Source: Amycolatopsis sp. cg9 (GTDB lineage Bacteria; Actinomycetota; Actinomycetes; Mycobacteriales; Pseudonocardiaceae). From it: DNA of 64,000 bases. Below, in pieces: positions 1 through 64,000 of the stretch. The first letter of the stretch is position 1; each line of letters opens with the position of its first letter. The stretch covers positions 620,001 through 684,000 of the forward strand of contig NZ_CP166850.1 in assembly GCF_041346945.1 (NCBI RefSeq). The letters run 5' to 3'. The notes under the pieces are model-generated. The model did not search any database. It was given only the letters and a program-made list of their open reading frames with translations, and was not told where the DNA came from. Made by a program: the position numbers and the translations under genes.

Positions 1-249
1 GCGGTAGATCGCCAGGAGGTCGTGCGTGCGGGTGTCGCGGACGGCGTTGAACCACCGGCGGCAGCCCGCGGAGTGGCTCCAGCGCTCCGCGTACGGGCCG
101 CTCGGGTTGGCCCGGAAGAAGACGAACTTGGCCCAGTCCTCATCGGACAGTGCGGCCGGGTCCTCCGGGTAGGCGACGTGGGCCTGGCCGCCGTAGTGGA
201 ACTCGGCCTCTTCACGCGGCCCGCACCAGGGGCAGGGAATGAGTTGCAC
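1..249 (-). CDS. soxD: Sarcosine oxidase delta subunit (3' end outside window)
   Basis: The 83 visible residues begin MQLIPCPWCGPREEAEFHYGG and carry the zinc-binding CPWCG pair near the N terminus and a later HSAGCRRWF segment, the hallmark of the small delta subunit of heterotetrameric sarcosine oxidase. In the enzyme, delta helps bind the complex that oxidises sarcosine to glycine, passing the methyl group to tetrahydrofolate. The start is a GTG preceded by AGGAG at a good distance. It lies 8 bases after soxB on the same strand, so the two are co-transcribed, and soxA and soxG would be expected beyond the left edge. The C terminus is not visible. Confidence 0.9.
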   Translation of the reverse strand, partial: MQLIPCPWCGPREEAEFHYGGQAHVAYPEDPAALSDEDWAKFVFFRANPSGPYAERWSHSAGCRRWFNAVRDTRTHDLLAIYR

Positions 250-257
250 GGATTCTC

Positions 258-1472
258 CTAATGGGCGACGGCGGCGGCGCCGTGCTCGTCGACGAGGGCA
301 CCGGTGGTGAACCGGTCGAGGGTGAACGGTTCGGCGTACTCGTGCGGCTTCCCGCGGGCGATGGTCGCCGCGAAGACGTCGCCGACGCCGGGGGTGGCCT
401 TGAAGCCGCCGGTGCCCCAGCCGCAGTTGAGGAACAGGTTCTCGACCGGGGTCAGGCCGATGATCGGCGACGCGTCCGGGCTGACGTCGACGATCCCGGC
501 CCACGTCCGCAGCAGGTGCGCCCGCGCGAACACCGGGAACAGTTCCAGCGCGGCCGCCATCTGCTCTTCGATGATGTGGAACGAGCCGCGCTGGCCGTAG
601 CCGTTGTAGCTGTCGATGCCCGCCCCCATCACGAGTTCGCCCTTGTGCGCCTGGGAAACGTAGACGTGCACGGCGTTCGACATGACGACCGTCGGGTGGA
701 CCGGCTCCAGCAGCTCGGACACCAGCGCCTGCAGCGGGTGCGAGTTCAGCGGCAGGTCGAGCCCCACCAGGCGAGCCAGCACGGACGTGTGCCCGGCCGC
801 GCACAGCCCGACCTTGCCCGCGGCGATCCGGCCCCTCGACGTCTCGACACCGGTGACCCGGCCGTCCCTTGTGGAGATACCGGTGACCTCGCAGTTCTGG
901 ATGAGGTCGACCCCCAGTTCGTGCGCGGCGCGGGCGAAGCCCCACGCCACGTAGTCGTGCTTCGCGATGCCCGCGCGCGGCTGGTAGGTCGCGCCGAGCA
1001 CCGGGTAGCGGACGTCCGGGGAGGTGTTGACGATCGGGCAGATCTCCTTGACGCCGGCCGCGTCCACCCATTCGGCGTCGATGCCGTTGAGCTTGTTGGC
1101 CTCGACGCGGCGGACGCTGTCGCGGACGTCCTGCAGGGTGTGCGCGAGGTTCAGCACCCCGCGCTGGCTGAACAGGATCGGGTAGCCGAGGTCCTCTTCC
1201 AGGCCTTCCCACAGCTTGAGGGAGTGCTCGTAGATGCCGGAGCTCTCGTCCCAGAGGTAGTTGGAGCGGATGATCGTGGTGTTGCGGGCCATGTTGCCGC
1301 CCGCGAGCCAGCCCTTTTCCAGCACGGCGACGTCGGTGATGCCGAACACCTTGGCCAGGTAGTACGCGGTGGCGAGGCCGTGCCCGCCGCCGCCGACCAC
1401 GACCACGTCGTAGGCCTTCTTCGGCTCGGGGTTGTCCCAGAGGAAGTCCGGGTGCTCCGGCAGGTCGGTCAT
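258..1472 (-). CDS. soxB: Sarcosine oxidase beta subunit
   Basis: This 404-residue FAD protein catalyses oxidative demethylation of sarcosine in the SoxBDAG complex. An N-terminal Rossmann motif ([19 protein letters not shown], residues 23-41) is followed by the family segment [15 protein letters not shown], where covalent flavin attachment and FAD contacts occur in characterised homologues. The C-terminal TGGFKATPG segment is typical of the DAO fold. Length matches the family. The start ATG overlaps the glyA stop by four bases, so translation is probably coupled. Its place between glyA and soxD ties demethylation to folate and serine metabolism. Confidence 0.95.
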
Positions 1473-2743
1473 CGGGTCTCCTCCCCGGGGTACAGCGGGA
1501 ACGCTTCGGCGAGCGCGGTGACGCGGGCCCGCAGCTTCCCGGCGTCGTAGCCGGGCTCGAGCGCCTCCGCGATGACGTCGGCGGCCTCGCGGAACTCGGC
1601 GTCCCCGAAACCGCGGGTGGCCAGGGCCGGCGTGCCGATCCGCAGGCCGGAGGTGACCATCGGCGGGCGCGGGTCGAACGGGACGGCGTTGCGGTTGACG
1701 GTGATGCCGACCTCGTGCAGCCGGTCCTCGGCCTGCTTGCCGTCCAGTTCGGAGTCGCGCAGGTCGACGAGCACGAGGTGGACGTCGGTGCCGCCGGTCA
1801 GCACGGAGATCCCCGGCTCGGCCAGCAGCCGTTCGGCGAGGATCTTCGCGCCGCGCAGGGTCCGCTCCTGGCGTTCGGCGAACTCGGGCTCGCCCGCCAT
1901 CTTGAACGCGACGGCCTTGGCGGCGATGACGTGTTCGAGCGGACCGCCCTGCTGACCGGGGAAGACGGCGGAGTTGACCTTCTTGGCCAGCGCCGGGTCG
2001 TTCGTCAGCACGACGCCGCCGCGCGGGCCGCCGAGGGTCTTGTGCGTGGTGGTCGTCGTGACGTGCGCGTGCGGCACCGGCGACGGGTGCAGCCCCGCCG
2101 CGACCAGGCCGGCGAAGTGGGCCATGTCGACCATCAGGTACGCGCCGGCCTCGTCGGCGATCTCGCGGAAGCGGGCGAAGTCGAGCCGCCGCGGGTAGGC
2201 CGACCAGCCGGCGATGATCAGTTTCGGCCGGTGCTCCTTCGCCAGCCGCTCGACCTCGGCCAGGTCGACGCGGTGGTCCTTTTCGGACACTTCGTAGGCG
2301 GCGACGTCGTAGAGCAGGCCGGAGAAGTTGATCCGCATGCCGTGCGTCAGGTGCCCGCCGTGGGCGAGCGAGAGGCCGAGGATCTTGTCGCCGGGCTTGA
2401 GGAGCGCGGCCATCGCGGCGGCGTTGGCCTGGGCGCCGGAGTGCGGCTGGACGTTGGCGAACCCGGCGCCGAACAGCGCCTTGACCCGGTCGATGGCGAG
2501 CTGCTCGAGGACGTCGACGTGCTCGCAGCCGCCGTAGTAGCGCCGGCCGGGGTAGCCCTCGGCGTACTTGTTGGTGAGCACCGAGCCCTGGGCCTGGAGC
2601 ACGCTGAGCGGCGCGAAGTTTTCGGAGGCGATCATCTCCAGCGTCGTCCGCTGGCGGCGCAGCTCGGCGCCGATGGCCGCGGCCACCGCCGGGTCGTAGT
2701 CGGCCAAGGACCGGTCGAGCACTGAGCCGAGCGTGGCGGTCAT
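1469..2743 (-). CDS. glyA: Serine hydroxymethyltransferase
   Basis: The 424-residue protein interconverts glycine and serine using tetrahydrofolate and pyridoxal phosphate. The PLP lysine is seen in [12 protein letters not shown] (about K235), and the [18 protein letters not shown] and VDMAHFAGL segments are standard for the family. It is the first gene of the glyA-soxB-soxD transcript, so it is likely a pathway-dedicated copy that turns sarcosine-derived glycine and one-carbon units into serine. A housekeeping copy probably lies elsewhere, which is inferred. It diverges from the GntR gene across 57 bases containing a palindrome. Confidence 0.95.
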
Positions 2744-2767
2744 TGCGAACCTTTCGTGGTCGACTTC

Positions 2768-2777
2768 TGATATATCA
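2768..2777. promoter_or_regulatory. Palindromic operator candidate TGATATATCA between glyA and gntR
   Basis: TGATATATCA is a perfect 10-base palindrome in the 57-base divergent gap, AT-rich against a GC-rich background. GntR proteins of the FadR/FCD class commonly bind short palindromes of this shape. It lies about 25 bases upstream of the glyA start and about 24 upstream of the regulator start, so the regulator could control both. Binding is inferred. Confidence 0.5.
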
Positions 2778-2800
2778 ATCGTCGATGTAGGCTAAGCGCC

Positions 2801-3448
2801 ATGCACCCGCAGGTCAATCCCCCATCCCTGGCGGAACAGGCGTACCGCTTCGTCCGTGATCGCCTGGTCATGCTGGACATCCCGCCGGGCTCGCCCATCA
2901 CCGAAGAGGAGCTCGGCAGCGAACTCGGCATGGGCCGCACGCCGATCCGCGAAGCACTGAAGCGCCTGGAGTCCGAACGGCTGGTCGTCGCCTACCCGCG
3001 ACGCGGGACGTTCGCCACCGACGTCAACATCTCCGACCTCGCGCACATCTCCGAGGTCCGGCGGACGCTGGAGCCGATGGCCACGGCCGCCGCGGCCGAG
3101 CGCGCGACCGCGGCCGACCGGGCCACCCTGACCGAGCTGCGCGCGCAGCTCGACACCGGCGTCCCCGCCGGGGACAACGCCGAGCTGCTGCGCACCGACC
3201 TCGCCCTGCACCGGGCGATCTACCGGTGCGTGCACAACCCGTACCTCGAGGACACGCTGATCCGGTACGACAACCTGGCGACCCGGATCTGGTGCGTGTT
3301 CGTGCCCCGGCTGTCCGGGATGGCCGGCCACGTCGACGAGCACGTCCCGCTCCTCACCGCGATCATCGAGGGCGACGCCGAGAAGGCCGCCGCGCTGACG
3401 CTGGAGCACGTCACCGGCTTCGAGGCCGCCATCCGGGCGCTGGTCTAA
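2801..3448 (+). CDS. GntR family regulator with FCD ligand domain
   Basis: The 215-residue protein has an N-terminal winged helix (EEELGSELGMGRTPIREALKRLESERLV, about residues 28-55, quoted in pieces: GMGRTPIREALKRLE is the recognition region) and a C-terminal all-helical FCD domain with the metal or ligand-binding residues spread through DLALHRAIYRCVHNPYL. FCD regulators sense small organic acids or amino acids. Divergent from glyA-sox and convergent with gbcA (stops overlap by four bases), it is the likely local regulator of glycine-betaine breakdown. The effector is unknown. Confidence 0.85.
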   Translation: MHPQVNPPSLAEQAYRFVRDRLVMLDIPPGSPITEEELGSELGMGRTPIREALKRLESERLVVAYPRRGTFATDVNISDLAHISEVRRTLEPMATAAAAERATAADRATLTELRAQLDTGVPAGDNAELLRTDLALHRAIYRCVHNPYLEDTLIRYDNLATRIWCVFVPRLSGMAGHVDEHVPLLTAIIEGDAEKAAALTLEHVTGFEAAIRALV

Positions 3449-4566
3449 GGGGCCAGCCGGGCCCGGACCCAGTCGTGGAACGCGCCGATGTGGTGCTCGC
3501 TGGGCACGAGCACCCCGCCGTTGGCGTACGACCGCGAGTCCATCGCCAGCTGGCAGCGTTCGCACGCCTCGAAGTCCTGCAGGTTGACGCGGTGGAACAG
3601 CTCGACCGAGCGGGTCAGGTCGCGCCCGGACTCGACCACCTCCGGCAGGTACAGCCAGTCGCAGCGCACCAGCGTCCGGTCCGGGGCCAGCGGGAACATC
3701 CGGTGCAGGATCACGTGGTCCGGGACCAGGTTGACGAACACCCCCGGCTTGATGGTGATCGCGTAGTACTTGCGGTCCTGGGCTTCGGTGACGCCGGGCA
3801 GCCGGTCGACGCCTTCGCCGCCGTCGATCGTGAAGCCCTTGATCTCACCGCCGAACTCGGCGCCGTGCCCGACGTAGTACTGCGCGGCGTAGCCGTCGGC
3901 GAACTCCGGGAGCACTTCGGTGAGCTCCGGGTGGATCGTCGCGCAGTGGTAGCACTCCATGAAGTTTTCGATGATCTGCTTCCAGTTCGCCTTCACGTCG
4001 TACTCGATGCGCTTGCCCAGCGCGAGCCCGCCGATGCCGTAGGCGTCGATCTCTCCGGCGCCGCCGAGGCGTTCGGTGACCGCGCCGACGACGGTCTCTT
4101 CGAACGACGGCGGCTCGTCGGCCAGGCACACCCAGGCGTAGCCGAGCCACTCGCGCAGGTGGACCTTCGTGAGCCCGAACTCGGTCCGGTCGACGTCCGG
4201 CATCCCGGTGAGGTTCGGCGCGGCGACGAGCTTGCCGTCCAGCCCGTACGTCCAGGCGTGGTACGGGCACTGGAAGGCGCGCTTCACGGTCCCGCTCCCG
4301 GCCGTGCAGAGCCGGGCGCCGCGGTGACGGCAGACGTTGAGGAACGCGGCGAGCCCGCCGTCGCGGCCCCGCGCGACGAGGACGCTCTCCCGGCCGATCT
4401 GCACGGTCTCGAACGACCCGGGCGTCGGCAGGTCGGCGCTGCGCACGGCGCAGAACCAGTCCGCCTCGAAGATCTTCGCCTGCTCCAGCGCGAAGATCTT
4501 CGGGTCGGTGTAGGAGGTGCCGGGCAGGGTGGCGAGCAGGCTGGGCGGGAGATCGATAGCGGTCAC
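3445..4566 (-). CDS. gbcA: Rieske oxygenase, glycine-betaine demethylase alpha subunit (GbcA-like)
   Basis: The 373-residue protein has a Rieske [2Fe-2S] site (C79-x-H81 in NVCRHRG and C100-x-x-H103 in CPYHAWTYG) and a mononuclear iron region (ENFMECYHCATIHPEL). The pattern fits glycine-betaine or carnitine and choline monooxygenases, which use ferredoxin and O2 to remove an N-methyl group as formaldehyde. Its neighbours sox, glyA, betA and betB make glycine betaine the best substrate guess, giving dimethylglycine. No reductase is adjacent. A Rieske ferredoxin and FAD reductase at 10.3-11.7 kb are likely partners. Stachydrine-type demethylase is an alternative. Confidence 0.8.
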   Translation of the reverse strand: MTAIDLPPSLLATLPGTSYTDPKIFALEQAKIFEADWFCAVRSADLPTPGSFETVQIGRESVLVARGRDGGLAAFLNVCRHRGARLCTAGSGTVKRAFQCPYHAWTYGLDGKLVAAPNLTGMPDVDRTEFGLTKVHLREWLGYAWVCLADEPPSFEETVVGAVTERLGGAGEIDAYGIGGLALGKRIEYDVKANWKQIIENFMECYHCATIHPELTEVLPEFADGYAAQYYVGHGAEFGGEIKGFTIDGGEGVDRLPGVTEAQDRKYYAITIKPGVFVNLVPDHVILHRMFPLAPDRTLVRCDWLYLPEVVESGRDLTRSVELFHRVNLQDFEACERCQLAMDSRSYANGGVLVPSEHHIGAFHDWVRARLAP

Positions 4567-4597
4567 CGGCGTGGTCCTCTCCGCGGATCAGTACGGG

Positions 4598-4641
4598 AGT
4601 TGCGCAGAACGCGTCTTGTTGCTCACTCCGGAACAGAGTGA
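4598..4641. promoter_or_regulatory. Repeat-rich upstream region of gbcA
   Basis: Upstream of gbcA lie two direct GTTGC elements (AGTTGCGCA at 4598-4606 and CTTGTTGC at 4615-4622) and an inverted repeat TCACTC (4623-4628) with GAGTGA (4636-4641). CTTGTTGC also occurs before the ferredoxin gene at 10.2 kb. These look like activator or repressor sites, but no protein can be assigned to them. Confidence 0.35.
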
Positions 4642-4694
4642 CTGCCGCCACGCACGGCTGTCAACCCGTGTTTTTCAGTGCCCGCACAAGGGGT

Positions 4695-5270
4695 TCAGGC
4701 CGGCCCGTCGATCGCCCGCCGGAACAGTGTTTCGATCTCCGCGCGGCCCGGCCGGGGGTCGGCCAGCGCCAGCTGCATCAGCAGGCCGCAGAACAGGCCG
4801 GCCAGCAGGCGGCCGGTCAGCGGGTCCGTCCGGGAGCCGAAGAACGCGATGAGCGCCTCGTCCCACGCCGCGCTCGCCTTGCGGAGCGCGGGCCGGTGCA
4901 GCGCCGCGACGTACAGGTCGTACTCGACGACGGTGTCGCGGTACTGCTCGTTGACGTAGCCCATCACCAGGTCGGCGAGCGCCGCGGCGAAGTCGGCGTC
5001 CGGCGGGAGCGCGGACTCCCACTCCTTCAGCGCGTGGACGTTCTTCTCGGCGGCCTCGTGCAAGGCGACCTCCAGGAGGTCGTCCAGCGTCGCGAAGTGG
5101 TAGGTCGTCGAGCCGAGCGGGACGCCGGCCGCCGCGGCGACCGAGCGGTGGGTGACCCCGTCGATCCCCCGCTGGGCGACCACCTCGATCGCCGCCTGGG
5201 CGATCCGGGCGCGCCGCTCGGGGTCGTTCGGACCGCGGCGCCGCGTCGCGCCGGGTTCGCTCTTCGCCAT
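4695..5270 (-). CDS. TetR family regulator (BetI-like)
   Basis: The 191-residue protein has an N-terminal TetR helix-turn-helix (GIDGVTHRSVAAAAGVPLGS followed by TTYHF) and a helical ligand domain. ATG at 5270 was chosen because an AAGGGGG ribosome site lies just upstream. A longer reading from GTG at 5297 lacks one. It is divergent from betB, and inverted repeats fill the gap, as in bet operons where BetI represses choline oxidation genes until choline is present. The identity as a BetI counterpart rests on position, not on diagnostic residues. Confidence 0.75.
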   Translation of the reverse strand: MAKSEPGATRRRGPNDPERRARIAQAAIEVVAQRGIDGVTHRSVAAAAGVPLGSTTYHFATLDDLLEVALHEAAEKNVHALKEWESALPPDADFAAALADLVMGYVNEQYRDTVVEYDLYVAALHRPALRKASAAWDEALIAFFGSRTDPLTGRLLAGLFCGLLMQLALADPRPGRAEIETLFRRAIDGPA

Positions 5271-5290
5271 CGAGCCCCCTTGTGGACATC

Positions 5291-5316
5291 TGTACACGCT
5301 TCGCGTACAAATGTAC
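5291..5316. promoter_or_regulatory. TetR operator candidates between tetR and betB
   Basis: TGTACACGCTTCGCGTACA (5291-5309) is an inverted repeat with TGTAC/GTACA arms, and it overlaps a second one, GTACAAATGTAC (5305-5316). Both lie in the 91-base divergent gap and are the kind of overlapping palindromes TetR dimers use. This supports autorepression plus betB control, which is inferred. Confidence 0.5.
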
Positions 5317-5361
5317 GCACTCCGGGCACCGAGCAGCCACTACCGATCCGGGAAGGGCCGC

Positions 5362-6828
5362 ATGAAGGACCTCCACATCGACGGGAGCTGGGCGGACGCC
5401 GCCGCCGGCACGCACTCCGCCGTGCTGAACCCCGCCACCGGCGAAGTCATCGAAACCGTCGCCGAGGCCGGCCGCGAAGAAGTCGACGCCGCGGTCGGCG
5501 CCGCTCGCCGGGCGTTCGACGAGGGCCCGTGGCGCCGCACCACCGCCGCCGAACGCGGCGCGCTCCTGCGCAGGACGGCCGACCTCCTGGTCCGCGACCG
5601 CGAAGAGCTGGCCCGGACCGAGAGCCTCGACACCGGCAAGACGCTGGGCGAGGGCCGCATCGACATCGACGACGTCACGAACGTCTTCCGCTACTACGCC
5701 GACCTGGCGGACAAGGACGCCGGACGGCTGGTCGACGCGGGCAGCGCGACCGTAGTCAGCCGGATCGTCCACGAGCCCGTCGGCGTCTGCGCGCTGATCG
5801 CGCCGTGGAACTACCCGCTGCTGCAGATGTCCTGGAAGGTCGCGCCCGCCCTCGCCGCGGGCAACACCGTGGTCCTCAAGCCGAGCGAGGTCACCCCGCT
5901 GACCACGATCAAGCTGGTCGCCCTGCTCGACGAAGCCGGCGCGCCACCCGGCGTCGTCAACCTGCTGCTCGGCCCGGGGCACGTCGGCGCGGCGATGGTC
6001 GAGCACCCGGCCGTGGACCTGGTTTCCTTCACCGGCGGCTACGCGACCGGCGAGAAGATCATGACCGCCGCCGCGAAGGGCGTCCGCCGGGTCGCGCTGG
6101 AACTCGGCGGCAAGAACCCGAACGTGGTCTTCGCCGACGCCGACTACGACACCGCCCTCGACTACGCGCTGATGGCCGCGTTCGTCCATTCGGGACAGGT
6201 CTGCTCGGCGGGCGCGCGGTTGATCGTCCAGGATGGGATCCATGACCGGTTCGTCGCGGACCTCGCCGCGCGCGCCGAGAAGATCCGGGTCGGCGACGGC
6301 ATGGACCCGGCAACCGAGACGGGCCCGCTCGTCTCGGCGCAGCACCGCGCCAAGGTCGAGGGGTACATCGAAAGCGCTCTCCAGGACGGCGCCACCCTGC
6401 GAGCGGGCGGCAAGCGCCCCGAAGGACCGGAGTACGAAGGCGGTTTCTTCCTGCGCCCCACCGTGTTCTCCGAGTGCACCCGGGACATGGCCATCGTCCG
6501 GGAAGAGGTCTTCGGCCCGGTCGTCACCGTGGAACGCTTCGCCGACGAGGCCGACGCGATCGCGCTGGCCAACGACACCGAGTACGGGCTCGCCGGAGCC
6601 GTGTGGACGTCGGACGCGTCCCGCGCCCAGCGGGTCGCCGGGGCCCTGCGCCACGGCACCGTGTGGATCAACGACTACCACCCCTACCTGCCGCAGGCGG
6701 AGTGGGGCGGGTTCGGGAGATCCGGCATCGGCCGCGAGCTCGGACCGTCCGGGCTGGCGGAGTACCAGGAGAGCAAGCACGTCTACCAGAACATCGATCC
6801 CGTTCCGCAGCACTGGTTCAAGGGCTGA
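5362..6828 (+). CDS. betB: Betaine aldehyde dehydrogenase
   Basis: The 488-residue NAD(P)-dependent aldehyde dehydrogenase oxidises betaine aldehyde to glycine betaine. The general-base glutamate is in ALELGGKNPN (E248) and the catalytic cysteine in SGQVCSAGARL (C281). PWNYPLLQMSWK is the cofactor-binding segment. ATG 5362 follows a GGGAAGGG ribosome site and begins MKDLHIDGSW, the usual N terminus of the family. Upstream in-frame codons are implausible. It leads the betB-permease-betA run, which has only small gaps. Confidence 0.9.
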   Translation: MKDLHIDGSWADAAAGTHSAVLNPATGEVIETVAEAGREEVDAAVGAARRAFDEGPWRRTTAAERGALLRRTADLLVRDREELARTESLDTGKTLGEGRIDIDDVTNVFRYYADLADKDAGRLVDAGSATVVSRIVHEPVGVCALIAPWNYPLLQMSWKVAPALAAGNTVVLKPSEVTPLTTIKLVALLDEAGAPPGVVNLLLGPGHVGAAMVEHPAVDLVSFTGGYATGEKIMTAAAKGVRRVALELGGKNPNVVFADADYDTALDYALMAAFVHSGQVCSAGARLIVQDGIHDRFVADLAARAEKIRVGDGMDPATETGPLVSAQHRAKVEGYIESALQDGATLRAGGKRPEGPEYEGGFFLRPTVFSECTRDMAIVREEVFGPVVTVERFADEADAIALANDTEYGLAGAVWTSDASRAQRVAGALRHGTVWINDYHPYLPQAEWGGFGRSGIGRELGPSGLAEYQESKHVYQNIDPVPQHWFKG

Positions 6829-6861
6829 CCCCTCCCCCACCCACCACGTGAGGACGTTGCG

Positions 6862-8430
6862 ATGACCACTCAGGAAATACCGGCGGGCGGGGGGCCTGCT
6901 GCCGACGACAGTTCCGACCTCGAGAAGTTCGGCTACCGCCAGGAGCTCGAGCGCTCGCTCGGCTCGTTCTCCAGCTTCGCCGCCGGGTTCAGCTACATCT
7001 CCATCCTGACCGGCGTGTTCCAGCTGTTCTTCTTCGGCTTCGGCTCGGGCGGGCCGGCGTTCATCTGGACCTGGCCGCTGGTCTTCCTCGGGCAGTTCGC
7101 CGTCGCCCTGTGCTTCGCCGAGCTCGCCGGCCAGTTCCCGCTCGCGGGGTCGGTTTACCAGTGGGCCAAGCAGATCGCGAAACCCGCGACGTCGTGGCTG
7201 GCCGGCTGGATCATGATCATCGGCGCGATCGTGACGGCGGGCGCCGTCGCGGTGGCCTACCAGATCATCCTGCCGCAGGTCTCGACCGCGTTCCAGATCG
7301 TCGGCAGCGACTCCGACGCCGGGCTGACGTCCACCCCGGGCGGCGCGCAGAACGCCATCATCCTGGCCGTGATCCTGGTCGTGTTCGCCACGATCGTGAA
7401 CATCATCGGCGTCCGGCTGATGGCGAAGATCAACAACTTCGGCGTCGCGGTCGAGCTCGGCGCGAGCGTCCTGCTCGTGATCGCGCTCGCCATCCACATC
7501 AAGCGCGGCCCCGGCATCGTGTTCGACACCCACGGCACCGGCGACGGTCACTCGTTCGGGTACCTCGGGGCGTTCCTGGTGGCGTCGCTGATGAGCGCGT
7601 ACGTCTTCTACGGCTTCGACACCGCCGGTTCGCTGGCCGAGGAAACCACCCAGCCGCGGCGGCACGCGCCGCGCGCGATCCTGCGGGCGCTCGCGGCGGC
7701 GTTCATCGTCGGCGGCCTGATCATGCTGTTCGGCATGATGGCCGTCGGCAACCTCAACGCCGACGAGCTGAGCACGTCCGGCATGCCCTACCTGCTCAAG
7801 AGCACCCTCGGCGAAGGCCTCGGCGACGCGTTCCTGATCTGCTCGGCGATCGCGATCACCGTGTGCTGCCTGGCCGTGCAGACCGCGGCGATCCGGATGA
7901 CGTGGGCGATGGCCCGCGACGGCCGCCTGCCGTTCAGCAAGGCGATGGCGAAGGTGTCGCCGCGGTCGAAGACGCCGGTGCTGCCGGCGCTGCTCACCGG
8001 CGGCCTCACGATCGTGGTGCTGCTGATCAACCTGGGCAACCAGCGGGCGTTCTTCATCCTGACCTCGACCGCGATCATCCTGTTCTACATCCCCTACCTG
8101 ATGGTCACCGGCCCGATGCTGGTGCGCCGCCTGCGCGGGCACTGGCCGCGCCCGGAGCACGGCCCGTACTTCAAGCTGGGCCGCTGGGGCACGCTCGTGA
8201 ACCTGGTGGCGGTGCTCTACGGCGCCGCGATGACGGTGAACCTGATCTGGCCGCGCGCCGAGGTGTACGGCGACGACCACTGGTACTTCCAGTGGGGCGC
8301 GGTGATCGTCACCGGGCTGATCGTGATCATCGGTGCGATCATGCTCTACGTCCGGCGCCGCACCTGGGGTTCATCGCACACGAGCCCCGAGCACATGCCG
8401 GACGACGCCCCGGACACCCTGCCCGGCTGA
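6862..8430 (+). CDS. APC family permease, probable choline or betaine-related uptake
   Basis: This 522-residue integral membrane protein has about twelve hydrophobic segments and the APC superfamily start (YRQELERSLGSFSSFAAGFSYISILTG in outline; LGSFSSFAAGFSYISI is the first helix). LCFAELAGQFPLAGSVYQWA is the classic amino-acid/polyamine permease signature. Being between betB and betA, it probably brings in choline or a related quaternary amine, in place of the usual BCCT carrier. The substrate is inferred from context only. GABA or amino acid transport is the family's default annotation. Confidence 0.8.
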   Translation: MTTQEIPAGGGPAADDSSDLEKFGYRQELERSLGSFSSFAAGFSYISILTGVFQLFFFGFGSGGPAFIWTWPLVFLGQFAVALCFAELAGQFPLAGSVYQWAKQIAKPATSWLAGWIMIIGAIVTAGAVAVAYQIILPQVSTAFQIVGSDSDAGLTSTPGGAQNAIILAVILVVFATIVNIIGVRLMAKINNFGVAVELGASVLLVIALAIHIKRGPGIVFDTHGTGDGHSFGYLGAFLVASLMSAYVFYGFDTAGSLAEETTQPRRHAPRAILRALAAAFIVGGLIMLFGMMAVGNLNADELSTSGMPYLLKSTLGEGLGDAFLICSAIAITVCCLAVQTAAIRMTWAMARDGRLPFSKAMAKVSPRSKTPVLPALLTGGLTIVVLLINLGNQRAFFILTSTAIILFYIPYLMVTGPMLVRRLRGHWPRPEHGPYFKLGRWGTLVNLVAVLYGAAMTVNLIWPRAEVYGDDHWYFQWGAVIVTGLIVIIGAIMLYVRRRTWGSSHTSPEHMPDDAPDTLPG

Positions 8431-8439
8431 GGAGGACGC

Positions 8440-10107
8440 ATGAGTTCCGATACCTACGACTTCGTCATCGTCGGCGGTGGCTCGGCGGGCTGCGCGCTGG
8501 CGAACCGGCTGTCGGCCGATCCCGCCAACAAGGTCCTCGTCCTGGAAGCGGGCCGGTCGGACTACAAGTGGGACGTCTTCATCCACATGCCGGCCGCGCT
8601 GACCTTCCCGATCGGGTCGAAGTTCTACGACTGGGGTTACCGCAGCGAACCCGAGCCGCACATGAACCGCCGCCGCATCTACCACGCGCGCGGCAAGGTG
8701 CTCGGCGGGTCGTCCAGCATCAACGGGATGATCTTCCAGCGCGGCAACCCGATGGACTACGAACGCTGGGGCGGCGACCCCGGGATGTCCACTTGGGACT
8801 ACGCGCACTGCCTGCCGTACTTCAACCGCATGGAGAACTGCCTCGCCGATGCCCCCGGCGGGCAGTGGCGCGGCCACGACGGTCCGCTCGAACTGGAGCG
8901 CGGCCCGGCGTCGAACCCGTTGTTCCAGGCGTTCTTCGACGCCGCCGAGCAGGCGGGCTACCCGCGCACCGACGACGTCAACGGCTACCGGCAGGAGGGG
9001 TTCGCGGCGTTCGACCGCAACGTCCGGAAAGGACGGCGGCTGTCGGCCGCGGGCGCGTACCTGCACCCGGTGCTGAACCGGCCGAACCTCACGGTGAAGA
9101 CGCACGCGTTCGTGTCGCAGATCCTCTTCGACGGCACGCGCGCGGTCGGGGTCGAGTACACGCAGGGCCGCGGCGTGCCGGGCGAGGTGTACGGCAAGGA
9201 GATCATCCTCTGCGGCGGCGCGATCAACAGCCCGCAGCTGCTGCAGCTGTCCGGCGTCGGCAACGCGGCGGAGCTGGAGAAGCTCGGCATCGACGTCGTC
9301 AAGGACCTGCCGGGCGTCGGCGAGAACCTCCAGGACCACCTGGAGGTGTACATCCAGTACGCCTGCAAGCAGCCGGTGTCGATGCAGCCGTCGCTGGCGA
9401 AGTGGAAGCGGCCCTACATCGGCGCGCAGTGGCTGTTCCTGCGGTCCGGGCCGGCCGCGACCAACCACTTCGAGGGCGGCGGGTTCGTCCGGTCGAACGA
9501 CGAGGTGAAGTACCCGAACCTGATGTTCCACTTCCTGCCGGTGGCGATCCGCTACGACGGTTCGGCACCCACGGAAGGCCACGGCTACCAGGTGCACGTC
9601 GGCCCGATGTACGCCGACACCCGCGGGTCGGTGAAGATCACTTCCACCGATCCGCGGCAGCACCCGGCGATCAAGTTCAACTACCTGTCGACCGAAACCG
9701 ACCGCAAGGAATGGGTCGAAGCCGTGCGGGTGGCGCGGAAGATCCTCAACCAGTCCGCGCTGGACCCGTACAACGGCGGCGAGATCTCGCCGGGGCCGTC
9801 GGTGGAAACGGACGAGGAGATCCTCGACTGGGTCGCCCGGGACGCCGAGACCGCGCTCCACCCGTCGTGCACGGCCAAGATGGGCGTGGACGAGAAGTCC
9901 GTCGTCGACCCGCAGACCATGCGGGTGCACGGCACCGAGGGCCTGCGCGTCGTCGACGCGTCGGTCATGCCCTACATCACCAACGGCAACATCTACGCGC
10001 CGGTGATGATGACCGCCGAGAAGGCCGCCGACCTGATCCTCGGCAACACCCCGCTCGCCCCGCTCAAGCTGCCGTTCTACCGGCACGGGGAAGCCGCCGC
10101 GAAGTAG
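8440..10107 (+). CDS. betA: Choline dehydrogenase (GMC oxidoreductase)
   Basis: The 555-residue flavoprotein oxidises choline to betaine aldehyde. It shows the N-terminal FAD motif [18 protein letters not shown], the GMC signature 1 around [17 protein letters not shown], signature 2 ([14 protein letters not shown]), and the C-terminal catalytic region with HPSCTAKMG and [20 protein letters not shown]. It starts nine bases after the permease with a GGAGG ribosome site, so the three bet genes form one operon. The protein is of normal length for BetA. Confidence 0.92.
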
Positions 10108-10122
10108 CCCGGACGCACGAAC

Positions 10123-10149
10123 GCCCGTACCGCCATCCCCGGTACGGGC
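10123..10149 (+). terminator. Hairpin after betA
   Basis: GCCCGTACCG (10123-10132) pairs perfectly with CGGTACGGGC (10140-10149) around a 7-base loop, 16 bases after the betA stop. There is no long T tract, which is common in actinomycete terminators. It probably ends the betB operon. Confidence 0.65.
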
Positions 10150-10208
10150 CTTCGGCGTGCCCGGGAAGTGTGTTGCCCGCTAACGAAAAACTACCCGGGC
10201 GTACCCCC

Positions 10209-10275
10209 TTGACGACGCCGGGAGCCGTGCTCACACTTGTTGCGTATCACAGTTGATGTTCCCCCATGCGCAACA
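10209..10275 (+). promoter_or_regulatory. Promoter and inverted repeat before the ferredoxin gene
   Basis: TTGACG (10209-10214) and CACACT (10232-10237) are 17 bases apart and fit a vegetative actinobacterial promoter. Overlapping and just downstream, TGTTGCG (10238-10244) and CGCAACA (10269-10275) form an inverted repeat spaced 24 bases. The CTTGTTGC string is shared with the gbcA upstream region, suggesting common control. This is inferred. Confidence 0.4.
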
Positions 10276-10288
10276 TAACGGAGGCGAC

Positions 10289-10609
10289 ATGATTCGCGCG
10301 TGCACGGTGGACGAGCTGCCCCCCGGTGAGTCCGTCCGGATCCCCGGGGCCCCCGCCGTCGCGGTGTTCCACACCGAGGCCGGGGAGCTGTACGCCATCG
10401 ACGACACGTGCACCCACCAGGACGCTTCCCTCGCCGACGGCTGGCTCGAAGGCTGCTTCGTCGAGTGCCCGCTGCACGCGGCGCTGTTCGACCTGCGCAC
10501 GGGCGTGCCGACCTGCCTGCCGGCCAAGGAGCCGGTGCGCACGTACCCCGTCCTCGTCGACGACGGGGTCGTCTACGTCCAGGGCGTGGCGGGCGAGGAC
10601 GCCGCGTGA
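10289..10609 (+). CDS. Rieske [2Fe-2S] ferredoxin
   Basis: The 106-residue soluble protein has two cluster-binding motifs, CTHQDASL (C-x-H) and CPLHAALF (C-x-x-H), separated by about 17 residues, which is the spacing of ring-hydroxylating oxygenase ferredoxins. ATG 10289 (MIRACTVDELP) has a GGAGG site before it. It overlaps the next gene by GTGA, so it is translationally coupled to the reductase. It probably carries electrons to the Rieske oxygenase at 3.4 kb, since no other oxygenase is seen in the window. Confidence 0.88.
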   Translation: MIRACTVDELPPGESVRIPGAPAVAVFHTEAGELYAIDDTCTHQDASLADGWLEGCFVECPLHAALFDLRTGVPTCLPAKEPVRTYPVLVDDGVVYVQGVAGEDAA

Positions 10610-11751
10610 AGCGGGTCGCCGTCGTCGGTGCTTCGCTCGCCGGGGTCCGCGCCGCGCAGGAGCTGCGCGCGCAGGGCTACGACGCCGGGATCGTGCTGAT
10701 CGGCGAAGAGCCGCACCTGCCCTACGACCGGCCGCCGCTGTCCAAGGCGTTCCTGGCCGGGACGGCCTCGCCGGCGTCGCTGGAACTGCTCGACGCGGGC
10801 GACCTCGCCTCGCTGGCCCTGGACTTCCGGCTCGGCGTGCGCGCGACGGCACTGGAGCCTTCGAACCGCCGCGTGCTGCTGTCCGACGGCGGCTCGGTGC
10901 ACGCCGACGGCGTCGTCATCGCCACCGGCGGCCGCGCGCGCACGCTGCCGGGGTTCGAGGGCGCCCACACGCTGCGGACGCTCGACGACGCGGTGGCGTT
11001 GCGGTCTTCGCTGGTGCCCGGGGTGCGCGTGGCGATCGTCGGAGCCGGGTTCATCGGGGCCGAGGTGGCCTCGACGTGCCGTTCGCTGGGTCTGGACGTG
11101 GTCGTCCTGGAAGCGCTGGCCGCTCCGCTGGCGCCGGTGCTCGGCCCGTCGCTGGCCGCGGTGTGCGCCCGGCTGCACCGCGACCACGGCACGGACCTGC
11201 GCTGCGGCGTCGCGGTGGCGGGCATGGACGCGGCCGGCGTCCACCTGGCCGACGGCTCGCTCGTCCCGGCCGACGTGGTCGTGACCGGCGTCGGCATGAC
11301 ACCGGCGACGGACTGGCTGGCGGGCTCCGGGTTGAAGGTCGGCGACGGCGTCCACACGGACGCGGGGCTGGTGACTTCGCTGCCGTCCGTGGTCGCCGTC
11401 GGCGACGTGGCCCGCTACCACGCCGGCGGGACCGGCCGGCGGCACGAGCACTGGACGAACGCGTCCGAGCAGGCCCCGGTCGCGGTGGCCAACCTGCTGG
11501 CCGGGCGGACCACGCGGACGTACGAGCCGAGCGGGTACGTCTGGTCGGACCAGTATTCGGGGACCTTGCAGCTGGCCGGGCACCCGCGGCCGGACGACAC
11601 GCTTTCCTACGTCGACGGCGACCCGGCGTCCTCGTCGTTCGTGGCGGCGTTCCAGCGGGACGGCGAGACGGTCGGGGTGTTCGCGCTGAACAACGCGAAG
11701 CTGTTCAACCGCCTGCGCCGGCAGGCCCTGCGCCGGCCCGCGACCGTCTGA
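10606..11751 (+). CDS. FAD/NAD(P)H-dependent ferredoxin reductase
   Basis: The 381-residue protein has two dinucleotide motifs, VAVVGASLAGVRAAQELR at the N terminus for FAD and VAIVGAGFIGAEVASTCRSL mid-protein for NAD(P)H, plus the LPYDRPPLSKAFLAG segment and C-terminal SVVAVGDVARY found in the BphA4/rubredoxin reductase family. The GTG at 10606 sits in a GTGA overlap with the ferredoxin gene. The pair makes a complete electron supply chain NAD(P)H to FAD to Rieske ferredoxin, most likely for glycine-betaine demethylation. Confidence 0.88.
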   Translation: MKRVAVVGASLAGVRAAQELRAQGYDAGIVLIGEEPHLPYDRPPLSKAFLAGTASPASLELLDAGDLASLALDFRLGVRATALEPSNRRVLLSDGGSVHADGVVIATGGRARTLPGFEGAHTLRTLDDAVALRSSLVPGVRVAIVGAGFIGAEVASTCRSLGLDVVVLEALAAPLAPVLGPSLAAVCARLHRDHGTDLRCGVAVAGMDAAGVHLADGSLVPADVVVTGVGMTPATDWLAGSGLKVGDGVHTDAGLVTSLPSVVAVGDVARYHAGGTGRRHEHWTNASEQAPVAVANLLAGRTTRTYEPSGYVWSDQYSGTLQLAGHPRPDDTLSYVDGDPASSSFVAAFQRDGETVGVFALNNAKLFNRLRRQALRRPATV

Positions 11752-11789
11752 AAGCCTCAACCGGGGTTTCAAGGATACGCTTCAGCCAC

Positions 11790-12299
11790 ATGGAGCTGAC
11801 CCTCGACGAACTCCGCGCGTTGACGAGCTGGGCCGCGGCGTGCGCTTCGCGCGTCTTGCCGGTGTACGAAGCCCGCGTCCCCGGCGACACCCGCCCCCGC
11901 TCGGCGATCGAGGCGGCGGAGGCGTTCGCCGCCGGGGATCCGCGCACGAAGGTCCTGCGTACGACGGCCTGGGCCGCCCTCGCGGCGGCGGGCGAGACGA
12001 CCGACCCGGCGGCCTCGGCGGCCGCCCGGTCCGCGGTGGCCGCGGCGGGGGCCGCGTACTTGCACCCACTGGAGTCACCGCACCAGGTGAAGCACATCGT
12101 CGGCCCGGCCCAGCAGGCGGCGCTGGCCTCCGAGCTGGCCGGCGGCGACGCGGCGGCGGAGATCCGGTGGGCCCTCTCGCAAGCCCCGCCTGAGGTGCCG
12201 GACCTGCTTCGCCGCTTCCCGCCGGGAAAGCCGGGCCGCACCCGGCTGGGCGAGCTGCACCGGGAGCTGGAGACCGCCCTGCGCGTCAGCGGGGGCTGA
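11790..12299 (+). CDS. Imm-5-like putative immunity protein
   Basis: The 169-residue alanine-rich helical protein begins MELTLDELRALTSWAAACAS and contains RPRSAIEAAEAFAAGD and the later PHQVKHIVGPAQQAAL segment, a pattern I associate with the small actinobacterial 'putative immunity protein' family. Such proteins are predicted to neutralise toxins, but function is unproven and many copies are orphans. No toxin gene is adjacent. It converges on the next operon with a 14-base overlap. Assignment is from remembered family resemblance. Confidence 0.55.
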   Translation: MELTLDELRALTSWAAACASRVLPVYEARVPGDTRPRSAIEAAEAFAAGDPRTKVLRTTAWAALAAAGETTDPAASAAARSAVAAAGAAYLHPLESPHQVKHIVGPAQQAALASELAGGDAAAEIRWALSQAPPEVPDLLRRFPPGKPGRTRLGELHRELETALRVSGG

Positions 12300-13176
12300 T
12301 CTCCGGGAGCGCCGCCTTCTTGTCCCGGAGCATGTTCCGGACCGCGCGGACGACGGTGTCGATGCCCGCCGCCGGCAGCCGGGCCTGGTGGTCGGGGTGG
12401 CGTTCGTCGGAGATGCCGACGACGATCGCGCTCGCGTCCCCGCTCGAGACGACCAGCCGGAACTCGTGCAGCAGCGCCCGCTCGAACCGGTGGCCGCCGT
12501 CGTCGTCCGCGATCTGCGCGGTGACGCGGGTGCCCTCGCGGATCGCCGTCGAGACGGCCACCACGTCCGCGTAGTGGTACTCGTGGGTCTCTTCCTGGAA
12601 CAATCCGGCCACCCGCAGGTCGATCACGCACCGGTAGAGCCCCAGGTGGTAGTCGGTCGGGCAGATCGCCAGCACGGCGTACTGCGAGAACCGCCAGATC
12701 CCGTCCCGGCCGACCACCGCGCGGGACGTGGGGACCGGACCGGTGACGATCAGCGGCTCGCGCGGGGACTCCTCACGCAGCGGTTGCGCCAGTGGGTCCC
12801 AGTCCGCGGGGTCGAGTTCGAGGTCTTCGGCGGTCAGGTCGAGCCGGTCCAGCGCGCGCCGCCGGACCTTCGCCAGCTCGTGGTCGCGGATCTTGTCGAT
12901 GATGGCGTCCCGCGGCTTGGGGAGCGCCGCCTCGCGAGCGTCGCGGTAGGCCTCGAACAGCAGGAAGCCGCGCACCGCGGCGGCCCCGCCGCCCACGACG
13001 AACACGACGCCGATCGGCCAGGAGCCGGTGATCGACGTGAACACCCCGAACAGGAGCAGGGCGAGCCCGCCGAGCAGGTAACCCCAGACGCGTTGGCGTT
13101 CCCGCTCGCCCGGTACCGCCGCGAAGTAGCGGTCGACGACTTCGCGGCGGTCTTCGCCGTAGTCGGACTCGGTCAT
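12286..13176 (-). CDS. Membrane protein of unknown function (last gene of a four-gene operon)
   Basis: The 296-residue protein has a charged N terminus, two closely spaced membrane helices (about residues 29-70, around LLGGLALLLFGVFTSITGSW and VVFVVGGGAAAVRGFLLF) and a long cytoplasmic or exposed part with beta-strand character. Its ATG (13176) overlaps the upstream stop by four bases, so it is coupled to the VVQAG-motif gene. In the C-terminal part, residues such as GLYRCVIDLRVAGLFQEETHEYHYADVV suggest a PH-like or YcxB-like fold, which is a guess. No family was recognised. Confidence 0.75.
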   Translation of the reverse strand: MTESDYGEDRREVVDRYFAAVPGERERQRVWGYLLGGLALLLFGVFTSITGSWPIGVVFVVGGGAAAVRGFLLFEAYRDAREAALPKPRDAIIDKIRDHELAKVRRRALDRLDLTAEDLELDPADWDPLAQPLREESPREPLIVTGPVPTSRAVVGRDGIWRFSQYAVLAICPTDYHLGLYRCVIDLRVAGLFQEETHEYHYADVVAVSTAIREGTRVTAQIADDDGGHRFERALLHEFRLVVSSGDASAIVVGISDERHPDHQARLPAAGIDTVVRAVRNMLRDKKAALPEISPR

Positions 13177-13700
13177 GCCCGGCCCTCCGTCCCCTGGCTC
13201 GCGGCCAGGACTCGCCACACCCGGTTCTCCGGCGCGGTCACGTGCTCGAGGATCGTCCGGACGTGGTCCGGCCCGGCCGCCGCGACGAGTTCGGCCAGCA
13301 GCCCGGATACGGGTCCGCCGCGCTCCCAGAACCGTCCCCGGTCCTCGTCGGTCAGCAGCAGGAGGAGCCGGGCGTGCGGGAGGTGCGCGGTGCGGCGGAG
13401 CCGGTCGCGGACGGCGGTCAGCTCCCGGCTCGACCGGACCCGGTGCGGCCGGTTGCCGCGCAGCAGCGCCAGCGCGAGGAAGAAGTCCAGCCCGGGATCC
13501 GCGGGCGCCGCCCGGGTGAGGTCCGCGATGGCGGTCTCGTAGTCCCTGCGCGCCAAGGCCCGCAGCCCGTCGGCCCGGAAGTCCCGCTCGGGGCTCGCGG
13601 GGTGGTGGACGTCCCCGAGGTACACGGTCCCTGCTTGGACGACCGTGCCGTGCACGTCGCCGCGCACGGTGTTCCGCGAGCTGTCGCCGGGCTGTTCCAT
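13173..13700 (-). CDS. Small helical protein with N-terminal RHIM/BASS3-like VVQAG motif
   Basis: The 175-residue protein starts with a short disordered, polar segment and then VHGTVVQAGTVYLGDV (about residues 16-31), a hydrophobic-Gly pattern with a V-Q-A-G core. The rest is helical and resembles one or two TPR-like units (LRALARRDYETAIADLTRAA, LDFFLALALLRGN). Bacterial amyloid-signalling motifs of the BASS3 type and animal RHIMs share a (V/I)-Q-x-G core, so this could be an assembly motif. It is coupled to a membrane protein downstream. Function is unknown, and the motif assignment is inferred. Confidence 0.75.
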   Translation of the reverse strand: MEQPGDSSRNTVRGDVHGTVVQAGTVYLGDVHHPASPERDFRADGLRALARRDYETAIADLTRAAPADPGLDFFLALALLRGNRPHRVRSSRELTAVRDRLRRTAHLPHARLLLLLTDEDRGRFWERGGPVSGLLAELVAAAGPDHVRTILEHVTAPENRVWRVLAASQGTEGRA

Positions 13701-13776
13701 GGCCCTACAGTCGCCGGTGCCCGCCGCGATGTTCCGCGCCGGACCAGAACCAGCCGAACGGACGAACGCGGCCGGG

Positions 13777-14763
13777 CTAGAGGGCGAGGTCGTCGAGGTC
13801 CGACTCCAGGCGGGCGCGCCAGGTCCACCGGCGTTCCGTCGTGTCGGCGCCGTCCGCCGCCGGCGGCCCCAGGGGCAGCGCCTGGTCCGTGACCTTGAAC
13901 GTCACCCGGTACGCCAGCACCGAAGCCGCCGTGCGGAGCCAGGTGTCGCCGGTCGAGCCGGTGGGCGGGGCGACGCCCAGCGCGTGGCCGAACCAGGTGG
14001 GGAGGAGGGCGTTCGAGCCGAGGGCGTCGGTGATGCGGGTGCGGAGGCGGACCTGCAGGTCGTGCCACGCCCGTTCGGCGCGTTCCAGCTGCGGCACCAC
14101 CCGCGCCTCGACCGCGTCCGCCTCGCGCAGCGCCAGCCGCGCCTGGTCCGCCGCGGCCTCCGCCGCCGGGATCTCCTCGTCCAGCAGCGTCCGGCGGCGG
14201 GTGGTCAGCGCGCGCAGGCGGGACTCCGCGTCGCCGCGGGAGCGGGAGCCGCGGTCGGTGGCCGCCAGGACCCCGATGACGTCCAGCAGGTCGGCGTCGC
14301 ACCGGGCATGTGCCTCGTGCACCGAAGAAAGGCGCGCGATCTCCTCTTCGTACCGCGCGCGCTGCTCCTTCGTGACGAGTTCCTTGTGCAGGTCGTCCCA
14401 CCGCGCCGCCTCGGCCGCCAGCGCGCGCGTCTCCGCGCCGACGTCGTCGAGGTCGACGCGCGGGACGCCGTCGGCCACGCGGACCGCGCGCTCCAGGGCG
14501 TGGACCTGCTGCTGCAGCCGCTCCAGCCGGCGGCCGAGCAGGTCGATCCGGTCCTCCTGCCGGGTCGCGCCGCCGCTTTCGAGCCGCTCGCTGAGGTCGG
14601 CGACGTCCCGGCGCAAGCGGTCGTCGGTCTCCTCGACGGCGGCACGCAACCCGTCCACCGCCGCGAACAGCTCGTCGAGGTCGCGGCGCGTGGTGTCGAC
14701 GGGCTCGACGTACTCCTGCTCGAACTCGGGGTCGTCGCCGTAGGTCGCGTAGCCGTGGCTCAC
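13777..14763 (-). CDS. Coiled-coil protein of unknown function
   Basis: The 328-residue protein opens with an acidic Tyr-rich stretch (VSHGYATYGDDPEFEQEYVE) and then shows long heptad-like helices from about residue 25 to 230 (RRLERLQQQVHALERAVRV and RLALREADAVEARVVPQLE are examples), ending in a short mixed domain with W-rich segments. GTG 14763 was chosen because it overlaps the upstream stop in a GTGA. A longer reading runs antisense-like through the preceding gene and is rejected. No signal peptide or family was seen. Its partner upstream is a membrane protein, so a membrane-attached scaffold is possible. Confidence 0.7.
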   Translation of the reverse strand: MSHGYATYGDDPEFEQEYVEPVDTTRRDLDELFAAVDGLRAAVEETDDRLRRDVADLSERLESGGATRQEDRIDLLGRRLERLQQQVHALERAVRVADGVPRVDLDDVGAETRALAAEAARWDDLHKELVTKEQRARYEEEIARLSSVHEAHARCDADLLDVIGVLAATDRGSRSRGDAESRLRALTTRRRTLLDEEIPAAEAAADQARLALREADAVEARVVPQLERAERAWHDLQVRLRTRITDALGSNALLPTWFGHALGVAPPTGSTGDTWLRTAASVLAYRVTFKVTDQALPLGPPAADGADTTERRWTWRARLESDLDDLAL

Positions 14764-15308
14764 GGGATCCGGCTTTCCCGCCAGAGCAGCCCGGCCGTGG
14801 CCGCGATCCCCAGCGCCGCCAGGATCGTGCAGACCACCGCCGGCGGCCACGGGAGCAGCGCGCCCACCAGCAACCCCGCCGTCACGCTGCCCGCCCACGC
14901 CGCACGCGTCCGCTCGCGGATGACGTCGCCGACCCGGCGGACCGGCGCGAAGCCGATCCACAGGCCCGCGGCGAACAGCGGGACCAGCGCGAACAGCCAC
15001 ACCGGCGAAAGCACCTCGAACAGCACGAGCGCCCCGGCGACCAGCGGCACCAGCACCGGCGCGGCCGCGAACCACACGACCGCGCGCTGCGTCGCCGCGT
15101 GCCGGGCCTCGAGTTCGGCGTTGGCGAGCCGGTGCTTGGCCTCGTCGAACGCCAGCTCGGCGTCGAGCAGCCGGTGGGCGCTCGCGACGAGCCCGTCCAT
15201 CGCCTCGACGTCGCCGGGCGGGGTCGAAAGCCCGTCGCGCAGGTCCTGCTTGAGCCGGGTCACCCGGCCTTCCGCCAGGTCGCGGTCGTGCTGGGCTGGA
15301 GTCGTCAC
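14760..15308 (-). CDS. Four-helix membrane protein of unknown function
   Basis: The 182-residue protein has an N-terminal charged helical region of about 75 residues, predicted coiled-coil-like (LLDAELAFDEAKHRLANAEL), followed by four hydrophobic segments arranged as two hairpins. It is the first gene of the 15308-to-12286 operon and is coupled to the coiled-coil protein. No known domain was recognised. The layout of helical stalk plus four membrane spans suggests anchoring of a complex. Confidence 0.7.
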   Translation of the reverse strand: MTTPAQHDRDLAEGRVTRLKQDLRDGLSTPPGDVEAMDGLVASAHRLLDAELAFDEAKHRLANAELEARHAATQRAVVWFAAAPVLVPLVAGALVLFEVLSPVWLFALVPLFAAGLWIGFAPVRRVGDVIRERTRAAWAGSVTAGLLVGALLPWPPAVVCTILAALGIAATAGLLWRESRIP

Positions 15309-15361
15309 GCGAACACTTTAAGTGCCGCGGCCGTCACGGCAGGCCAATGCGGCCGGTGCGT

Positions 15362-16537
15362 CTACAAATCACCGAGGGCGGTGACGGGTGACTCCACGCA
15401 GTCGGCGACGAACCGCAGGAACCCGCCGGCCGTGCCGCCGTCGCAGACGCGGTGGTCGAACGCCAGCGTCAGCTCGCAGACCTTGCGCACGCCCAGCTCG
15501 CCGTCGACGACCCACGGCCGGTCGATGATCCGGCCGATGCCGAGGATCGCCGCCTCGGGGTGGTTGATGATCGCCGCGGACCCGTCGACGCCGAAGACGC
15601 CGTAGTTGTTGACGGTGAAGGTGCCGCCGGTGAGGTCCGCGGGCGCCAGCTTGCCGTCCCGCGCGGTGCGGGCCCGGTCGCCGATCGCCGCCGAGAGGTC
15701 CCGCGTCGACAGCGCCCCGGCGTCGCGCACCACCGGCACGACCAGCCCGCGGCCGGTCTGCGCGGCGAACCCGAGGTTGATCTCGTCCAGCAGGACGATC
15801 TCGTCGCCCTCGACGCGCGAGTTCAGCTCCGGGTACTTGCGCAGCCCGGCGACGGCGAACCGCGCGATCAGCCCGAGCAGGCTGACCGGCCGGTCGGACT
15901 TGGCGTTGAGGGCCGCGCGGGCGGCGACCAGCCCGGTCGCGTCGACGTCCACCCAGACCGTGGCCTCGGGGATCTCGCGCCGGGACGTCGTCAGCTTGTC
16001 CGCGACGGCCTTGCGCACGCCGGTCAGCGGGATCCGCTTGCCCTTCGCGACGGGCTTCTTCAGCGCCGCCTCGACGTCGGCCCGGCGGATGATCCCGTCG
16101 GCGCCGGAAGCGGTGACCTTCGCGAGGTCGATCCCGTTGTCCGCGGCCAGTTTCCGGACGAACGGCGAGATCACGCCGGGCGCCTTGGCCTTCGGCGCGG
16201 GCGCCTCCGGACGCCGCGCGCGCTTGCGCCGGGTCGCGGGCGCGGTGCCGTAGCCGATGAGGACGTTGCCGCTGCCGGCGGACGTCGTGACACCGGGTTC
16301 GGCGAACCCGCCGACGCTCAGCAGCGGCGCGCCGACCGGCAGCAGCTGCCCCGGCGCGCCGTGCAGCGCGGACACCACGCCGGCGAACGGCACCGGCACC
16401 TCGACCGCGGCCTTCGCCGTCTCGACCTCGACGACGATCTGGTCGACCTTCACGGTGTCGCCGACGCCGACGTGCCAGTTCAGGATCGCCGCCTCGGTCA
16501 GGCCTTCGCCGAGGTCCGGCAGCAGGAAGTCAGGCAC
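15362..16537 (-). CDS. bkdC: Branched-chain 2-oxoacid dehydrogenase E2 (lipoamide acyltransferase)
   Basis: The 391-residue protein has one N-terminal lipoyl domain (VEVETAKAAVEVPVPFAG, lipoylated K near residue 43), a hinge rich in Arg/Ala/Pro, a subunit-binding domain (PFVRKLAADNGIDLAKVTAS), and a catalytic acyltransferase domain ending in DHRVCDGGTAGGFLRF with the active-site His. It moves the acyl group from E1 to CoA. It overlaps the E1beta gene by eight bases. No E3 gene is nearby, so a shared dihydrolipoamide dehydrogenase is expected elsewhere. Confidence 0.92.
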   Translation of the reverse strand: MPDFLLPDLGEGLTEAAILNWHVGVGDTVKVDQIVVEVETAKAAVEVPVPFAGVVSALHGAPGQLLPVGAPLLSVGGFAEPGVTTSAGSGNVLIGYGTAPATRRKRARRPEAPAPKAKAPGVISPFVRKLAADNGIDLAKVTASGADGIIRRADVEAALKKPVAKGKRIPLTGVRKAVADKLTTSRREIPEATVWVDVDATGLVAARAALNAKSDRPVSLLGLIARFAVAGLRKYPELNSRVEGDEIVLLDEINLGFAAQTGRGLVVPVVRDAGALSTRDLSAAIGDRARTARDGKLAPADLTGGTFTVNNYGVFGVDGSAAIINHPEAAILGIGRIIDRPWVVDGELGVRKVCELTLAFDHRVCDGGTAGGFLRFVADCVESPVTALGDL

Positions 16538-17525
16538 CGGCCACCACCGGGGTGTCGTGCCACTGCAGGCGCGCGATGGTGTCGAGGATCCGGTCGACGT
16601 CCGGCAGCGTGTGGCGCTCCAACTTCGGCGCCGGGTACGGGATGTCGAGCCCGGTCACCCGCAGCACGGGCGCGTGCAGCTGGTGGAAGCACTGCTCGGT
16701 GACGCGCGCGACGACCTCGGCGCCGTAGCCGCCGAAGCCGGCGGCCTCGTGCACGACCACCGCGCGGCCGGTGCGGCGCACGGACGCCGTCACGGTCTCG
16801 TCGTCGAACGGGCTCAAGGAACGCAGGTCCACGACCTCGACGTCCCAGCCTTCGTCCTTCGCCGCCTCGGCGGTTTCCAGCGCGGTGGCGACCATCGGGC
16901 CGTACGCGATGAGCGTGACGTCCTTGCCGTGGCGGCGCACGACGGCCTTGTCCATGGCCGGGCCGGTGCGGGTGAACGTGACCTCTTCGCCGGACCAGTA
17001 GCGCGCCTTGGGTTCGAGGAAGACGACGGGGTCCGGCGACTCGATGGCGTCGCGGAGGAGGTCGTAGGCGTCCTGCGCGGTGCCCGGCGTGACGACGCGC
17101 AGGCCCGGCGTGTGCGTGTAGTAGGCCTCGCTGGAGTCGCAGTGGTGTTCGACGCCGCCGATGCCGCCGGCGTAGGGGATGCGGATCACCATCGGCAGCG
17201 AAAGCGCGCCGCGGGTGCGGTTGCGCAGCTTCGCCACGTGCGAGGTGATCTGCTCGAACGCCGGGTAGGCGAAGGCGTCGAACTGCATCTCGACGACCGG
17301 GCGGAACCCGCCCATGGCCATCCCGACGGCGAACCCGACGATCCCGGACTCGGCCAGCGGCGTGTCGAAGCAGCGGTTCTCGCCGAAGTCGGCGGTGATC
17401 CCGTCGGTGACCCGGAAGACCCCGCCGAGCGCGCCGACGTCCTCGCCGAAGACGAGCACCCGGTCGTCGTCCTTGAGCGCGTCCCGCAGTGCGGCGTTGA
17501 GCGCCTGCGCCATCGTGGTCGTCAT
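16530..17525 (-). CDS. bkdB: Branched-chain 2-oxoacid dehydrogenase E1 beta subunit
   Basis: The 331-residue subunit begins MTTTMAQALNAALRDALK and has VLVFGEDVGALGGVFRVT, GFAVGMAMGGFRPVVEMQF and VRRTGRAVVVHEA, all typical of the E1beta/transketolase C-domain family. Together with E1alpha it decarboxylates 2-oxo acids from Val, Leu and Ile. The ATG at 17525 overlaps the E1alpha stop by one base (TGATG), so the longer upstream reading is rejected. In actinomycetes these acyl-CoAs also feed branched fatty acids and polyketides. Confidence 0.93.
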   Translation of the reverse strand: MTTTMAQALNAALRDALKDDDRVLVFGEDVGALGGVFRVTDGITADFGENRCFDTPLAESGIVGFAVGMAMGGFRPVVEMQFDAFAYPAFEQITSHVAKLRNRTRGALSLPMVIRIPYAGGIGGVEHHCDSSEAYYTHTPGLRVVTPGTAQDAYDLLRDAIESPDPVVFLEPKARYWSGEEVTFTRTGPAMDKAVVRRHGKDVTLIAYGPMVATALETAEAAKDEGWDVEVVDLRSLSPFDDETVTASVRRTGRAVVVHEAAGFGGYGAEVVARVTEQCFHQLHAPVLRVTGLDIPYPAPKLERHTLPDVDRILDTIARLQWHDTPVVAGA

Positions 17526-18595
17526 CAGACCTCCAACTCGGCTTCGAGGGCCGCCCGCTGGGCTTCCAGCTGGCGGGTCGGCTCGGCGTAGACGTGGTCG
17601 AACAGGGACATCGGGTCGAGCTCGGGCTCGGCGTTCAGCGTGTCGCGGACGGTCTGGGCGAACTCCTCGGCTTCGGCGTGGCAAAGCTCGATTTCGGGCT
17701 CGCTCAGGGCGTTCCGGTCCTTGAGGTAGGTCTCGAGCCGTCGCAGCGGGTCCGCTTCACGCCACTTCGCGACTTCTTCGGCTTCGCGGTAGCGGGTGGC
17801 GTCGTCGGCGTTGGTGTGGGCGTCGATGCGGTAGGTGTGGGCCTCGACGAGCACCGGCCCCCGGCCTTCGCGCGCGTGCCGCACCGCGTCGTCGAGGACG
17901 GCGAGGACCGCGACGGCGTCGTTGCCGTCGACCTGCTCCGCGCGCATGCCGTAGCCGACGCCCTTGTACGCCAGCGCTTCCGCGGCGCTCTGCTTCTCGA
18001 AGGGGACGGAGATGGCGTAGCGGTTGTTCTGCACGAAGAACACCGCGGGCGCCTTGAAGACGGCGGCGAAGTTGAGCGCCTCGTGGAAGTCGCCCTCACT
18101 GGTGGCACCGTCCCCGATGAGCGCGAGCGCGACGGCGTCCTCGCCCTTCCGCTGCATCGCGTGGGCGAGCCCGGCGGCGTGCAGGGTCTGCGTGGCGAGC
18201 GGCGTGCACTGCGGCGCTACGCGCGTCTCGGCGGGGTTGTAGCCGCAGTGCGCGTCGCCGCGAAGCAGCGTCAGGACCTCGCCGGGCTTGAGACCGCGCG
18301 CGATGAGGGCGACCGAGTCGCGGTAGGTGGGGAAGAGCCAGTCGTCGTCCTGCAGCGTCAGCGCGGCGGCGACCTGGCAGGCCTCCTGGCCGGCACTGGA
18401 GGGGTAGACGGCGAGGCGGCCCTGCTTGGTGAGCGCGGTCGCCTGGACGTCGAAGCGGCGCCCCAGGACCATCAGCCGGTAAGCCGCTTTGAGCCGGTCT
18501 TCAGCCGGCTCGGCGTACCCCTCGTGCAGCTCGACGCGGCTCCCGTCCTCGGCCAGGAACCGGACCGGGGTCGCGGACGGCAGCAAGGTCTTCAC
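17525..18595 (-). CDS. bkdA: Branched-chain 2-oxoacid dehydrogenase E1 alpha subunit
   Basis: The 356-residue TPP-binding subunit shows the GDG...NN cofactor motif (ALIGDGATSEGDFHEA to FFVQNNRYA), the start region YRLMVLGRRFDVQATAL and the phosphorylation-loop-like YRIDAHTNADDATRYR. GTG 18595 was preferred because AGAGG lies about nine bases upstream. GTG codons at 18601 and 18604 are possible but overlap that site. It is the first gene of the bkd operon and diverges from an Lrp-type regulator. Confidence 0.9.
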   Translation of the reverse strand: MKTLLPSATPVRFLAEDGSRVELHEGYAEPAEDRLKAAYRLMVLGRRFDVQATALTKQGRLAVYPSSAGQEACQVAAALTLQDDDWLFPTYRDSVALIARGLKPGEVLTLLRGDAHCGYNPAETRVAPQCTPLATQTLHAAGLAHAMQRKGEDAVALALIGDGATSEGDFHEALNFAAVFKAPAVFFVQNNRYAISVPFEKQSAAEALAYKGVGYGMRAEQVDGNDAVAVLAVLDDAVRHAREGRGPVLVEAHTYRIDAHTNADDATRYREAEEVAKWREADPLRRLETYLKDRNALSEPEIELCHAEAEEFAQTVRDTLNAEPELDPMSLFDHVYAEPTRQLEAQRAALEAELEV

Positions 18596-18669
18596 GGACA
18601 CCACCTCTCGCAGACATATGATGCTGAAATGGTGGTTCTCGGCGGTGTTGTGTTCAAGGGTTCGGCGAA
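18596..18669. promoter_or_regulatory. Divergent bkd/Lrp-type regulator promoter region
   Basis: The 74-base gap is AT-richer than its surroundings and contains CATATGATG (a possible -10 for the bkd operon on the minus strand). Lrp-type activators of bkd genes bind such gaps. No clear palindrome was seen, as Lrp sites are degenerate. Confidence 0.4.
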
Positions 18670-19203
18670 ATGAGCGACAAACAGTCGTCTTCGGGGTCAC
18701 CTGGAGACCAAACGTCCACGGGTGGCCTGACTCACGGCGGCCTGCCGGGACGAACGGCACCGGCGTTGGACGACGTCGATCGCGCGATGCTGGCGGAGCT
18801 GTCGGCGGACGGCCGCCTGGCGGTCCGTGCCCTGGCGGAGAAGCTGCACGTTTCGCGCACGAACGCTTACGCACGGTTGGAAAGACTGCTGGCGGAGGGC
18901 GTGATCACGGGTTTCGGCGCCCGCATCGACCCGCGCCGCGCGGGACTGGGGACGTCGGCGTACATCATGGTGACGGTCGAGCAGACGTCATGGCGGACGA
19001 TGGCGACGGATCTGCACGAGATCCCGTACGTCGACCACGTGGCCCTGGTGGGCGGGGACTTCGACATCCTGCTGCTGGTCCGGACACCGGACAACCAGAC
19101 GCTGCGCGACGTGGTGCTGGAGCGGCTGCAGGCCTTGGAGGGGGTGCGGTCGACGCGGACCTGGCTGATCTTCGAGGAACTCCCCGGATCGGTGCTGAGC
19201 TGA
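18670..19203 (+). CDS. bkdR: Lrp/AsnC family regulator of bkd genes
   Basis: The 177-residue protein has a polar N-terminal extension of about 30 residues, a winged helix (DVDRAMLAELSADGRLAVRA, then HVSRTNAYARLERL) and a C-terminal RAM ligand domain (YVDHVALVGGDFDILLLVRT). Divergent placement next to bkdA, as in Pseudomonas and streptomycetes, makes it the likely branched-chain amino acid sensor. The symbol follows this context and is not proven. Confidence 0.85.
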   Translation: MSDKQSSSGSPGDQTSTGGLTHGGLPGRTAPALDDVDRAMLAELSADGRLAVRALAEKLHVSRTNAYARLERLLAEGVITGFGARIDPRRAGLGTSAYIMVTVEQTSWRTMATDLHEIPYVDHVALVGGDFDILLLVRTPDNQTLRDVVLERLQALEGVRSTRTWLIFEELPGSVLS

Positions 19204-19218
19204 CCTACGCTGCCGACC

Positions 19219-19704
19219 ATGACCGGCTACACCTGCACGAGCTGCGGCGAGCACCACGAAGAACTCCCCTTCGCCTACAGCGCACCCGCGCCGGCCTTCT
19301 GGCGGGACGATCCCGCCGACGTGCTCGAACCCGAACGCTGCGTCATCGGCGGCGAGCACTACTTCCTCCGCGGCCGCCTGGTCCTGCCGGTCCTCGACGC
19401 CGGTGAAGACTTCGAGTGGGGTGCCTGGGTCTCCGTCAGCAAGGACAACTTCTTCCGCGCCGAAGAACTCTGGGACAGCCCGCGCCGCACGGCCGAACCG
19501 CCGTACTTCGGGTGGCTCGCGACCGAATTGCCCGGGTACGAGCCGGGGACCCTCAACCTCAAGACCAACCTGCACACCCGCCCGCCCGGGGAGCGGCCGC
19601 TGATCGAGGTGGAACCGACCGGGCACCCGCTCGCCGTCGAGCAGCGGGACGGGATCACGCTGATCCGGGTCCAGGCCGTCGCCGAACTGCTCCGGCACTC
19701 CTGA
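19219..19704 (+). CDS. DUF2199 family protein
   Basis: The 161-residue cytosolic protein starts MTGYTCTSCGEHHEELPFAY, with a CxxCG pair and following His that could bind zinc, and contains LPGYEPGTLNLKTNLHTRPPG, a family-typical stretch. DUF2199 proteins are common in actinobacteria and have no known function. It starts 15 bases after the Lrp gene on the same strand, so it may be co-transcribed, but a link to branched-chain metabolism is not evident. Confidence 0.8.
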   Translation: MTGYTCTSCGEHHEELPFAYSAPAPAFWRDDPADVLEPERCVIGGEHYFLRGRLVLPVLDAGEDFEWGAWVSVSKDNFFRAEELWDSPRRTAEPPYFGWLATELPGYEPGTLNLKTNLHTRPPGERPLIEVEPTGHPLAVEQRDGITLIRVQAVAELLRHS

Positions 19705-19877
19705 CGAACGGGCAAAACCCTTGCCCGCCAGCACCCTTGTACTTCACCGCCACAGCGACTAGATGTGATCCCGTCGCCGCCCGACTCTTATTTTATGTCG
19801 AGAAATAACTACCCCGAAACCTATTGACGTCGCTCGCTCGCCCGGTGAGGATCGGCCGGTCCGCCGTTCATCGCAGA

Positions 19878-22535
<2,658 letters not shown>

Positions 22536-22542
22536 GTACCGG

Positions 22543-22573
22543 CCGGGCCGGGAGCGACCAGCTCCCGGCCCGG
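22543..22573 (+). terminator. Strong terminator after GH3 gene
   Basis: CCGGGCCGGGAGC (22543-22555) and GCTCCCGGCCCGG (22561-22573) form a perfect 13-base stem with a GACCA loop, followed by TTCCTTT. It is placed eight bases after the stop. Confidence 0.88.
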
Positions 22574-22587
22574 TTCCTTTCACGGTT

Positions 22588-23010
22588 CTACGCGCTGACT
22601 TTCGTGTGCTCCGTCAGCAATGCTTGGGCCAGCCGCCTTGCCCACGCGGCCGCCGCCAAGAGCTCGCCCGCACTCAGCTTCGTCCACGCCACCATGATCG
22701 TGTCGACCTGATCGAGCCGCAGGCCACACCCGCTCAAGAACAGTCGCACCTGACCCGGACCGGTCGGCAGCCCGGTTCGCCCGGACGCGACCAGGTTGTA
22801 CGCGGAACTGCGTGCGATGGACGTTTTTGCCGCCACCTGCCCGGCAGTCAGCCCTGAACGGTCGAGAACGAGGCGCAGCGTTCCCAGGAATTCCGGAACG
22901 GTGGCCGGGGTCAGTTCGCTCGGTCGCAGGACGACTCTCTGCGTGGAACTGAAAGTATCCGGCCCCCGGTCGGTGACCGAAGTACGCCGCAACTCGAGGC
23001 CGTTGATCAC
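22588..23010 (-). CDS. XRE-like helix-turn-helix regulator, small
   Basis: The 140-residue protein has a helix-turn-helix (TLRLVLDRSGLTAGQVAAKT then SIARSSAYNLVASGRTGLP) followed by GQVRLFLSGCGLRLDQVDT and a C-terminal helical tail with KLSAGELLAAAAWARRLAQAL. This resembles small XRE-type regulators seen in Pseudonocardiaceae. GTG 23010 is a tentative start; the reading frame is open further upstream but becomes unlike protein. Target genes are unknown; the small membrane ORF upstream may be its partner. Confidence 0.6.
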   Translation of the reverse strand: MINGLELRRTSVTDRGPDTFSSTQRVVLRPSELTPATVPEFLGTLRLVLDRSGLTAGQVAAKTSIARSSAYNLVASGRTGLPTGPGQVRLFLSGCGLRLDQVDTIMVAWTKLSAGELLAAAAWARRLAQALLTEHTKVSA

Positions 23011-23051
23011 CCCAGAACGACTCCAGGGCAGTCGACGACCCGCGGGCGGCC

Positions 23052-23303
23052 TCACATGTCCCCCGCCGATTCGACCACCGGGCGAAACACTCGGACATAC
23101 ATGTTCAGCGTCACGGAAATCCCCGCTACGCCACCCTCCGCTGACAAGCCGAGCGCGGTGAGGCTCGCCATGAGAAAAGGAAGGTAATTCCTGCAGAGCA
23201 AGGTAGAGCCGACTCCGAGCAACAGCAATCCGATCCGGATGGTTGCGTTCGGAAGATCGCCTGCGACGAGTGCGCACGGCCGGTACCGCTTTCCCACCAT
23301 CAT
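23052..23303 (-). CDS. Small putative membrane protein
   Basis: The 83-residue ORF starts at ATG 23303 or 23300, preceded by GGGAGA, and overlaps the stop of the tiny upstream ORF as TGATG. It has one or two hydrophobic stretches (IRIGLLLLGVGSTLLC, LPFLMASLTALGL). No family was recognised. It lies in a region with lower G+C and weaker codon bias than the flanks. Confidence 0.45.
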   Translation of the reverse strand: MMVGKRYRPCALVAGDLPNATIRIGLLLLGVGSTLLCRNYLPFLMASLTALGLSAEGGVAGISVTLNMYVRVFRPVVESAGDM

Positions 23304-23515
23304 CAGTCTCCCGGATGTGCAGCACCCCGGGTGCCCGGGATGACGGTCCAGTCGGTGAAGTCGGAGACGCCGGGTCTCTCGTCCGACGCGAGGTGGCACT
23401 CGGCGACGGACGCTTCCCACCTGGAGGGCACCGCACCAGCGGGATCGAAACAGGCGCACAATTCCGGTATATACCAGTATTGCGAGACCGGCGTAGCTCT
23501 GGTTGCATGCAACAC
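23303..23515 (-). CDS. Tiny ORF coupled to small membrane protein (uncertain)
   Basis: About 70 residues from a GTG at 23515, containing SQYWYIPELCACFDPAGAV and SDFTDWTVIPGT, with a protein-like composition (Trp, Tyr, Cys, Asp). Its TGA overlaps the next ATG. No ribosome site is evident, so the start is a guess and it could be a gene remnant. The region 23516-23611 upstream holds no other supported gene. Confidence 0.3.
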   Translation of the reverse strand: MLHATRATPVSQYWYIPELCACFDPAGAVPSRWEASVAECHLASDERPGVSDFTDWTVIPGTRGAAHPGD

Positions 23516-23611
23516 GGGCGCGGACACGGTCCGCCCACGTTCCGGGTGTCGAGACGGTGAAGTCGGAGCACGGAACTCGGATGGAGGCCGGTGGCACGGC
23601 GCTCCATCACC

Positions 23612-23650
23612 CGAAGCCTCGGCGGTCCGAACCGGATCACCGAGGCTTCG
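23612..23650 (-). terminator. Hairpin after the sugar ABC operon
   Basis: CGAAGCCTCGG (23612-23622) and CCGAGGCTTCG (23640-23650) form a perfect 11-base stem with a 17-base loop, 14 bases beyond the stop of the ATPase gene. Confidence 0.6.
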
Positions 23651-23664
23651 ATCCCTGGAATGCG

Positions 23665-25086
23665 TCAGCCGCTCGCGTTCATCGCCACGCTCAACGCCCG
23701 CTCGGACAGCTCCGTCCGGGTCAGCCGCGCCACCACCCGGCCGCGCTGGAACACCAGTACCCGGTCGCAGAGCTCGCACAGCTCCGCCAGGTCCGTCGAC
23801 GCCAGCACGACCGGCTTGCCCGCCGCCGCCAGCGAAGAGATCACCGCGTGCATCTCCGCTCGCGCGCCGACGTCGACGCCGCGGGTCGGGTCGTCCAGCA
23901 CCAGGAGCCGGAGGTTGACCTCGAGCCACTTCGCGAAGACCACCTTCTGCTGGTTGCCGCCCGAAAGACCGGCCACGAGGTCGTCCGGGGCGCCACGGAT
24001 CCGCAGCCGCTCGATGTGGCGGCGGGCGGCCGCGCGGTGGGCTTCGCGGCGCAGCCACCGGCCGCCGCGGCCGGCGCCGAGCCAGGTGGCCGCGCTGGTG
24101 TTGAGCCACACCGGCTGGTCGAGCATCAGGCCGTAGCGCTTCCGGTCGCTGGGGACGAACGCGATCCCGGCCCGGACCGCGGCGCGGACCGAACGCGGCG
24201 CGGGACGGCCCCCGATGTGGATCCGGCCGGGGCCCGGTGCCCGGCCGGACAGCGCCGCCAGCACCTCGAGGTGTCCCGCGCCCTGGAGTCCCGCGAGTCC
24301 GACGATCTCGCCCTCCGCCACGGCGAACGCGGGCTCCTCGACCACGACCGCCGGCGGCCGGTGCCGGGGCGAAGGCCGCTCCGCGACGGAACCGACCAGC
24401 CGCTCCCCCAGCATCGCCTCGACCACGCCGTGGAGGTCCACCGACGCCCGCGCCACACCGGCCAGCACCACGTGGCCGTCGCGCAGCACGGTGATCCGCG
24501 AAGCGATCCGCAGCACCTCCTCCAGGAAGTGCGACACGTACACCACGGCGACGCCCCGCGAGACCAGCTTGCGCAGCACCGCCATCAGCCGCTCGACGGC
24601 GTCGGCGGGCAGCGCCGACGTCGGCTCGTCGAGGATCAGCACCGCCGGGTTCCGCAGCAGCGCCCGGCCGATCTCGAGCAGCTGCCGGTCCGCCAGCGAC
24701 AGCGACCCGGCCCGGGCGTCCGGGGACACGTCCAGTCCCAGCTCGGCCAGCACCGGCGCCGCGAGCGAAGCCAGCCGTCGCCGGTTGAGCAGGAACAGGT
24801 TCTCCAGCACCGTCAGGTCCGGGAACACCGCCAGCTCCTGCGCCACCAGCGCGACCCCGCGGCCGACCGCGTCGCGAGCGGACGAGAACGCCACCGGCGA
24901 ACCACCGAGCGACAGCGATCCCGCGTCCGGCCGGAGCACGCCCGAAAGGATCTTGACCAAAGTGGACTTGCCGGCGCCGTTCTCGCCGACCACGGCGTGC
25001 ACCTCGCCCGGCGTCACCGCGATGTCCACTTCGGACAGTGCGGTGACGCCGCCGTAGCGCCGGGTCAGGCCGGTCGCGCGCAGCAC
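23665..25086 (-). CDS. Sugar ABC transporter ATP-binding protein (RbsA-type, double ATPase)
   Basis: The 473-residue protein contains two ABC modules. The first has Walker A GENGAGKST, a degenerate signature (LSLADRQ) and Walker B AVLILDEPTSAL. The second lacks a clear Walker A, keeps LSGGNQQKVVFAKWLE and has LLVLDDPTRGVDVGARAE, as in RbsA/MglA proteins. It energises uptake of a monosaccharide or polyol with the adjacent periplasmic-type binding lipoprotein and permease. It starts one base after the binding-protein stop. Confidence 0.9.
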   Translation of the reverse strand: MLRATGLTRRYGGVTALSEVDIAVTPGEVHAVVGENGAGKSTLVKILSGVLRPDAGSLSLGGSPVAFSSARDAVGRGVALVAQELAVFPDLTVLENLFLLNRRRLASLAAPVLAELGLDVSPDARAGSLSLADRQLLEIGRALLRNPAVLILDEPTSALPADAVERLMAVLRKLVSRGVAVVYVSHFLEEVLRIASRITVLRDGHVVLAGVARASVDLHGVVEAMLGERLVGSVAERPSPRHRPPAVVVEEPAFAVAEGEIVGLAGLQGAGHLEVLAALSGRAPGPGRIHIGGRPAPRSVRAAVRAGIAFVPSDRKRYGLMLDQPVWLNTSAATWLGAGRGGRWLRREAHRAAARRHIERLRIRGAPDDLVAGLSGGNQQKVVFAKWLEVNLRLLVLDDPTRGVDVGARAEMHAVISSLAAAGKPVVLASTDLAELCELCDRVLVFQRGRVVARLTRTELSERALSVAMNASG

Positions 25087-25087
25087 G

Positions 25088-26128
25088 TCAGCGGGCCTCG
25101 GCCAGCGGCCGCACCAGGGCCGCCGGGTTCGCCAGGATCCGGTCGATCTCGGGCTTGTAGAAGTCGTACGCGGCCTGCGTCGACGTCTGCCGCTTGATGA
25201 CCGCGTCGATGTTCGACGAGTCGACGACCAGGCCCGGCATCCGCAACCAGCCCTGCGGCAACGGTTTCTTCTCCTTGACCGAGCGGATCAGCAAGGCCGT
25301 CACGACGTAGCCCTTGAGGAAGTGCTCGGGGTCGACGGTGACGAAGTCGAGGCCGTCCTTGACGCCCTGCAACGTCTTCGCGTCGACGTCCGCGCCCGCG
25401 ACGAGGTACTTGCCGTTCTCCGTCTGCTTGATCTTCGCCAGGTCGTAGCTGTCCGCGTCGCCGACGCCGAGGAACGCCAGCGCGCCCGGGTTCGCGTGCA
25501 CCAAAGCCGCCCACGCGCCGTAGTTCTGGTTGGGGTCGCTGTAGGTCTGGAACGGGCCGAGCACCTTGATGCCGGGCGCCTTGGCGTTCAGCGTCTCCTT
25601 GATGCCGCGGGCGCGGCTGTCCAGCACCGGCGTGCCCGGGTTCGGGACGCCGACCACGACCGTCCCGGAAGGGTTGGCGGGTAGACGCTTCAGCAGTTCC
25701 GAAGCGAGCTGCACCCCGAGGTCGTGGTTGTCGTTGCCGACGTAGAACGTGATCTTGCTGCCGTCGGTGGGCGCGGTGTCCAGCGCGACCACCGGGACGC
25801 CGCGGTCGATCGCGGTCGCGGCCGGGCGGGTGAAGATCGGCGGGTCGAGGTTCTCCAGCACCACGCCGTCCGGGTTGGTCTGCGTGAGGTTGGTGAACAG
25901 CTGCTGCTCGGCGGGGCCGTCGGTGTTGGGCGGCCCGACCGCCTTGAAGTCGACGCCACCCTCGTGCCGCGCCGCCGTTTCCGCGCCCTCGACCATCTCG
26001 TGGGCGAAGTTGAGGCTGATGTTCGCCACGGCGATGCCCATCTTGAGGGTGCCGCCGGACTGCCCTGAGCTACCGCACGCGGTCGCGGTCAGGCACGCGA
26101 TCAGGGCCAGGATCGGGATGCGTTTCAC
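25088..26128 (-). CDS. Sugar ABC transporter substrate-binding lipoprotein (RbsB-type)
   Basis: The 346-residue protein has a lipoprotein signal (VKRIPILALIACLTATACGS, Cys lipobox about residue 18) and a periplasmic-binding-protein fold with FTNLTQTNPDGVVLENLDPP and GVPVVALDTAPTDGSKITFY. GTG 26128 follows a GGAG site. It overlaps the permease 3' end by 59 bases in another frame, which is unusually long. The ligand is probably a sugar or sugar alcohol, not decidable from sequence. Confidence 0.88.
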   Translation of the reverse strand: MKRIPILALIACLTATACGSSGQSGGTLKMGIAVANISLNFAHEMVEGAETAARHEGGVDFKAVGPPNTDGPAEQQLFTNLTQTNPDGVVLENLDPPIFTRPAATAIDRGVPVVALDTAPTDGSKITFYVGNDNHDLGVQLASELLKRLPANPSGTVVVGVPNPGTPVLDSRARGIKETLNAKAPGIKVLGPFQTYSDPNQNYGAWAALVHANPGALAFLGVGDADSYDLAKIKQTENGKYLVAGADVDAKTLQGVKDGLDFVTVDPEHFLKGYVVTALLIRSVKEKKPLPQGWLRMPGLVVDSSNIDAVIKRQTSTQAAYDFYKPEIDRILANPAALVRPLAEAR

Positions 26129-27119
26129 GGGATCTCCTCGGGAAGAGGCCACGGCCGCGCGTGCGGCGCAGCACGCTGTCGAAGGCGACGGCGAGCAGGA
26201 TCACCGCGCCGGTGGCGAACGTCGTCCAGTTGATCGGCACCTGCAGGAACACCAGGCTGGCGGCGACGGTGGTGAGGATGAGGTTCCCGAGCACCGCGCC
26301 GGGCACCGAACCGCGCCCGCCGGCGAGCGGGGTGCCGCCGATGATGCAGGCGGCGATGGCGGTCAGCTCGTAGCCGTTGCCGACCGTCGGGTCGCCCGCG
26401 GTGAAGAACGCCAGGCCGAGCACGGCCGCGACGCCGCCCATGAACCCGGACAGGCCGAGCGCGGCGATCCGCGTCCGGGCGATCGGCAGGCCGCTGAACT
26501 CGGCGGCGTCCGGGTTGGACCCGACGGCCCGCACCCGGGCCCCGAACCGGGTCCGGGTGAACACGACCGTGAGCACGGCGGTCAGGGCGAGCAGCACCCA
26601 GACCGACGTCGGCACGCCGGCCAGCTCGCCGCCGAGCACGGCGAAGAACGCGTGGTCCAGGGGCAGGCCGCTGATCTGCTTGCCGTCGGCCAGCGCGAGC
26701 GCGGCGCCGCGGAACAGCAGCGCGGCGGCGAGGGTGACGATGAACGAGGGCAGCCGCAGGAACGTCGTGATCGCGCCGTTGAGGCAGCCGAGCGCGGTCG
26801 CGACGAGCAGGATCGCGGGCAGCGCGAGCCACGGCGACCAGCCGGCCCGGATCAGCACCGCGCCCAGCACGATCCCCAGCGCGTACTGCCCGCCGAGGGA
26901 CAGGTCGACCTCGCGCATCGCCAGCGGGAACACCATCCCGCAGGCCATCAGGCCGACGTAGACCGAGCTCTGCGCGGTCGAAAGCAGGTTGACCGGGCGC
27001 AGGAAGTCCGGGTGCGCCAGCCCGACGACGACCACCAGGACGACCAGGACCAGCACCACCCCGAGCTCGTCGCGCACGACGTGCCGGTACCACGGGCGCG
27101 GGGCGGTGTCGGCGGACAT
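26070..27119 (-). CDS. Sugar ABC transporter permease (RbsC-type)
   Basis: The 349-residue membrane protein has 8-10 hydrophobic segments and the RbsC-family motifs LSLGGQYALGIVLGAVLI, LNGAITTFLRLPSFIVTLAA and GNGYELTAIAACIIGGTPLAGG. ATG 27119 begins MSADTAPRPWYRHVVRD. The tail after DSVLRRTRGRGLFP is unusually charged and Pro/Asp-rich, where the frame runs over the start of the next gene. It is first in the transport operon and diverges from the SDR gene. Confidence 0.88.
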   Translation of the reverse strand: MSADTAPRPWYRHVVRDELGVVLVLVVLVVVVGLAHPDFLRPVNLLSTAQSSVYVGLMACGMVFPLAMREVDLSLGGQYALGIVLGAVLIRAGWSPWLALPAILLVATALGCLNGAITTFLRLPSFIVTLAAALLFRGAALALADGKQISGLPLDHAFFAVLGGELAGVPTSVWVLLALTAVLTVVFTRTRFGARVRAVGSNPDAAEFSGLPIARTRIAALGLSGFMGGVAAVLGLAFFTAGDPTVGNGYELTAIAACIIGGTPLAGGRGSVPGAVLGNLILTTVAASLVFLQVPINWTTFATGAVILLAVAFDSVLRRTRGRGLFPRRSRETHPDPGPDRVPDRDRVR

Positions 27120-27224
27120 AGCCGCGAAGGTCACCAGCCCGTCACCGGTTCGGCAAGACGCGCGTTTCGGTGGGTGAAACGGCGGCCTTGCCCGCGGACC
27201 GGGCCGGCCGCCAGGCTGCCGGCC

Positions 27225-27968
27225 ATGCCGTCCAGCAGCCGGGTCGCCGTGGTCACCGGGGCCGCCAACGGGCTCGGCCAGGAGTTCTCCGTCGCCCTCG
27301 CCGGGCTCGGCCACCGCGTGGCCGGTTGGGACATCGAGAACCAGGCCGAGACGTCCGCGCGGGTGATCGCCGCGGGCGGGGAGTTCCTGCCGGTGACCGT
27401 CGACGTGACGCACCCGGTGGCCGTCGAGGCGGCGGTGGAGCAGGTCGTCGACGCGTTCGGCGCACTGCACATCGTCGTCAACAACGCCGGGATCTACCCG
27501 CCGATCGCCTTCGAAGAGACCACTGTGGACGATTGGCGCGCGGTCCTGCGGCTGAACCTGGAAGGCCCGTTCCTGGTCACCAGCGCCGCGCTGCCGCACC
27601 TGCGGGCGGCCGGCTGGGGCCGGGTCGTGAACATCGTGTCCGCGGTCGTCTTCCTCGGCCCGCCGGACCTGGTCGCCTACACGACCTCCAAGGCGGGGCT
27701 GGTCGGGTTCACCCGCTCGCTGGCCGCCGCCGTCGGCGCGGACGGCATCACGGTGAACGCCATCTCCCCCGGGCTGACATCGACCGCGACCGCCGCGCGG
27801 ACGACCGGCGCGGGCGGCGGCTTCGAGCGGGTCCGCGCGCGGCAGGTCGTGCCCCGCACGGAACGCCCGGCGGACCTGGTCTCGACGCTGCGGTACGTGT
27901 GCGACGAGGGCAGCGGGTTCCTCACCGGCCAGACGCTCAACGTCGACGGCGGTTCGGCGTTCCACTGA
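27225..27968 (+). CDS. Short-chain dehydrogenase/reductase
   Basis: The 247-residue NAD(P)-dependent enzyme has the cofactor motif VVTGAANGLGQEF, the NNAG motif (HIVVNNAGIYPP), and the catalytic Ser-Tyr-Lys set (SAVVFLGPPDLVAYTTSKAG). It ends GQTLNVDGGSAFH as usual for the classical SDR family. The divergent sugar transporter and downstream oxidoreductase suggest it oxidises the imported sugar or polyol. Substrate unknown. Its stop lies inside a short tandem repeat. Confidence 0.88.
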   Translation: MPSSSRVAVVTGAANGLGQEFSVALAGLGHRVAGWDIENQAETSARVIAAGGEFLPVTVDVTHPVAVEAAVEQVVDAFGALHIVVNNAGIYPPIAFEETTVDDWRAVLRLNLEGPFLVTSAALPHLRAAGWGRVVNIVSAVVFLGPPDLVAYTTSKAGLVGFTRSLAAAVGADGITVNAISPGLTSTATAARTTGAGGGFERVRARQVVPRTERPADLVSTLRYVCDEGSGFLTGQTLNVDGGSAFH

Positions 27969-28009
27969 ATCAGGGAAAGTGACGACGCACTGAATCAGGG
28001 AAAGTGACG
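27963..28009. repeat. Tandem repeat, two 22-base copies, period 25
   Basis: Two identical 22-base copies (27963-27984 and 27988-28009), each containing CTGAATCAGGGAAAGTGACG, cover the SDR stop codon and the gap to the next gene. The first copy supplies the TGA. Such short gene-end repeats are scattered in Amycolatopsis genomes, to my recollection, and are probably dispersed elements. Confidence 0.85.
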
Positions 28010-28020
28010 GGGAGGGCGGT

Positions 28021-29469
28021 GTGCACCAGCTGCTGGGCGCCGGCGAGGCCGCGGTGGTGACCCGGGTCTGCGAGCTGCTCGTCCCCGGCTCGGCCGCCGC
28101 CCGGCCGGACCGGTACCTCGCCGCGGCCCTGCCGGCCCTGGACGCGGGCGAGGAGGACGCGGTGCGCGCCGCGATCGGGGTCATGGCCGGCGTTTCGGAC
28201 GCGGCGGAGCTGGCCCGGCTGGCCGGCAGCGCCGCCTTCGACCGGTTCCGGCGGCTGGCGATCGAGGCCGGCTACGGCGACCACGCCCCGCCGGGGCGGC
28301 GCGGCCCCGACGGGGCGGACGTCCTGGTGGTCGGCCGCGGCGGCACGCAGCTCGCCGCCGACCTGGCCGGGCGCGGCGCGGACGTGCTGCTCCTCGACAG
28401 CGTCCCGGCGCCCGCCCGGTTCGCCGCCGCCGGGGACGACGTCACCCTGGCCGCCGAGCCCGAACCGGTCGCCGCGGAACGCGCGCCCGAGACGTTCCTC
28501 GCCGGCCTGTCGCCGTGGTACGACCACGTCGAAGCCCGGCTGGGCCCGCCGGACGGGCCGCCGCCGCGGGACCGGCGCGTCGAGCCCGGCTTCACCGCCC
28601 TCGGCACCGGGCTGCGGCCGCTGCGCACCTGGTCCCCGCGTCCGGACCCGGGCGGGGCGCGGCTGCGCACCCGCTGCGCCGTCCGCCACGTCGTGCTCGA
28701 CACGGCCGGCCGCCGGCCGCGGGTCACCGGTGTCGCCTACACCCGCGACGGCGGCGACGGCGAGCTGCGCGCCCCGGTCGTCGTGCTCGCCGCCGGTCCG
28801 CTGGACACCCCGCGGATCCTGCTGCGGACCTGGGAAAACGCCGGGCTCGACACGCCATCGGGGCGGCTGGTCGGCCGCGGTGTCGGCCTGCGCCCGGCGC
28901 GGTACGTGTACGGCCGGTTCGCCGAGGAGGGCGACTGCCGGACGGGCGCGTGCTGGCAGGGCGGCGAGGTTACCGTCGAAGCCACGGTCCGGCCGGAACC
29001 CGTCGCCTTCGCCCAGGGGCTCGTCGACGCCCGGCACCGCCCGCTGTGGGGCGCGGGACTCGCCGGGGCCGTCCGGGCCTACGGCCGCTGGAGCGGGCTG
29101 CGGGTGCTGGTCACCGACGACAACACCGCCGTCGCGGACCTCGGCGTCGGCGGCGAAGTCGTCGTGGGCAAGCGGTTCTCGGCGGCCGAACGGCGGAAGC
29201 TGGCCACGGCGCTCGAGTTCGCGGTCGCGGTGCTCCGCGCCGCCGGTGCCCGCGAGGTCGTCTGGAGCGGGCTGTCCGCGGCCCACCCCCAGGGCGGCGC
29301 GCCGATGGGCGACGACCCGGCGCGCTCGGTGACCGGCCCGGACGGCCGCTGCCACGACGTCGACGGCCTGTACGTCGGCGACGGCTCGCTGCTGCCGGCC
29401 GTGCTGCCGGTGCGGCCGGCCCTGACCGTGCTCGCGCTCGCCGCGAAGGTCGCCGGGGCGATCCGGTGA
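28021..29469 (+). CDS. GMC-like oxidoreductase, shortened, with N-terminal helical domain
   Basis: The 482-residue protein has an N-terminal helical region like gluconate 2-dehydrogenase subunit 3 (VVTRVCELLVPGS), a poor FAD motif (VLVVGRGGTQLAADLAGRG), only about 50 residues before LSPWYDHVEARLG, and a normal GMC C-terminal half (AHPQGGAPMGDDP, VGDGSLLPAVLPVRPALTVL). The usual central FAD region with its GGSS-type motif is missing, so the enzyme may be impaired. GTG 28021 follows GGAGGG. It likely belongs with the SDR and sugar transporter. Confidence 0.7.
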   Translation: MHQLLGAGEAAVVTRVCELLVPGSAAARPDRYLAAALPALDAGEEDAVRAAIGVMAGVSDAAELARLAGSAAFDRFRRLAIEAGYGDHAPPGRRGPDGADVLVVGRGGTQLAADLAGRGADVLLLDSVPAPARFAAAGDDVTLAAEPEPVAAERAPETFLAGLSPWYDHVEARLGPPDGPPPRDRRVEPGFTALGTGLRPLRTWSPRPDPGGARLRTRCAVRHVVLDTAGRRPRVTGVAYTRDGGDGELRAPVVVLAAGPLDTPRILLRTWENAGLDTPSGRLVGRGVGLRPARYVYGRFAEEGDCRTGACWQGGEVTVEATVRPEPVAFAQGLVDARHRPLWGAGLAGAVRAYGRWSGLRVLVTDDNTAVADLGVGGEVVVGKRFSAAERRKLATALEFAVAVLRAAGAREVVWSGLSAAHPQGGAPMGDDPARSVTGPDGRCHDVDGLYVGDGSLLPAVLPVRPALTVLALAAKVAGAIR

Positions 29470-29522
29470 CCGCTCGGCTCACCGGCGTTGCCCCCGGTTC
29501 GCGGCCGGATCATCATCACGGG

Positions 29523-30293
29523 ATGACCGGCCCGCCGAAGTCCGTGCTCGCCCGCGGCCTGCTGCTGCTGGACGCGTTCTCCTCCGCCGACACCGAGCTG
29601 TCGCTGGCCGAACTGACCGCGCGGACCGGCCTGCCGAAGCCGACCGTCCACCGGCTGGCCGCGGAGCTGGTCGCCTGGGGCGGCCTGGAACGCGGCGACG
29701 GCCGCTACCGCCTCGGCATGAAGCTGTTCGAGCTCGGCCAGCGCGTCCCGCGGCGGCGCGACCTGCGCGAGGCGGCGCTGCCGTACCTGGAGGACCTATA
29801 CGAGGCGACGCACGAGAACATCCACCTCGCGGTCCAGGACGGCCCGCACACGCTGTTCCTGGAGAAGGTCAGCGGACGGCGGTCGATGCCGATCGAGTCG
29901 GAGGTCGGCGGCAAGCTCCCGCTGCACTGCACGGCGACCGGCAAGGTGTTCCTCGCGCTCGGGCCTCCGGCCTACTTCCGGCGGGTCGCCCTCGCGGGAC
30001 TGGCCCGCTGGACCCCGCGCACGATCGTCGCACCGGGCCGCCTGCGCCAGGAGCTCGCCCGCGCGGCGACGAGCGGCTACGGCGTCAACCACGAGGAGTA
30101 CGAAGTCGGGGTGTCGGCGGTCGCGGCCCCGGTGTTCGACGCCCGCCGCCGTGTCCTGGCGGCCCTGTCGATCACGGGCAATGCGGCGAAGCTCGACCTC
30201 GACCGCCTGGCCCCGGCGGTGCGGACGGCGGCGCTGGCGTTGTCGCGGGAACTGGCGCTGGCGCCGGTGCGGAACCCGCTGGACGGGGGCTGA
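29523..30293 (+). CDS. IclR family regulator
   Basis: The 256-residue regulator begins MTGPPKSVLARGLLLLDAFS, with an N-terminal winged helix (LSLAELTARTGLPKPTVHRL) and a C-terminal IclR effector domain (HCTATGKVFLAL, SGYGVNHEEYEVGVSAVAAP). A GTG at 29466 overlapping the previous stop as GTGA would add 19 residues and could be the real start through coupling. It probably controls the sugar transport and oxidation genes around it. Effector unknown. Confidence 0.85.
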   Translation: MTGPPKSVLARGLLLLDAFSSADTELSLAELTARTGLPKPTVHRLAAELVAWGGLERGDGRYRLGMKLFELGQRVPRRRDLREAALPYLEDLYEATHENIHLAVQDGPHTLFLEKVSGRRSMPIESEVGGKLPLHCTATGKVFLALGPPAYFRRVALAGLARWTPRTIVAPGRLRQELARAATSGYGVNHEEYEVGVSAVAAPVFDARRRVLAALSITGNAAKLDLDRLAPAVRTAALALSRELALAPVRNPLDGG

Positions 30294-30305
30294 GCGGCGC
30301 CGGGC

Positions 30306-30749
30306 TCAGTGCTGCCTGCCGTAGGACTTCTGGCACGGGTAGCCGTCGTTCGTCGCCGACCAGCTCGCCGGATAGCCGTTCTGGGCCCAGGCCGCGTAGG
30401 CCTGCGCGTAGCTGTAGCCGGCGGCGTGCAGCCACTGGCACGGTGTCTGCCCGGCCGCCGGGGTGATGGCGATCCACGGCTGCGAGGTGATCCAGCTCGG
30501 CTGGGCGTACCACTGGCTCGACGCGGCGACGCCCGCCGGGGCGGCGGTCACGGTTTGCGGCGGGGGCACGAAGACGGTCTGCGGCACGGGCGCGGTCACC
30601 GTCGGCGTGCTCGGCGCGGTCACCGTCGCGGTCGAAACCGGTGCCTGGGAAGCGTTCCCGGCGATCGTGCGCGGCAACCCGCACGAAGCCAGTGCGAGCA
30701 CGGCGGAAAGCGCCGCGACTGTCCGAAGTGTACGCATGGCGGTCCTCAT
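30306..30749 (-). CDS. Lipoprotein with Pro/Val/Thr-rich linker
   Basis: The 147-residue exported lipoprotein has a signal ending ALASCGLP (lipid-modified Cys), a low-complexity linker (TVTAPVPQTVFVPPPQTVT) and a C-terminal domain with repeated aromatic-Gly units (CQWLHAAGYSYAQAYAAWAQ) and two Cys (CQW, YPC). ATG 30749 overlaps the upstream stop as ATGA; ATG 30737 is also well placed after a GAGG. The C-terminal domain is of a type seen in small actinobacterial secreted proteins. Function unknown. Confidence 0.65.
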   Translation of the reverse strand: MRTAMRTLRTVAALSAVLALASCGLPRTIAGNASQAPVSTATVTAPSTPTVTAPVPQTVFVPPPQTVTAAPAGVAASSQWYAQPSWITSQPWIAITPAAGQTPCQWLHAAGYSYAQAYAAWAQNGYPASWSATNDGYPCQKSYGRQH

Positions 30750-31231
30750 CCCGTCCTGGTCATGTGACTCCCGACGATGACACCGCCGGAAACGGTGTAC
30801 GTACCGGAAAACGTGCGGGTCGTGCCGTCGGTCTGGGCCGCCGACAGCACCACGTGGACGGTGCTGCCGCGGACGTCGGTGACGGTCAGCGTGTCCCACA
30901 CCGTCGTCGCGAAACCGCCTGCGTACTTGGCGTACCCGCCGCCGCCCGCGATGCGGCTGCCGCCGAGGGACCACGCGGTGGCGTAGTCGTGCCGGTTGAT
31001 CGCGTCGTAGTAGGCGATCACCGTGCCGGCTTCCGGGGTTTCCCTCGGCGGCAGGGAAACCGGCGGCTGGACGTACACCGGTGCGGGCACCGCGACCGTC
31101 GCGGTGCTGGTGACCGGCGCCTGCGGGACCACCGTGACCGGCACCGGCACGCCGGTCACCGGGATCCCGCACGCGGCCGCGCCCAGCAGCACCAGGGCGG
31201 CCACGGCGATTCTGGTCGCGTTCACGGCCAT
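30746..31231 (-). CDS. Lipoprotein, NTF2-like candidate
   Basis: The 161-residue lipoprotein has a signal with LLGAAACGIPVTG, a Pro/Val-rich linker similar in style to its neighbour, and a C-terminal domain (GTVIAYYDAINRHDYATAWS ... TFSGTYTVSGGVIVGSHMTR) resembling the NTF2-like/SnoaL cone fold. It is coupled by ATGA to the next lipoprotein, so the two may act together at the cell surface. No enzyme function is suggested. GTG 31234 is an alternative start. Confidence 0.7.
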   Translation of the reverse strand: MAVNATRIAVAALVLLGAAACGIPVTGVPVPVTVVPQAPVTSTATVAVPAPVYVQPPVSLPPRETPEAGTVIAYYDAINRHDYATAWSLGGSRIAGGGGYAKYAGGFATTVWDTLTVTDVRGSTVHVVLSAAQTDGTTRTFSGTYTVSGGVIVGSHMTRTG

Positions 31232-31310
31232 CACCTTCTTCCGTGTCCGCCCCCTGGAATCGGGCGGCCGGCGGGATCCGCAACGGATCCGGAGAACCGC
31301 GACGCAAGCG

Positions 31311-32444
31311 TTATCCCGTGGGATCCTGCCGGGAGATGTCGTAAGCCGTCATCGCGGCGGTCAGGTGGCGGGCGTCCGCGGGGCGCGTCGCGTCGTAGCC
31401 GGTGATCAGCTGGACGCGCCCGAGCCGGTAGGTGAGCGTGTTGCGGTGGATGTTCAACGCCGTCGCCGCTTCGCCGCGGTTGTAGCCCGAAGTCACGAAC
31501 GCGCGCAGGGCGTCGATCAGGTGCGGGTGGTCTTCCAGCGGCACCAGGATCGCGGCGAGGGCTTCCCGCGCCGGGCTCGGCCGGGCCAGCTGGTACTCGA
31601 TCGCCAGGTCCGCCAGGCGGTAGAGCCGGGGCGGGCGGCGCAGGCTCTCCGCCAGCCCGAGGACCTCCCCGGCTTCGGCGTGCGCGGCCGGGATGTCCGC
31701 GAGCGCCCGCGCGTGGGCGGCCGCCGCGGTGCACGGCCGCCCGCAGACGCGGTCCACGCGCGCCGCGACGGCGTCGGCCGCGACCCCGGCGGGCACCAGG
31801 AGCACGCCGCCGTCGCCCTTGAACGTCACCAGGACGCCCGGCTGGGTGTCCAAATCGGACCGGACCGCGCGGAAGAGGTCCGTCGCCGCGCGGGCACCCG
31901 CCGAGGCGGGCAGGGACGGCAGGTGGAAGACGACGACGTCGTAGCTCTCCGCCAGGTCGCGGCGCCGCACCGGACGGCCCGAAAGCAGGCTGGCCGCCAG
32001 GTTCTGGTGATCCTCGCGCCGCTCCCAGTCGAGGTCGTCGCGCTCCTTCAGGTACGCCGAGGCGACCCGCGGCATCACCTCGCCGAGGAAGTCCAGCATC
32101 CGCGCGCCGAGCAGCGCGCGGTCGCCGGCCGCCAGGTCCCACGCGACGCTCGCGGCCAGCGGGTAGATCTTCAGCACGGCGTCCAGCGGCAGGCCGTCGC
32201 GGGCCCGCTCGGCACCCCACGCGATCGGCAGCGCCAGCTCCTGCGCGGTCGGCCGCCGGTCCTCCGCGACGGTCGTCAGGAACAGCTCGAACACCGCCCG
32301 CGCGTTCGCGACCAGGTCGCCTTCCAGCACGCTCGCCGGCAGCAGCCGGTAGGCCGGGATCTCGGCGGCGCACCGGGCGATCATCGCGGCCGCGATCTCC
32401 CCGGCCCGCGGGAACAGCGCGTCGACGGCGTCCATACCCGGCAT
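31311..32444 (-). CDS. PucR/CdaR family transcriptional regulator
   Basis: The 377-residue protein has a helical N-terminal region, a middle GGDEF-like-fold segment typical of the CdaR family, and a C-terminal PucR helix-turn-helix (FVTSGYNRGEAATALNIHRN followed by TLTYRLGRVQ). The family regulates sugar-acid or purine catabolism. ATG 32444 (MPGMDAV) was preferred, with ATG 32435 an alternative. It is divergent from a secreted lipase gene and might control it; the effector is unknown. Confidence 0.82.
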   Translation of the reverse strand: MPGMDAVDALFPRAGEIAAAMIARCAAEIPAYRLLPASVLEGDLVANARAVFELFLTTVAEDRRPTAQELALPIAWGAERARDGLPLDAVLKIYPLAASVAWDLAAGDRALLGARMLDFLGEVMPRVASAYLKERDDLDWERREDHQNLAASLLSGRPVRRRDLAESYDVVVFHLPSLPASAGARAATDLFRAVRSDLDTQPGVLVTFKGDGGVLLVPAGVAADAVAARVDRVCGRPCTAAAAHARALADIPAAHAEAGEVLGLAESLRRPPRLYRLADLAIEYQLARPSPAREALAAILVPLEDHPHLIDALRAFVTSGYNRGEAATALNIHRNTLTYRLGRVQLITGYDATRPADARHLTAAMTAYDISRQDPTG

Positions 32445-32552
32445 TGTCACCGTGCACAAACGGCCACGGCAAGTTTCTGCGCGTTTTGCCAGCAGACAGC
32501 GTTGATCAAGGAGCGCATGCTGTGCATGACAACCAGACGAAGGGACTTCGCA

Positions 32553-33416
32553 ATGGCGCGGGGAACGAAACGATGGCTGGCCGCGATCGGCTTGGCGGGC
32601 GCGCTGGCGCTGAGCGCGGCGGTCCCGGCCCAGGCGGCCGGCGGCGGCGGCAACAACGACTTCGCGTGCCGCCCGAGCGCCGCCCACCCGAACCCGGTCG
32701 TGCTGCTCCACGGCACCTTCGCCACCTACTACGAGGACCTGAACTTCCTCCAGGCCGACCTGGCCGCCCGCGGCTACTGCACGTTCTCCCTGACCTACGG
32801 CGCCTACCCGCAGTTCCCCTTCGCCGGCGGGCTCAAGCCGGTCGCGGAGTCGTCGCTGGAGATCAAGGACTTCGTCGAAAAGGTCCGCGCGGCCACCGGC
32901 GCGGCGAAGGTCGACGTCGTCGGGCACTCCGAGGGCGGCCTCCAGTCGATCTACCTGGCCAAGATGCAGGGCATCCAGAGCGAGATCGGCAAGGTCGTCG
33001 CGATCGCCCCGCCGACGCACGGCGCCAACGCGTCCGGGCTGCTGACGCTGGCCTACACGCTGCTGGGCAAGAGCACGTGGGACACGATCGTGAAGACGAT
33101 CGGCCTGCCGATCTTCGCCGACGAGCTGGACGGCGGCGCCGCGATCGTCGCGCTCAACACCGGCCCGGTCGCCCAGCCCGGCATCGACTACACGGTCATC
33201 ACCTCCCGCTACGACGAGCTGGTGACCCCGACCGAGACGTCCTTCATCCGCGAGCCCGGCGTGCACAACCGGTACGTCCAGGACTCGTGCCCGTTCGACC
33301 CGGTCGGGCACATCGGCGAGGCGTACGACCTGAATGTCTGGCACCTGGTGCGCAACGCCCTCGACCCGGCGAACGCGGCACCGATCAAGGTCTGCGCGGT
33401 GGGTTCGCCGGGCTGA
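32553..33416 (+). CDS. Secreted triacylglycerol lipase/esterase
   Basis: The 287-residue exported alpha/beta hydrolase has a signal peptide (MARGTKRWLAAIGLAGALAL, cleavage after AQAA), the oxyanion segment VVLLHGTFATYY, nucleophile elbow VVGHSEGGLQ and a probable disulfide pair near the termini. It resembles actinobacterial extracellular lipases of the LipA type and Streptomyces lipases. ATG 32553 has AAGGGA upstream; ATG 32526 is possible. Substrate specificity is not deducible. Confidence 0.85.
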   Translation: MARGTKRWLAAIGLAGALALSAAVPAQAAGGGGNNDFACRPSAAHPNPVVLLHGTFATYYEDLNFLQADLAARGYCTFSLTYGAYPQFPFAGGLKPVAESSLEIKDFVEKVRAATGAAKVDVVGHSEGGLQSIYLAKMQGIQSEIGKVVAIAPPTHGANASGLLTLAYTLLGKSTWDTIVKTIGLPIFADELDGGAAIVALNTGPVAQPGIDYTVITSRYDELVTPTETSFIREPGVHNRYVQDSCPFDPVGHIGEAYDLNVWHLVRNALDPANAAPIKVCAVGSPG

Positions 33417-33417
33417 G

Positions 33418-33861
33418 TCAGCCCGTCGGCAAGCCGATCCGGTCGCGCTCGAGGGTCGCGCGCAGCCGGGAGAGGGCCTGGCCGGCGGCGTCGTCGAAGG
33501 CGTCGCCGACCAGCTCGGTCAGCAGCTCGGTGACGGTCCGGCCGGCCGCCTCGGCCAGGCTCGCCCCTTCGGCGGTCAGCACCAGCAGGGACGACCGCCG
33601 GTCGGCCGGGTTCGGCTGCCGGGCGATCCACCCGCGCCGCTCCAGGCGGTCGACGCCCTTGCTGGTCGCGCCGATGCCGATGGCGAACTCGGCGGCCAGG
33701 TCGGCGACACGGGAGCCGGGGTGTTCGCGCAGGTGGCGCAGGAATTCGTACTGCGAGGTGACGATCCCGTGCCGTTCGCGCAGCCGGTCGTTGAGCGCGT
33801 TGTAGAGCCGCGTCTCACAGCGGACCAGGTCGGCGAAGACGTCGCTCAATTTAGTTGCCAC
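33418..33861 (-). CDS. MarR family regulator
   Basis: The 147-residue regulator has the MarR winged helix (RVADLAAEFAIGIGATSKGV, DRLERRGWIARQPNPADRRS). The dimerisation helices flank it. GTG 33861 starts inside an inverted repeat shared with the divergent esterase gene. It likely represses itself and the esterase. Its stop lies one base from the lipase stop. Confidence 0.85.
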   Translation of the reverse strand: MATKLSDVFADLVRCETRLYNALNDRLRERHGIVTSQYEFLRHLREHPGSRVADLAAEFAIGIGATSKGVDRLERRGWIARQPNPADRRSSLLVLTAEGASLAEAAGRTVTELLTELVGDAFDDAAGQALSRLRATLERDRIGLPTG

Positions 33862-33884
33862 GGCATATACTGTAGTGGCAGCTA
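33852..33884. promoter_or_regulatory. MarR operator candidate
   Basis: TAGTTGCCAC (33852-33861) and GTGGCAGCTA (33875-33884) are inverted with one mismatch and 13 bases between, overlapping the regulator start and an AT-rich CATATACTGTA segment that could hold the esterase -10. Confidence 0.6.
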
Positions 33885-33900
33885 CTTCGGAGGGGCGACG

Positions 33901-34794
33901 ATGAGCAGGGAACAACGCGCGAAGATCGACGCGGTGCTGCGCGCACCGGCACCCGGGGGCCCGCGATCGGTCGAAGAGATCCGGTCGGGGTTCGCGGCGC
34001 TGATGGCCACGATGATCGTGCCGAAGGACATCCGGACCGCGGAAAGCACGCTCGGCGGCCGCCGGGCCCTGCGGGTCGAGCCGGCCGGCGAGCCGCGTCC
34101 CGGGACGATCCTGTACTTCCACGGCGGTTCGTTCGTGTTCGGCTCGCCGGAGACCGCGCTCTCGCTGACCGGGAACCTGGTGGCCAGGACCCGGTTCCCG
34201 GCGGTCTCACTGGACTACCGGCTGGCGCCGGAGCACCCGTTCCCGGCCGCGAGCGACGACGCGCTCGCCGCCTACCGGGCGCTGCTCGAAAGCGGCGAGG
34301 CCCCGTCGGCCGTCGCGTTCGCCGGGGATTCCGCCGGCGGCGGCCTCGCCGTCACGACGTGCCTGCGCGCCCGCGCCGCCGGCCTCCCGCTGCCGGCGGC
34401 GATCGTGGCCTTCTCCCCCGGGCTCGACGGCACCCGCACCGGCGAAAGCATGCGGACGAAGGCGGCCGCCGACCCGATCCTGACGCGCGACGGCCTGGAC
34501 CACACGGGCGCGCTGTACCTCGCGGGCCAGGACCCGCACCAGGAGCTGATCAGCCCCGCGGTGCTGGCCGACCTGACCGGCTTCCCGCCGGTGCTGCTCC
34601 AGGTGGGCACCAACGAACTGCTCCTGGACGACTCGACGCGCCTGGCCGCTCGCGCGCGAGCCGCCGGGGTGGACGTCGTCCTCGACGTCACCGCGGACGT
34701 CCCGCACGTGTTCCAGGCCTTCGCCGGCGTCCTGGACGAGGCCGACCAGGCCCTCGACCGCGCCGCCCTCTTCCTCACCCAGCGAGTCCGTTAG
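33901..34794 (+). CDS. Alpha/beta hydrolase, HSL-like esterase
   Basis: The 297-residue cytosolic enzyme has HGGSFVFGSPE (oxyanion hole HGG), SLDYRLAPEHPFPAA and the nucleophile motif FAGDSAGGGLAV, the set of the hormone-sensitive lipase family. Catalytic His is likely in DVPHVFQAF. It probably hydrolyses short acyl esters or detoxifies an aromatic ester sensed by the divergent MarR regulator. GGAGGGG precedes ATG 33901. Confidence 0.88.
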   Translation: MSREQRAKIDAVLRAPAPGGPRSVEEIRSGFAALMATMIVPKDIRTAESTLGGRRALRVEPAGEPRPGTILYFHGGSFVFGSPETALSLTGNLVARTRFPAVSLDYRLAPEHPFPAASDDALAAYRALLESGEAPSAVAFAGDSAGGGLAVTTCLRARAAGLPLPAAIVAFSPGLDGTRTGESMRTKAAADPILTRDGLDHTGALYLAGQDPHQELISPAVLADLTGFPPVLLQVGTNELLLDDSTRLAARARAAGVDVVLDVTADVPHVFQAFAGVLDEADQALDRAALFLTQRVR

Positions 34795-37700
34795 GCGAGG
34801 CCGATCGCGAAGACGTGCAGGTCGGGGTCCGAGGGCAGGGTCACCGACGCGATCGTCTTCCCGGCCGGGGCGTCGAACGGCGCCGTCGCGTACACCGACG
34901 CCCCGCCGCCCTGGCCGCCCGGCTGGTTGCGGTGGTCCGTGCGGGCCACCAGCGTGTTGCCGAACACCGGGTCCGTGCCGCCGCCCGGGAAGACCCAGTC
35001 GCCGAAGGACAGGTCGGCCTGGCCGGTGGTGCCGTCGGTGAACGTCACCGTCGCCGACGCCCGGTGGTCGCCGTTCGAGGCCGTGCCGATGAACGACAAG
35101 CGGGTCCCGGACACCTGGATCGGCTGCCCGGCGGGCACCACGTTGTCCGGACGTCCGGCCGGCGCCGCGGGCCAGGTGAACGACGTGCCCGCCGCCTGCG
35201 TGACGTGCCCGCCGGTCAGCCCGGCCGCGGCCAGTGCCTGCCGCGAGAGGCTGTTGCCGGCGCCGTCGATGTCGGCCGAGCCGGCGTCGCCGTCGTCGGA
35301 GATGCCCACGTTCGAGTACGCGGCCGCAAGTCCGCCCGGCGGCGCCACCAGCACGATCACCGAGCCGGGTACGGACGTAGCACCGCCGCGGACGGTCACC
35401 GGCACCTGGTAGTAGCCCTCGGGCGTCCCGGCGGCGACCGACACGTTCAGCTTCGCGGTCCCGCCGCCGGTCCGGTCGTCGAGCCGGAGCTGCCGCGGCC
35501 CGGTCACCGAGACACCGGGCGGCGCCTGCGTCGCCACGTCCAGCACGCGGTCGTGCCCGCCGAGCCGCTGCCCGCTCACGGTGACCTCGCCGGTGCCGCC
35601 GGGCGCGACGACGACCTGGTTGGTCACCGAGGCCAGGTACGGCTTCTCACCGTCGCGATAGGACGGCGGCGCCGCATCGGCCGCCCAGCGCTTGTCCGGA
35701 GTGGACACCAGCGAGAAGTCCAGCCGGCCGCCGTCCCGCGCGGTGTTCGCGGGCAACGACGTCCGGTTCCAGTCGCGGCCGTTCAGCGAAAGCGCGTGGA
35801 CGTACGTCGCCGGTGCCTGGGGCGCCCGGATGTCGAGCGTCCGCCCGGACGGCAGCGACAGCACCGCGCGCTCGAACAGCGGGCTGTGCACGACCAGGTC
35901 CGGCGTCCCCGGCGTGGCCGGGTAGATGCCGAGCGCGGCCCAGACGTACCACGACGACTGCGCGCCGAGGTCGTCGTTGCCCGGCTCGCCGTCCGGGGTC
36001 GCGCTGAACAGCGTCGTCGCGATCTCGCGGACCACCTGCTGGGTCTTCCACGGCTGCCCGACGTGGTCGTACAGCCACGGGACGCCGAAGTCGGGTTCGT
36101 TGCCGGCCCACATGTACGGCTCGTTCGGGCCGACGTTCAGCTTCTGGAAGAAGGTGTCCAACCGGGACGCCACGGCGGCGGGCCCGCCCATCGCCGTCAC
36201 CAGCCCGGCCGGGTCCTGCGGCACCAGCCACGTGTACTGCGCCGCGTTGCCCTCGTCGAAGCCGTCCTGCCCGAACTTGCCCGGCGGCGGCGGGACGTAC
36301 GCGGGGCCGTCCGGGAAGCGCCCGTCCTGCGCGCGCGGCTGGACGTAGCCGGTCAGCGGGTTGAAGAGGTTCTGCCAGTTCTGGCCGCGTTTCGTGAACT
36401 CGCGGGCGACGTCGCGGTCGCCGATGCCCTGCGCGAACCGCGCGATGGCGAAGTCGTCGATCGCCCACTCCAGCGTGATCGACGCGCCGACGCGGGCGTG
36501 GTCGCCGCGGGACGCGTCGTTGTTCGGCAGGTACCCGCGGGCGACGTAGTCGGCGATGCCCCGGCGTTCCTGGTACGCCCCGGGCGTTCCGTCGACCGAG
36601 GTCGCACCCTTGACCAGGTACTTCAGCGCCGTCTTGACGTCGAAGTCCCGCGCGCCGAACGCGTACAGGTTCGAGAGCAGCGCGACCGAGCTGTCGCCGG
36701 TCATCTGGCCGGTGTAGTCGTTCGCCATCGGCCAGCGCGGCCACCAGCCACCTTGGACGGCGTCGTTCGTCAGCGACTGCGCCATGTCACTGGCTTCTTT
36801 CGGGAAGAGCATGGCGTGCAGCGGCGCGAGCGAGCGGTAGGTGTCCCAGTCGGAGAAGTTCGCGTACTGGTGCCGCCCCTTCGGCAGGGTCCGGACCTGG
36901 TCGTCGAAGCCGATGTACCGGCCGTCGGCGTCGTCGAACGTGTTGGGGTGCAGCAGCGAGTGGTACAGGGCGGTGTAGAACGTCTTGAGCTGCGCGGTGT
37001 CGCGGCCCGCCACGCGGATCTTGCCCAGGGCCTGCGCCCACTTGTCGCGTGTGGACTTCCGGACCGCGCCGAAGTCCCAGCCGGGGACTTCGGCGGCCAT
37101 GTTGGCCCTCGCGCCGTCGACGCCCACGTAGGACATCGACACCTTCGCGTGCACGGTCCCGGAACCGAACGTCAGGTACGCGCCCGCGTGCGGCGAGTCG
37201 ACGCTGTCGGTGCCCGGTTTCACCGTCGAGCCGTCCCAGGTGCCGTGCGCGGTGAACGGCTGGTCGAACGTGATGTCGTAGAAGACCGTGTACTTGTTCG
37301 GCTTGCCGCAGAAGTTGCCGGTGGTGGCCGACCCGCTCACCTCGCGGTCGCCGGTGATCCGCAAGGTGGCGGCGGAGTTGCCGGCCAGGCTGGCACCGCC
37401 CTTGACGAGCACCTGCGGCGTCGACCCGGCCGGGTAGGTGAACGTGGCGAGCCCGGTGCGGGTCGTGGCGGTCAGCTCGGCCCGGACGTTCGAGTCGGCG
37501 AGCGTCACGGCGTAGTAGCCCGGCTCGGCCTGCTCGCCGTAGTGGCCGAAGTGCTCGACGCGGTTCCAGGGCGCGCTGCCGACGTCGCCGGTGACCGGCA
37601 GGATCGGCACGTCACCGAACGCATTGCAGCCGACCGACGCGTGGTCGAGGCTGAAACCTCGGATCTGGTCGGAGTGGTACTGGTAGCCGGCGTACGCGCC

Positions 37701-37925
37701 TTGGGTGTCCGGCGAGAACTGCATCATCCCGAACGGCGCCGCCGGGCCGGGGAAGTTGTTGATTTCGCCGACCGAGCTCCCGCCGCGACCGGTCCCGATC
37801 AGCGGGTCGACATAGGCCGCCGGGTCCCCGACCAGCGGTGACAACGTTGTCGGAGCCGCCGAAGCGACGGTGGGCACGCCGATCACCGCCGTCGTGGCCA
37901 GCGCCACCATGAACCTGTACCGCAC
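34791..37925 (-). CDS. Secreted GH92 alpha-1,2-mannosidase
   Basis: The 1044-residue exported glycosidase has a signal ([20 protein letters not shown]), the GH92 N-domain ([20 protein letters not shown]), the catalytic-domain landmarks [20 protein letters not shown] and [20 protein letters not shown], and [19 protein letters not shown]. Beyond about residue 740 come an Ig-like NEW3-type and a carbohydrate-binding-like domain. Such enzymes trim mannose from N-glycans or yeast mannan. GTG 37925 has GGGAGG upstream. It faces the esterase tail to tail with a four-base overlap. Confidence 0.9.
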   Translation of the reverse strand: [1044 protein letters not shown]

Positions 37926-38082
37926 CCGGTGCCTCCCAGAGCCGACAGCCTTGTCATCCGACCTTTGCCTGCGCTGCACCTCCGGGTCAACACTTTGACA
38001 AAGACCTGGCTCGTGCCCTCAAGGTATGAAGATCCGGTCAGGATCGGGTGGCGGGCGTGTCAGGACGCCTAACCTCGACCCC

Positions 38083-38778
38083 GTGTGCGCACGTGTACTG
38101 GTCGCCGAGGACGACGAGAAGCAGGCCGAGGTCCTCCGGCTCTACCTCGAGAGCGAGGGCCACACCGTGGTGCTGGCCCCGGACGGCCGGGCCGCCCTCG
38201 ACGAAGCCCGCCGCGACCGCCCCGACCTGCTGGTCCTCGACGTGATGATGCCGAAGGTCGACGGCCTCGACGTCTGCCGGATCCTGCGGCAGGAGTCCGA
38301 CGTGGCGGTGCTGATGCTCACCGCCCGCGCCACCGAGGACGACCTGCTGCTCGGGCTCGACCTCGGCGCGGACGACTACCTGACCAAGCCGTACAGCCCG
38401 CGGGAGCTGATGGCCCGGGTCCGGACGCTGCTGCGGCGGACCGCCGGCCGGCGTGAACCACCGGACACCGCGTTGCGCGCCGGCGCGCTGCGGCTCGACC
38501 CGGTCCGGCACGAGGTGTCGGTCGGCGGCCGGCCGGTGGAGACCACCCCGGGCGAGTTCCAGCTGCTCGAGACGCTGATCCGGCAGCCGGGCCGGGTCTT
38601 CACCCGCCGTCAGCTGCTGGAGCTGACCCGCGGCGACGACCGGTTCGTCAGCACCCGGATCATCGACGTCCACGTGCTCAACCTGCGCAAGAAGCTCGAG
38701 CCGGACCCGCAGAAGCCGGTCTACCTGCGGACCGTGTTCGGCGTGGGCTACAAGCTGACGGCGGAAAATGACACGTAG
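38083..38778 (+). CDS. OmpR family response regulator
   Basis: The 231-residue protein has a receiver domain (VLVAEDDEKQ acidic pair, phospho-Asp in LLVLDVMMPKVDG, LTAR and the YLTKPYSPRELMAR lysine) and a winged-helix output domain ending VYLRTVFGVGYKLTAEN. GTG 38083 (VCARVLVAEDD) is chosen because the domain begins there; an upstream ATG at 38026 adds an unlikely tail. It overlaps the kinase gene by eleven bases, so they form a two-component pair. Confidence 0.9.
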   Translation: MCARVLVAEDDEKQAEVLRLYLESEGHTVVLAPDGRAALDEARRDRPDLLVLDVMMPKVDGLDVCRILRQESDVAVLMLTARATEDDLLLGLDLGADDYLTKPYSPRELMARVRTLLRRTAGRREPPDTALRAGALRLDPVRHEVSVGGRPVETTPGEFQLLETLIRQPGRVFTRRQLLELTRGDDRFVSTRIIDVHVLNLRKKLEPDPQKPVYLRTVFGVGYKLTAENDT

Positions 38779-40672
38779 CTTCCCGAGGCGGCGCAGCCTC
38801 GTCGTCCGGCTCACCGCCGTCTCCCTGCTCATCGCGCTCGCCTCGATCGCCGCGACCGCGTGGCTCGCGGTGCAGACCACCACCCGCGCGATCCAGCAGG
38901 AGCAGGGCCAGGCCCTCTCCGGCGACGCCACGATCTACACCGAACTGCTGGGCTACGCGGCGGCCAACCACACGTGGGGCCAGGCGGGGCCCCGGCTGAA
39001 AGCGCTCTCGGAGCAGACCGGCCGCCGGATCGTGCTGACCACCCTCGACCGGCACGTCCTCGGCGACTCCGGCGGCACCCCGGTCACGCTGCCGGTCAAG
39101 GCGACCGCGTCGGTCGACCCGCTGCACGTCGACCCGGTGCTGCTGCCCCAGGCCGGGACGAGCGGGATCGACCCGCGCGCGGCCGGCCCGTTCCGGCTGC
39201 CGGCGGCCGAACGCGAGGACCTCACTTCGCTGGCCACGAAGACCGCCGCCTGCCTCGCCACGGTCGGCCTCCCCAGCCAGGTGCGCGAGTCGCCGAGCGG
39301 GCGGCCGCAGCTCGCCGGGCTCGATCCCCTGTCCGCGCGCTACTTCGCTTCGAAGTGCGGCCTCTACGAGCTGGCCCAGCCGACGCCGACCGAACAGGCC
39401 GCGCTCGACAGCCTCAACGACGCCGTCAACCGCTGCCTGCAGAGCCAGGGCGCGGACAAGGTGCAGCTGGGCCTCGACCTGGAAATCCTCGGCGGCACCG
39501 ACCAGCGGCCGGCCCAGGGCTGCCTCGACGCGGCCCGCCGCGAGCAGCTGACGCCGTTCGTCGCGCCGCCCGCGCTGCTGTTCACGCTCGGGCCGGGCGG
39601 GTCGCAGCTGCCGACGTTCACGCTGTCGCGGGAGAACCTGACCCGGATCCTCGCCGTGACCGGTGGCGTGCTGGTGCTGGCCGTCGCGCTCACGGTGCTG
39701 GTGGCGACCCGGCTGTCCCGCCCGCTGCGGGCGTTGACCGAAGCGGCGAAACAGGATCGCCCGGCGCCGGTGAAGTCCCGCGACGAGGTCGGCTACCTCG
39801 CCGCCGCGTTCAACGACCTCACCGCGCGGCGGGAGCGCATCGAGGAGCTGCGCAAGGCGATGGTCAGCGACATCGCGCACGAGCTGCGCAACCCGCTCAA
39901 CGTCATCCGCGGCCGGCTGGAGGCCGCCGAAGACGGCCACCTGCCCTTCGACCGCGCGCTGAGCGCCTCCCTTCTCGAAGAAACCGTGCTGCTGCAGCAC
40001 ATCGTCGACGACCTGCAGGACCTCGCCGCCGCCGACGCCGGGCAGCTGCGGCTGCACCCCGAGCTGCTCGACGCGGCCGAGCTGGCCGGCCACGTCGCCG
40101 TCGCGCAGGCCGACCGGGCCGCCGCGGCCGGCGTCGGGCTCACCGTCGAAGCCGACGGCGACACCGTGCTCGCGGCCGATCCGGTGCGGCTGCGCCAGAT
40201 CGTCGGCAACCTGGTGACGAACGCGGTCCGGCACACCCCCGCCGGCGGCCGCGTGACGATCCGCGTTTCGTCCACTGTGGACGTGGTCACGCTGGCCGTC
40301 GAAGACACCGGAACCGGGATCGCCGCCGCGGACCTGCCGCACGTGTTCGACCGGTTCTGGCGGGCCGAGAAGTCCCGCAACCGCCAGACCGGCGGCAGCG
40401 GGCTCGGCCTCGCCATCGTGCGGCACCTCGTGCAGGCCCACGGCGGCACGGTCGCCGTCGAGTCCGAAGTGGACAGCGGATCGACGTTCACCGTCCGGCT
40501 GCCGAAAGCGGATCCCGGTGGCGAGGGTGCCGGGGTGCGGGATCCGCAGGAGGCGCAGCCGCCGGGCACCGTCGCGGAGGAAGGTGACGGGGGTCGCGGT
40601 GACGGTCGCGGCCAGGGCGGTGCCCCAGCCGATGGTGATCGTCGCGCCGCCGCAGCGGATCGTCAGCCCTGA
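38768..40672 (+). CDS. Sensor histidine kinase, with aberrant C-terminal tail
   Basis: The 634-residue kinase has two membrane helices (about 13-35 and 296-316), an extracellular sensor of about 260 residues with four or more Cys, HAMP, the phosphoacceptor box SDIAHELRNPLNVIRG, and an ATPase domain (LVTNAVRHT, VEDTGTGIAAADLP, GGSGLGLAIVRHLV). A normal end would be near STFTVRLPKA (about residue 578). The last 55 residues are Gly/Asp/Arg-rich and encoded by DNA that is the antisense of a broken gene, so the end is probably altered by a deletion. Confidence 0.85.
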   Translation: MTRSFPRRRSLVVRLTAVSLLIALASIAATAWLAVQTTTRAIQQEQGQALSGDATIYTELLGYAAANHTWGQAGPRLKALSEQTGRRIVLTTLDRHVLGDSGGTPVTLPVKATASVDPLHVDPVLLPQAGTSGIDPRAAGPFRLPAAEREDLTSLATKTAACLATVGLPSQVRESPSGRPQLAGLDPLSARYFASKCGLYELAQPTPTEQAALDSLNDAVNRCLQSQGADKVQLGLDLEILGGTDQRPAQGCLDAARREQLTPFVAPPALLFTLGPGGSQLPTFTLSRENLTRILAVTGGVLVLAVALTVLVATRLSRPLRALTEAAKQDRPAPVKSRDEVGYLAAAFNDLTARRERIEELRKAMVSDIAHELRNPLNVIRGRLEAAEDGHLPFDRALSASLLEETVLLQHIVDDLQDLAAADAGQLRLHPELLDAAELAGHVAVAQADRAAAAGVGLTVEADGDTVLAADPVRLRQIVGNLVTNAVRHTPAGGRVTIRVSSTVDVVTLAVEDTGTGIAAADLPHVFDRFWRAEKSRNRQTGGSGLGLAIVRHLVQAHGGTVAVESEVDSGSTFTVRLPKADPGGEGAGVRDPQEAQPPGTVAEEGDGGRGDGRGQGGAPADGDRRAAAADRQP

Positions 40673-41112
40673 CGCCGTGGCGCTCGCGTCGGTGCCGTGG
40701 GAGACCGGGGCTCCGCCGGCGAACCGGACGTCGTCGCCCGGGTGCAGCACCAGCGGGATCTGCTCGGTCAGCGGGGGATCCGGGTCCAGCTTCAACGCCA
40801 GCTGGGCCGAGGAGAGCCCGGACGCGTTCTGGTTGGCGTACTCGACCGGGTGCGCCCAGATCGGGCTGGCCGGGTTCAGGAACCACGTCATGCCCTGGTG
40901 CAGCGCGGCGGTCAGCTCGCCGCGCCGGGCCGGCAGTGCGTCGGCCTGCCGCAGGTTGGCGAGGGTCTTCGCGAGGTAGCCCATGCCGAACCCGGTGGCG
41001 GCGGGGCGAGCGGCGGGAACGGCCCCGCCGGCGGGGGTACCGCGGCCGAAGCCGTCCCCGCGAGGCTGAGCAAGGCGGCGGCTCCGCCGAGGAAGGTCCT
41101 GCGATCGATCAC
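40502..41112 (-). pseudogene. Broken Tat-exported protein gene (frameshifted, 3' truncated)
   Basis: A GTG at 41112 with AGGAGG upstream begins VIDRRTFLGGAAALLSLAGT, a Tat signal. The sensible protein then continues in a different frame (GFGMGYLAKTLANLRQAD, PASPIWAHPVEYANQNASGL, GDDVRFAGGAPVSHG, GTLATGIRFR) and has no stop before entering the antisense of the histidine kinase. So at least one frameshift or internal deletion near 41000 and loss of the 3' end are indicated. It follows the ABC permease by nine bases, so it was probably the operon's glycan-active enzyme. Family not recognised. Confidence 0.6.
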
Positions 41113-41121
41113 GACTGCCTC

Positions 41122-41949
41122 CTAGCCCTTGAGGCCGCTCTGGGCGAGCCCTTCGACGAACTGGCGTTGCGCGATGACGAACACGAGCAGCACCGGCACG
41201 ACCGTCGTGGTCGCGGCGGCGAGCTGGACGTTCCAGAGGTGACCGCCGTAGACGTCGACGTACTGCGTGAGCGCCACCGGCAGCGTGAACCTGCTCTTGT
41301 CGGTCAGGTAGACCAGCGGTTCCAGGAAGAAGTTCCACGTGTTCAGGAAGGTGAAGATCGCGACCGCGGCCAGCGCGGGCTTCGCGATCGGCAGCGCGAC
41401 GCGCCGGTAGAGCCCGAACCGCGAGAGGCCGTCGAGCCGGCCCGCTTCTTCGAGCTCGCCCGGGATCGTGATGAAGAACTGGCGCATCACGAACGTCGCC
41501 AGCACGCTCGGCGCCCCGAAGATCGGGACGACGACCAGCGGCCAGTGCGTGTTCGTCAGCCCGAGGTCGTCGACCACCCGGAACAGCGGGATGATCGTGA
41601 CCTCGCTCGGCACCATCAGTCCGATGAGGATCAGCGCGAACAGCTTCTCGCCGCGGAACCGGATGCGGGCGAACGCGTACCCGGCCAGCGAGGAGAAGAA
41701 CATCGTGCCGAGCGTGACCAGCACCGCGATGTAGAGGCTGTTGAAGTACTGCTGCGCCAGCGGGAAGTCCGTGAAGGCAGTCCGGTAGTTCTCCCACTGC
41801 GGCTGGTTCGGAAACAGCTTCGGCGGGTAGGCGAGGACCTCGTTGGCCGGCAGCAGCGACGCCGTGATCATCCACCAGGTGGGGAACACGAACGGCACGG
41901 CCAGCACGACCAGCACCGCGTAGCAGGCGATCTTCGCCCTACGACTCAT
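41122..41949 (-). CDS. Carbohydrate ABC transporter permease (MalG-type)
   Basis: The 275-residue inner-membrane protein has six hydrophobic segments, WWMITASLLPANEV at the start and the MalG EAA loop (EEAGRLDGLSRFGLYRRVAL). It pairs with the upstream permease (11-base overlap). No ATPase gene is in the cluster, so a shared MsiK-type ATPase is expected, as in many actinomycete oligosaccharide transporters. That is inferred. Confidence 0.92.
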   Translation of the reverse strand: MSRRAKIACYAVLVVLAVPFVFPTWWMITASLLPANEVLAYPPKLFPNQPQWENYRTAFTDFPLAQQYFNSLYIAVLVTLGTMFFSSLAGYAFARIRFRGEKLFALILIGLMVPSEVTIIPLFRVVDDLGLTNTHWPLVVVPIFGAPSVLATFVMRQFFITIPGELEEAGRLDGLSRFGLYRRVALPIAKPALAAVAIFTFLNTWNFFLEPLVYLTDKSRFTLPVALTQYVDVYGGHLWNVQLAAATTTVVPVLLVFVIAQRQFVEGLAQSGLKG

Positions 41950-42823
41950 GGAACACCCACCGCTTCCGCATCCGCCACTGCAGCAGCGTGAGCACGAGGA
42001 TCACGAGGAACAGCACGACGGCCAGCGCGGAACCGTAGCCGAGGTCGTGGTTGGCGAAAGCCTGCTGGTAGAAGTAGAACACCAGGACGTTGGTGCTGTC
42101 CGCGGGCCCGCCGAGGGTCAGCACCTGGATCTGCGCGAACACCTGCAGCGCGCCGGCCACGGTGATGATCGCGGTGAGCAGCGTGGTCGGGCTGATCATC
42201 GGCAGCGTCACCGAGCGGAACCGGCGCCACGGCCCGGCGCCGTCCAGCTGCGACGCCTCCACAATGGACTGCGGGATGCCTTGCAGCGCGGCGAGGAACA
42301 GCACCATGTTGAGCCCGACGTTCTTCAGCACCTGCACCACGATCACCGACAGCATCGCGGTGCCGTTGCCGCGCAGCCAGTTCGGCCCGTCGACGCCGAC
42401 CGCCTGCAGGAGGGAGTTGATCCCGCCGTTGTCCTGCAGGAGGAAGTTCCACACGATCGTCCAGGCGACGAGCGTGACGACCACCGGCGAGAAGAAGACC
42501 GTGCGGAACACCGTGGTGCCGCGCAGCTTCAGGTTGAGCAGCAACGCCAGCGACAGCGCGAGCGCCAGGTTGAGCACGACCAGGCCGACGCAGAAGATCG
42601 CCGTCGCGCGGGCGACCTTCGGCGCGGTCGGGTCGTCGAAGAGCTTCGCGTAGTTGTCCGCGCCCGCGAACGTCGACGTCCCGGCGAGCAGGTTGACGTC
42701 CTGGAAGCTGTACCAGACGACCGCGACCAGCGGGGCCACGACGAAGGCGAGGAACCCGAGGGCTTGCGGGGCGATGAACAGCCACCCCGCCAGCTCGTCC
42801 CGCCGCCTCGACGTGAGGGTCAC
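41939..42823 (-). CDS. Carbohydrate ABC transporter permease (MalF-type)
   Basis: The 294-residue permease starts at a GTG in a GTGA overlap with the binding-protein gene and has six membrane segments with the EAA loop IVEASQLDGAGPWRRFRSVT. SVLNA-type partner MalG is directly downstream. With the binding lipoprotein it forms a CUT1-class importer for oligosaccharides. Confidence 0.92.
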   Translation of the reverse strand: MTLTSRRRDELAGWLFIAPQALGFLAFVVAPLVAVVWYSFQDVNLLAGTSTFAGADNYAKLFDDPTAPKVARATAIFCVGLVVLNLALALSLALLLNLKLRGTTVFRTVFFSPVVVTLVAWTIVWNFLLQDNGGINSLLQAVGVDGPNWLRGNGTAMLSVIVVQVLKNVGLNMVLFLAALQGIPQSIVEASQLDGAGPWRRFRSVTLPMISPTTLLTAIITVAGALQVFAQIQVLTLGGPADSTNVLVFYFYQQAFANHDLGYGSALAVVLFLVILVLTLLQWRMRKRWVFHES

Positions 42824-44109
42824 CGGCTCAGCGCCGGGTCGATGGCCTGGCAGACCCCGGCCAGCGCGGCGGGCACGTTCGCGTCCGGCTGCCACATCGG
42901 GTCCAAAGCGGACTGCACGAGCGACGCGATCCGCGCGCTGCCGGTGTGCGACGGCAGCACCGCGCCGGTCTTGATCCCGTTCACCACGACGTTCTGCAGC
43001 TGTTCCTGGCTGAACAGCGGGTTGGCCTTGGCCAGGGTGGCCGCGTTGAGCAGGCTGTCGCGGGCCGGCGGGAAGTACTGGCCGAGCTTCGCCGAGTTGG
43101 CCGGGTTCGTGAAGTACGCGAGGAAGTCCGCGGCGGCCTTGGCGTGCTTGCCCTTCACCGGAACGCCGATCCCGGCCTGGCCGATGACCTGCGCGTTCGC
43201 CTTCGGCCCGGCGGGCAGCGGGACGATGCCCCACTCGAACGGCTTGGCCTTCAGCAGCCCGGCCCGGCTGATCTGCGCGATCGTCAGGCCGGCTTCCCCG
43301 GCGAAGAAGTCCGCCGTCGTGCCCGGGCCGGGCAGCGCCTTGTCGGTGAAGATCGCCTGGTGCAGAAAGGTCATCGCGGCCGTCATCTCCGGCGAGGTGA
43401 AGCCGCACGTCTTGCCGTCCGGGCCCCAGGCGTCGGCACCGAAGCCGCGCCACACCGAGGCGAGCAGCACCCACTGCTTGTACTCGAACTCGCGGATGAC
43501 CAGGCCCGCCTTGCCGGTGTCCTTCGCGGCGACCTGGGCGGCGATCTGCCTGGCGGCGTCCCACGTCCACCGTCCACTCGCGACCAGCCGGTCGGGCGTC
43601 TCGGTGATCCCGGCCCGGGTCAGCAGGTTCTTGTTGTAGAACATGCCGAACGGCGACGTCGAGAACGGGTAGGCGTAGAGGCCGTCCTCCTTGGTCCACA
43701 GCTTCGTCGCGGACGGGACCAGTTCGGCCGCGTTGTATCCCGCGGCCGCGTCCAAAGTGGGCTTGAGGTTCGTGAGGGCGCCGGACTGGACGAAGTCCGG
43801 GGCGTCGCGTTCGAGGATCCACGCGAGGTCCGGCGGGTTGCCGCCGGAGAGCTGGGTGGTCAGCGCGGCCGAGTAGGCGCTCGTGTCACCCGGGACGACG
43901 TCGAATTCGACCGACGCGACCTCCGGGTGGGTCTTGCGGTATTCGGTGGCGATGGAGTCGAAGAGGGCGAGCTGGTTCTTGTCCGTCGTCCAGACGGTCA
44001 TGCGCAGTGCGATGTTCTTGTCGTCGCCGGCGCCGCCCGAGCACGCCGTCGAAGCCAGTGCGACGGCGGACAGGGCCGCGGCGAGCAGCCGGATTCTCCG
44101 GTAGGCCAC
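42820..44109 (-). CDS. Carbohydrate ABC transporter substrate-binding lipoprotein
   Basis: The 429-residue protein has a lipoprotein signal (LLAAALSAVALASTACSGG) and the CUT1 extracellular binding fold with YPFSTSPFGMFYNKNLLTRAG and GIGVPVKGKHAKAAADFLAY. AGGAGG lies before the GTG start. A TTATTCGAATTA site is 13 bases upstream. It is the first gene of the importer operon and likely under the LacI-type regulator encoded just upstream. Sugar unknown. Confidence 0.92.
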   Translation of the reverse strand: MAYRRIRLLAAALSAVALASTACSGGAGDDKNIALRMTVWTTDKNQLALFDSIATEYRKTHPEVASVEFDVVPGDTSAYSAALTTQLSGGNPPDLAWILERDAPDFVQSGALTNLKPTLDAAAGYNAAELVPSATKLWTKEDGLYAYPFSTSPFGMFYNKNLLTRAGITETPDRLVASGRWTWDAARQIAAQVAAKDTGKAGLVIREFEYKQWVLLASVWRGFGADAWGPDGKTCGFTSPEMTAAMTFLHQAIFTDKALPGPGTTADFFAGEAGLTIAQISRAGLLKAKPFEWGIVPLPAGPKANAQVIGQAGIGVPVKGKHAKAAADFLAYFTNPANSAKLGQYFPPARDSLLNAATLAKANPLFSQEQLQNVVVNGIKTGAVLPSHTGSARIASLVQSALDPMWQPDANVPAALAGVCQAIDPALSR

Positions 44110-44121
44110 GATGCCTCCTGG

Positions 44122-44133
44122 TTATTCGAATTA
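44122..44133. promoter_or_regulatory. LacI-type operator candidate TTATTCGAATTA
   Basis: A near-perfect palindrome before the ABC importer; it differs by one base from the perfect TAATTCGAATTA before the FAD oxidoreductase gene at 46.9 kb. In a GC-rich genome two such AT-rich copies by chance are unlikely. Confidence 0.7.
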
Positions 44134-44182
44134 GCACGGACGGTAAGCGTCGCCCCGTGCACTGTCAACCGGCCGTTCGGCC

Positions 44183-45238
44183 TCAGCGGGAGTCTGTTGT
44201 GGAGGGTCCGGCCGCGGTGGCGCCTGCGTGGATCGTGCACGGCAGGAGCAGCTGGCGCGGCTGGGGTTTCTTCAACAGCTCGACGAGCACGCGCACGGCG
44301 TGCACGCCCATTTCGTGGCGCGGGATGCGGAACATCGACCAGTCGGTCGCGGTGCTCGGCACCGCGTGCGCCTGCGGCTGCTGCGACGGGTCGGCGTCAC
44401 CCAGCACGACGAGCGAAAGGTCCTCGGGCACGGTCAGTCCCAGCTCGTGCGCGCACGCCAGGATGCCGTCGGCCATCGCCGAGCTCTCGACGAGCAACGC
44501 CGTCACGCCTTCGTCGCGCGCCTGCCGCAACGCGATCGCCGGGTCCTCCGCCAGGAACACGAGCGGCGGACGGCGGTGCTTGCGCGCGGCGGCCTCGTAC
44601 CCGGCGCGGCGGTCGAGCGTCGGCTCGTTCTCCTCGGTGACGCTGAGCAGCCCGATCCGGCGGTGCCCGAGGCCCCACAGCCACTCGTGGACCTCACGGG
44701 TGGCGGCGACGTAGTCCGCGCCGACGTAGCTGATCGGCCCGGTCGGCGACTCGCGGCGGCCGACGAACACGAACGGGAACTGCTCCTCGACCAGCTGCGC
44801 GAGCTCCTGCGGGTCGTTGTGCCTGCCGAGCAGGATCGAGCCGTCGGCGATGCGCAGCCGGTTCGTGCCCGCTTCGTAGATGCGGCGGCGCCCGTCGCGG
44901 CGGCCACCGCTGGTGAACAGCAGCAGGTCGAAGCCCTGCTGCTCGGCCTCCTCTTCGATGCCGAGCAGGAACGGCCGGTAGAAGTCGGCCACCCCGGACG
45001 GGAACACCGACTCGTAGGTGAACACGCCGAGGATCTGGTTGGACCCCCCGCGCAGCCGGCGGCCCATGATGTCCACGGTGTAGCCGGTTTCGCGGAGCAC
45101 CTGCTGCACGCGGTCGCGGGTCTCCGGGGTGATGCGCAGGCTGTCGGAACCGTTGAGCACCATGGACACGACGGCCTGCGAGACTCCGGCCAGGCGCGCC
45201 ACCTGGGCCTGCGTGACCCGGCCCGAACCCGCCGTCAT
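44183..45238 (-). CDS. LacI family regulator
   Basis: The 351-residue repressor has the N-terminal helix-turn-helix (VTQAQVARLAGVSQAVVSMV, then LNGSDSLRITPETRDRV) and a periplasmic-binding-type effector domain (GVFTYESVFPSGVADFYRPF to GVHAVRVLVELLKKPQP). It sits between the FAD oxidoreductase and the ABC importer on the same strand, with matching palindromes before both. It likely releases on binding a sugar from the imported glycan. Confidence 0.92.
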   Translation of the reverse strand: MTAGSGRVTQAQVARLAGVSQAVVSMVLNGSDSLRITPETRDRVQQVLRETGYTVDIMGRRLRGGSNQILGVFTYESVFPSGVADFYRPFLLGIEEEAEQQGFDLLLFTSGGRRDGRRRIYEAGTNRLRIADGSILLGRHNDPQELAQLVEEQFPFVFVGRRESPTGPISYVGADYVAATREVHEWLWGLGHRRIGLLSVTEENEPTLDRRAGYEAAARKHRRPPLVFLAEDPAIALRQARDEGVTALLVESSAMADGILACAHELGLTVPEDLSLVVLGDADPSQQPQAHAVPSTATDWSMFRIPRHEMGVHAVRVLVELLKKPQPRQLLLPCTIHAGATAAGPSTTDSR

Positions 45239-45286
45239 CCGTGACTCCCTCCCGCGCGACTGCGCCAGACCTTACCGGCGGCACGG

Positions 45287-46903
45287 TCAGTACCCCCGCA
45301 CTTCCGGCCACCGGCGTTCCACCCCGGCGGCGTCCAGCACGCGCGCGAAGTCCTCGAAGAGCCGGCTGTCGGCCTGGACCGCCCGCGGCTCGACGTCCTC
45401 GCTGACGGCGAACGCGGCGAGCAGCCCGGCGACCTCGCCGACGTTCCACTCGACGGGGTGCAGCCGGAAGCAGCCGTTCGTGATGTGCGTGGTGCCGATG
45501 TTCTTGCCCGCGGGCAGCAGGTTCGCCGTGCGGACGGGCAGCAGCGCGCCGAGCGGGATCTCGTACGGCACGCTGGCGACGTCGATGTAGTTGTCCCCGC
45601 CGGTCGACGGGTGCAGGTCGATCCGGTAGCTCCCGACCCCGACGGCGTCCGCGCGGCGGACCCGCCCGTCGACCCCGAGGATCTCGGCCGAGACGTCGTG
45701 TTCGGTGACGGTCGTGACGGCCTTGATGCGCCGGGCTTCGCGGACGTACGCGGACTTCGCGAGACCGTCCTTCGTGCCGGTGACGTCGGGACGGAGCTTG
45801 AGCCCGGGGAAACCGGTACCGCCGTCCGCGCGGGGCGCCTCGGTCTGCAGCCAGTGGAGGACGGACAGGCTCAGCTGCTTGGCTTCGTGGTGCGCGGTTT
45901 TCACGTCGGCTTCGCCTGCGTGGCCGGGGATGGTGAGGGCGGGCTTGAGCCAGTAGTCGTTGAGCGGCCAGTTGACCAGCGTGACGTCGGAGTCGAAGGC
46001 GCCGGCGGTGTGCAGGCCGCGGGCGAGGATGCGGCGGAACGTCCACAGTTCCTTGTCCCCGGCGTCGGCGCTCTGGTCGGCGCTGACGGCGAGGGGGTCG
46101 CCGGGCGGGTTCGGCACGAAGGTGCGCTTGACCGGGTCGAGGGTCCGCGGGTCGGGGGCGACGAAGCCGAGCAGCGGGCCGGGCCAGAAGTCCGGCTGGT
46201 AGTCGCGCCAGAAGCCGTACATCGCGGGCTTGTCGATGACGTGGTTTTCGCCTTCGTGGTGGGAAACCGCGAAGCAGTAGGTGATGCCCTGCAGGTTGGC
46301 GGGATCGGCCGCGTCCGGCGCGTGCGGCTCACCGTGCTCGGACTTCGCTTCCGCCCCGGTGACGTGTTCGGTCCCGGCGAGCGGCAGGAGGTCCCCGTTC
46401 TCGGTGGCGTCGAGGACGTACCGGGCTTTGACGACGACGCGTTCCTCGCCCTCGAGGACCACGGCCTCGACGCGGTCGCCGGTGGTGTGCACCCCGACCG
46501 GGCGGTGGTCGCGCAGGACGTGGATCCGCCCGGCGCTGACGTGCGGCGCGAGCATGGCTTCGACCACGGCGAGCGCCACCCGCGGCTCGTGGCAGAGCTT
46601 GCTGACCTTCCCGGCCCCGGGGTTGAGCTCGGCGTGCTTCGCGGCTTCGGCGCGGAGCGGGTAATGGCGGCGGTAGTGGTCGCGGATGCCCGCGCGCAGC
46701 TCGCGGTAGGTGCGGGTGGACCCGAACCGCTCGATCCACGGGTTTTCGTCCGGCGGAACGGCTTGCGCGGTGAGCTGGCCGCCGAGCCAGTCGGTCTCCT
46801 CGGTCAGCACGACCCGCCGCCCGTGGGAGGCCGCGGCCAGCGCGGCGGCGACCCCGCCGAGTCCCCCGCCGACGATGAGAATCTCGGTGCCCAGTTCCTT
46901 CAT
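45287..46903 (-). CDS. FAD-dependent oxidoreductase (FAD_oxidored family)
   Basis: The 538-residue flavoprotein begins MKELGTEILIVGGGLGGVAA, a Rossmann FAD motif, then TEETDWLGGQLTAQAVPPDE, typical of the xanthan-lyase-associated FAD_oxidored family (PF12831). NLLPAGKNIGTTHITNGCFRL near the end is the second conserved motif. No signal peptide was seen. GGGAAGG precedes the ATG. Homologues cluster with glycan-degradation genes, but the reaction is unknown. It is 48 bases upstream of lacI and probably in the same transcript. Confidence 0.85.
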   Translation of the reverse strand: MKELGTEILIVGGGLGGVAAALAAASHGRRVVLTEETDWLGGQLTAQAVPPDENPWIERFGSTRTYRELRAGIRDHYRRHYPLRAEAAKHAELNPGAGKVSKLCHEPRVALAVVEAMLAPHVSAGRIHVLRDHRPVGVHTTGDRVEAVVLEGEERVVVKARYVLDATENGDLLPLAGTEHVTGAEAKSEHGEPHAPDAADPANLQGITYCFAVSHHEGENHVIDKPAMYGFWRDYQPDFWPGPLLGFVAPDPRTLDPVKRTFVPNPPGDPLAVSADQSADAGDKELWTFRRILARGLHTAGAFDSDVTLVNWPLNDYWLKPALTIPGHAGEADVKTAHHEAKQLSLSVLHWLQTEAPRADGGTGFPGLKLRPDVTGTKDGLAKSAYVREARRIKAVTTVTEHDVSAEILGVDGRVRRADAVGVGSYRIDLHPSTGGDNYIDVASVPYEIPLGALLPVRTANLLPAGKNIGTTHITNGCFRLHPVEWNVGEVAGLLAAFAVSEDVEPRAVQADSRLFEDFARVLDAAGVERRWPEVRGY

Positions 46904-46922
46904 GAAGCCTTCCCGCAGGTGA

Positions 46923-46934
46923 TAATTCGAATTA
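46923..46934. promoter_or_regulatory. LacI-type operator candidate TAATTCGAATTA
   Basis: A perfect 12-base palindrome 20 bases upstream of the FAD oxidoreductase start, matching the site before the ABC importer (11 of 12 bases). Confidence 0.7.
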
Positions 46935-46978
46935 CTACGCGGGTATGGTGCGCACGGCAAGCTCAAGGAGTCAAGAGG

Positions 46979-47055
46979 CTGAAGGGGACGTTCCACTCAT
47001 CCCACGCGCTGAAGGGGACGTTCATCGCATCTGATGCGATGAACGTCCCCTTCAG
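46979..47055. repeat. Cluster of CTGAAGGGGACGTTC repeats with a 23-base palindrome
   Basis: CTGAAGGGGACGTTC occurs at 46979-46993 and 47009-47023 (30-base period) and inverted at 47041-47055. The second and third copies form a perfect 23-base inverted repeat (47009-47031 with 47033-47055, one base between). It directly follows the TetR stop and could end that transcript on the minus strand. The same string flavour recurs in Amycolatopsis intergenic DNA, as I recall. Confidence 0.85.
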
Positions 47056-47606
47056 CCGAGCAGCGACGTCGCCAGTCGCTTCGCCGTGCGGAACGGAGCC
47101 GCGTCCTGGGCGACCACCGACTGCACCGCGGCGCCCTCCAGCACCAGCATCAGCTCGTCCGCCAGCCGCTCGGCCGCCCCGGCGCGGGCGAGCTGGGCGC
47201 GCAGGTAACCGTGCAGCGCCGTCTTGTGGTGGCGGACGACTTCGCGGACCGGGTCGGCGGGGTCGGGGAACTCCGAAGTCGCGTTGAGGAACGCGCAGCC
47301 GCGGTACCCGTCGCGGGACAGCCAGGCCTCGTACGCGTCGAACACCGCCAGCACCCGCTCCCGTGGCTCCGGGTGCGCCGCCGTGATCTCGTCGACCTGC
47401 TCCTGCCACGCGCGGTCGCGTTCCCGCAGGTACGCCACGACGAGCCGGCTCTTCGACCCGAAATTGCCGTAGAGGGCCGCCTTAGTGACGCCCGCCTCCG
47501 CGGCCACCGCGTCGACCCCGACGACGTGGATGCCGTCCCGGTAGAACAGCGCCGACGCTGCCTTGAGCACCTTCCCGCGCGCGTCGCCGGGACGAGTCCG
47601 GCCCAT
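47052..47606 (-). CDS. TetR family regulator
   Basis: The 184-residue repressor has the helix-turn-helix DAVAAEAGVTKAALYGNFGS and a C-terminal helical domain with SRDGYRGCAFLNATSEFPDP, a pattern of the LmrA/YxaF-like TetR subgroup that represses drug-efflux genes. Two ATG codons lie together; the second is better spaced from GGGAGGT. It is divergent from an MFS exporter with a perfect palindrome between them. Confidence 0.88.
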   Translation of the reverse strand: MGRTRPGDARGKVLKAASALFYRDGIHVVGVDAVAAEAGVTKAALYGNFGSKSRLVVAYLRERDRAWQEQVDEITAAHPEPRERVLAVFDAYEAWLSRDGYRGCAFLNATSEFPDPADPVREVVRHHKTALHGYLRAQLARAGAAERLADELMLVLEGAAVQSVVAQDAAPFRTAKRLATSLLG

Positions 47607-47652
47607 CATACCTCCCGGTCTACCGCATTACCTGGCACAACCGTACCACCCC

Positions 47653-47676
47653 TTGACAGCAAACAGACCGGTCTGT
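47653..47676. promoter_or_regulatory. MFS promoter with TetR operator ACAGACCGGTCTGT
   Basis: TTGACA (47653-47658) is followed by a perfect 14-base palindrome ACAGACCGGTCTGT (47663-47676) in the -35/-10 spacer. Binding of the TetR regulator here would block the MFS promoter. Confidence 0.72.
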
Positions 47677-47687
47677 CTGATGGGGGC

Positions 47688-48824
47688 ATGGCGACCAAGA
47701 CCGGAGAGACGACGACGTCGTGGTGGCCCCTCGCCGCGGCCGGCGCGGGGGTCATCGCCCTCTGCTACGGGTTCGCGCGCTACGCCTACGGGTTGTTCGT
47801 GCCCCGGTTCAGCGAGACGTTCGGGCTGACCACCGTCGGCGTCGGCGTGCTCAGCGGCCTCTCGACCGCCGGCTACGCGGCCGGGCTGCTGCTGGCCCCG
47901 CGGACGTCGGCGCACTCGGCGCGCGGCACCGTGCTGCTCGCCGGCGTGGCCGCCACGACCGGGCTCGCGCTCATGGCGCTGGCCCCGGCCGTCGCCGTGT
48001 TCGCCGCCGGGATCGTGGTCGCCGGCGCCAGTGCGGGGCTCGTGTCGCCCGGCGTCGCCCAGCTCATCGGGGAGAGCACCGGCCAGGCCCGGGCGCAGAC
48101 CTGGGCCAACACCGGCACCGGCCTCGGGCTCGCCGCGTCCGCGGGCACGCCGCTGCTGGCCATCGGCTGGCCGGTGATCTGGGCGGTGTTCGCCGGGCTC
48201 GGCGCGGTGGTGACGCTGCTCGCGTGGCGGACGCTCCCCCGCTCCCGGCCCGCCGCCGCGGTCACCGGGTCCGGATCGGGCCTCAGGCCGCTGGTGCTCA
48301 ACTCCGCGCTGATCGGGGTGACGAGCGCGCCGTACTGGACGTTCTCCGGCTCCCGGCTCGCCGAAGCCGGCCTGAGCCCGGTGGCCGCGACCTGGTGCTG
48401 GGGCACGATCGGGGTCGCCGGGCTGCTCGGCGGCCTGGCCGGCCGGGTCGTCGGCCGCGCCGGGCTGCCGGCCGCCACCCTCGCGACCTGGACGCTCGCC
48501 GCGGCCGGCCTCGCCCTGCTGGCCGTGCCGGGCCTCGGGCTGTTCGGCGCCCTGCTTTCCAGCGCGCTCTTCGGCAGCACCTACATGGCGTTGACCGGGT
48601 TGTGCATCGTCTGGGCGGCCCGCGTGTCACCCGCGCGGCCCGCCCGCGGCGTCACCTGGTCCTTCGCCGGGCTGGGCGTCGGGCAGACGGCCGCCGCCCC
48701 GCTGGCCGGGGCAGCAGCCGCGAGCACCGGCCTGGGACCGGTGTTCATACTGACCGGTCTGATCGCGCTTCTCGCGTGGACTCCCTGGTTCAAGCCAGCC
48801 GGGCCGGCAGACCGGCGGCCGTGA
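47688..48824 (+). CDS. MFS transporter (12 TM)
   Basis: The 378-residue membrane protein has about twelve hydrophobic helices and opens LCYGFARYAYGLFVPRFSET, resembling YbfB/CynX-type MFS carriers. GGGGG precedes ATG 47688. It is divergent from the TetR regulator, suggesting inducible export or uptake of a small molecule. The 3' end overlaps the ECF sigma gene on the opposite strand by 35 bases. Confidence 0.87.
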   Translation: MATKTGETTTSWWPLAAAGAGVIALCYGFARYAYGLFVPRFSETFGLTTVGVGVLSGLSTAGYAAGLLLAPRTSAHSARGTVLLAGVAATTGLALMALAPAVAVFAAGIVVAGASAGLVSPGVAQLIGESTGQARAQTWANTGTGLGLAASAGTPLLAIGWPVIWAVFAGLGAVVTLLAWRTLPRSRPAAAVTGSGSGLRPLVLNSALIGVTSAPYWTFSGSRLAEAGLSPVAATWCWGTIGVAGLLGGLAGRVVGRAGLPAATLATWTLAAAGLALLAVPGLGLFGALLSSALFGSTYMALTGLCIVWAARVSPARPARGVTWSFAGLGVGQTAAAPLAGAAAASTGLGPVFILTGLIALLAWTPWFKPAGPADRRP

Positions 48825-49755
48825 CGAGGTCCGGACCGGGGAACTTCACCGCTCGCGACAAGCGCTGCCCGGTCACCGTGAACACCCACAGCCCTTCGGC
48901 GCGCAGGACGCCTTCGCCGTCCGGGCGGTAGCTGCCCGCGGCGGGCTGGCCGTTGGCGCGCGTGGGCCGCAGCCGGATCCCCCGGTCCGCCCGGAAGGCG
49001 TACCGCTCCAGGAACGGCAGGCACACGCGCACCCCCTTGAACCACACCGGGTGCGGCATGGCTTCGAGGCTGAAGTCGTCGTGGATGACGGTCCGGATGG
49101 CCGCCGTGTCCTGCGCTTCGAACGCCGCGACGTAGCGGTCGAGCAGCGTCCGTTCGACCTCCGGGTCCGGCGGCTCGGCCTCGAGGTCGAGTTCGTCGAG
49201 CCGCTGCCGGGCCCGCTGCAGCAGGCTCTTCACCGCGGGCACGCTGACGCCGAGCGTCTCCGCGATTTCGGCGGCGGACCACGACAGCACCTCCCGGAGC
49301 AGGAACGCCGCCCGCTGCCGCGCCGGCAGGTGCTGCAGGGCCGCGATCAGCGCCAGCCGCACCGACTCGCGCCGGACGACGACTTCGCCCGGGTCGCCGA
49401 GCACCGCGTCGGGCAGCGGCTCGAGCCACGCGAGCGAGCCGGCGCCGAACACCCGGGCATCGGGATCGCTCGACGGCGCCCCCAGCCCGGCGGGCAGCAC
49501 CCGCCGGCTGCGGTGCGTCAGCTCGGTCAGGCAGGTGTTGGTCGCGATCCGGTACAGCCAGGTCTTGAGCGACGAGCGCCCCTCGAAGGCGTCGACCCCG
49601 CGCGCGGCCCGGAGGTACGTCTCCTGGACGACGTCTTCGGCGTCCTGGTAGGACCCGGTCATCCGGTAGCAGTGGGCGAGCAGCGCGGGGCGGAGCGCGC
49701 CGAACTCGTCCCGCAGCCGCGCGCTCCCGGTAAGCGGCACCGCCTCAGCCGACAT
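48790..49755 (-). CDS. ECF RNA polymerase sigma factor with SnoaL-like C-terminal domain
   Basis: The 321-residue sigma factor has region 2 (AHCYRMTGSYQDAEDVVQET), region 4 (LPARQRAAFLLREVLSWSAA, EIAETLGVSVPAVKSL) and a C-terminal NTF2/SnoaL-like extension of about 120 residues, as in SigG/SigX5-type (ECF56-like) sigma factors. Such extensions replace an anti-sigma factor in controlling activity. It overlaps the preceding gene by 11 bases. Confidence 0.87.
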   Translation of the reverse strand: MSAEAVPLTGSARLRDEFGALRPALLAHCYRMTGSYQDAEDVVQETYLRAARGVDAFEGRSSLKTWLYRIATNTCLTELTHRSRRVLPAGLGAPSSDPDARVFGAGSLAWLEPLPDAVLGDPGEVVVRRESVRLALIAALQHLPARQRAAFLLREVLSWSAAEIAETLGVSVPAVKSLLQRARQRLDELDLEAEPPDPEVERTLLDRYVAAFEAQDTAAIRTVIHDDFSLEAMPHPVWFKGVRVCLPFLERYAFRADRGIRLRPTRANGQPAAGSYRPDGEGVLRAEGLWVFTVTGQRLSRAVKFPGPDLVTAAGLPARLA

Positions 49756-50512
49756 CGCGCACTCCCCGTTCGTGGATGGCTTCCAAAGCTTCCCTCATCC
49801 CCGCGAAACCCGAGCGGTGGAACCGGGGCCCGTACGACACCCGGGCCACGCCCAGCGCCGCCAGCCCGGCGAGGTCCAGCGCCGGGCTGGTGTTGCCGTT
49901 GACCGGCCCGCCGACTTCGGTGACGACCCGCGCGAGCGCGTCGCCGGGTGCCCCGATCGGGTACACGCAGTCCGCGCCCGCCTCCCGGTAGCGGCGGCCC
50001 CGCCGGACGGCCTCCGCCACCCGGTCCGCCTCGGGCACCCCGGCGGGCGGCAGGAACACGTCGATCCGCGCGTTGACGACGAGCGGGACCCCGCTCGCGT
50101 CGGCGGCCGCGCGCACCTCGGCCAGCCGGTCCGCGTGCGCTTCGGCGTCCGCGAGCCCGCCGGCGCGGTGGTCGGTGTCCTCGAGGTTGCACCCGGCCGC
50201 CCCGGCTTCGAGGAGCCGGTCCACCAGCTCCCCCGGCGCCAGCCCGTAGCCGGCCTCGGCGTCGACGGTCACCGGGACTCCCACGGCGCGGGCGATCCGG
50301 GCGGCCGCCGCGAACATCTCCCGCCACGGCGCCGCTTCGCCGTCTTGGTACCCGAGCACGTCGGCCACGGCGGCGCTGGAGGTCGCCACCACCGGGAAGC
50401 CGGTCTCGACGACGAGCTCGGCACTGGCTTCGTCCCAGGCGTTCGGCAGCACCAGCAGCTCACCGCCGTGCAGTTCGCGCAGCAGGCCGGCGTGGGCGTT
50501 CAGGTCGGTCAC
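49745..50512 (-). CDS. Isocitrate lyase/PEP mutase superfamily protein
   Basis: The 255-residue TIM-barrel enzyme has VLPNAWDEASAELVVETGF, VTVDAEAGYG and GCNLEDTDHRAGGL, the metal and phosphate-binding landmarks of the carboxyphosphonoenolpyruvate mutase-like group. The usual catalytic KRCGH loop of isocitrate lyase is absent, as expected for this branch. It starts at a GTG three bases after the MFS gene. Substrate unknown. Confidence 0.85.
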   Translation of the reverse strand: MTDLNAHAGLLRELHGGELLVLPNAWDEASAELVVETGFPVVATSSAAVADVLGYQDGEAAPWREMFAAAARIARAVGVPVTVDAEAGYGLAPGELVDRLLEAGAAGCNLEDTDHRAGGLADAEAHADRLAEVRAAADASGVPLVVNARIDVFLPPAGVPEADRVAEAVRRGRRYREAGADCVYPIGAPGDALARVVTEVGGPVNGNTSPALDLAGLAALGVARVSYGPRFHRSGFAGMREALEAIHERGVRDVG

Positions 50513-50515
50513 GGC

Positions 50516-51922
50516 TCAGTTCTCCTTCGGTTCGCGACGGGGGACGAAACAGCCGGCCAGCACGCCGGCGGCGGCGAGGGCGGCGCTGAGCACGACGGCG
50601 GCCGTGAACCCGGCGGTGAACGCTTCCCGCGACGAATAGCCGCCGGCCAGCGAGAACCCGGCGACCAGGACGGCCACGCCGAACGCGCCGCCGAGCTGCC
50701 GCATCGCGCTGAAGGCGCCGGAGGCCTTGCCGAGGAACCGCGGCCCGGCCGAGGTCAGCACCGCGCTCTGCACCGCGGGCAGGCACATCGCGATGCCCGT
50801 GCCCGACAGCACCAGCGGCGCGGCGAGCACCCAGTACGTGGCCGACGGCCCGGCGACCACGGCGACCCAGAGCATGGCCAGGCCGTGCAGCCCCAGCCCC
50901 GCGACGATGAACGGCCGCTCGCCGAAGCGGCCGACCAGCCGCCCGGCCAGCTGCGGGACGACCACGGTGGTCAGCCCCCACGGTGCCAGCCCGGCCCCGG
51001 CGGCGAGCGGCCCGTAGCCGAGCCCTTCCTGCAGGAACTGGGCCATGAAGAAAGTCGCGCCCAGTGCGGAGGCCCAGTGGCAGAAGATCACCGCGTTGCC
51101 CGCCGAGAACCGGCGCGAGCGGAACAGCCCGGGCGGGAGCATCGGGTGCGCCGCCCGCCGCTGCCAGGCGACGAACGCGCCGAAGGCGATCAGCCCGGCC
51201 GCGAGCGGTCCCGCGACGCCGGGCCAGCTCGCGGTGCCGACCTGCGCCAGCCCCCACACCACCCCGAACGAACCGGCGCCGGCCAGCAGCAGCCCCGGCA
51301 CGTCGAGAGCGCGATCGGGCCCGTGGCTCTCCTCGACCCGCGTCCGGGCGAGCACGACCAGGACCGCGCCCACGGGGACGTTGAGCCAGAAGATCCACGG
51401 CCAGGAGATGCCCGCCACGACGGCCCCGCCCAGCAGCGGGCCGAGCGGCACCGCCACCCCGCTCACGCTCGCGAAGACGCCGAGCGCCTTCGGCCGCAGC
51501 TCCGGTGGGAAGGCGGCGCCCAGCAGCGCCAGCGCGAGCGGCATGACGAACGCGGCGCCGGCGCCCTGCAGCACCCGGCCGGCGATCAGGGTGCCGGCGT
51601 CCGGGGCGAGGGCGCAGACCAGCGACGCCAGCGCGAACACGCTCACCCCGGCCGTGAACAGCCGCCGCCGTCCCCAGCGGTCCCCGGCGGCCGCGGCCGT
51701 CATGAGCAGGACGGCGAAGCTCAGGCCGTAGGCGTTGACCGTCCATTCGAGCTCGGCGGCCGACGCACCCGTGCCGGCCTTGATCGCGGTCAGGGCGGTC
51801 GCCACGACGAGCGCGTCGAGCACGACCATCATCGAAGCGACGGAGGTGATCGCCAGGACCCACCTTCGCTTCGCTGCTCCTACCTCCGGTACCGCCGGTG
51901 TGGGCGGGGTTTCGACGCGCAC
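50516..51922 (-). CDS. MFS drug exporter, DHA2 (EmrB/QacA) family, 14 TM
   Basis: The 468-residue transporter has about fourteen hydrophobic helices, motif C-like VLDALVVATALTAIK at the start and GDRWGRRRLFTAGVSVFALA (motif A). It probably exports a lipophilic toxin or antibiotic by proton antiport. A GAGGAG precedes the GTG. It begins a three-gene operon with the PEP mutase-like protein and the ECF sigma factor. Confidence 0.88.
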   Translation of the reverse strand: MRVETPPTPAVPEVGAAKRRWVLAITSVASMMVVLDALVVATALTAIKAGTGASAAELEWTVNAYGLSFAVLLMTAAAAGDRWGRRRLFTAGVSVFALASLVCALAPDAGTLIAGRVLQGAGAAFVMPLALALLGAAFPPELRPKALGVFASVSGVAVPLGPLLGGAVVAGISWPWIFWLNVPVGAVLVVLARTRVEESHGPDRALDVPGLLLAGAGSFGVVWGLAQVGTASWPGVAGPLAAGLIAFGAFVAWQRRAAHPMLPPGLFRSRRFSAGNAVIFCHWASALGATFFMAQFLQEGLGYGPLAAGAGLAPWGLTTVVVPQLAGRLVGRFGERPFIVAGLGLHGLAMLWVAVVAGPSATYWVLAAPLVLSGTGIAMCLPAVQSAVLTSAGPRFLGKASGAFSAMRQLGGAFGVAVLVAGFSLAGGYSSREAFTAGFTAAVVLSAALAAAGVLAGCFVPRREPKEN

Positions 51923-51995
51923 TCGGGACTCCTCGCGGCTCGGTTGCGGTGCTGCCGAGTGATGGACACCGCGCGAGCCGGAAAGGAATCGGTGG

Positions 51996-53150
51996 TTACA
52001 GCGGCAGTCCCGAGTAGTTGTCCGCGAGCTCGGTCGCCGCGGCCGCCGACGTCACCGTGCGGCGCAGCTGGGCCAGCTGGAGCTGGGCGTCGAAGTCGTC
52101 GCCGTGGCGGTGCAGCATCGACGTCATCCACCACGAGAAGTGCGTGCAGCGCCAGACCCGCCGCAGCGCCGTGTCCGAGTACGCGTCGACGAGCTCGTCC
52201 GTGCCGTCCTTCAGGGAAGCGGTGAGCGCCTTGGCCAGCAGGGCGACGTCGGCGACGGCCAGGTTCAGGCCCTTCGCCCCGGTCGGCGGCACGATGTGCG
52301 CGGCGTCCCCGGCGAGGTAGAGGTTGCCGTGCCGCATCGGCGTCGCGACGAAGCTGCGCATCGGCAGCACGCTCTTCTCGGTGATCGGCCCCGTCTCCAG
52401 TGCCCACCCGGGGTGCCCGAGACGGGTCGCGAGCGCGTCCCAGATCCGGTCGTCGCTCCACCCGGCGATGTCCTCGTCCGGCGCCACCTGGAGGTAGAAC
52501 CGGCTCACCCGCGGCGAGCGCATGCTGTGCATCGCGAAGCCGTCCGGGTGCCAGGCGTAGATCAGCTCGTCGGCCGACGGCGCGACGTCGGCCAGCACGC
52601 CCAGCCACGCGAACGGGTAAGCGCGCTCCCGGATCTCGGCGCCGGGGATGGACGCCCGGCTCGGCCCGTGGAACCCGTCGCAGCCGACGACGACGTCCGC
52701 GTCGACCCGCTGCGCCCGCCCGGCGTCGTCCACGAAGGTCACGTGCGGCTTCCCGGTGACGTCGTGCAGGGTGACGTCGGACGCCGAGTAGTACGCCGGG
52801 CGGCCGGCCTTCTCGCGCGCCGCCATGAGGTCCTTGGTGATTTCGGTCTGCCCGTAGATCGTCACCGACCGGCCGACGAGGTCGACGAAGTCCAGGTGGT
52901 GCCGTTCGCCGGGCCACTGCAGGTGGATGCCCCGGTGCTCCATGCCTTCGACGTCGAGCCGGGCACCGAGCCCGGCCTCGCGCAGGAGGCCGACCGTGCC
53001 CGCTTCGAGCATGCCCGCGCGGATGCGCGCCTGGACGTAGCCGGCGGTCTGCCGTTCGAGCAGCACCGAGTCGATGCCTTCGAGGCCGAGCAGGTGGGAC
53101 AGCAGCAGCCCGGCCGGGCCGGCGCCGACGATGGCGACCTGGGTGCGCAC
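51996..53150 (-). CDS. pobA: 4-Hydroxybenzoate 3-monooxygenase
   Basis: The 384-residue FAD enzyme makes protocatechuate from 4-hydroxybenzoate. It shows VAIVGAGPAGLLLSHLLGLE, the DG motif (VVGCDGFHGPSRASIPG) and the GD motif (YLAGDAAHIVPPTGAKGLNL), with RAGMLEAGTVGLLREAGLG as substrate-pocket segment. GTG 53150 follows AAAGGA. It leads into the beta-ketoadipate pathway, whose other genes are not in view. An IclR regulator is directly upstream. Confidence 0.92.
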   Translation of the reverse strand: MRTQVAIVGAGPAGLLLSHLLGLEGIDSVLLERQTAGYVQARIRAGMLEAGTVGLLREAGLGARLDVEGMEHRGIHLQWPGERHHLDFVDLVGRSVTIYGQTEITKDLMAAREKAGRPAYYSASDVTLHDVTGKPHVTFVDDAGRAQRVDADVVVGCDGFHGPSRASIPGAEIRERAYPFAWLGVLADVAPSADELIYAWHPDGFAMHSMRSPRVSRFYLQVAPDEDIAGWSDDRIWDALATRLGHPGWALETGPITEKSVLPMRSFVATPMRHGNLYLAGDAAHIVPPTGAKGLNLAVADVALLAKALTASLKDGTDELVDAYSDTALRRVWRCTHFSWWMTSMLHRHGDDFDAQLQLAQLRRTVTSAAAATELADNYSGLPL

Positions 53151-53183
53151 GGGAACGTCCTTTCGCGGGGAGAGCCCGAGCAT

Positions 53184-53220
53184 GGAACGCCCAGCCCGGT
53201 GCGCTCTACGACATTCTCAT
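53184..53220. promoter_or_regulatory. Upstream region of pobA
   Basis: The 37-base gap and the preceding IclR 3' end carry ATTCTC (53213) and AGAGAGT inverted arms around a CTCATTCACTGAG core, a possible IclR site. Weak evidence. Confidence 0.3.
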
Positions 53221-53958
53221 TCACTGAGAGAGTGTCCGCGAGATTCCCCGCGCCGCCGCGCGCAACGCCGGGATCTGCATCCGCGCGGAGTCGTCGCTGG
53301 GCACGATCACCGACAGCGCCGCGACGACGTCGCCGCCGCGTCCCCGCAGCGGGACGGCGATCCCCGTGGTCTCTTCGTCGATGAAGCCCGCGCAGTACGC
53401 GTAGCCGTCCCGCCGGACGTCGGCGAGGAACCGCCGCAGCCGCGCCGGCTCGGTCAACGTCGTGCGCCGGAAGGCGTCCAGCGGGCCCCCCAGCACCTGC
53501 TCCTGCAGTTCGGCGGGCGCGTGGGCGAGCAGCACCAGCCCGGACGACGACGCGTGCAGCGGCAGCCGCCCGGCCACCCGCGTCACGTTGACGACCGCGC
53601 CGGGCGCGGACAACCGCTCGACGAACAGCACTTCGCGGTCCTCCAGCACGGCGAGCTGCGTGTGGTGCCCGACGACGGCGTGCAGATCCTCCATGAACGG
53701 CAGCGCCGCTTCGCGCAGCCCCAGCGTCGGGGACGCGCGCGAAGCCAGCTCCCACAGCCGGACGCCCACCCGGACCCTCCGATCGGTGTCGCGCCGCAGC
53801 CAGCCGTGCCCGACCAGCTCCTCGACCAGCCGCGACGCCGTCGCGACGTGCAGCCCGGCCCGCCGCGCGATGTCGGTGACGCGCAGCGCGGGCGCGTCCG
53901 GTTCGAACGTCTCGAAGATCCGGACGACGCGCGTCAGCACGGAGTCGCGTTTCACCAC
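53221..53958 (-). CDS. IclR family regulator (PobR-like)
   Basis: The 245-residue regulator has the winged helix VTDIARRAGLHVATASRLVE and the IclR effector domain (HASSSGLVLLAHAPAELQEQ, YAYCAGFIDEETTGIAVPL). It is on the same strand as pobA and 70 bases upstream, which in Streptomyces and Acinetobacter is the place of PobR. It likely responds to 4-hydroxybenzoate. This is inferred. Confidence 0.85.
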   Translation of the reverse strand: MVKRDSVLTRVVRIFETFEPDAPALRVTDIARRAGLHVATASRLVEELVGHGWLRRDTDRRVRVGVRLWELASRASPTLGLREAALPFMEDLHAVVGHHTQLAVLEDREVLFVERLSAPGAVVNVTRVAGRLPLHASSSGLVLLAHAPAELQEQVLGGPLDAFRRTTLTEPARLRRFLADVRRDGYAYCAGFIDEETTGIAVPLRGRGGDVVAALSVIVPSDDSARMQIPALRAAARGISRTLSQ

Positions 53959-54001
53959 GTCAGGCAGTGTGCCCCACCGGAGCGGGGCACACCGTCCGGC
54001 G

Positions 54002-55768
54002 TCACGGCAGCGAGTTCAGGAACGGCTCGTGGCTGTTCTGGAACTCCCAGTTGTAGTACTTGTCCCAGTTGATCGACCAGGTCATCAGCCCGCGCAGCGC
54101 CGGCGACGTGCCGCCGCGCAGCGTGTACGAGCCGCAGCCGCTGCCCTTGACCAGGCAGTTCACCGCCGTCTGGACGTCCGCCGGCGACGTGTAGCCGTTG
54201 CCGGCGCTGACCGCGGCGGGCAGGCCGATCGCGATCTGGTCCGGCCGCAGCCCGGGGAAGAACTGGCCGGTGTTCGCGACGCTGAAGCCGGCCTTGAGCA
54301 TGTCGGTCATCGCGATGTGGAAGTCGGCGCCGCCCATGTTGTGGTACTGGTTGTCGAGGCCCATGACCGGCCCGGAGTTGTAGTCCTGGACGTGCAGCAC
54401 GGTGAGCGAGTCCCGCAGCGCGTGGATGACCGGCAGGTAGGCGCCGGTCCGCGCGTCCCCGGCGCTCGTGCCACCGTAGAACTGGTAGCCGACCTGCACG
54501 AAGAACGTCTCCGGCGCCATCGTCAGCACGAAGCCCGAGCCGTACTTGGCCTTGAGCGTCTTCAGCGCGGAGATCAGGTTGACGATCACCGGCGTGGTCG
54601 GGTTGCGGAAGTCGGTGTCCCCGGCGTTGAGCGACAGCGAGTGGCCCTCGAAGTCGATGTCGAGGCCGTTGAGCCCGTACTTGTCGATGATCGCCGAGAC
54701 CGAGCTGACGAACTTGTCCCGCGCGGCGGTGGTGGTCAGCTGCACCTGGCCGTTCTGCCCGCCGATGGAGATGACCACCTTCTTGCCCTGGGACTGCTTG
54801 GCTTTGATCGCGGCGATGAAGTCGGCGTCGCTCTCGACGTTCGGGCATTCGGCGACCGGGCAGCGGGTGAAGCGGATGTCCCCCGAAGTGACCGAAGTCG
54901 GCTCCCCGAAAGCGAGGTCGATGATGTCCCAGGCGGCCGGCACGTCGGCCATCCGGACGTAGCCGGAGCCGTTGGCGAAGCTGGCGTGCAGGTAGCCGAC
55001 GAGCGCGTGCTTGGGCAGGCCGGTGTCGACGCACCCGGTGGTGCTCGCGGTGGCGGTGGCGCTCTTCGGCGACTCGCCGGCGCTGTTGTAGGCGGCGACG
55101 GCGTAGCTGTGGGTTTCGCAGGCCTTCAGACCGGAGATCGTGGCGCTCGTCCCGGTGACGGTCGCGACGGCGGTGCTGCCTTCGTAAACGCGGTAGCCGG
55201 TCACGGTGCCGGCGCTCGCGCCCCAGCTGAGGGCGATGGAGTTCGTCGTGATGCTGCCGGTGGCCGGTGCGCCGGGCGCCCCGGGCGTGCCGGGGGTGTT
55301 GCCGCCCGGGCCGTCGAGGACGACGTCGTCGGCGTAGTAGGTGCCGGCGCCGTACCAGCCGTGGAGGTAGAGCTGGGCGGAGGTCTGGTTGCCGGTGGTG
55401 AAGGTGAGTTGCAGCTGGTTGTAGGCGCCCGAGTTGCCGGACCAGGTGGAGGCGCCGCCGGTGATGCCGAGGTAGACGGGGTTCCCGCGCACCCAGGCGG
55501 AGACGGTGTAGGTGGTGTTCGGCTGCACGGACACGGTCTGCGAGCACTGGGCGTAGTCCGCGCCGGCCGGCGTGGCGGCGAGGGCGTAGCCGCCGCCGTG
55601 CACGGGCGTGCTGACGGTGGTGGCGCCGGAGCAGGTCCAGCCGGAGAGCGAGCCGGCTTCGAAACCGGGGTTGGCGAGGAGGTTGGCCGCTTCGGCATGG
55701 CCGGTCACCAGACCGGAGAGTGCCAGCACGAAGGCGGCGAGGGTCGCGGACAGTCTGGAACGCCTCAT
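54002..55768 (-). CDS. Secreted GH18 chitinase with carbohydrate-binding and FnIII modules
   Basis: The 588-residue exported enzyme has a signal (MRRSRLSATLAAFVLALSGL), an N-terminal beta-sandwich carbohydrate-binding domain (NLLANPGFEAGSLSGW, residues 28-150), one FnIII module (about 168-243), and a GH18 barrel from residue 254. The catalytic motif NGLDIDFEG (E374) is a close match to DGxDxDxE with Asn in place of the first Asp. It resembles Streptomyces chitinase C/D-type exochitinases. The promoter has DasR-like repeats. Confidence 0.92.
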   Translation of the reverse strand: MRRSRLSATLAAFVLALSGLVTGHAEAANLLANPGFEAGSLSGWTCSGATTVSTPVHGGGYALAATPAGADYAQCSQTVSVQPNTTYTVSAWVRGNPVYLGITGGASTWSGNSGAYNQLQLTFTTGNQTSAQLYLHGWYGAGTYYADDVVLDGPGGNTPGTPGAPGAPATGSITTNSIALSWGASAGTVTGYRVYEGSTAVATVTGTSATISGLKACETHSYAVAAYNSAGESPKSATATASTTGCVDTGLPKHALVGYLHASFANGSGYVRMADVPAAWDIIDLAFGEPTSVTSGDIRFTRCPVAECPNVESDADFIAAIKAKQSQGKKVVISIGGQNGQVQLTTTAARDKFVSSVSAIIDKYGLNGLDIDFEGHSLSLNAGDTDFRNPTTPVIVNLISALKTLKAKYGSGFVLTMAPETFFVQVGYQFYGGTSAGDARTGAYLPVIHALRDSLTVLHVQDYNSGPVMGLDNQYHNMGGADFHIAMTDMLKAGFSVANTGQFFPGLRPDQIAIGLPAAVSAGNGYTSPADVQTAVNCLVKGSGCGSYTLRGGTSPALRGLMTWSINWDKYYNWEFQNSHEPFLNSLP

Positions 55769-55798
55769 CGGGTCCTCCAGTCGGGGAGATACCCGATA

Positions 55799-55831
55799 TT
55801 GTCTAGACCAATATGTAAAATGTCCAGACCA
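55799..55831. promoter_or_regulatory. DasR/chitinase-type direct repeats
   Basis: TTGTCTAGACCA (55799-55810) and ATGTCCAGACCA (55820-55831) are 12-base direct repeats with a 21-base period. Streptomyces chi promoters carry pairs of related repeats (TGGTCNAGACC core) bound by DasR-type regulators and the ChiS/R system. They lie 30-60 bases upstream of the chitinase start. Confidence 0.7.
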
Positions 55832-55856
55832 AAGGTGCCCTTCGGCGCACCTGCGC

Positions 55857-56417
55857 TCAGGAACGCAGCTCCACCAGCAACCTGGTCACCAGCCGGGTCC
55901 GCCCCGCGCGGGACCGGTCGATCACCTGCACACTGCTCCAGCCCGCCGGAACCCGGTCGGCGAGCAGGTCCTCGCGCCACTTCCCCACCCGCCGCACGTG
56001 GCGCGCGAACGACCGCGGCCGCACCACCCGGCCGCGACTGCGCTGCCCCGCCAGCGCCTGCTCCGCCGGGACGTCGAGGAACAGCAACCGCACCGGCCGG
56101 CCGCTCACCGCGCCGACCACGGCCAGCAGGGCGCGGGTCGAGGCCCGCGTCGAGGGCTCGTGGACCACGATCGGGCCCGCCACCCCGAGCGCGCGGCCGA
56201 CGATCCGCGCCCGGTGCCAGGCGTGCACCACCGGCCGGTAGCAGCGGTACGGCACCGAGGGGATCGCCGTCCCGAGCCGCTCGCGGACCTGGTCGGAGTC
56301 CAGCACCGGCAGGCCCGTCGCCGCGTGGCGGAGCATCGTCGTCTTGCCCGCGCCCGGGAGACCCGCCACGACCAGCATGTCGCGTGGCCCGAGTTCGATG
56401 ACAGTGGGCTCGCTCAT
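55857..56417 (-). CDS. P-loop ATPase/kinase-like protein
   Basis: The 186-residue protein has Walker A VVAGLPGAGKTTMLRH, LPVLDSDQVRERLG and RPVRLLFLDVPAEQALAG with a R-rich tail (RSRGRVVRPRSFARHVRRVG), a layout close to small AAA_33/zeta-toxin-like kinases. It might phosphorylate a small molecule or act on nucleotides. There is an inverted repeat just upstream. Neighbours do not fix a role. Confidence 0.78.
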   Translation of the reverse strand: MSEPTVIELGPRDMLVVAGLPGAGKTTMLRHAATGLPVLDSDQVRERLGTAIPSVPYRCYRPVVHAWHRARIVGRALGVAGPIVVHEPSTRASTRALLAVVGAVSGRPVRLLFLDVPAEQALAGQRSRGRVVRPRSFARHVRRVGKWREDLLADRVPAGWSSVQVIDRSRAGRTRLVTRLLVELRS

Positions 56418-56435
56418 GCCCGCTCAACGCCCGGC

Positions 56436-56461
56436 CGATGGTAATGGTTCCTTTACCATCG
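56436..56461. promoter_or_regulatory. Inverted repeat upstream of the P-loop gene
   Basis: CGATGGTAA (56436-56444) and TTACCATCG (56453-56461) form a perfect 9-base inverted repeat spaced eight bases, about 20-45 bases before the start of the kinase-like gene. Candidate operator; no regulator gene is adjacent. The rest of the gap to 56672 is otherwise unremarkable except a CTGAAGGGGACG string near 56640. Confidence 0.5.
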
Positions 56462-56672
56462 ACTCACGGACAGTAATGGGCACGTCTTCCGCGCGGTGCG
56501 CGCCACCCGGCCGGACGCGCGGCCGTCACACGCCGTGCCACGAGGCCCGAAACCCATGCGGGACAACGCATCCGACGACGGCCAGTTCGGGTGAAGTTCC
56601 CGTCCACCCCTTCCTCGCGCCCGGAAAATCCTTATCTTCTGAAGGGGACGCCGCTAGAACAGAGGACTCCTC

Positions 56673-57095
56673 ATGACCCAGTCGCTGGCACTCCCGGTCC
56701 AGGAATTCTGTCTCGATTGGACGCTCACGGGCGAGGAAGGCAGCAAGGTCGCGGTCACCCTCAGCGGCCAGGTGTCGCTGCTCGACAACAACCGGTTCTA
56801 CAAGATCGACGGCGTCGTCTACGTCACGGAGGGTGACACCGACATCCGCGCGGTCGGCAACCCGTGCCTGTCCGTACGGCGCAACGGCGTCGAGAAGTCC
56901 GGGCGCCAGTGGGGCTGGGAAATGTGCTCGGCCCGCAAACGCCTGGGCGCGCTCACCACGATGGAGGGCTACTTCGTCCGGACGGGCTACTGGGCGCCCG
57001 CCGACCGCGCCATCCAGCTGAGCCTCTGCGCCGAATCCGGGTGGAGCCGGCGCAAGAGCTACAGCCCGCACGTCACCGTCCGGATGGTCGACTGA
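56673..57095 (+). CDS. Unknown 140-residue protein
   Basis: The protein begins MTQSLALPVQEFCLDWTLTG and is rich in beta strands (KVAVTLSGQVSLLDNNRFYK, KSYSPHVTVRMVD), Trp and Cys, with no signal peptide or membrane segment. The codon bias fits a real gene. The stretch RKRLGALTTMEGYFVRTGYW has no match I recognise. A role cannot be stated. It converges on the Ser/Thr kinase gene with a 19-base gap. Confidence 0.6.
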   Translation: MTQSLALPVQEFCLDWTLTGEEGSKVAVTLSGQVSLLDNNRFYKIDGVVYVTEGDTDIRAVGNPCLSVRRNGVEKSGRQWGWEMCSARKRLGALTTMEGYFVRTGYWAPADRAIQLSLCAESGWSRRKSYSPHVTVRMVD

Positions 57096-57114
57096 CCGCT
57101 GAGGCTTGGTCTGG

Positions 57115-58986
57115 TCAGGCCGCCGACGGCCGGACCGGCCTCGCTGTGGACGCCCGGCGCCGCGCCGCCGCGACGACCAGCCCGGCCGCGAGCGCCCCCG
57201 CCACCGCGCACCCGGCGCCGAACCCCGGCGACGGCTCGTGCAGGCGCAGCACCGAAACGCACAGCCACACCGCCGCGCCGAACAGGATGCCGAGCACCGG
57301 GCCGCCGACCGACGCGCCGCGCCAGCGGTGGCCGTTGCGGATCGTGCGCAGCCCGGATTCGAGGTAGGCGAGCGCGAACAACGCCAGGATGAGGCTGCCC
57401 GCGCCCATCGCGCTGGCCAGCGGGTGCTGGCTGGTGAGGAGCGTGAAGGTCTGCGTGATCGGGCCGGTCCGGACGGTCGCGGTGACCGCGCCGCCGACGA
57501 TCCACCGCGCGATCCCGGGCAGGGTGAGTTCCGCGGTGAAGCCGTTCCCCTCGGGTTTCGCGTCGGTCTCGGCCGACCCGAGCGGAATCCCGGCCGCGGA
57601 CAGGTCGATCGCGACCGGCCCGGGGTTGCCGGGACCGCTGAAGATGAGCGGTTTGCTGAGGTCCACCTCGACCGGAGCCGAAACGGAGGTCCCCCCGAGG
57701 TTCAGCGTCGGCGACGCCGAATGCGGCAGCCGTCCGGGGTTGAGCAGGGCGAGAACGACCAGCGCGAGGGCGGCGAGCCCCGCGCCGACGCGCAGCCACA
57801 CGACCGTCGCCTGGAGACCACTCGCCGGATCGGCGGTTTGGCCGGGCGCACCGCCGGTCAGGTTCGGGTCGAGCTGGGCACGAGTCGCGGCCAGGGTGGG
57901 GTTCGGGCCGCCGGGACGGGGGCCGGACCGGTTCCGGGCGGGGTCCGCCCCCGGCACACCAAGCCCGGCCGCGCGTGCGCCGGGTCCACCGGCCCCGGCC
58001 ATGCCGTGCCCGCCCGCACCAGCCGCGCCAAGCCCACCGGCACCCGCGCCGAGGCCGGCTGCCGGCGGAGTCGGGCCGGTCGGCGAGTTCAACCCCGCGA
58101 TCACCCTCGGCGGCAGGTGCAGCACCGGTACCCCGGACCGCTCCAGCCAGCCCGGGCCGTACACCGCCGTCGCCGCCGCTGCGAGATCGGCCGCGAACGA
58201 CTCCGCCTCGCGGTACCGCGCATCCAGCTCGCGGGCCAGGCTTCGCATCACCACCCCGGCGATCGGCATCGGCACACCCGCGATCGGCGCCGGGTCGGTG
58301 AACATGTGCTGGCGCATCATGCTGATCGCGCCGCGGGTGTTGTCGAACGGCAGGCGGCCCGACAGCAGCTCGTAGAGCACCGTTCCCGCCGCGTAGACGT
58401 CCGCCGCCGGGCTCAGGGCGTTGCCCATCGCCTGCTCGGGCGCGATGTACGCCGGGGTGCCGAGGATCTCGCCGCCGTGGGTCACCAGCGTCGCGCCCTC
58501 GCTGATCACGCGCGCGATGCCGAAGTCGGCCACCTTCACCACGCCCTGCGTGCTGAAGAGCAGGTTCCGCGGCTTGACGTCGAGGTGCAGCACGCCGGCC
58601 CGGTGCGCCGCGTGCAGGCCGGCCAGCATCGCCAGGCCGATCGCGCACGCCTGCTCGCCGCTCACGCCGTCGCCGTGGAAGCGGCTGTGGACCGTGCCGC
58701 CGTCCAAGCGCTCCATCACCAGCAGGTGCTCGCGGCCGGTGCGGACGTAGTCGTACACCGGGACGATGTGCGGGTGGTCCAGGCTCGCCAGCACCCGCGC
58801 CTCGCGGTCGAAGAGCTCGCTGCTCGCCGCGTGGTTGAGGATGTCCCACGGCAGCTGCTTGATCGCGACGCTGCGGCCGAGCGTCCGGTGCACGCCCGCG
58901 AACACCACGCCCATGCCGCCTTCGCCGATCTCCGCCCCGATGTCGTACTGCGGCAGGGCGGCGATCAGCTCGGCCGGTGCGCTCAT
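57115..58986 (-). CDS. Membrane Ser/Thr protein kinase, non-RD
   Basis: The 623-residue kinase has an N-terminal catalytic domain (GEGGMGVVF P-loop, K43 in VAIKQLP, HLDVKPRN at 134-141, DFG at 154-156, IAPEQA). The catalytic loop has Leu instead of Arg before Asp, so it is a non-RD kinase. Then come an Ala/Gly/Pro-rich linker (about 290-390), a membrane helix near 400-420, an extracellular beta domain and further membrane helices from about 520. It overlaps a membrane-protein gene by ATGA. Start ATG 58986. Confidence 0.88.
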   Translation of the reverse strand: MSAPAELIAALPQYDIGAEIGEGGMGVVFAGVHRTLGRSVAIKQLPWDILNHAASSELFDREARVLASLDHPHIVPVYDYVRTGREHLLVMERLDGGTVHSRFHGDGVSGEQACAIGLAMLAGLHAAHRAGVLHLDVKPRNLLFSTQGVVKVADFGIARVISEGATLVTHGGEILGTPAYIAPEQAMGNALSPAADVYAAGTVLYELLSGRLPFDNTRGAISMMRQHMFTDPAPIAGVPMPIAGVVMRSLARELDARYREAESFAADLAAAATAVYGPGWLERSGVPVLHLPPRVIAGLNSPTGPTPPAAGLGAGAGGLGAAGAGGHGMAGAGGPGARAAGLGVPGADPARNRSGPRPGGPNPTLAATRAQLDPNLTGGAPGQTADPASGLQATVVWLRVGAGLAALALVVLALLNPGRLPHSASPTLNLGGTSVSAPVEVDLSKPLIFSGPGNPGPVAIDLSAAGIPLGSAETDAKPEGNGFTAELTLPGIARWIVGGAVTATVRTGPITQTFTLLTSQHPLASAMGAGSLILALFALAYLESGLRTIRNGHRWRGASVGGPVLGILFGAAVWLCVSVLRLHEPSPGFGAGCAVAGALAAGLVVAAARRRASTARPVRPSAA

Positions 58987-59777
58987 CGGGTGAATTCCTG
59001 CGTGGACGGCAGCGGCAGCCGGACCGTGGCGCCGTCTTCGGCGGGCGTGACCGCCGGGGGCGCCGGGTGCGGGGTCAGGTAGCCGAGCAGGAACGCGATC
59101 GCCGCGGCGCCCAGCACCACCGGGATCTCGATCGCCGGCTCCGGCGGGACGAGCCGCAGCACCGACAGGCTGATCACCGCGACCAGGCCGGTGCCGAACC
59201 CGGCGGGCAGGAAGCGCAGGCCGCGGCGCCAGCGGTTGGGCGCCAGCCGGTGGCGGGCCAGCGCGAGCAGCGCGGCCGCCCAGGCGAGCACCGTCAGGAC
59301 AAGCATCGCCAGACCGAAGACGCCGTACACCGACCAGACGGAGCCGCGGACGTCGGCGACCGTCGTCGCCTCGCCGAGCGTGGCGCGCTGCGCGTCGAGC
59401 AGCTCCACCGACGAGGGCAGCAGCCCGGTCGCCTGCCCGCTGAGGTCACCGAGGTCCAGCACGAACGTCCGGGTCGCCGAGCCGCGGGACGGCACCTCGA
59501 ACGGCGCCGTCGTGTCGTAGGCGAAGAACGTGAGCGCGAGGGCGACCCCCGACAGCCGCACGCTGCGGACCTTCACCGGCGCGGTGCCGGTGTTGGTGGC
59601 CACGACCTTCAGCTCCACCTGGCCCGCCGGGTCGATCGGGACGGTGGCGTCCTCGATCGGCCGCTGGTCGATCGACACCTGCACCTCGAGCGAGCCGGAA
59701 TCGGCCGACGCGGCCGGCGCGCCGAGCACCACCGCGCACAAACCCAACGCAACCCCCGCCGCGATGACACGTCCCAT
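58983..59777 (-). CDS. Membrane protein partner of the Ser/Thr kinase
   Basis: The 264-residue protein has a signal peptide (MGRVIAAGVALGLCAVVLGA), an exported beta-rich region of about 110 residues with VELKVVATNTGTAPVKVRSV, and three membrane helices in the second half. Its overlap with the kinase start indicates co-translation and a probable shared complex. No known family was recognised. Extracellular sensing for the kinase is plausible but inferred. Confidence 0.78.
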   Translation of the reverse strand: MGRVIAAGVALGLCAVVLGAPAASADSGSLEVQVSIDQRPIEDATVPIDPAGQVELKVVATNTGTAPVKVRSVRLSGVALALTFFAYDTTAPFEVPSRGSATRTFVLDLGDLSGQATGLLPSSVELLDAQRATLGEATTVADVRGSVWSVYGVFGLAMLVLTVLAWAAALLALARHRLAPNRWRRGLRFLPAGFGTGLVAVISLSVLRLVPPEPAIEIPVVLGAAAIAFLLGYLTPHPAPPAVTPAEDGATVRLPLPSTQEFTR

Positions 59778-59850
59778 TGGGCATCCCCTACTTGCGTTAT
59801 CCGACTGGTCCGGAATGCTACAGCGAGCACACACCGGGGAGGGACGTCCG

Positions 59851-60726
59851 ATGCGATTCGTGGTTCGGCTGTTTTTGGGCGCCGTGGCCGGAACGTTGCT
59901 CTTGCTCACGTTCGCGGGCAACGCCGATGCACAAGTTCCGCCATCGGTTGGTTTGAAACCGTCGAGTGGCCCCGCGGGCAGTTCCTTCACCATTTCCTGG
60001 AACGGTTTCCCGGCCTGCCGGACCATCAATTTCTTCTGGGCGGGCACCACGCTCGGCTCGAAGGTGGCGCCGGCGACCAGCGGGCAGTTCCCGGCCGCCG
60101 TCCCCGCCGCCGCGAAGCCGGGCTCGTACACGGTGACCGCGACCTGCACGAGCCAGAAGCAGACCGCCAGCGGGACCTTCGTCGTCACCGGGGTCACCAC
60201 CACCACGCCACCGCCGCCGGTGACGACCACCCCGCCGCCGCCCGTGACCACGCGGCCGACCCGGCCGGGCACCACCACGACCCCGCCGGTCACGACCAGC
60301 ACCACTCCGCCGTCCACCACGACCACCCCGCCGACGACCACCCCGCCGCCCAGCACGCCCGGCACCCCCACCACGTCCAGCACCGAGCCCAAGCCGGGTG
60401 AACTGGTGCTCGACCGGCCGAGCATCCAGCCCGGGGAGTCGCTCGCCGCCTCCGGGCGGGGCTGTCAGCCCGGCCGGGTGGTGACGCTGACCTCCGACGG
60501 CGCCGAGGTCGGTTCGGCCTACACCGACAGCTCCGGCGCGTTCACCGCGCCCGTCGAGTTCACCCGGATCGAGGCCGGGCGGCACACCGTCGTCGCCGAG
60601 TGCGGGGTGCGGCTGACCGGGGCCGTCGACCAGGTCGTCACCCGCTCCTCCGGCGGGCAGACCGGCACGCTGGTCGTCCTCGTGTTCTTCGTCCTCGCCG
60701 GCGTCACGGTGATCCGCTTCCGGTGA
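59851..60726 (+). CDS. Secreted Thr/Pro-rich wall-linked protein
   Basis: The 291-residue protein has a signal (MRFVVRLFLGAVAGTLLLLT), an Ig-like domain (VGLKPSSGPAGSSFTISWNG), a long Thr/Pro repeat linker (about residues 115-185) with TTPPPP units, a second Ig-like domain (LVLDRPSIQPGESLAASGRG) and a C-terminal hydrophobic helix. It is divergent from the kinase partner, and could be a surface protein of the same unit. The low-complexity tract may be unstable in copy number. Confidence 0.8.
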   Translation: MRFVVRLFLGAVAGTLLLLTFAGNADAQVPPSVGLKPSSGPAGSSFTISWNGFPACRTINFFWAGTTLGSKVAPATSGQFPAAVPAAAKPGSYTVTATCTSQKQTASGTFVVTGVTTTTPPPPVTTTPPPPVTTRPTRPGTTTTPPVTTSTTPPSTTTTPPTTTPPPSTPGTPTTSSTEPKPGELVLDRPSIQPGESLAASGRGCQPGRVVTLTSDGAEVGSAYTDSSGAFTAPVEFTRIEAGRHTVVAECGVRLTGAVDQVVTRSSGGQTGTLVVLVFFVLAGVTVIRFR

Positions 60727-60733
60727 TCCCCGG

Positions 60734-60790
60734 TTGACAGGCAACCGCGCGGCTGCCTATCGTGAAAAGGCAGCCAAACGGCTGCCTTTT
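60734..60790. promoter_or_regulatory. Promoter with two ArsR-type palindromes
   Basis: TTGACA (60734-60739) and TATCGT (60758-60763) form a promoter. AGGCAACCGC/GCGGCTGCCT (60739-60758) overlaps it and AAAAGGCAGCC (60765-60775)/GGCTGCCTTTT (60780-60790) is a perfect 11-base inverted repeat just downstream. Both share the AGGCAGCC arm, fitting tandem autorepression sites. Confidence 0.72.
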
Positions 60791-60803
60791 GGAGGAAGGC
60801 GCG

Positions 60804-61580
60804 ATGGACGAGGTCTTCAAAGCGCTGGCCGACCCCAGCCGCCGCCGGCTGCTGGACGTGCTCAACGAGCGCAACGGCCAGACCCTGCGCGAACTGTGCG
60901 CGGGGCTGGCGATGGCCCGCCAGTCGGTGAGCAAGCACCTGGCCGTGCTCGAGGCGGCCGGGCTGGTCACGACCACCCGGCGCGGCCGGGAAAAGCTGCA
61001 CTACCTCGACGCCGCGCCGATCAACGCGATCGCCGACCGCTGGATGACCCGCTACGACCGCAGGCGGGCCGGCGCGCTGGCCGACCTCAAACGAGCACTG
61101 GAGTCCGCACCGATGAACGAATTCGCTTACACGACCTACATCAACACGACGCCGGAGAAGCTCTGGCAAGCGCTTACCGACCCGACCTTCACCCGCCAGT
61201 ACTGGGGTGTTTCCTTCGAAACCGACTGGAAAAAGGGGTCGCCGATGACCTGGACCGAAAGCGGTGCGAAAACCGCGGACCCGGAACAGGTCGTCCTCGA
61301 ATCGGATCCGTACCGCAGGCTGTCCTACACCTGGCACACCTTCACGGCGGAATGGGCGAACGGAAACGGCATCGACGGGGAAACGCTTTCGAAACTGCAG
61401 GCGGAAAGCCGCACGAAGGTCACGTTCACCCTCGAACCGCACGGGGAAATGGTGAAGCTGACGGTGCTGCACGACGGTTTCGACGACGACAGCACGACGC
61501 TGGCGATGTGCAGCCAGGGCTGGCCCGCGCTGCTCTCCAGCCTGAAGACGCTGCTGGAGACCGGCGTCCCCCTTCCGTGA
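60804..61580 (+). CDS. ArsR-type regulator fused to SRPBCC domain
   Basis: The 258-residue protein has an N-terminal ArsR winged helix (LADPSRRRLLDVLNERNGQT, AGLAMARQSVSKHLAVLEAA) and a C-terminal AHSA1/SRPBCC lipid or ligand-binding domain from about residue 105 (FAYTTYINTTPEKLWQALTD ... SQGWPALLSSLKTLLETG). The fusion suggests that a hydrophobic ligand is sensed directly. ATG 60804 follows GGAGGAAG. No metal-binding Cys set is evident, so it is not a metal sensor. Confidence 0.88.
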   Translation: MDEVFKALADPSRRRLLDVLNERNGQTLRELCAGLAMARQSVSKHLAVLEAAGLVTTTRRGREKLHYLDAAPINAIADRWMTRYDRRRAGALADLKRALESAPMNEFAYTTYINTTPEKLWQALTDPTFTRQYWGVSFETDWKKGSPMTWTESGAKTADPEQVVLESDPYRRLSYTWHTFTAEWANGNGIDGETLSKLQAESRTKVTFTLEPHGEMVKLTVLHDGFDDDSTTLAMCSQGWPALLSSLKTLLETGVPLP

Positions 61581-61721
61581 TCCCGGCCAATCGGTCGTTC
61601 CTCCTGAACGCGACACATCTGGCACAGGAAAAAGTCTGAATCCTCCCCCTTTCGTGGGCGGCAGGCTGAAGTCCGGGTGAATTCCCTCCGATCGACGCCA
61701 TCCGATGCGGTTTCGCGGGCG

Positions 61722-61736
61722 TTAGGCTCGCATAAT
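61722..61736 (+). promoter_or_regulatory. Possible iron-dependent promoter of efeO
   Basis: TTAGGCTCGCATAAT contains a TTAGGCT half-site of the DtxR/IdeR type and CATAAT as a -10 candidate. Only one half-site is convincing, so iron control is tentative. The stretch 61581-61721 has no supported gene. Confidence 0.3.
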
Positions 61737-61778
61737 CCGTGACCGGTGATGGTCCGATCGAGTGACGGGAGAGTGCGC

Positions 61779-62948
61779 GTGCCGGGGTCAGTACGTGCTC
61801 GCTGGATCGTGGCGGCGGTCGTGCTCGCCGTCGTGGCGGGCGCCGCCGTGGTGTTCTGGCCCCGCGGCGCGGCCGCCGGGGACCCGGAGATCGCGGTTTC
61901 GCGCTCGACGTGCGGCACCGGCTGGTCGGCGCCGAAGCCGGGGCCGCAGACCTTCCGCCTGCACAACACCGGCTCGGTGACCGCCGAGGTCGACCTGATC
62001 GACCCGGCGACCGGCGTGATCTACGGCGAGGTCGAGGGCCTCGGCCCGGACACCACGCGGCCGCTGCAGGTCAACCTCGGCAACGGCAGCTACGCGTTCC
62101 GCTGCCTGCCCGAGGACGCGGGCGCGATCGTCGGGCCCGCCGTGCGGGTCAGCGGCGGGGCCGAGCGGACCGGGCCGGGCGTCGCGCCGGTGACGCACAA
62201 CGACCTGCTCGGCCCGCTCAAGGCCTACCAGCAGCACGTCGCGACCGGGCTCGGCGAGCTGGTCGCGAACACCGGCGCGCTGAAGGACGCCGTCCACGGC
62301 GGCGACCGCGCGGCGAGCGAGGCGGCCTGGCTGACCGCGCACCTGACCTACGAACGCCTCGGCGCCGCCTACGACGCGTTCGGCGACTCCGACGGCGCCC
62401 TCAACGGCACCGCCGACGGCCTGCCCGCCGGCCCGGCCGACGCCGGGTTCACCGGCTTCCACCGGCTGGAGCGGGGCCTGTGGCACGGCGAGGACCTGGG
62501 CGCGCTCGCCGCCGTCGCCGACCGGCTGGACACCGACGCCCGCGCGCTGCAGGCGTCCTTCGGCGACAGCCAGGTCGACGGCAACGACCTCGGGCTGCGT
62601 GCGCACGAGATCATGGAGAACACGCTGCAGTTCGAACTCACCGGCCGCACCGACTACGGCAGCGGCACCAACCTGGCCACGGCCCGCGCCAACCTCGACG
62701 GCACGCGCGCGGTGCTCGACGTCCTCCGCCCGCTGCTCACCCCGCGCTACCCCGATCTGTCCAAACTGGACAGCTGGCTGACGCGCACGCAGGCCGCTTT
62801 GGACGCCGCGCACCGCCCGGACGGCAGCTGGCCGCCGCTGACGCAGCTTTCCCTCCGGCAGCGGCAAAAGCTGAACGCCGACGTCGGCGAGCTGACCGAA
62901 CTGCTGGCCCCGATCGCCGCGATCGCCGAGCCGAGGAGGGTCTCGTGA
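61779..62948 (+). CDS. efeO: EfeO-type iron uptake protein (M75 peptidase-like)
   Basis: The 389-residue exported protein has an N-terminal membrane anchor or signal ([20 protein letters not shown]), a cupredoxin-like domain with SRSTCGTGW (about 40-115) and a C-terminal imelysin/M75 domain with the metal motif [10 protein letters not shown]. It is part of the EfeUOB ferrous iron uptake system. GTG 61779 follows GGGAGA; ATG 61749 is an alternative. It overlaps efeB by GTGA. No efeU permease is in view. Confidence 0.87.
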
Positions 62949-64000
62949 CCGGCCTGCCTCGCCGCTCGTTCCTGCGCCGGGCCGCGATGGGCGCCGGTCT
63001 GACCGTCGCCGCCGGGGCCGGGCTCGGCGCCTCCTCCGCCATCGACAGCGCGGCGCCCGTTCCCTTCCACGGCAGGAACCAGGCCGCCATCCTGCGGAAC
63101 CCGCCGACGCAGACGATCGTCGCGTCCTTCGACGTCGTCGCGGAGTCGAAGGCCGAGCTGACCGACCTCTTCCGCGCGATCACCGACCGGGCCCGGTTCC
63201 TCACCACCGGCGGCGCTCCCGCCGCGCTCGGCATCAGCGCGCCACCGGCGGACTCCGGGGTGCTCGGACCCGTCGTGCCCGGCGGCGACCTCGGCGTGGT
63301 CCTCGGGGCCGGTGCGTCGCTCTTCGACGACCGGTACGGCCTGGCGAAGCTCAAGCCGGCCAAGCTCAAGCCGATGACGACGTTCCCGAACGACGCCCTC
63401 GACCCCACGCAGTGCCACGGCGACCTCAGCCTGACGCTGTCGGCGAACACCACCGACACCGTGCTGCACGCGCTGCGCGACATCGCCCGCGCGACCCGCG
63501 GCGGCATGCAGCCGCGCTGGCGGATCACCGGCTTCAGCTCCCCGCCGCGCCCGGCCGGGACCCCGCGCAACCTGATGGGGTTCAAGGACGGCACCGCCAA
63601 CCCGACCGGGTCCGAAGTGGACAGTCTGGTGTGGACGACCGGCGCCGGCGAACCCGCGTGGACCGCCGGCGGCAGCTACCAGGTGGTCCGGCTGATCCGG
63701 ATGCTGGTGGAGTTCTGGGACCGGGTTTCGCTGGCCGAGCAGGAGAACATGTTCGGTCGCCGCCGCGACACCGGCGCCCCGCTCGACGGCACCGAGGAGA
63801 CCGACGTCCCCCGCTACGCCGACGACCCGATCGGCACGGTGATCCCGCTGACCAGCCACATCCGCAAGGCCAACCCGCGCACGCCGGAGACCGACGCGAG
63901 CCGGATCCTGCGGCGCGCGGTCAACTACGACCGGGGCGTCGACAGCAACGGCAACCTCGACATGGGCCTGGTCTTCGTCTGCTACCAGCAGGACCTGGAG
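62945..64000 (+). CDS. efeB: EfeB-type DyP peroxidase (3' end outside window)
   Basis: The 352 visible residues begin with a Tat signal ([14 protein letters not shown]), then a dye-decolourising-type peroxidase with the heme motif [10 protein letters not shown] (GxxDG) and later REF-type residues. It acts in the periplasm-equivalent space in the iron-uptake EfeUOB complex. It is translationally coupled to efeO (GTGA). The reading frame is open to the window end, so the final part of the protein is missing. Confidence 0.87.

Follow-up and report, generated by a model that had tools for sequence, protein, structure and literature searches.

Protein B of Amycolatopsis sp. cg9 begins with a short motif which, judging by its sequence, is a real member of a family common to immune-type receptors and effector-like proteins of the same genome. 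The gene is followed by that of a two-transmembrane protein, C, and we give an even chance to the reading that B and C form a two-part, membrane-anchored and NTPase-free receptor or adaptor for amyloid-type signalling, whose effectors at the Amycolatopsis locus would act in trans and carry the same motif family. Motifs of this kind are known. The type of carrier, TPR-like plus two-transmembrane (2TM), is undescribed in the literature searched: no TPR-2TM amyloid receptor was found there, most subscription papers lying outside the coverage.

The window, i.e. the whole stretch of DNA analysed (64,000 nucleotides; G000:C1:620001-684000), belongs to a genome of 10.6 Mb. Coordinates of the relevant features are given in Table 1.

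Table 1. Features of the B-C locus and of one receptor/effector-like pair elsewhere in the genome
Feature	Position	Strand	Basis or remark
Gene B: 175-aa protein, N-terminal motif and TPR-like helical domain	13173..13700	-	ORF, alignment, AlphaFold2
Amyloid-signalling-type motif NTVRGDVHGTVVQAGTVYLGDV	13608..13673	-	Residues 10-31 of the 175-aa protein B
TPR-like helical domain of B, residues 41-173	13182..13580	-	AlphaFold2
Gene C: 296-aa two-transmembrane protein	12286..13176	-	ATGA overlaps the stop of B by 4 bases
Probable membrane hairpin of C: two long hydrophobic helices, residues 24-84	12925..13107	-	AlphaFold2 and hydropathy
Beta-rich domain at the C-terminus of C, ending in a helix; residues 142-288	12313..12753	-	AlphaFold2
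L043 pair: NACHT-type protein and 266-aa frame	G000:C1:771560 and 771796-772594	- and +	One adjacent receptor/effector-like pair in the same genome

Motif and helical domain of protein B

An earlier, sequence-only reading of this DNA had pointed to a V-Q-A-G segment at the N-terminus of a helical protein. Translation of 13173-13700 on the reverse strand starts with MEQPGDSSRNTVRGDVHGTVVQAGTVYLGDVHHP and agrees with the letters given there, the V-Q-A-G being exact in the window protein. The motif has the pattern N-x-[VI]-x-G-x-V-x-G-x-[VI]-[VI]-Q-A-G-x-V. A profile of 26 positions, made from 13 other copies of the same genome without the window protein, recovered the window copy at E 1.2e-6 (32.6 bits) as the best match outside the training set. 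These 13 copies, in all of which N, G, G and Q are invariant, were first gathered with profile A2, five of whose eight rows come from the window family. In the genome searches the best 150 of 218 candidates were scored with the 13-copy profile, and the best 150 of 235 with the first profile.

In the AlphaFold2 model, residues 1-29 of B have pLDDT below 50, and the motif is disordered there. Residues 41-173 are well predicted and every element is a helix, as the earlier reading had it. Pfam TPR_16 and TPR_19 match this domain below cut-off (E 0.079 and 0.086), and a Pfam TPR match in a relative reaches E 3.6e-6, still below cut-off. Many of the top Foldseek matches of B in the PDB are TPR folds, none of them better than E 0.066. 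At E <= 1, Pfam matched neither B nor C to an NTPase, and PADLOC 2023 gave no family for either at E <= 0.01.

Sixteen homologues of B were found in one search and three more in another. The motif core G..G-x-[VI][VFI]-Q-[AT] is kept in 14 of 19 aligned sequences, that of the window included; ten of these 14 read Q-A-G and four Q-T-D/H. P0014, a B homologue without the motif, displays in the alignment an apparent decayed remnant of it. The sequence-only reading had made its case depend on a match to a motif family and on conservation of the core among orthologues: the family match exists, yet the core is absent from five of the 19 sequences. These five would also suit a chance alternation of Val and Gly devoid of function, a view that we find barely credible in face of the match to a profile made without the window copy, the retention of the core in the other 14 sequences and the matched neighbours which the same slot has in relatives (see below).

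Relation to BASS3 and RHIM

RHIMs have the core (I/V)-Q-(I/V)-G. The window motif reads V-Q-A-G, with Ala as third core residue in place of I/V, and no RHIM family was matched by B at E <= 1 in Pfam. What the motif has in common with BASS3, RHIM and fungal PP is a V-Q-x-G core and alternating Val. The core of a verified BASS3 peptide, from Frankia, is G-V-Q-V-G-D-G-N-x-Q-x-N (Table 2 of PMC8086366), and the D-G-N-x-Q-x-N half of it is missing from the window motif. Local alignment of the two scores 20, versus 37-69 for the window motif and 14 other motif segments of its own genome; the yardstick here is this one Frankia peptide, not the published BASS3 profile. Judged by this single verified peptide, the window motif is not a BASS3 or RHIM motif but another, putatively amyloid-signalling-type motif associated with NLRs, and the BASS3/RHIM label of the sequence-only reading was dropped. 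A solitary motif of that class, as was then envisaged, is very unlikely: its terminal position and the resemblance of V-Q-A-G to V-Q-V-G are outweighed by the low score and by about 14 other copies of the family in the genome.

A segment resembling BASS3 does occur in a distant homologue of B that lies outside the 19-sequence set. This protein, P0020 (310 aa, from a metagenome), has a helical domain, which we take to be BELL-like, and a QVGDHN segment ahead of a B-type TPR domain (profile E 1.1e-47). The QVGDHN segment scores 43 against the Frankia peptide. Since it precedes the B-type TPR part, motifs resembling BASS3 are in use in the protein family of B as well.

Motif family in the host genome

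At least 14 matches at E <= 0.01 were obtained in the genome (the 13 training rows and the window), plus one at 0.016. Five carriers have NB-ARC over the Pfam cut-off (L037, L044, L045, L047, L048) and two have NACHT below it (L042, L043). L049 and L050 are TPR proteins with a P-loop-like stretch, seen by eye in the former and as AAA_16 below cut-off in the latter. The remaining types comprise a protein with SEFIR over cut-off (L039, C1:4245888-4248054), a WD40-like protein (L038), an HSP70-trypsin protein (L041) and a protein of 114 aa that ends in the motif (L040, at C1:7666193). In L043, a 266-aa frame with the motif four residues from its C-terminus stands head to head with the NACHT-type protein, whose copy is N-terminal. 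No Pfam match was found for L040 or for the 266-aa frame (E <= 0.001). By eye, this frame belongs to the same effector family as the neighbours of fused B-C proteins in L136 and L139. The layout of the L043 pair, with the motif at the N-terminus of the receptor and the C-terminus of the effector, is the one described for bacterial amyloid signalling in PMC7889193.

The host-genome profile search that the sequence-only reading had proposed thus yielded STAND/NLR-type as well as other proteins with matching copies, and its idea of an amyloid-signalling-type terminal motif common to such proteins is supported. Its statement that no partner copy is seen holds for the window, where two motif profiles run over 824 reading frames found one real copy and no second one; it does not hold for the genome, at which scale "solitary" is wrong. 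The alternative then given, a trans-acting case, may be right and is the one we favour. BASS-type motifs are expected on NLR-type receptors and effectors of the same genome, and this is what was found here (NB-ARC in five carriers, SEFIR in one, and one NACHT-type/effector-like pair). They are also expected to have a matching copy in an adjacent gene; in the window, no such copy and no effector stand beside B and C.

Among the copies of the same genome, the window motif aligns best with that of L038 (score 69); with L039 it scores 60 and with L040 55. The all-against-all mean of these copies is 45.5 with s.d. 13.1, so that the scores of L039 and L040 are only about one s.d. above it. Adjacent pairs of the same motif family score 64 (L043) and 49 (G067), and L039 and L040 lie in that range. 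Relatives of L040 are present in 45 of the 80 genomes of the genus, only four of which are among the five genomes with B. Co-occurrence with B therefore says little, and L040 was rejected as a proven trans partner of B for being too common in the genus.

Gene C and the neighbourhood of the locus

The four-base overlap (ATGA) of B and C recurs in L034. The AlphaFold2 model of C (mean pLDDT 85.8) places the two helices of the hairpin at residues 24-49 and 53-84, and hydropathy peaks fall within 30-61 and 54-75. For the beta-rich domain, Foldseek search of the PDB gave no known fold (best E 0.057, probability 0.15). PF20712 (CyanoTRADDas_TM) and SLATT 2TM proteins share with C a two-helix membrane hairpin of similar size. 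PF20712 straddles its cut-off of 24.3 bits in the window protein (24.0 and 26.6 bits in two runs), and relatives fall short of that cut-off (E 0.0049 and 0.082; unlisted for two others). SLATT_1 gives only a sub-threshold match in one fused relative (E 0.078). Assignment of C to PF20712 (TRADD-N associated 2TM) was dropped, the match being unstable in relatives.

The main rival to the receptor reading makes C the executioner: NLR sensors elsewhere in the genome, with the same motif at their N-termini, would template B, and C would then open or disturb the membrane. That C is a two-transmembrane protein agrees with this, as do the many motif-bearing NLR-type proteins of the genome, the SLATT_1 match just mentioned and a weak resemblance of the helix hairpin to an alpha pore former (Foldseek probability 0.84, though E 1.3). 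For related conflict systems, PMC7159879 treats SLATT 2TM proteins as effectors that are predicted to form pores. The evidence which argues against this rival comes from relatives and is given with them.

Upstream of B, on the same strand, are genes for a coiled-coil protein (13777-14763) and a membrane protein (14760-15308), and further upstream the ORFs read, by eye, like a 2-oxoacid dehydrogenase operon. The coiled-coil and membrane proteins were rejected as parts of the system; they have no motif and are also present at two loci without motif and C. The coiled-coil gene is syntenic in all five Amycolatopsis loci compared. Its product has no Pfam match over cut-off, and the last ~100 residues seem to resemble the C-terminal part of conjugative relaxases.

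Distribution in Amycolatopsis

Of the 80 genomes of the genus, five have a close homologue of B, in each case at the same syntenic position. Three of them (the host genome, G042 and G077) have both the motif and C; at the locus of G062 and G067 neither is present, and C is absent from these two genomes altogether (best genome-wide E 0.146 and 0.322, respectively). Copies of the motif family at E <= 0.01 number none in G062, two in G067, seven in G042, 15 in G077 and at least 14 in the host genome. Loss of the motif and of C is linked, as far as sequences of this small sample of five related genomes indicate. Since B lacks the motif in two of the five, its TPR part presumably has another use as well.

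Cassettes, fusions and exchange of the N-terminal slot in relatives

Homologues of C occur in at least 28 of 386 Pseudonocardiaceae genomes, the best six candidates per genome having been scored. Three of these genomes are window-type Amycolatopsis, six have the cassette described below, one has an unfetched 33-residue match, and the rest account for 18 further loci. In 11 of the 28 genomes, all from genus g30, C has no detectable B, meaning no tblastn match (E <= 1e-3) in stretches of 4.7-5.8 kb, mostly about 4 kb upstream of C. C is thus likely to have some use without B.

Distant matches to the B profile were detected in at least seven further genomes of 390 in the family (best eight candidates per genome scored). 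The weakest of them, in G122 (E 8.6e-4), is by eye an NLR-type protein matched via its motif. The other six (L059-L064) are three-gene cassettes in which genes A, B and C stand together, A coding for a protein of roughly 110-120 aa. Most junctions are overlaps of 1-4 bases; gaps of 4 and 134 and an overlap of 49 were also seen, gene calling being rough. Related motifs stand at the start of both A and B (FESNSINASVVQISDVI and FERIDAQIVQIADTI in L061, for instance), and the A/B pair of L064, RDVHANVVNQGENIYVG and RDIHSDTVNIGENIYIG, bridges to the window motif. Beside the intact cassette of L059 lies a second, degenerate one (9452-11635), in which one frame consists of the motif, a truncated TPR part and C, accompanied by A- and B-like genes with decayed motifs.

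At seven of the 18 further C loci, B and C are joined in one open frame. Small profiles, run again on four of these fusions, gave E 1.6e-22 to 6.8e-17 for the B part and 1.9e-36 to 6.5e-30 for the C part. Six of the seven have an N-terminal motif of another type, e.g. NGDGTVFANQGGDQTVY in L134, and each of these six loci has a neighbour with a matching C-terminal segment. At the seventh locus, L137, the motif profile finds nothing in any frame and no matching neighbour was seen. In L134, L135 and L138 this neighbour is a SEFIR protein. In L133 it is a 125-aa protein with a SEFIR protein nearby, and L136 and L139 have two related proteins, for which (L136.3 and L139.5) Pfam gave no match at E <= 0.1. 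SEFIR is over the Pfam cut-off in L133, L134, L135 and L138, and one SEFIR partner, run in PADLOC, matches bSEFIR at 1.3e-31.

The slot is not confined to one kind of motif. In relatives it also holds G/Q/N-rich amyloid-like motifs. In L132, a B-C protein of 511 aa (B part E 1.9e-11, C part 3.5e-20) and a neighbour of 116 aa have a third motif in common. In L131 (4349-6207), a TIR domain scoring over cut-off is fused to the front of a TPR part of B type (profile E 2e-26), with C following (E 8.1e-38); an effector domain here occupies the place of the motif. In L196, a PF01048 phosphorylase-family protein (E 2.3e-20) has a C-terminal segment that matches the start of the next protein. L196 and L197 both lie outside Pseudonocardiaceae and have phosphorylase-family proteins of this kind beside TPR-type receptors; the receptor of L197 begins with a motif-like segment, of which no matching copy is seen on the phosphorylase. 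The class-wide searches gave at least three and at least four of 394 genomes, the host genome included, with the best six and four candidates per genome scored. Since few candidates per genome were scored in the family and class searches, the spread may be understated.

The N-terminal slot of the TPR-2TM module thus behaves, on the sequences compared, like that of an NLR: it contains either a putative motif that has its match on a neighbouring effector, or else the effector domain. From this behaviour and the lack of a detected NTPase, we take B-C to belong to the receptor side, where C would serve as the anchor in the membrane. C as executioner is rather unlikely for the same set of loci. Fused relatives have the motif at the N-terminus of B-C, i.e. 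on the receptor side; the neighbour with the C-terminal copy has a recognised effector-type domain at five loci (SEFIR in L133, L134, L135 and L138, phosphorylase in L196); TIR can replace the motif on B; and the resemblances to pore formers are all below threshold. The A-B-C cassettes, in which both copies are N-terminal, do not decide the matter.

SEFIR neighbours of four fused B-C relatives and TIR fused to the B-type part in L131 also connect the module to bSEFIR/TIR defence proteins. The locus in the window differs from these, B and C having no PADLOC family and no second motif copy nearby.

Exchange of motifs bears as well on a reading in which the motif is a homotypic docking strand without amyloid and B-C a scaffold or regulator, e.g. 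a decoy capping motif assemblies at the membrane. Specific pairing needs only binding, not fibres, and the window motif resembles many copies of its genome (mean score 51.8, fourth highest of 15), as would suit a decoy. We nevertheless regard docking without amyloid as improbable: the same slot accommodates other amyloid-like types, G/Q/N-rich or, in P0020, BASS3-like, and a BASS3 peptide was shown to aggregate (PMC8086366).

Pairing of neighbouring motifs

Correspondence of neighbouring motifs was evaluated at 12 loci by aligning, in all combinations, the 45 residues that make up the motif end of each partner; loci and ends were picked by eye before the permutation test. The sum of own-pair scores is 655, compared with a permutation mean of 340.5 and maximum of 594, and none of 200000 shufflings reaches it. 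When the comparison is confined to each of the two main motif clusters, in which shared ancestry is of less help, the arrangements that score as well number 8 of 720 and 2 of 120. The adjoining 45 residues inward, taken as control, give no signal (187223 of 200000 shufflings reach the own sum). In a prior run with 11 loci, none of 100000 shufflings scored as well, and the counts within clusters were 8 of 120 and 2 of 120. Part of the pairing signal could come from co-inheritance of neighbours. The degenerate cassette of L059, the SEFIR copy of L133 (for which the 125-aa neighbour was used), L135, L137 (no motif), L196 and L197 were excluded from the test. A matching copy in an adjacent gene is found in relatives of B at the 12 tested loci and, in addition, at L135 and L196.

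Proposed function

The original paper on bacterial amyloid signalling sequences is Dyrka 2020. Motifs BASS 1-10 are described with NLR receptors and BELL, CHAT or TIR effectors, and signalling as running in NLR-to-effector pairs, in PMC7889193, PMC8086366 and PMC9815663. With these systems B has in common a short terminal motif of low model confidence, which recurs in the genome at the N-termini of NB-ARC/NACHT-type proteins and at the C-terminal ends of effector-like ones, and matched adjacent copies in relatives. It differs from them in being TPR-like without an NTPase, tied to the two-transmembrane C and devoid of an adjacent effector in the window.

If B-C is the receptor or adaptor that we favour, C would anchor the complex via its two-helix hairpin, and a cue would be sensed by the TPR-like domain of B, perhaps with a contribution from the beta-rich part of C. 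In response, the motif at the disordered N-terminus of B would nucleate a cross-beta assembly, which would template the matching motif on effector proteins, possibly with cell death as outcome. In related actinobacteria the effector would usually be the product of the adjoining gene. No neighbour in the window has the motif, so a trans partner is implied if the motif is used. Such partners of the window B may be encoded elsewhere in the chromosome, the likely ones being the SEFIR protein L039 and the 114-aa, presumably BELL-like L040; we offer this as a proposal, not as a result.

More tentatively, and with somewhat less than even confidence, B-C may represent a class of NTPase-free receptors: membrane-tethered TPR-2TM proteins whose N-terminal slot swaps between different amyloid-type motifs and whole effector domains, the motifs having their match on SEFIR, phosphorylase or small helical neighbours. 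The Amycolatopsis copy would have shed an effector of its own and become wired into a genome-wide VVQAG network linking a membrane sensor, cytosolic NLRs and common effectors. If TPR-2TM proteins are a second receptor type, templated-assembly signalling would be a shared bus and not a property of NLRs, and membrane events could feed into amyloid-type signalling. Motif swaps and matched pairs provide receptor/effector couples that lend themselves to direct testing, among them SEFIR proteins of a kind known from defence.

Further motif-bearing genes

The labels BELL-like (also for L040), cyclase-like and EACC1-like are tentative. The motif-bearing L041 is an open frame of 2190 aa (G000:C1:8760423-8766993) with HSP70 and trypsin-like domains over the Pfam cut-off, the motif copy being ahead of both. 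The WD40-like protein of L038 (5756-7424) has an N-terminal motif and directly follows a 128-aa protein, which presumably resembles EACC1 of the Kaur 2020 conflict systems.
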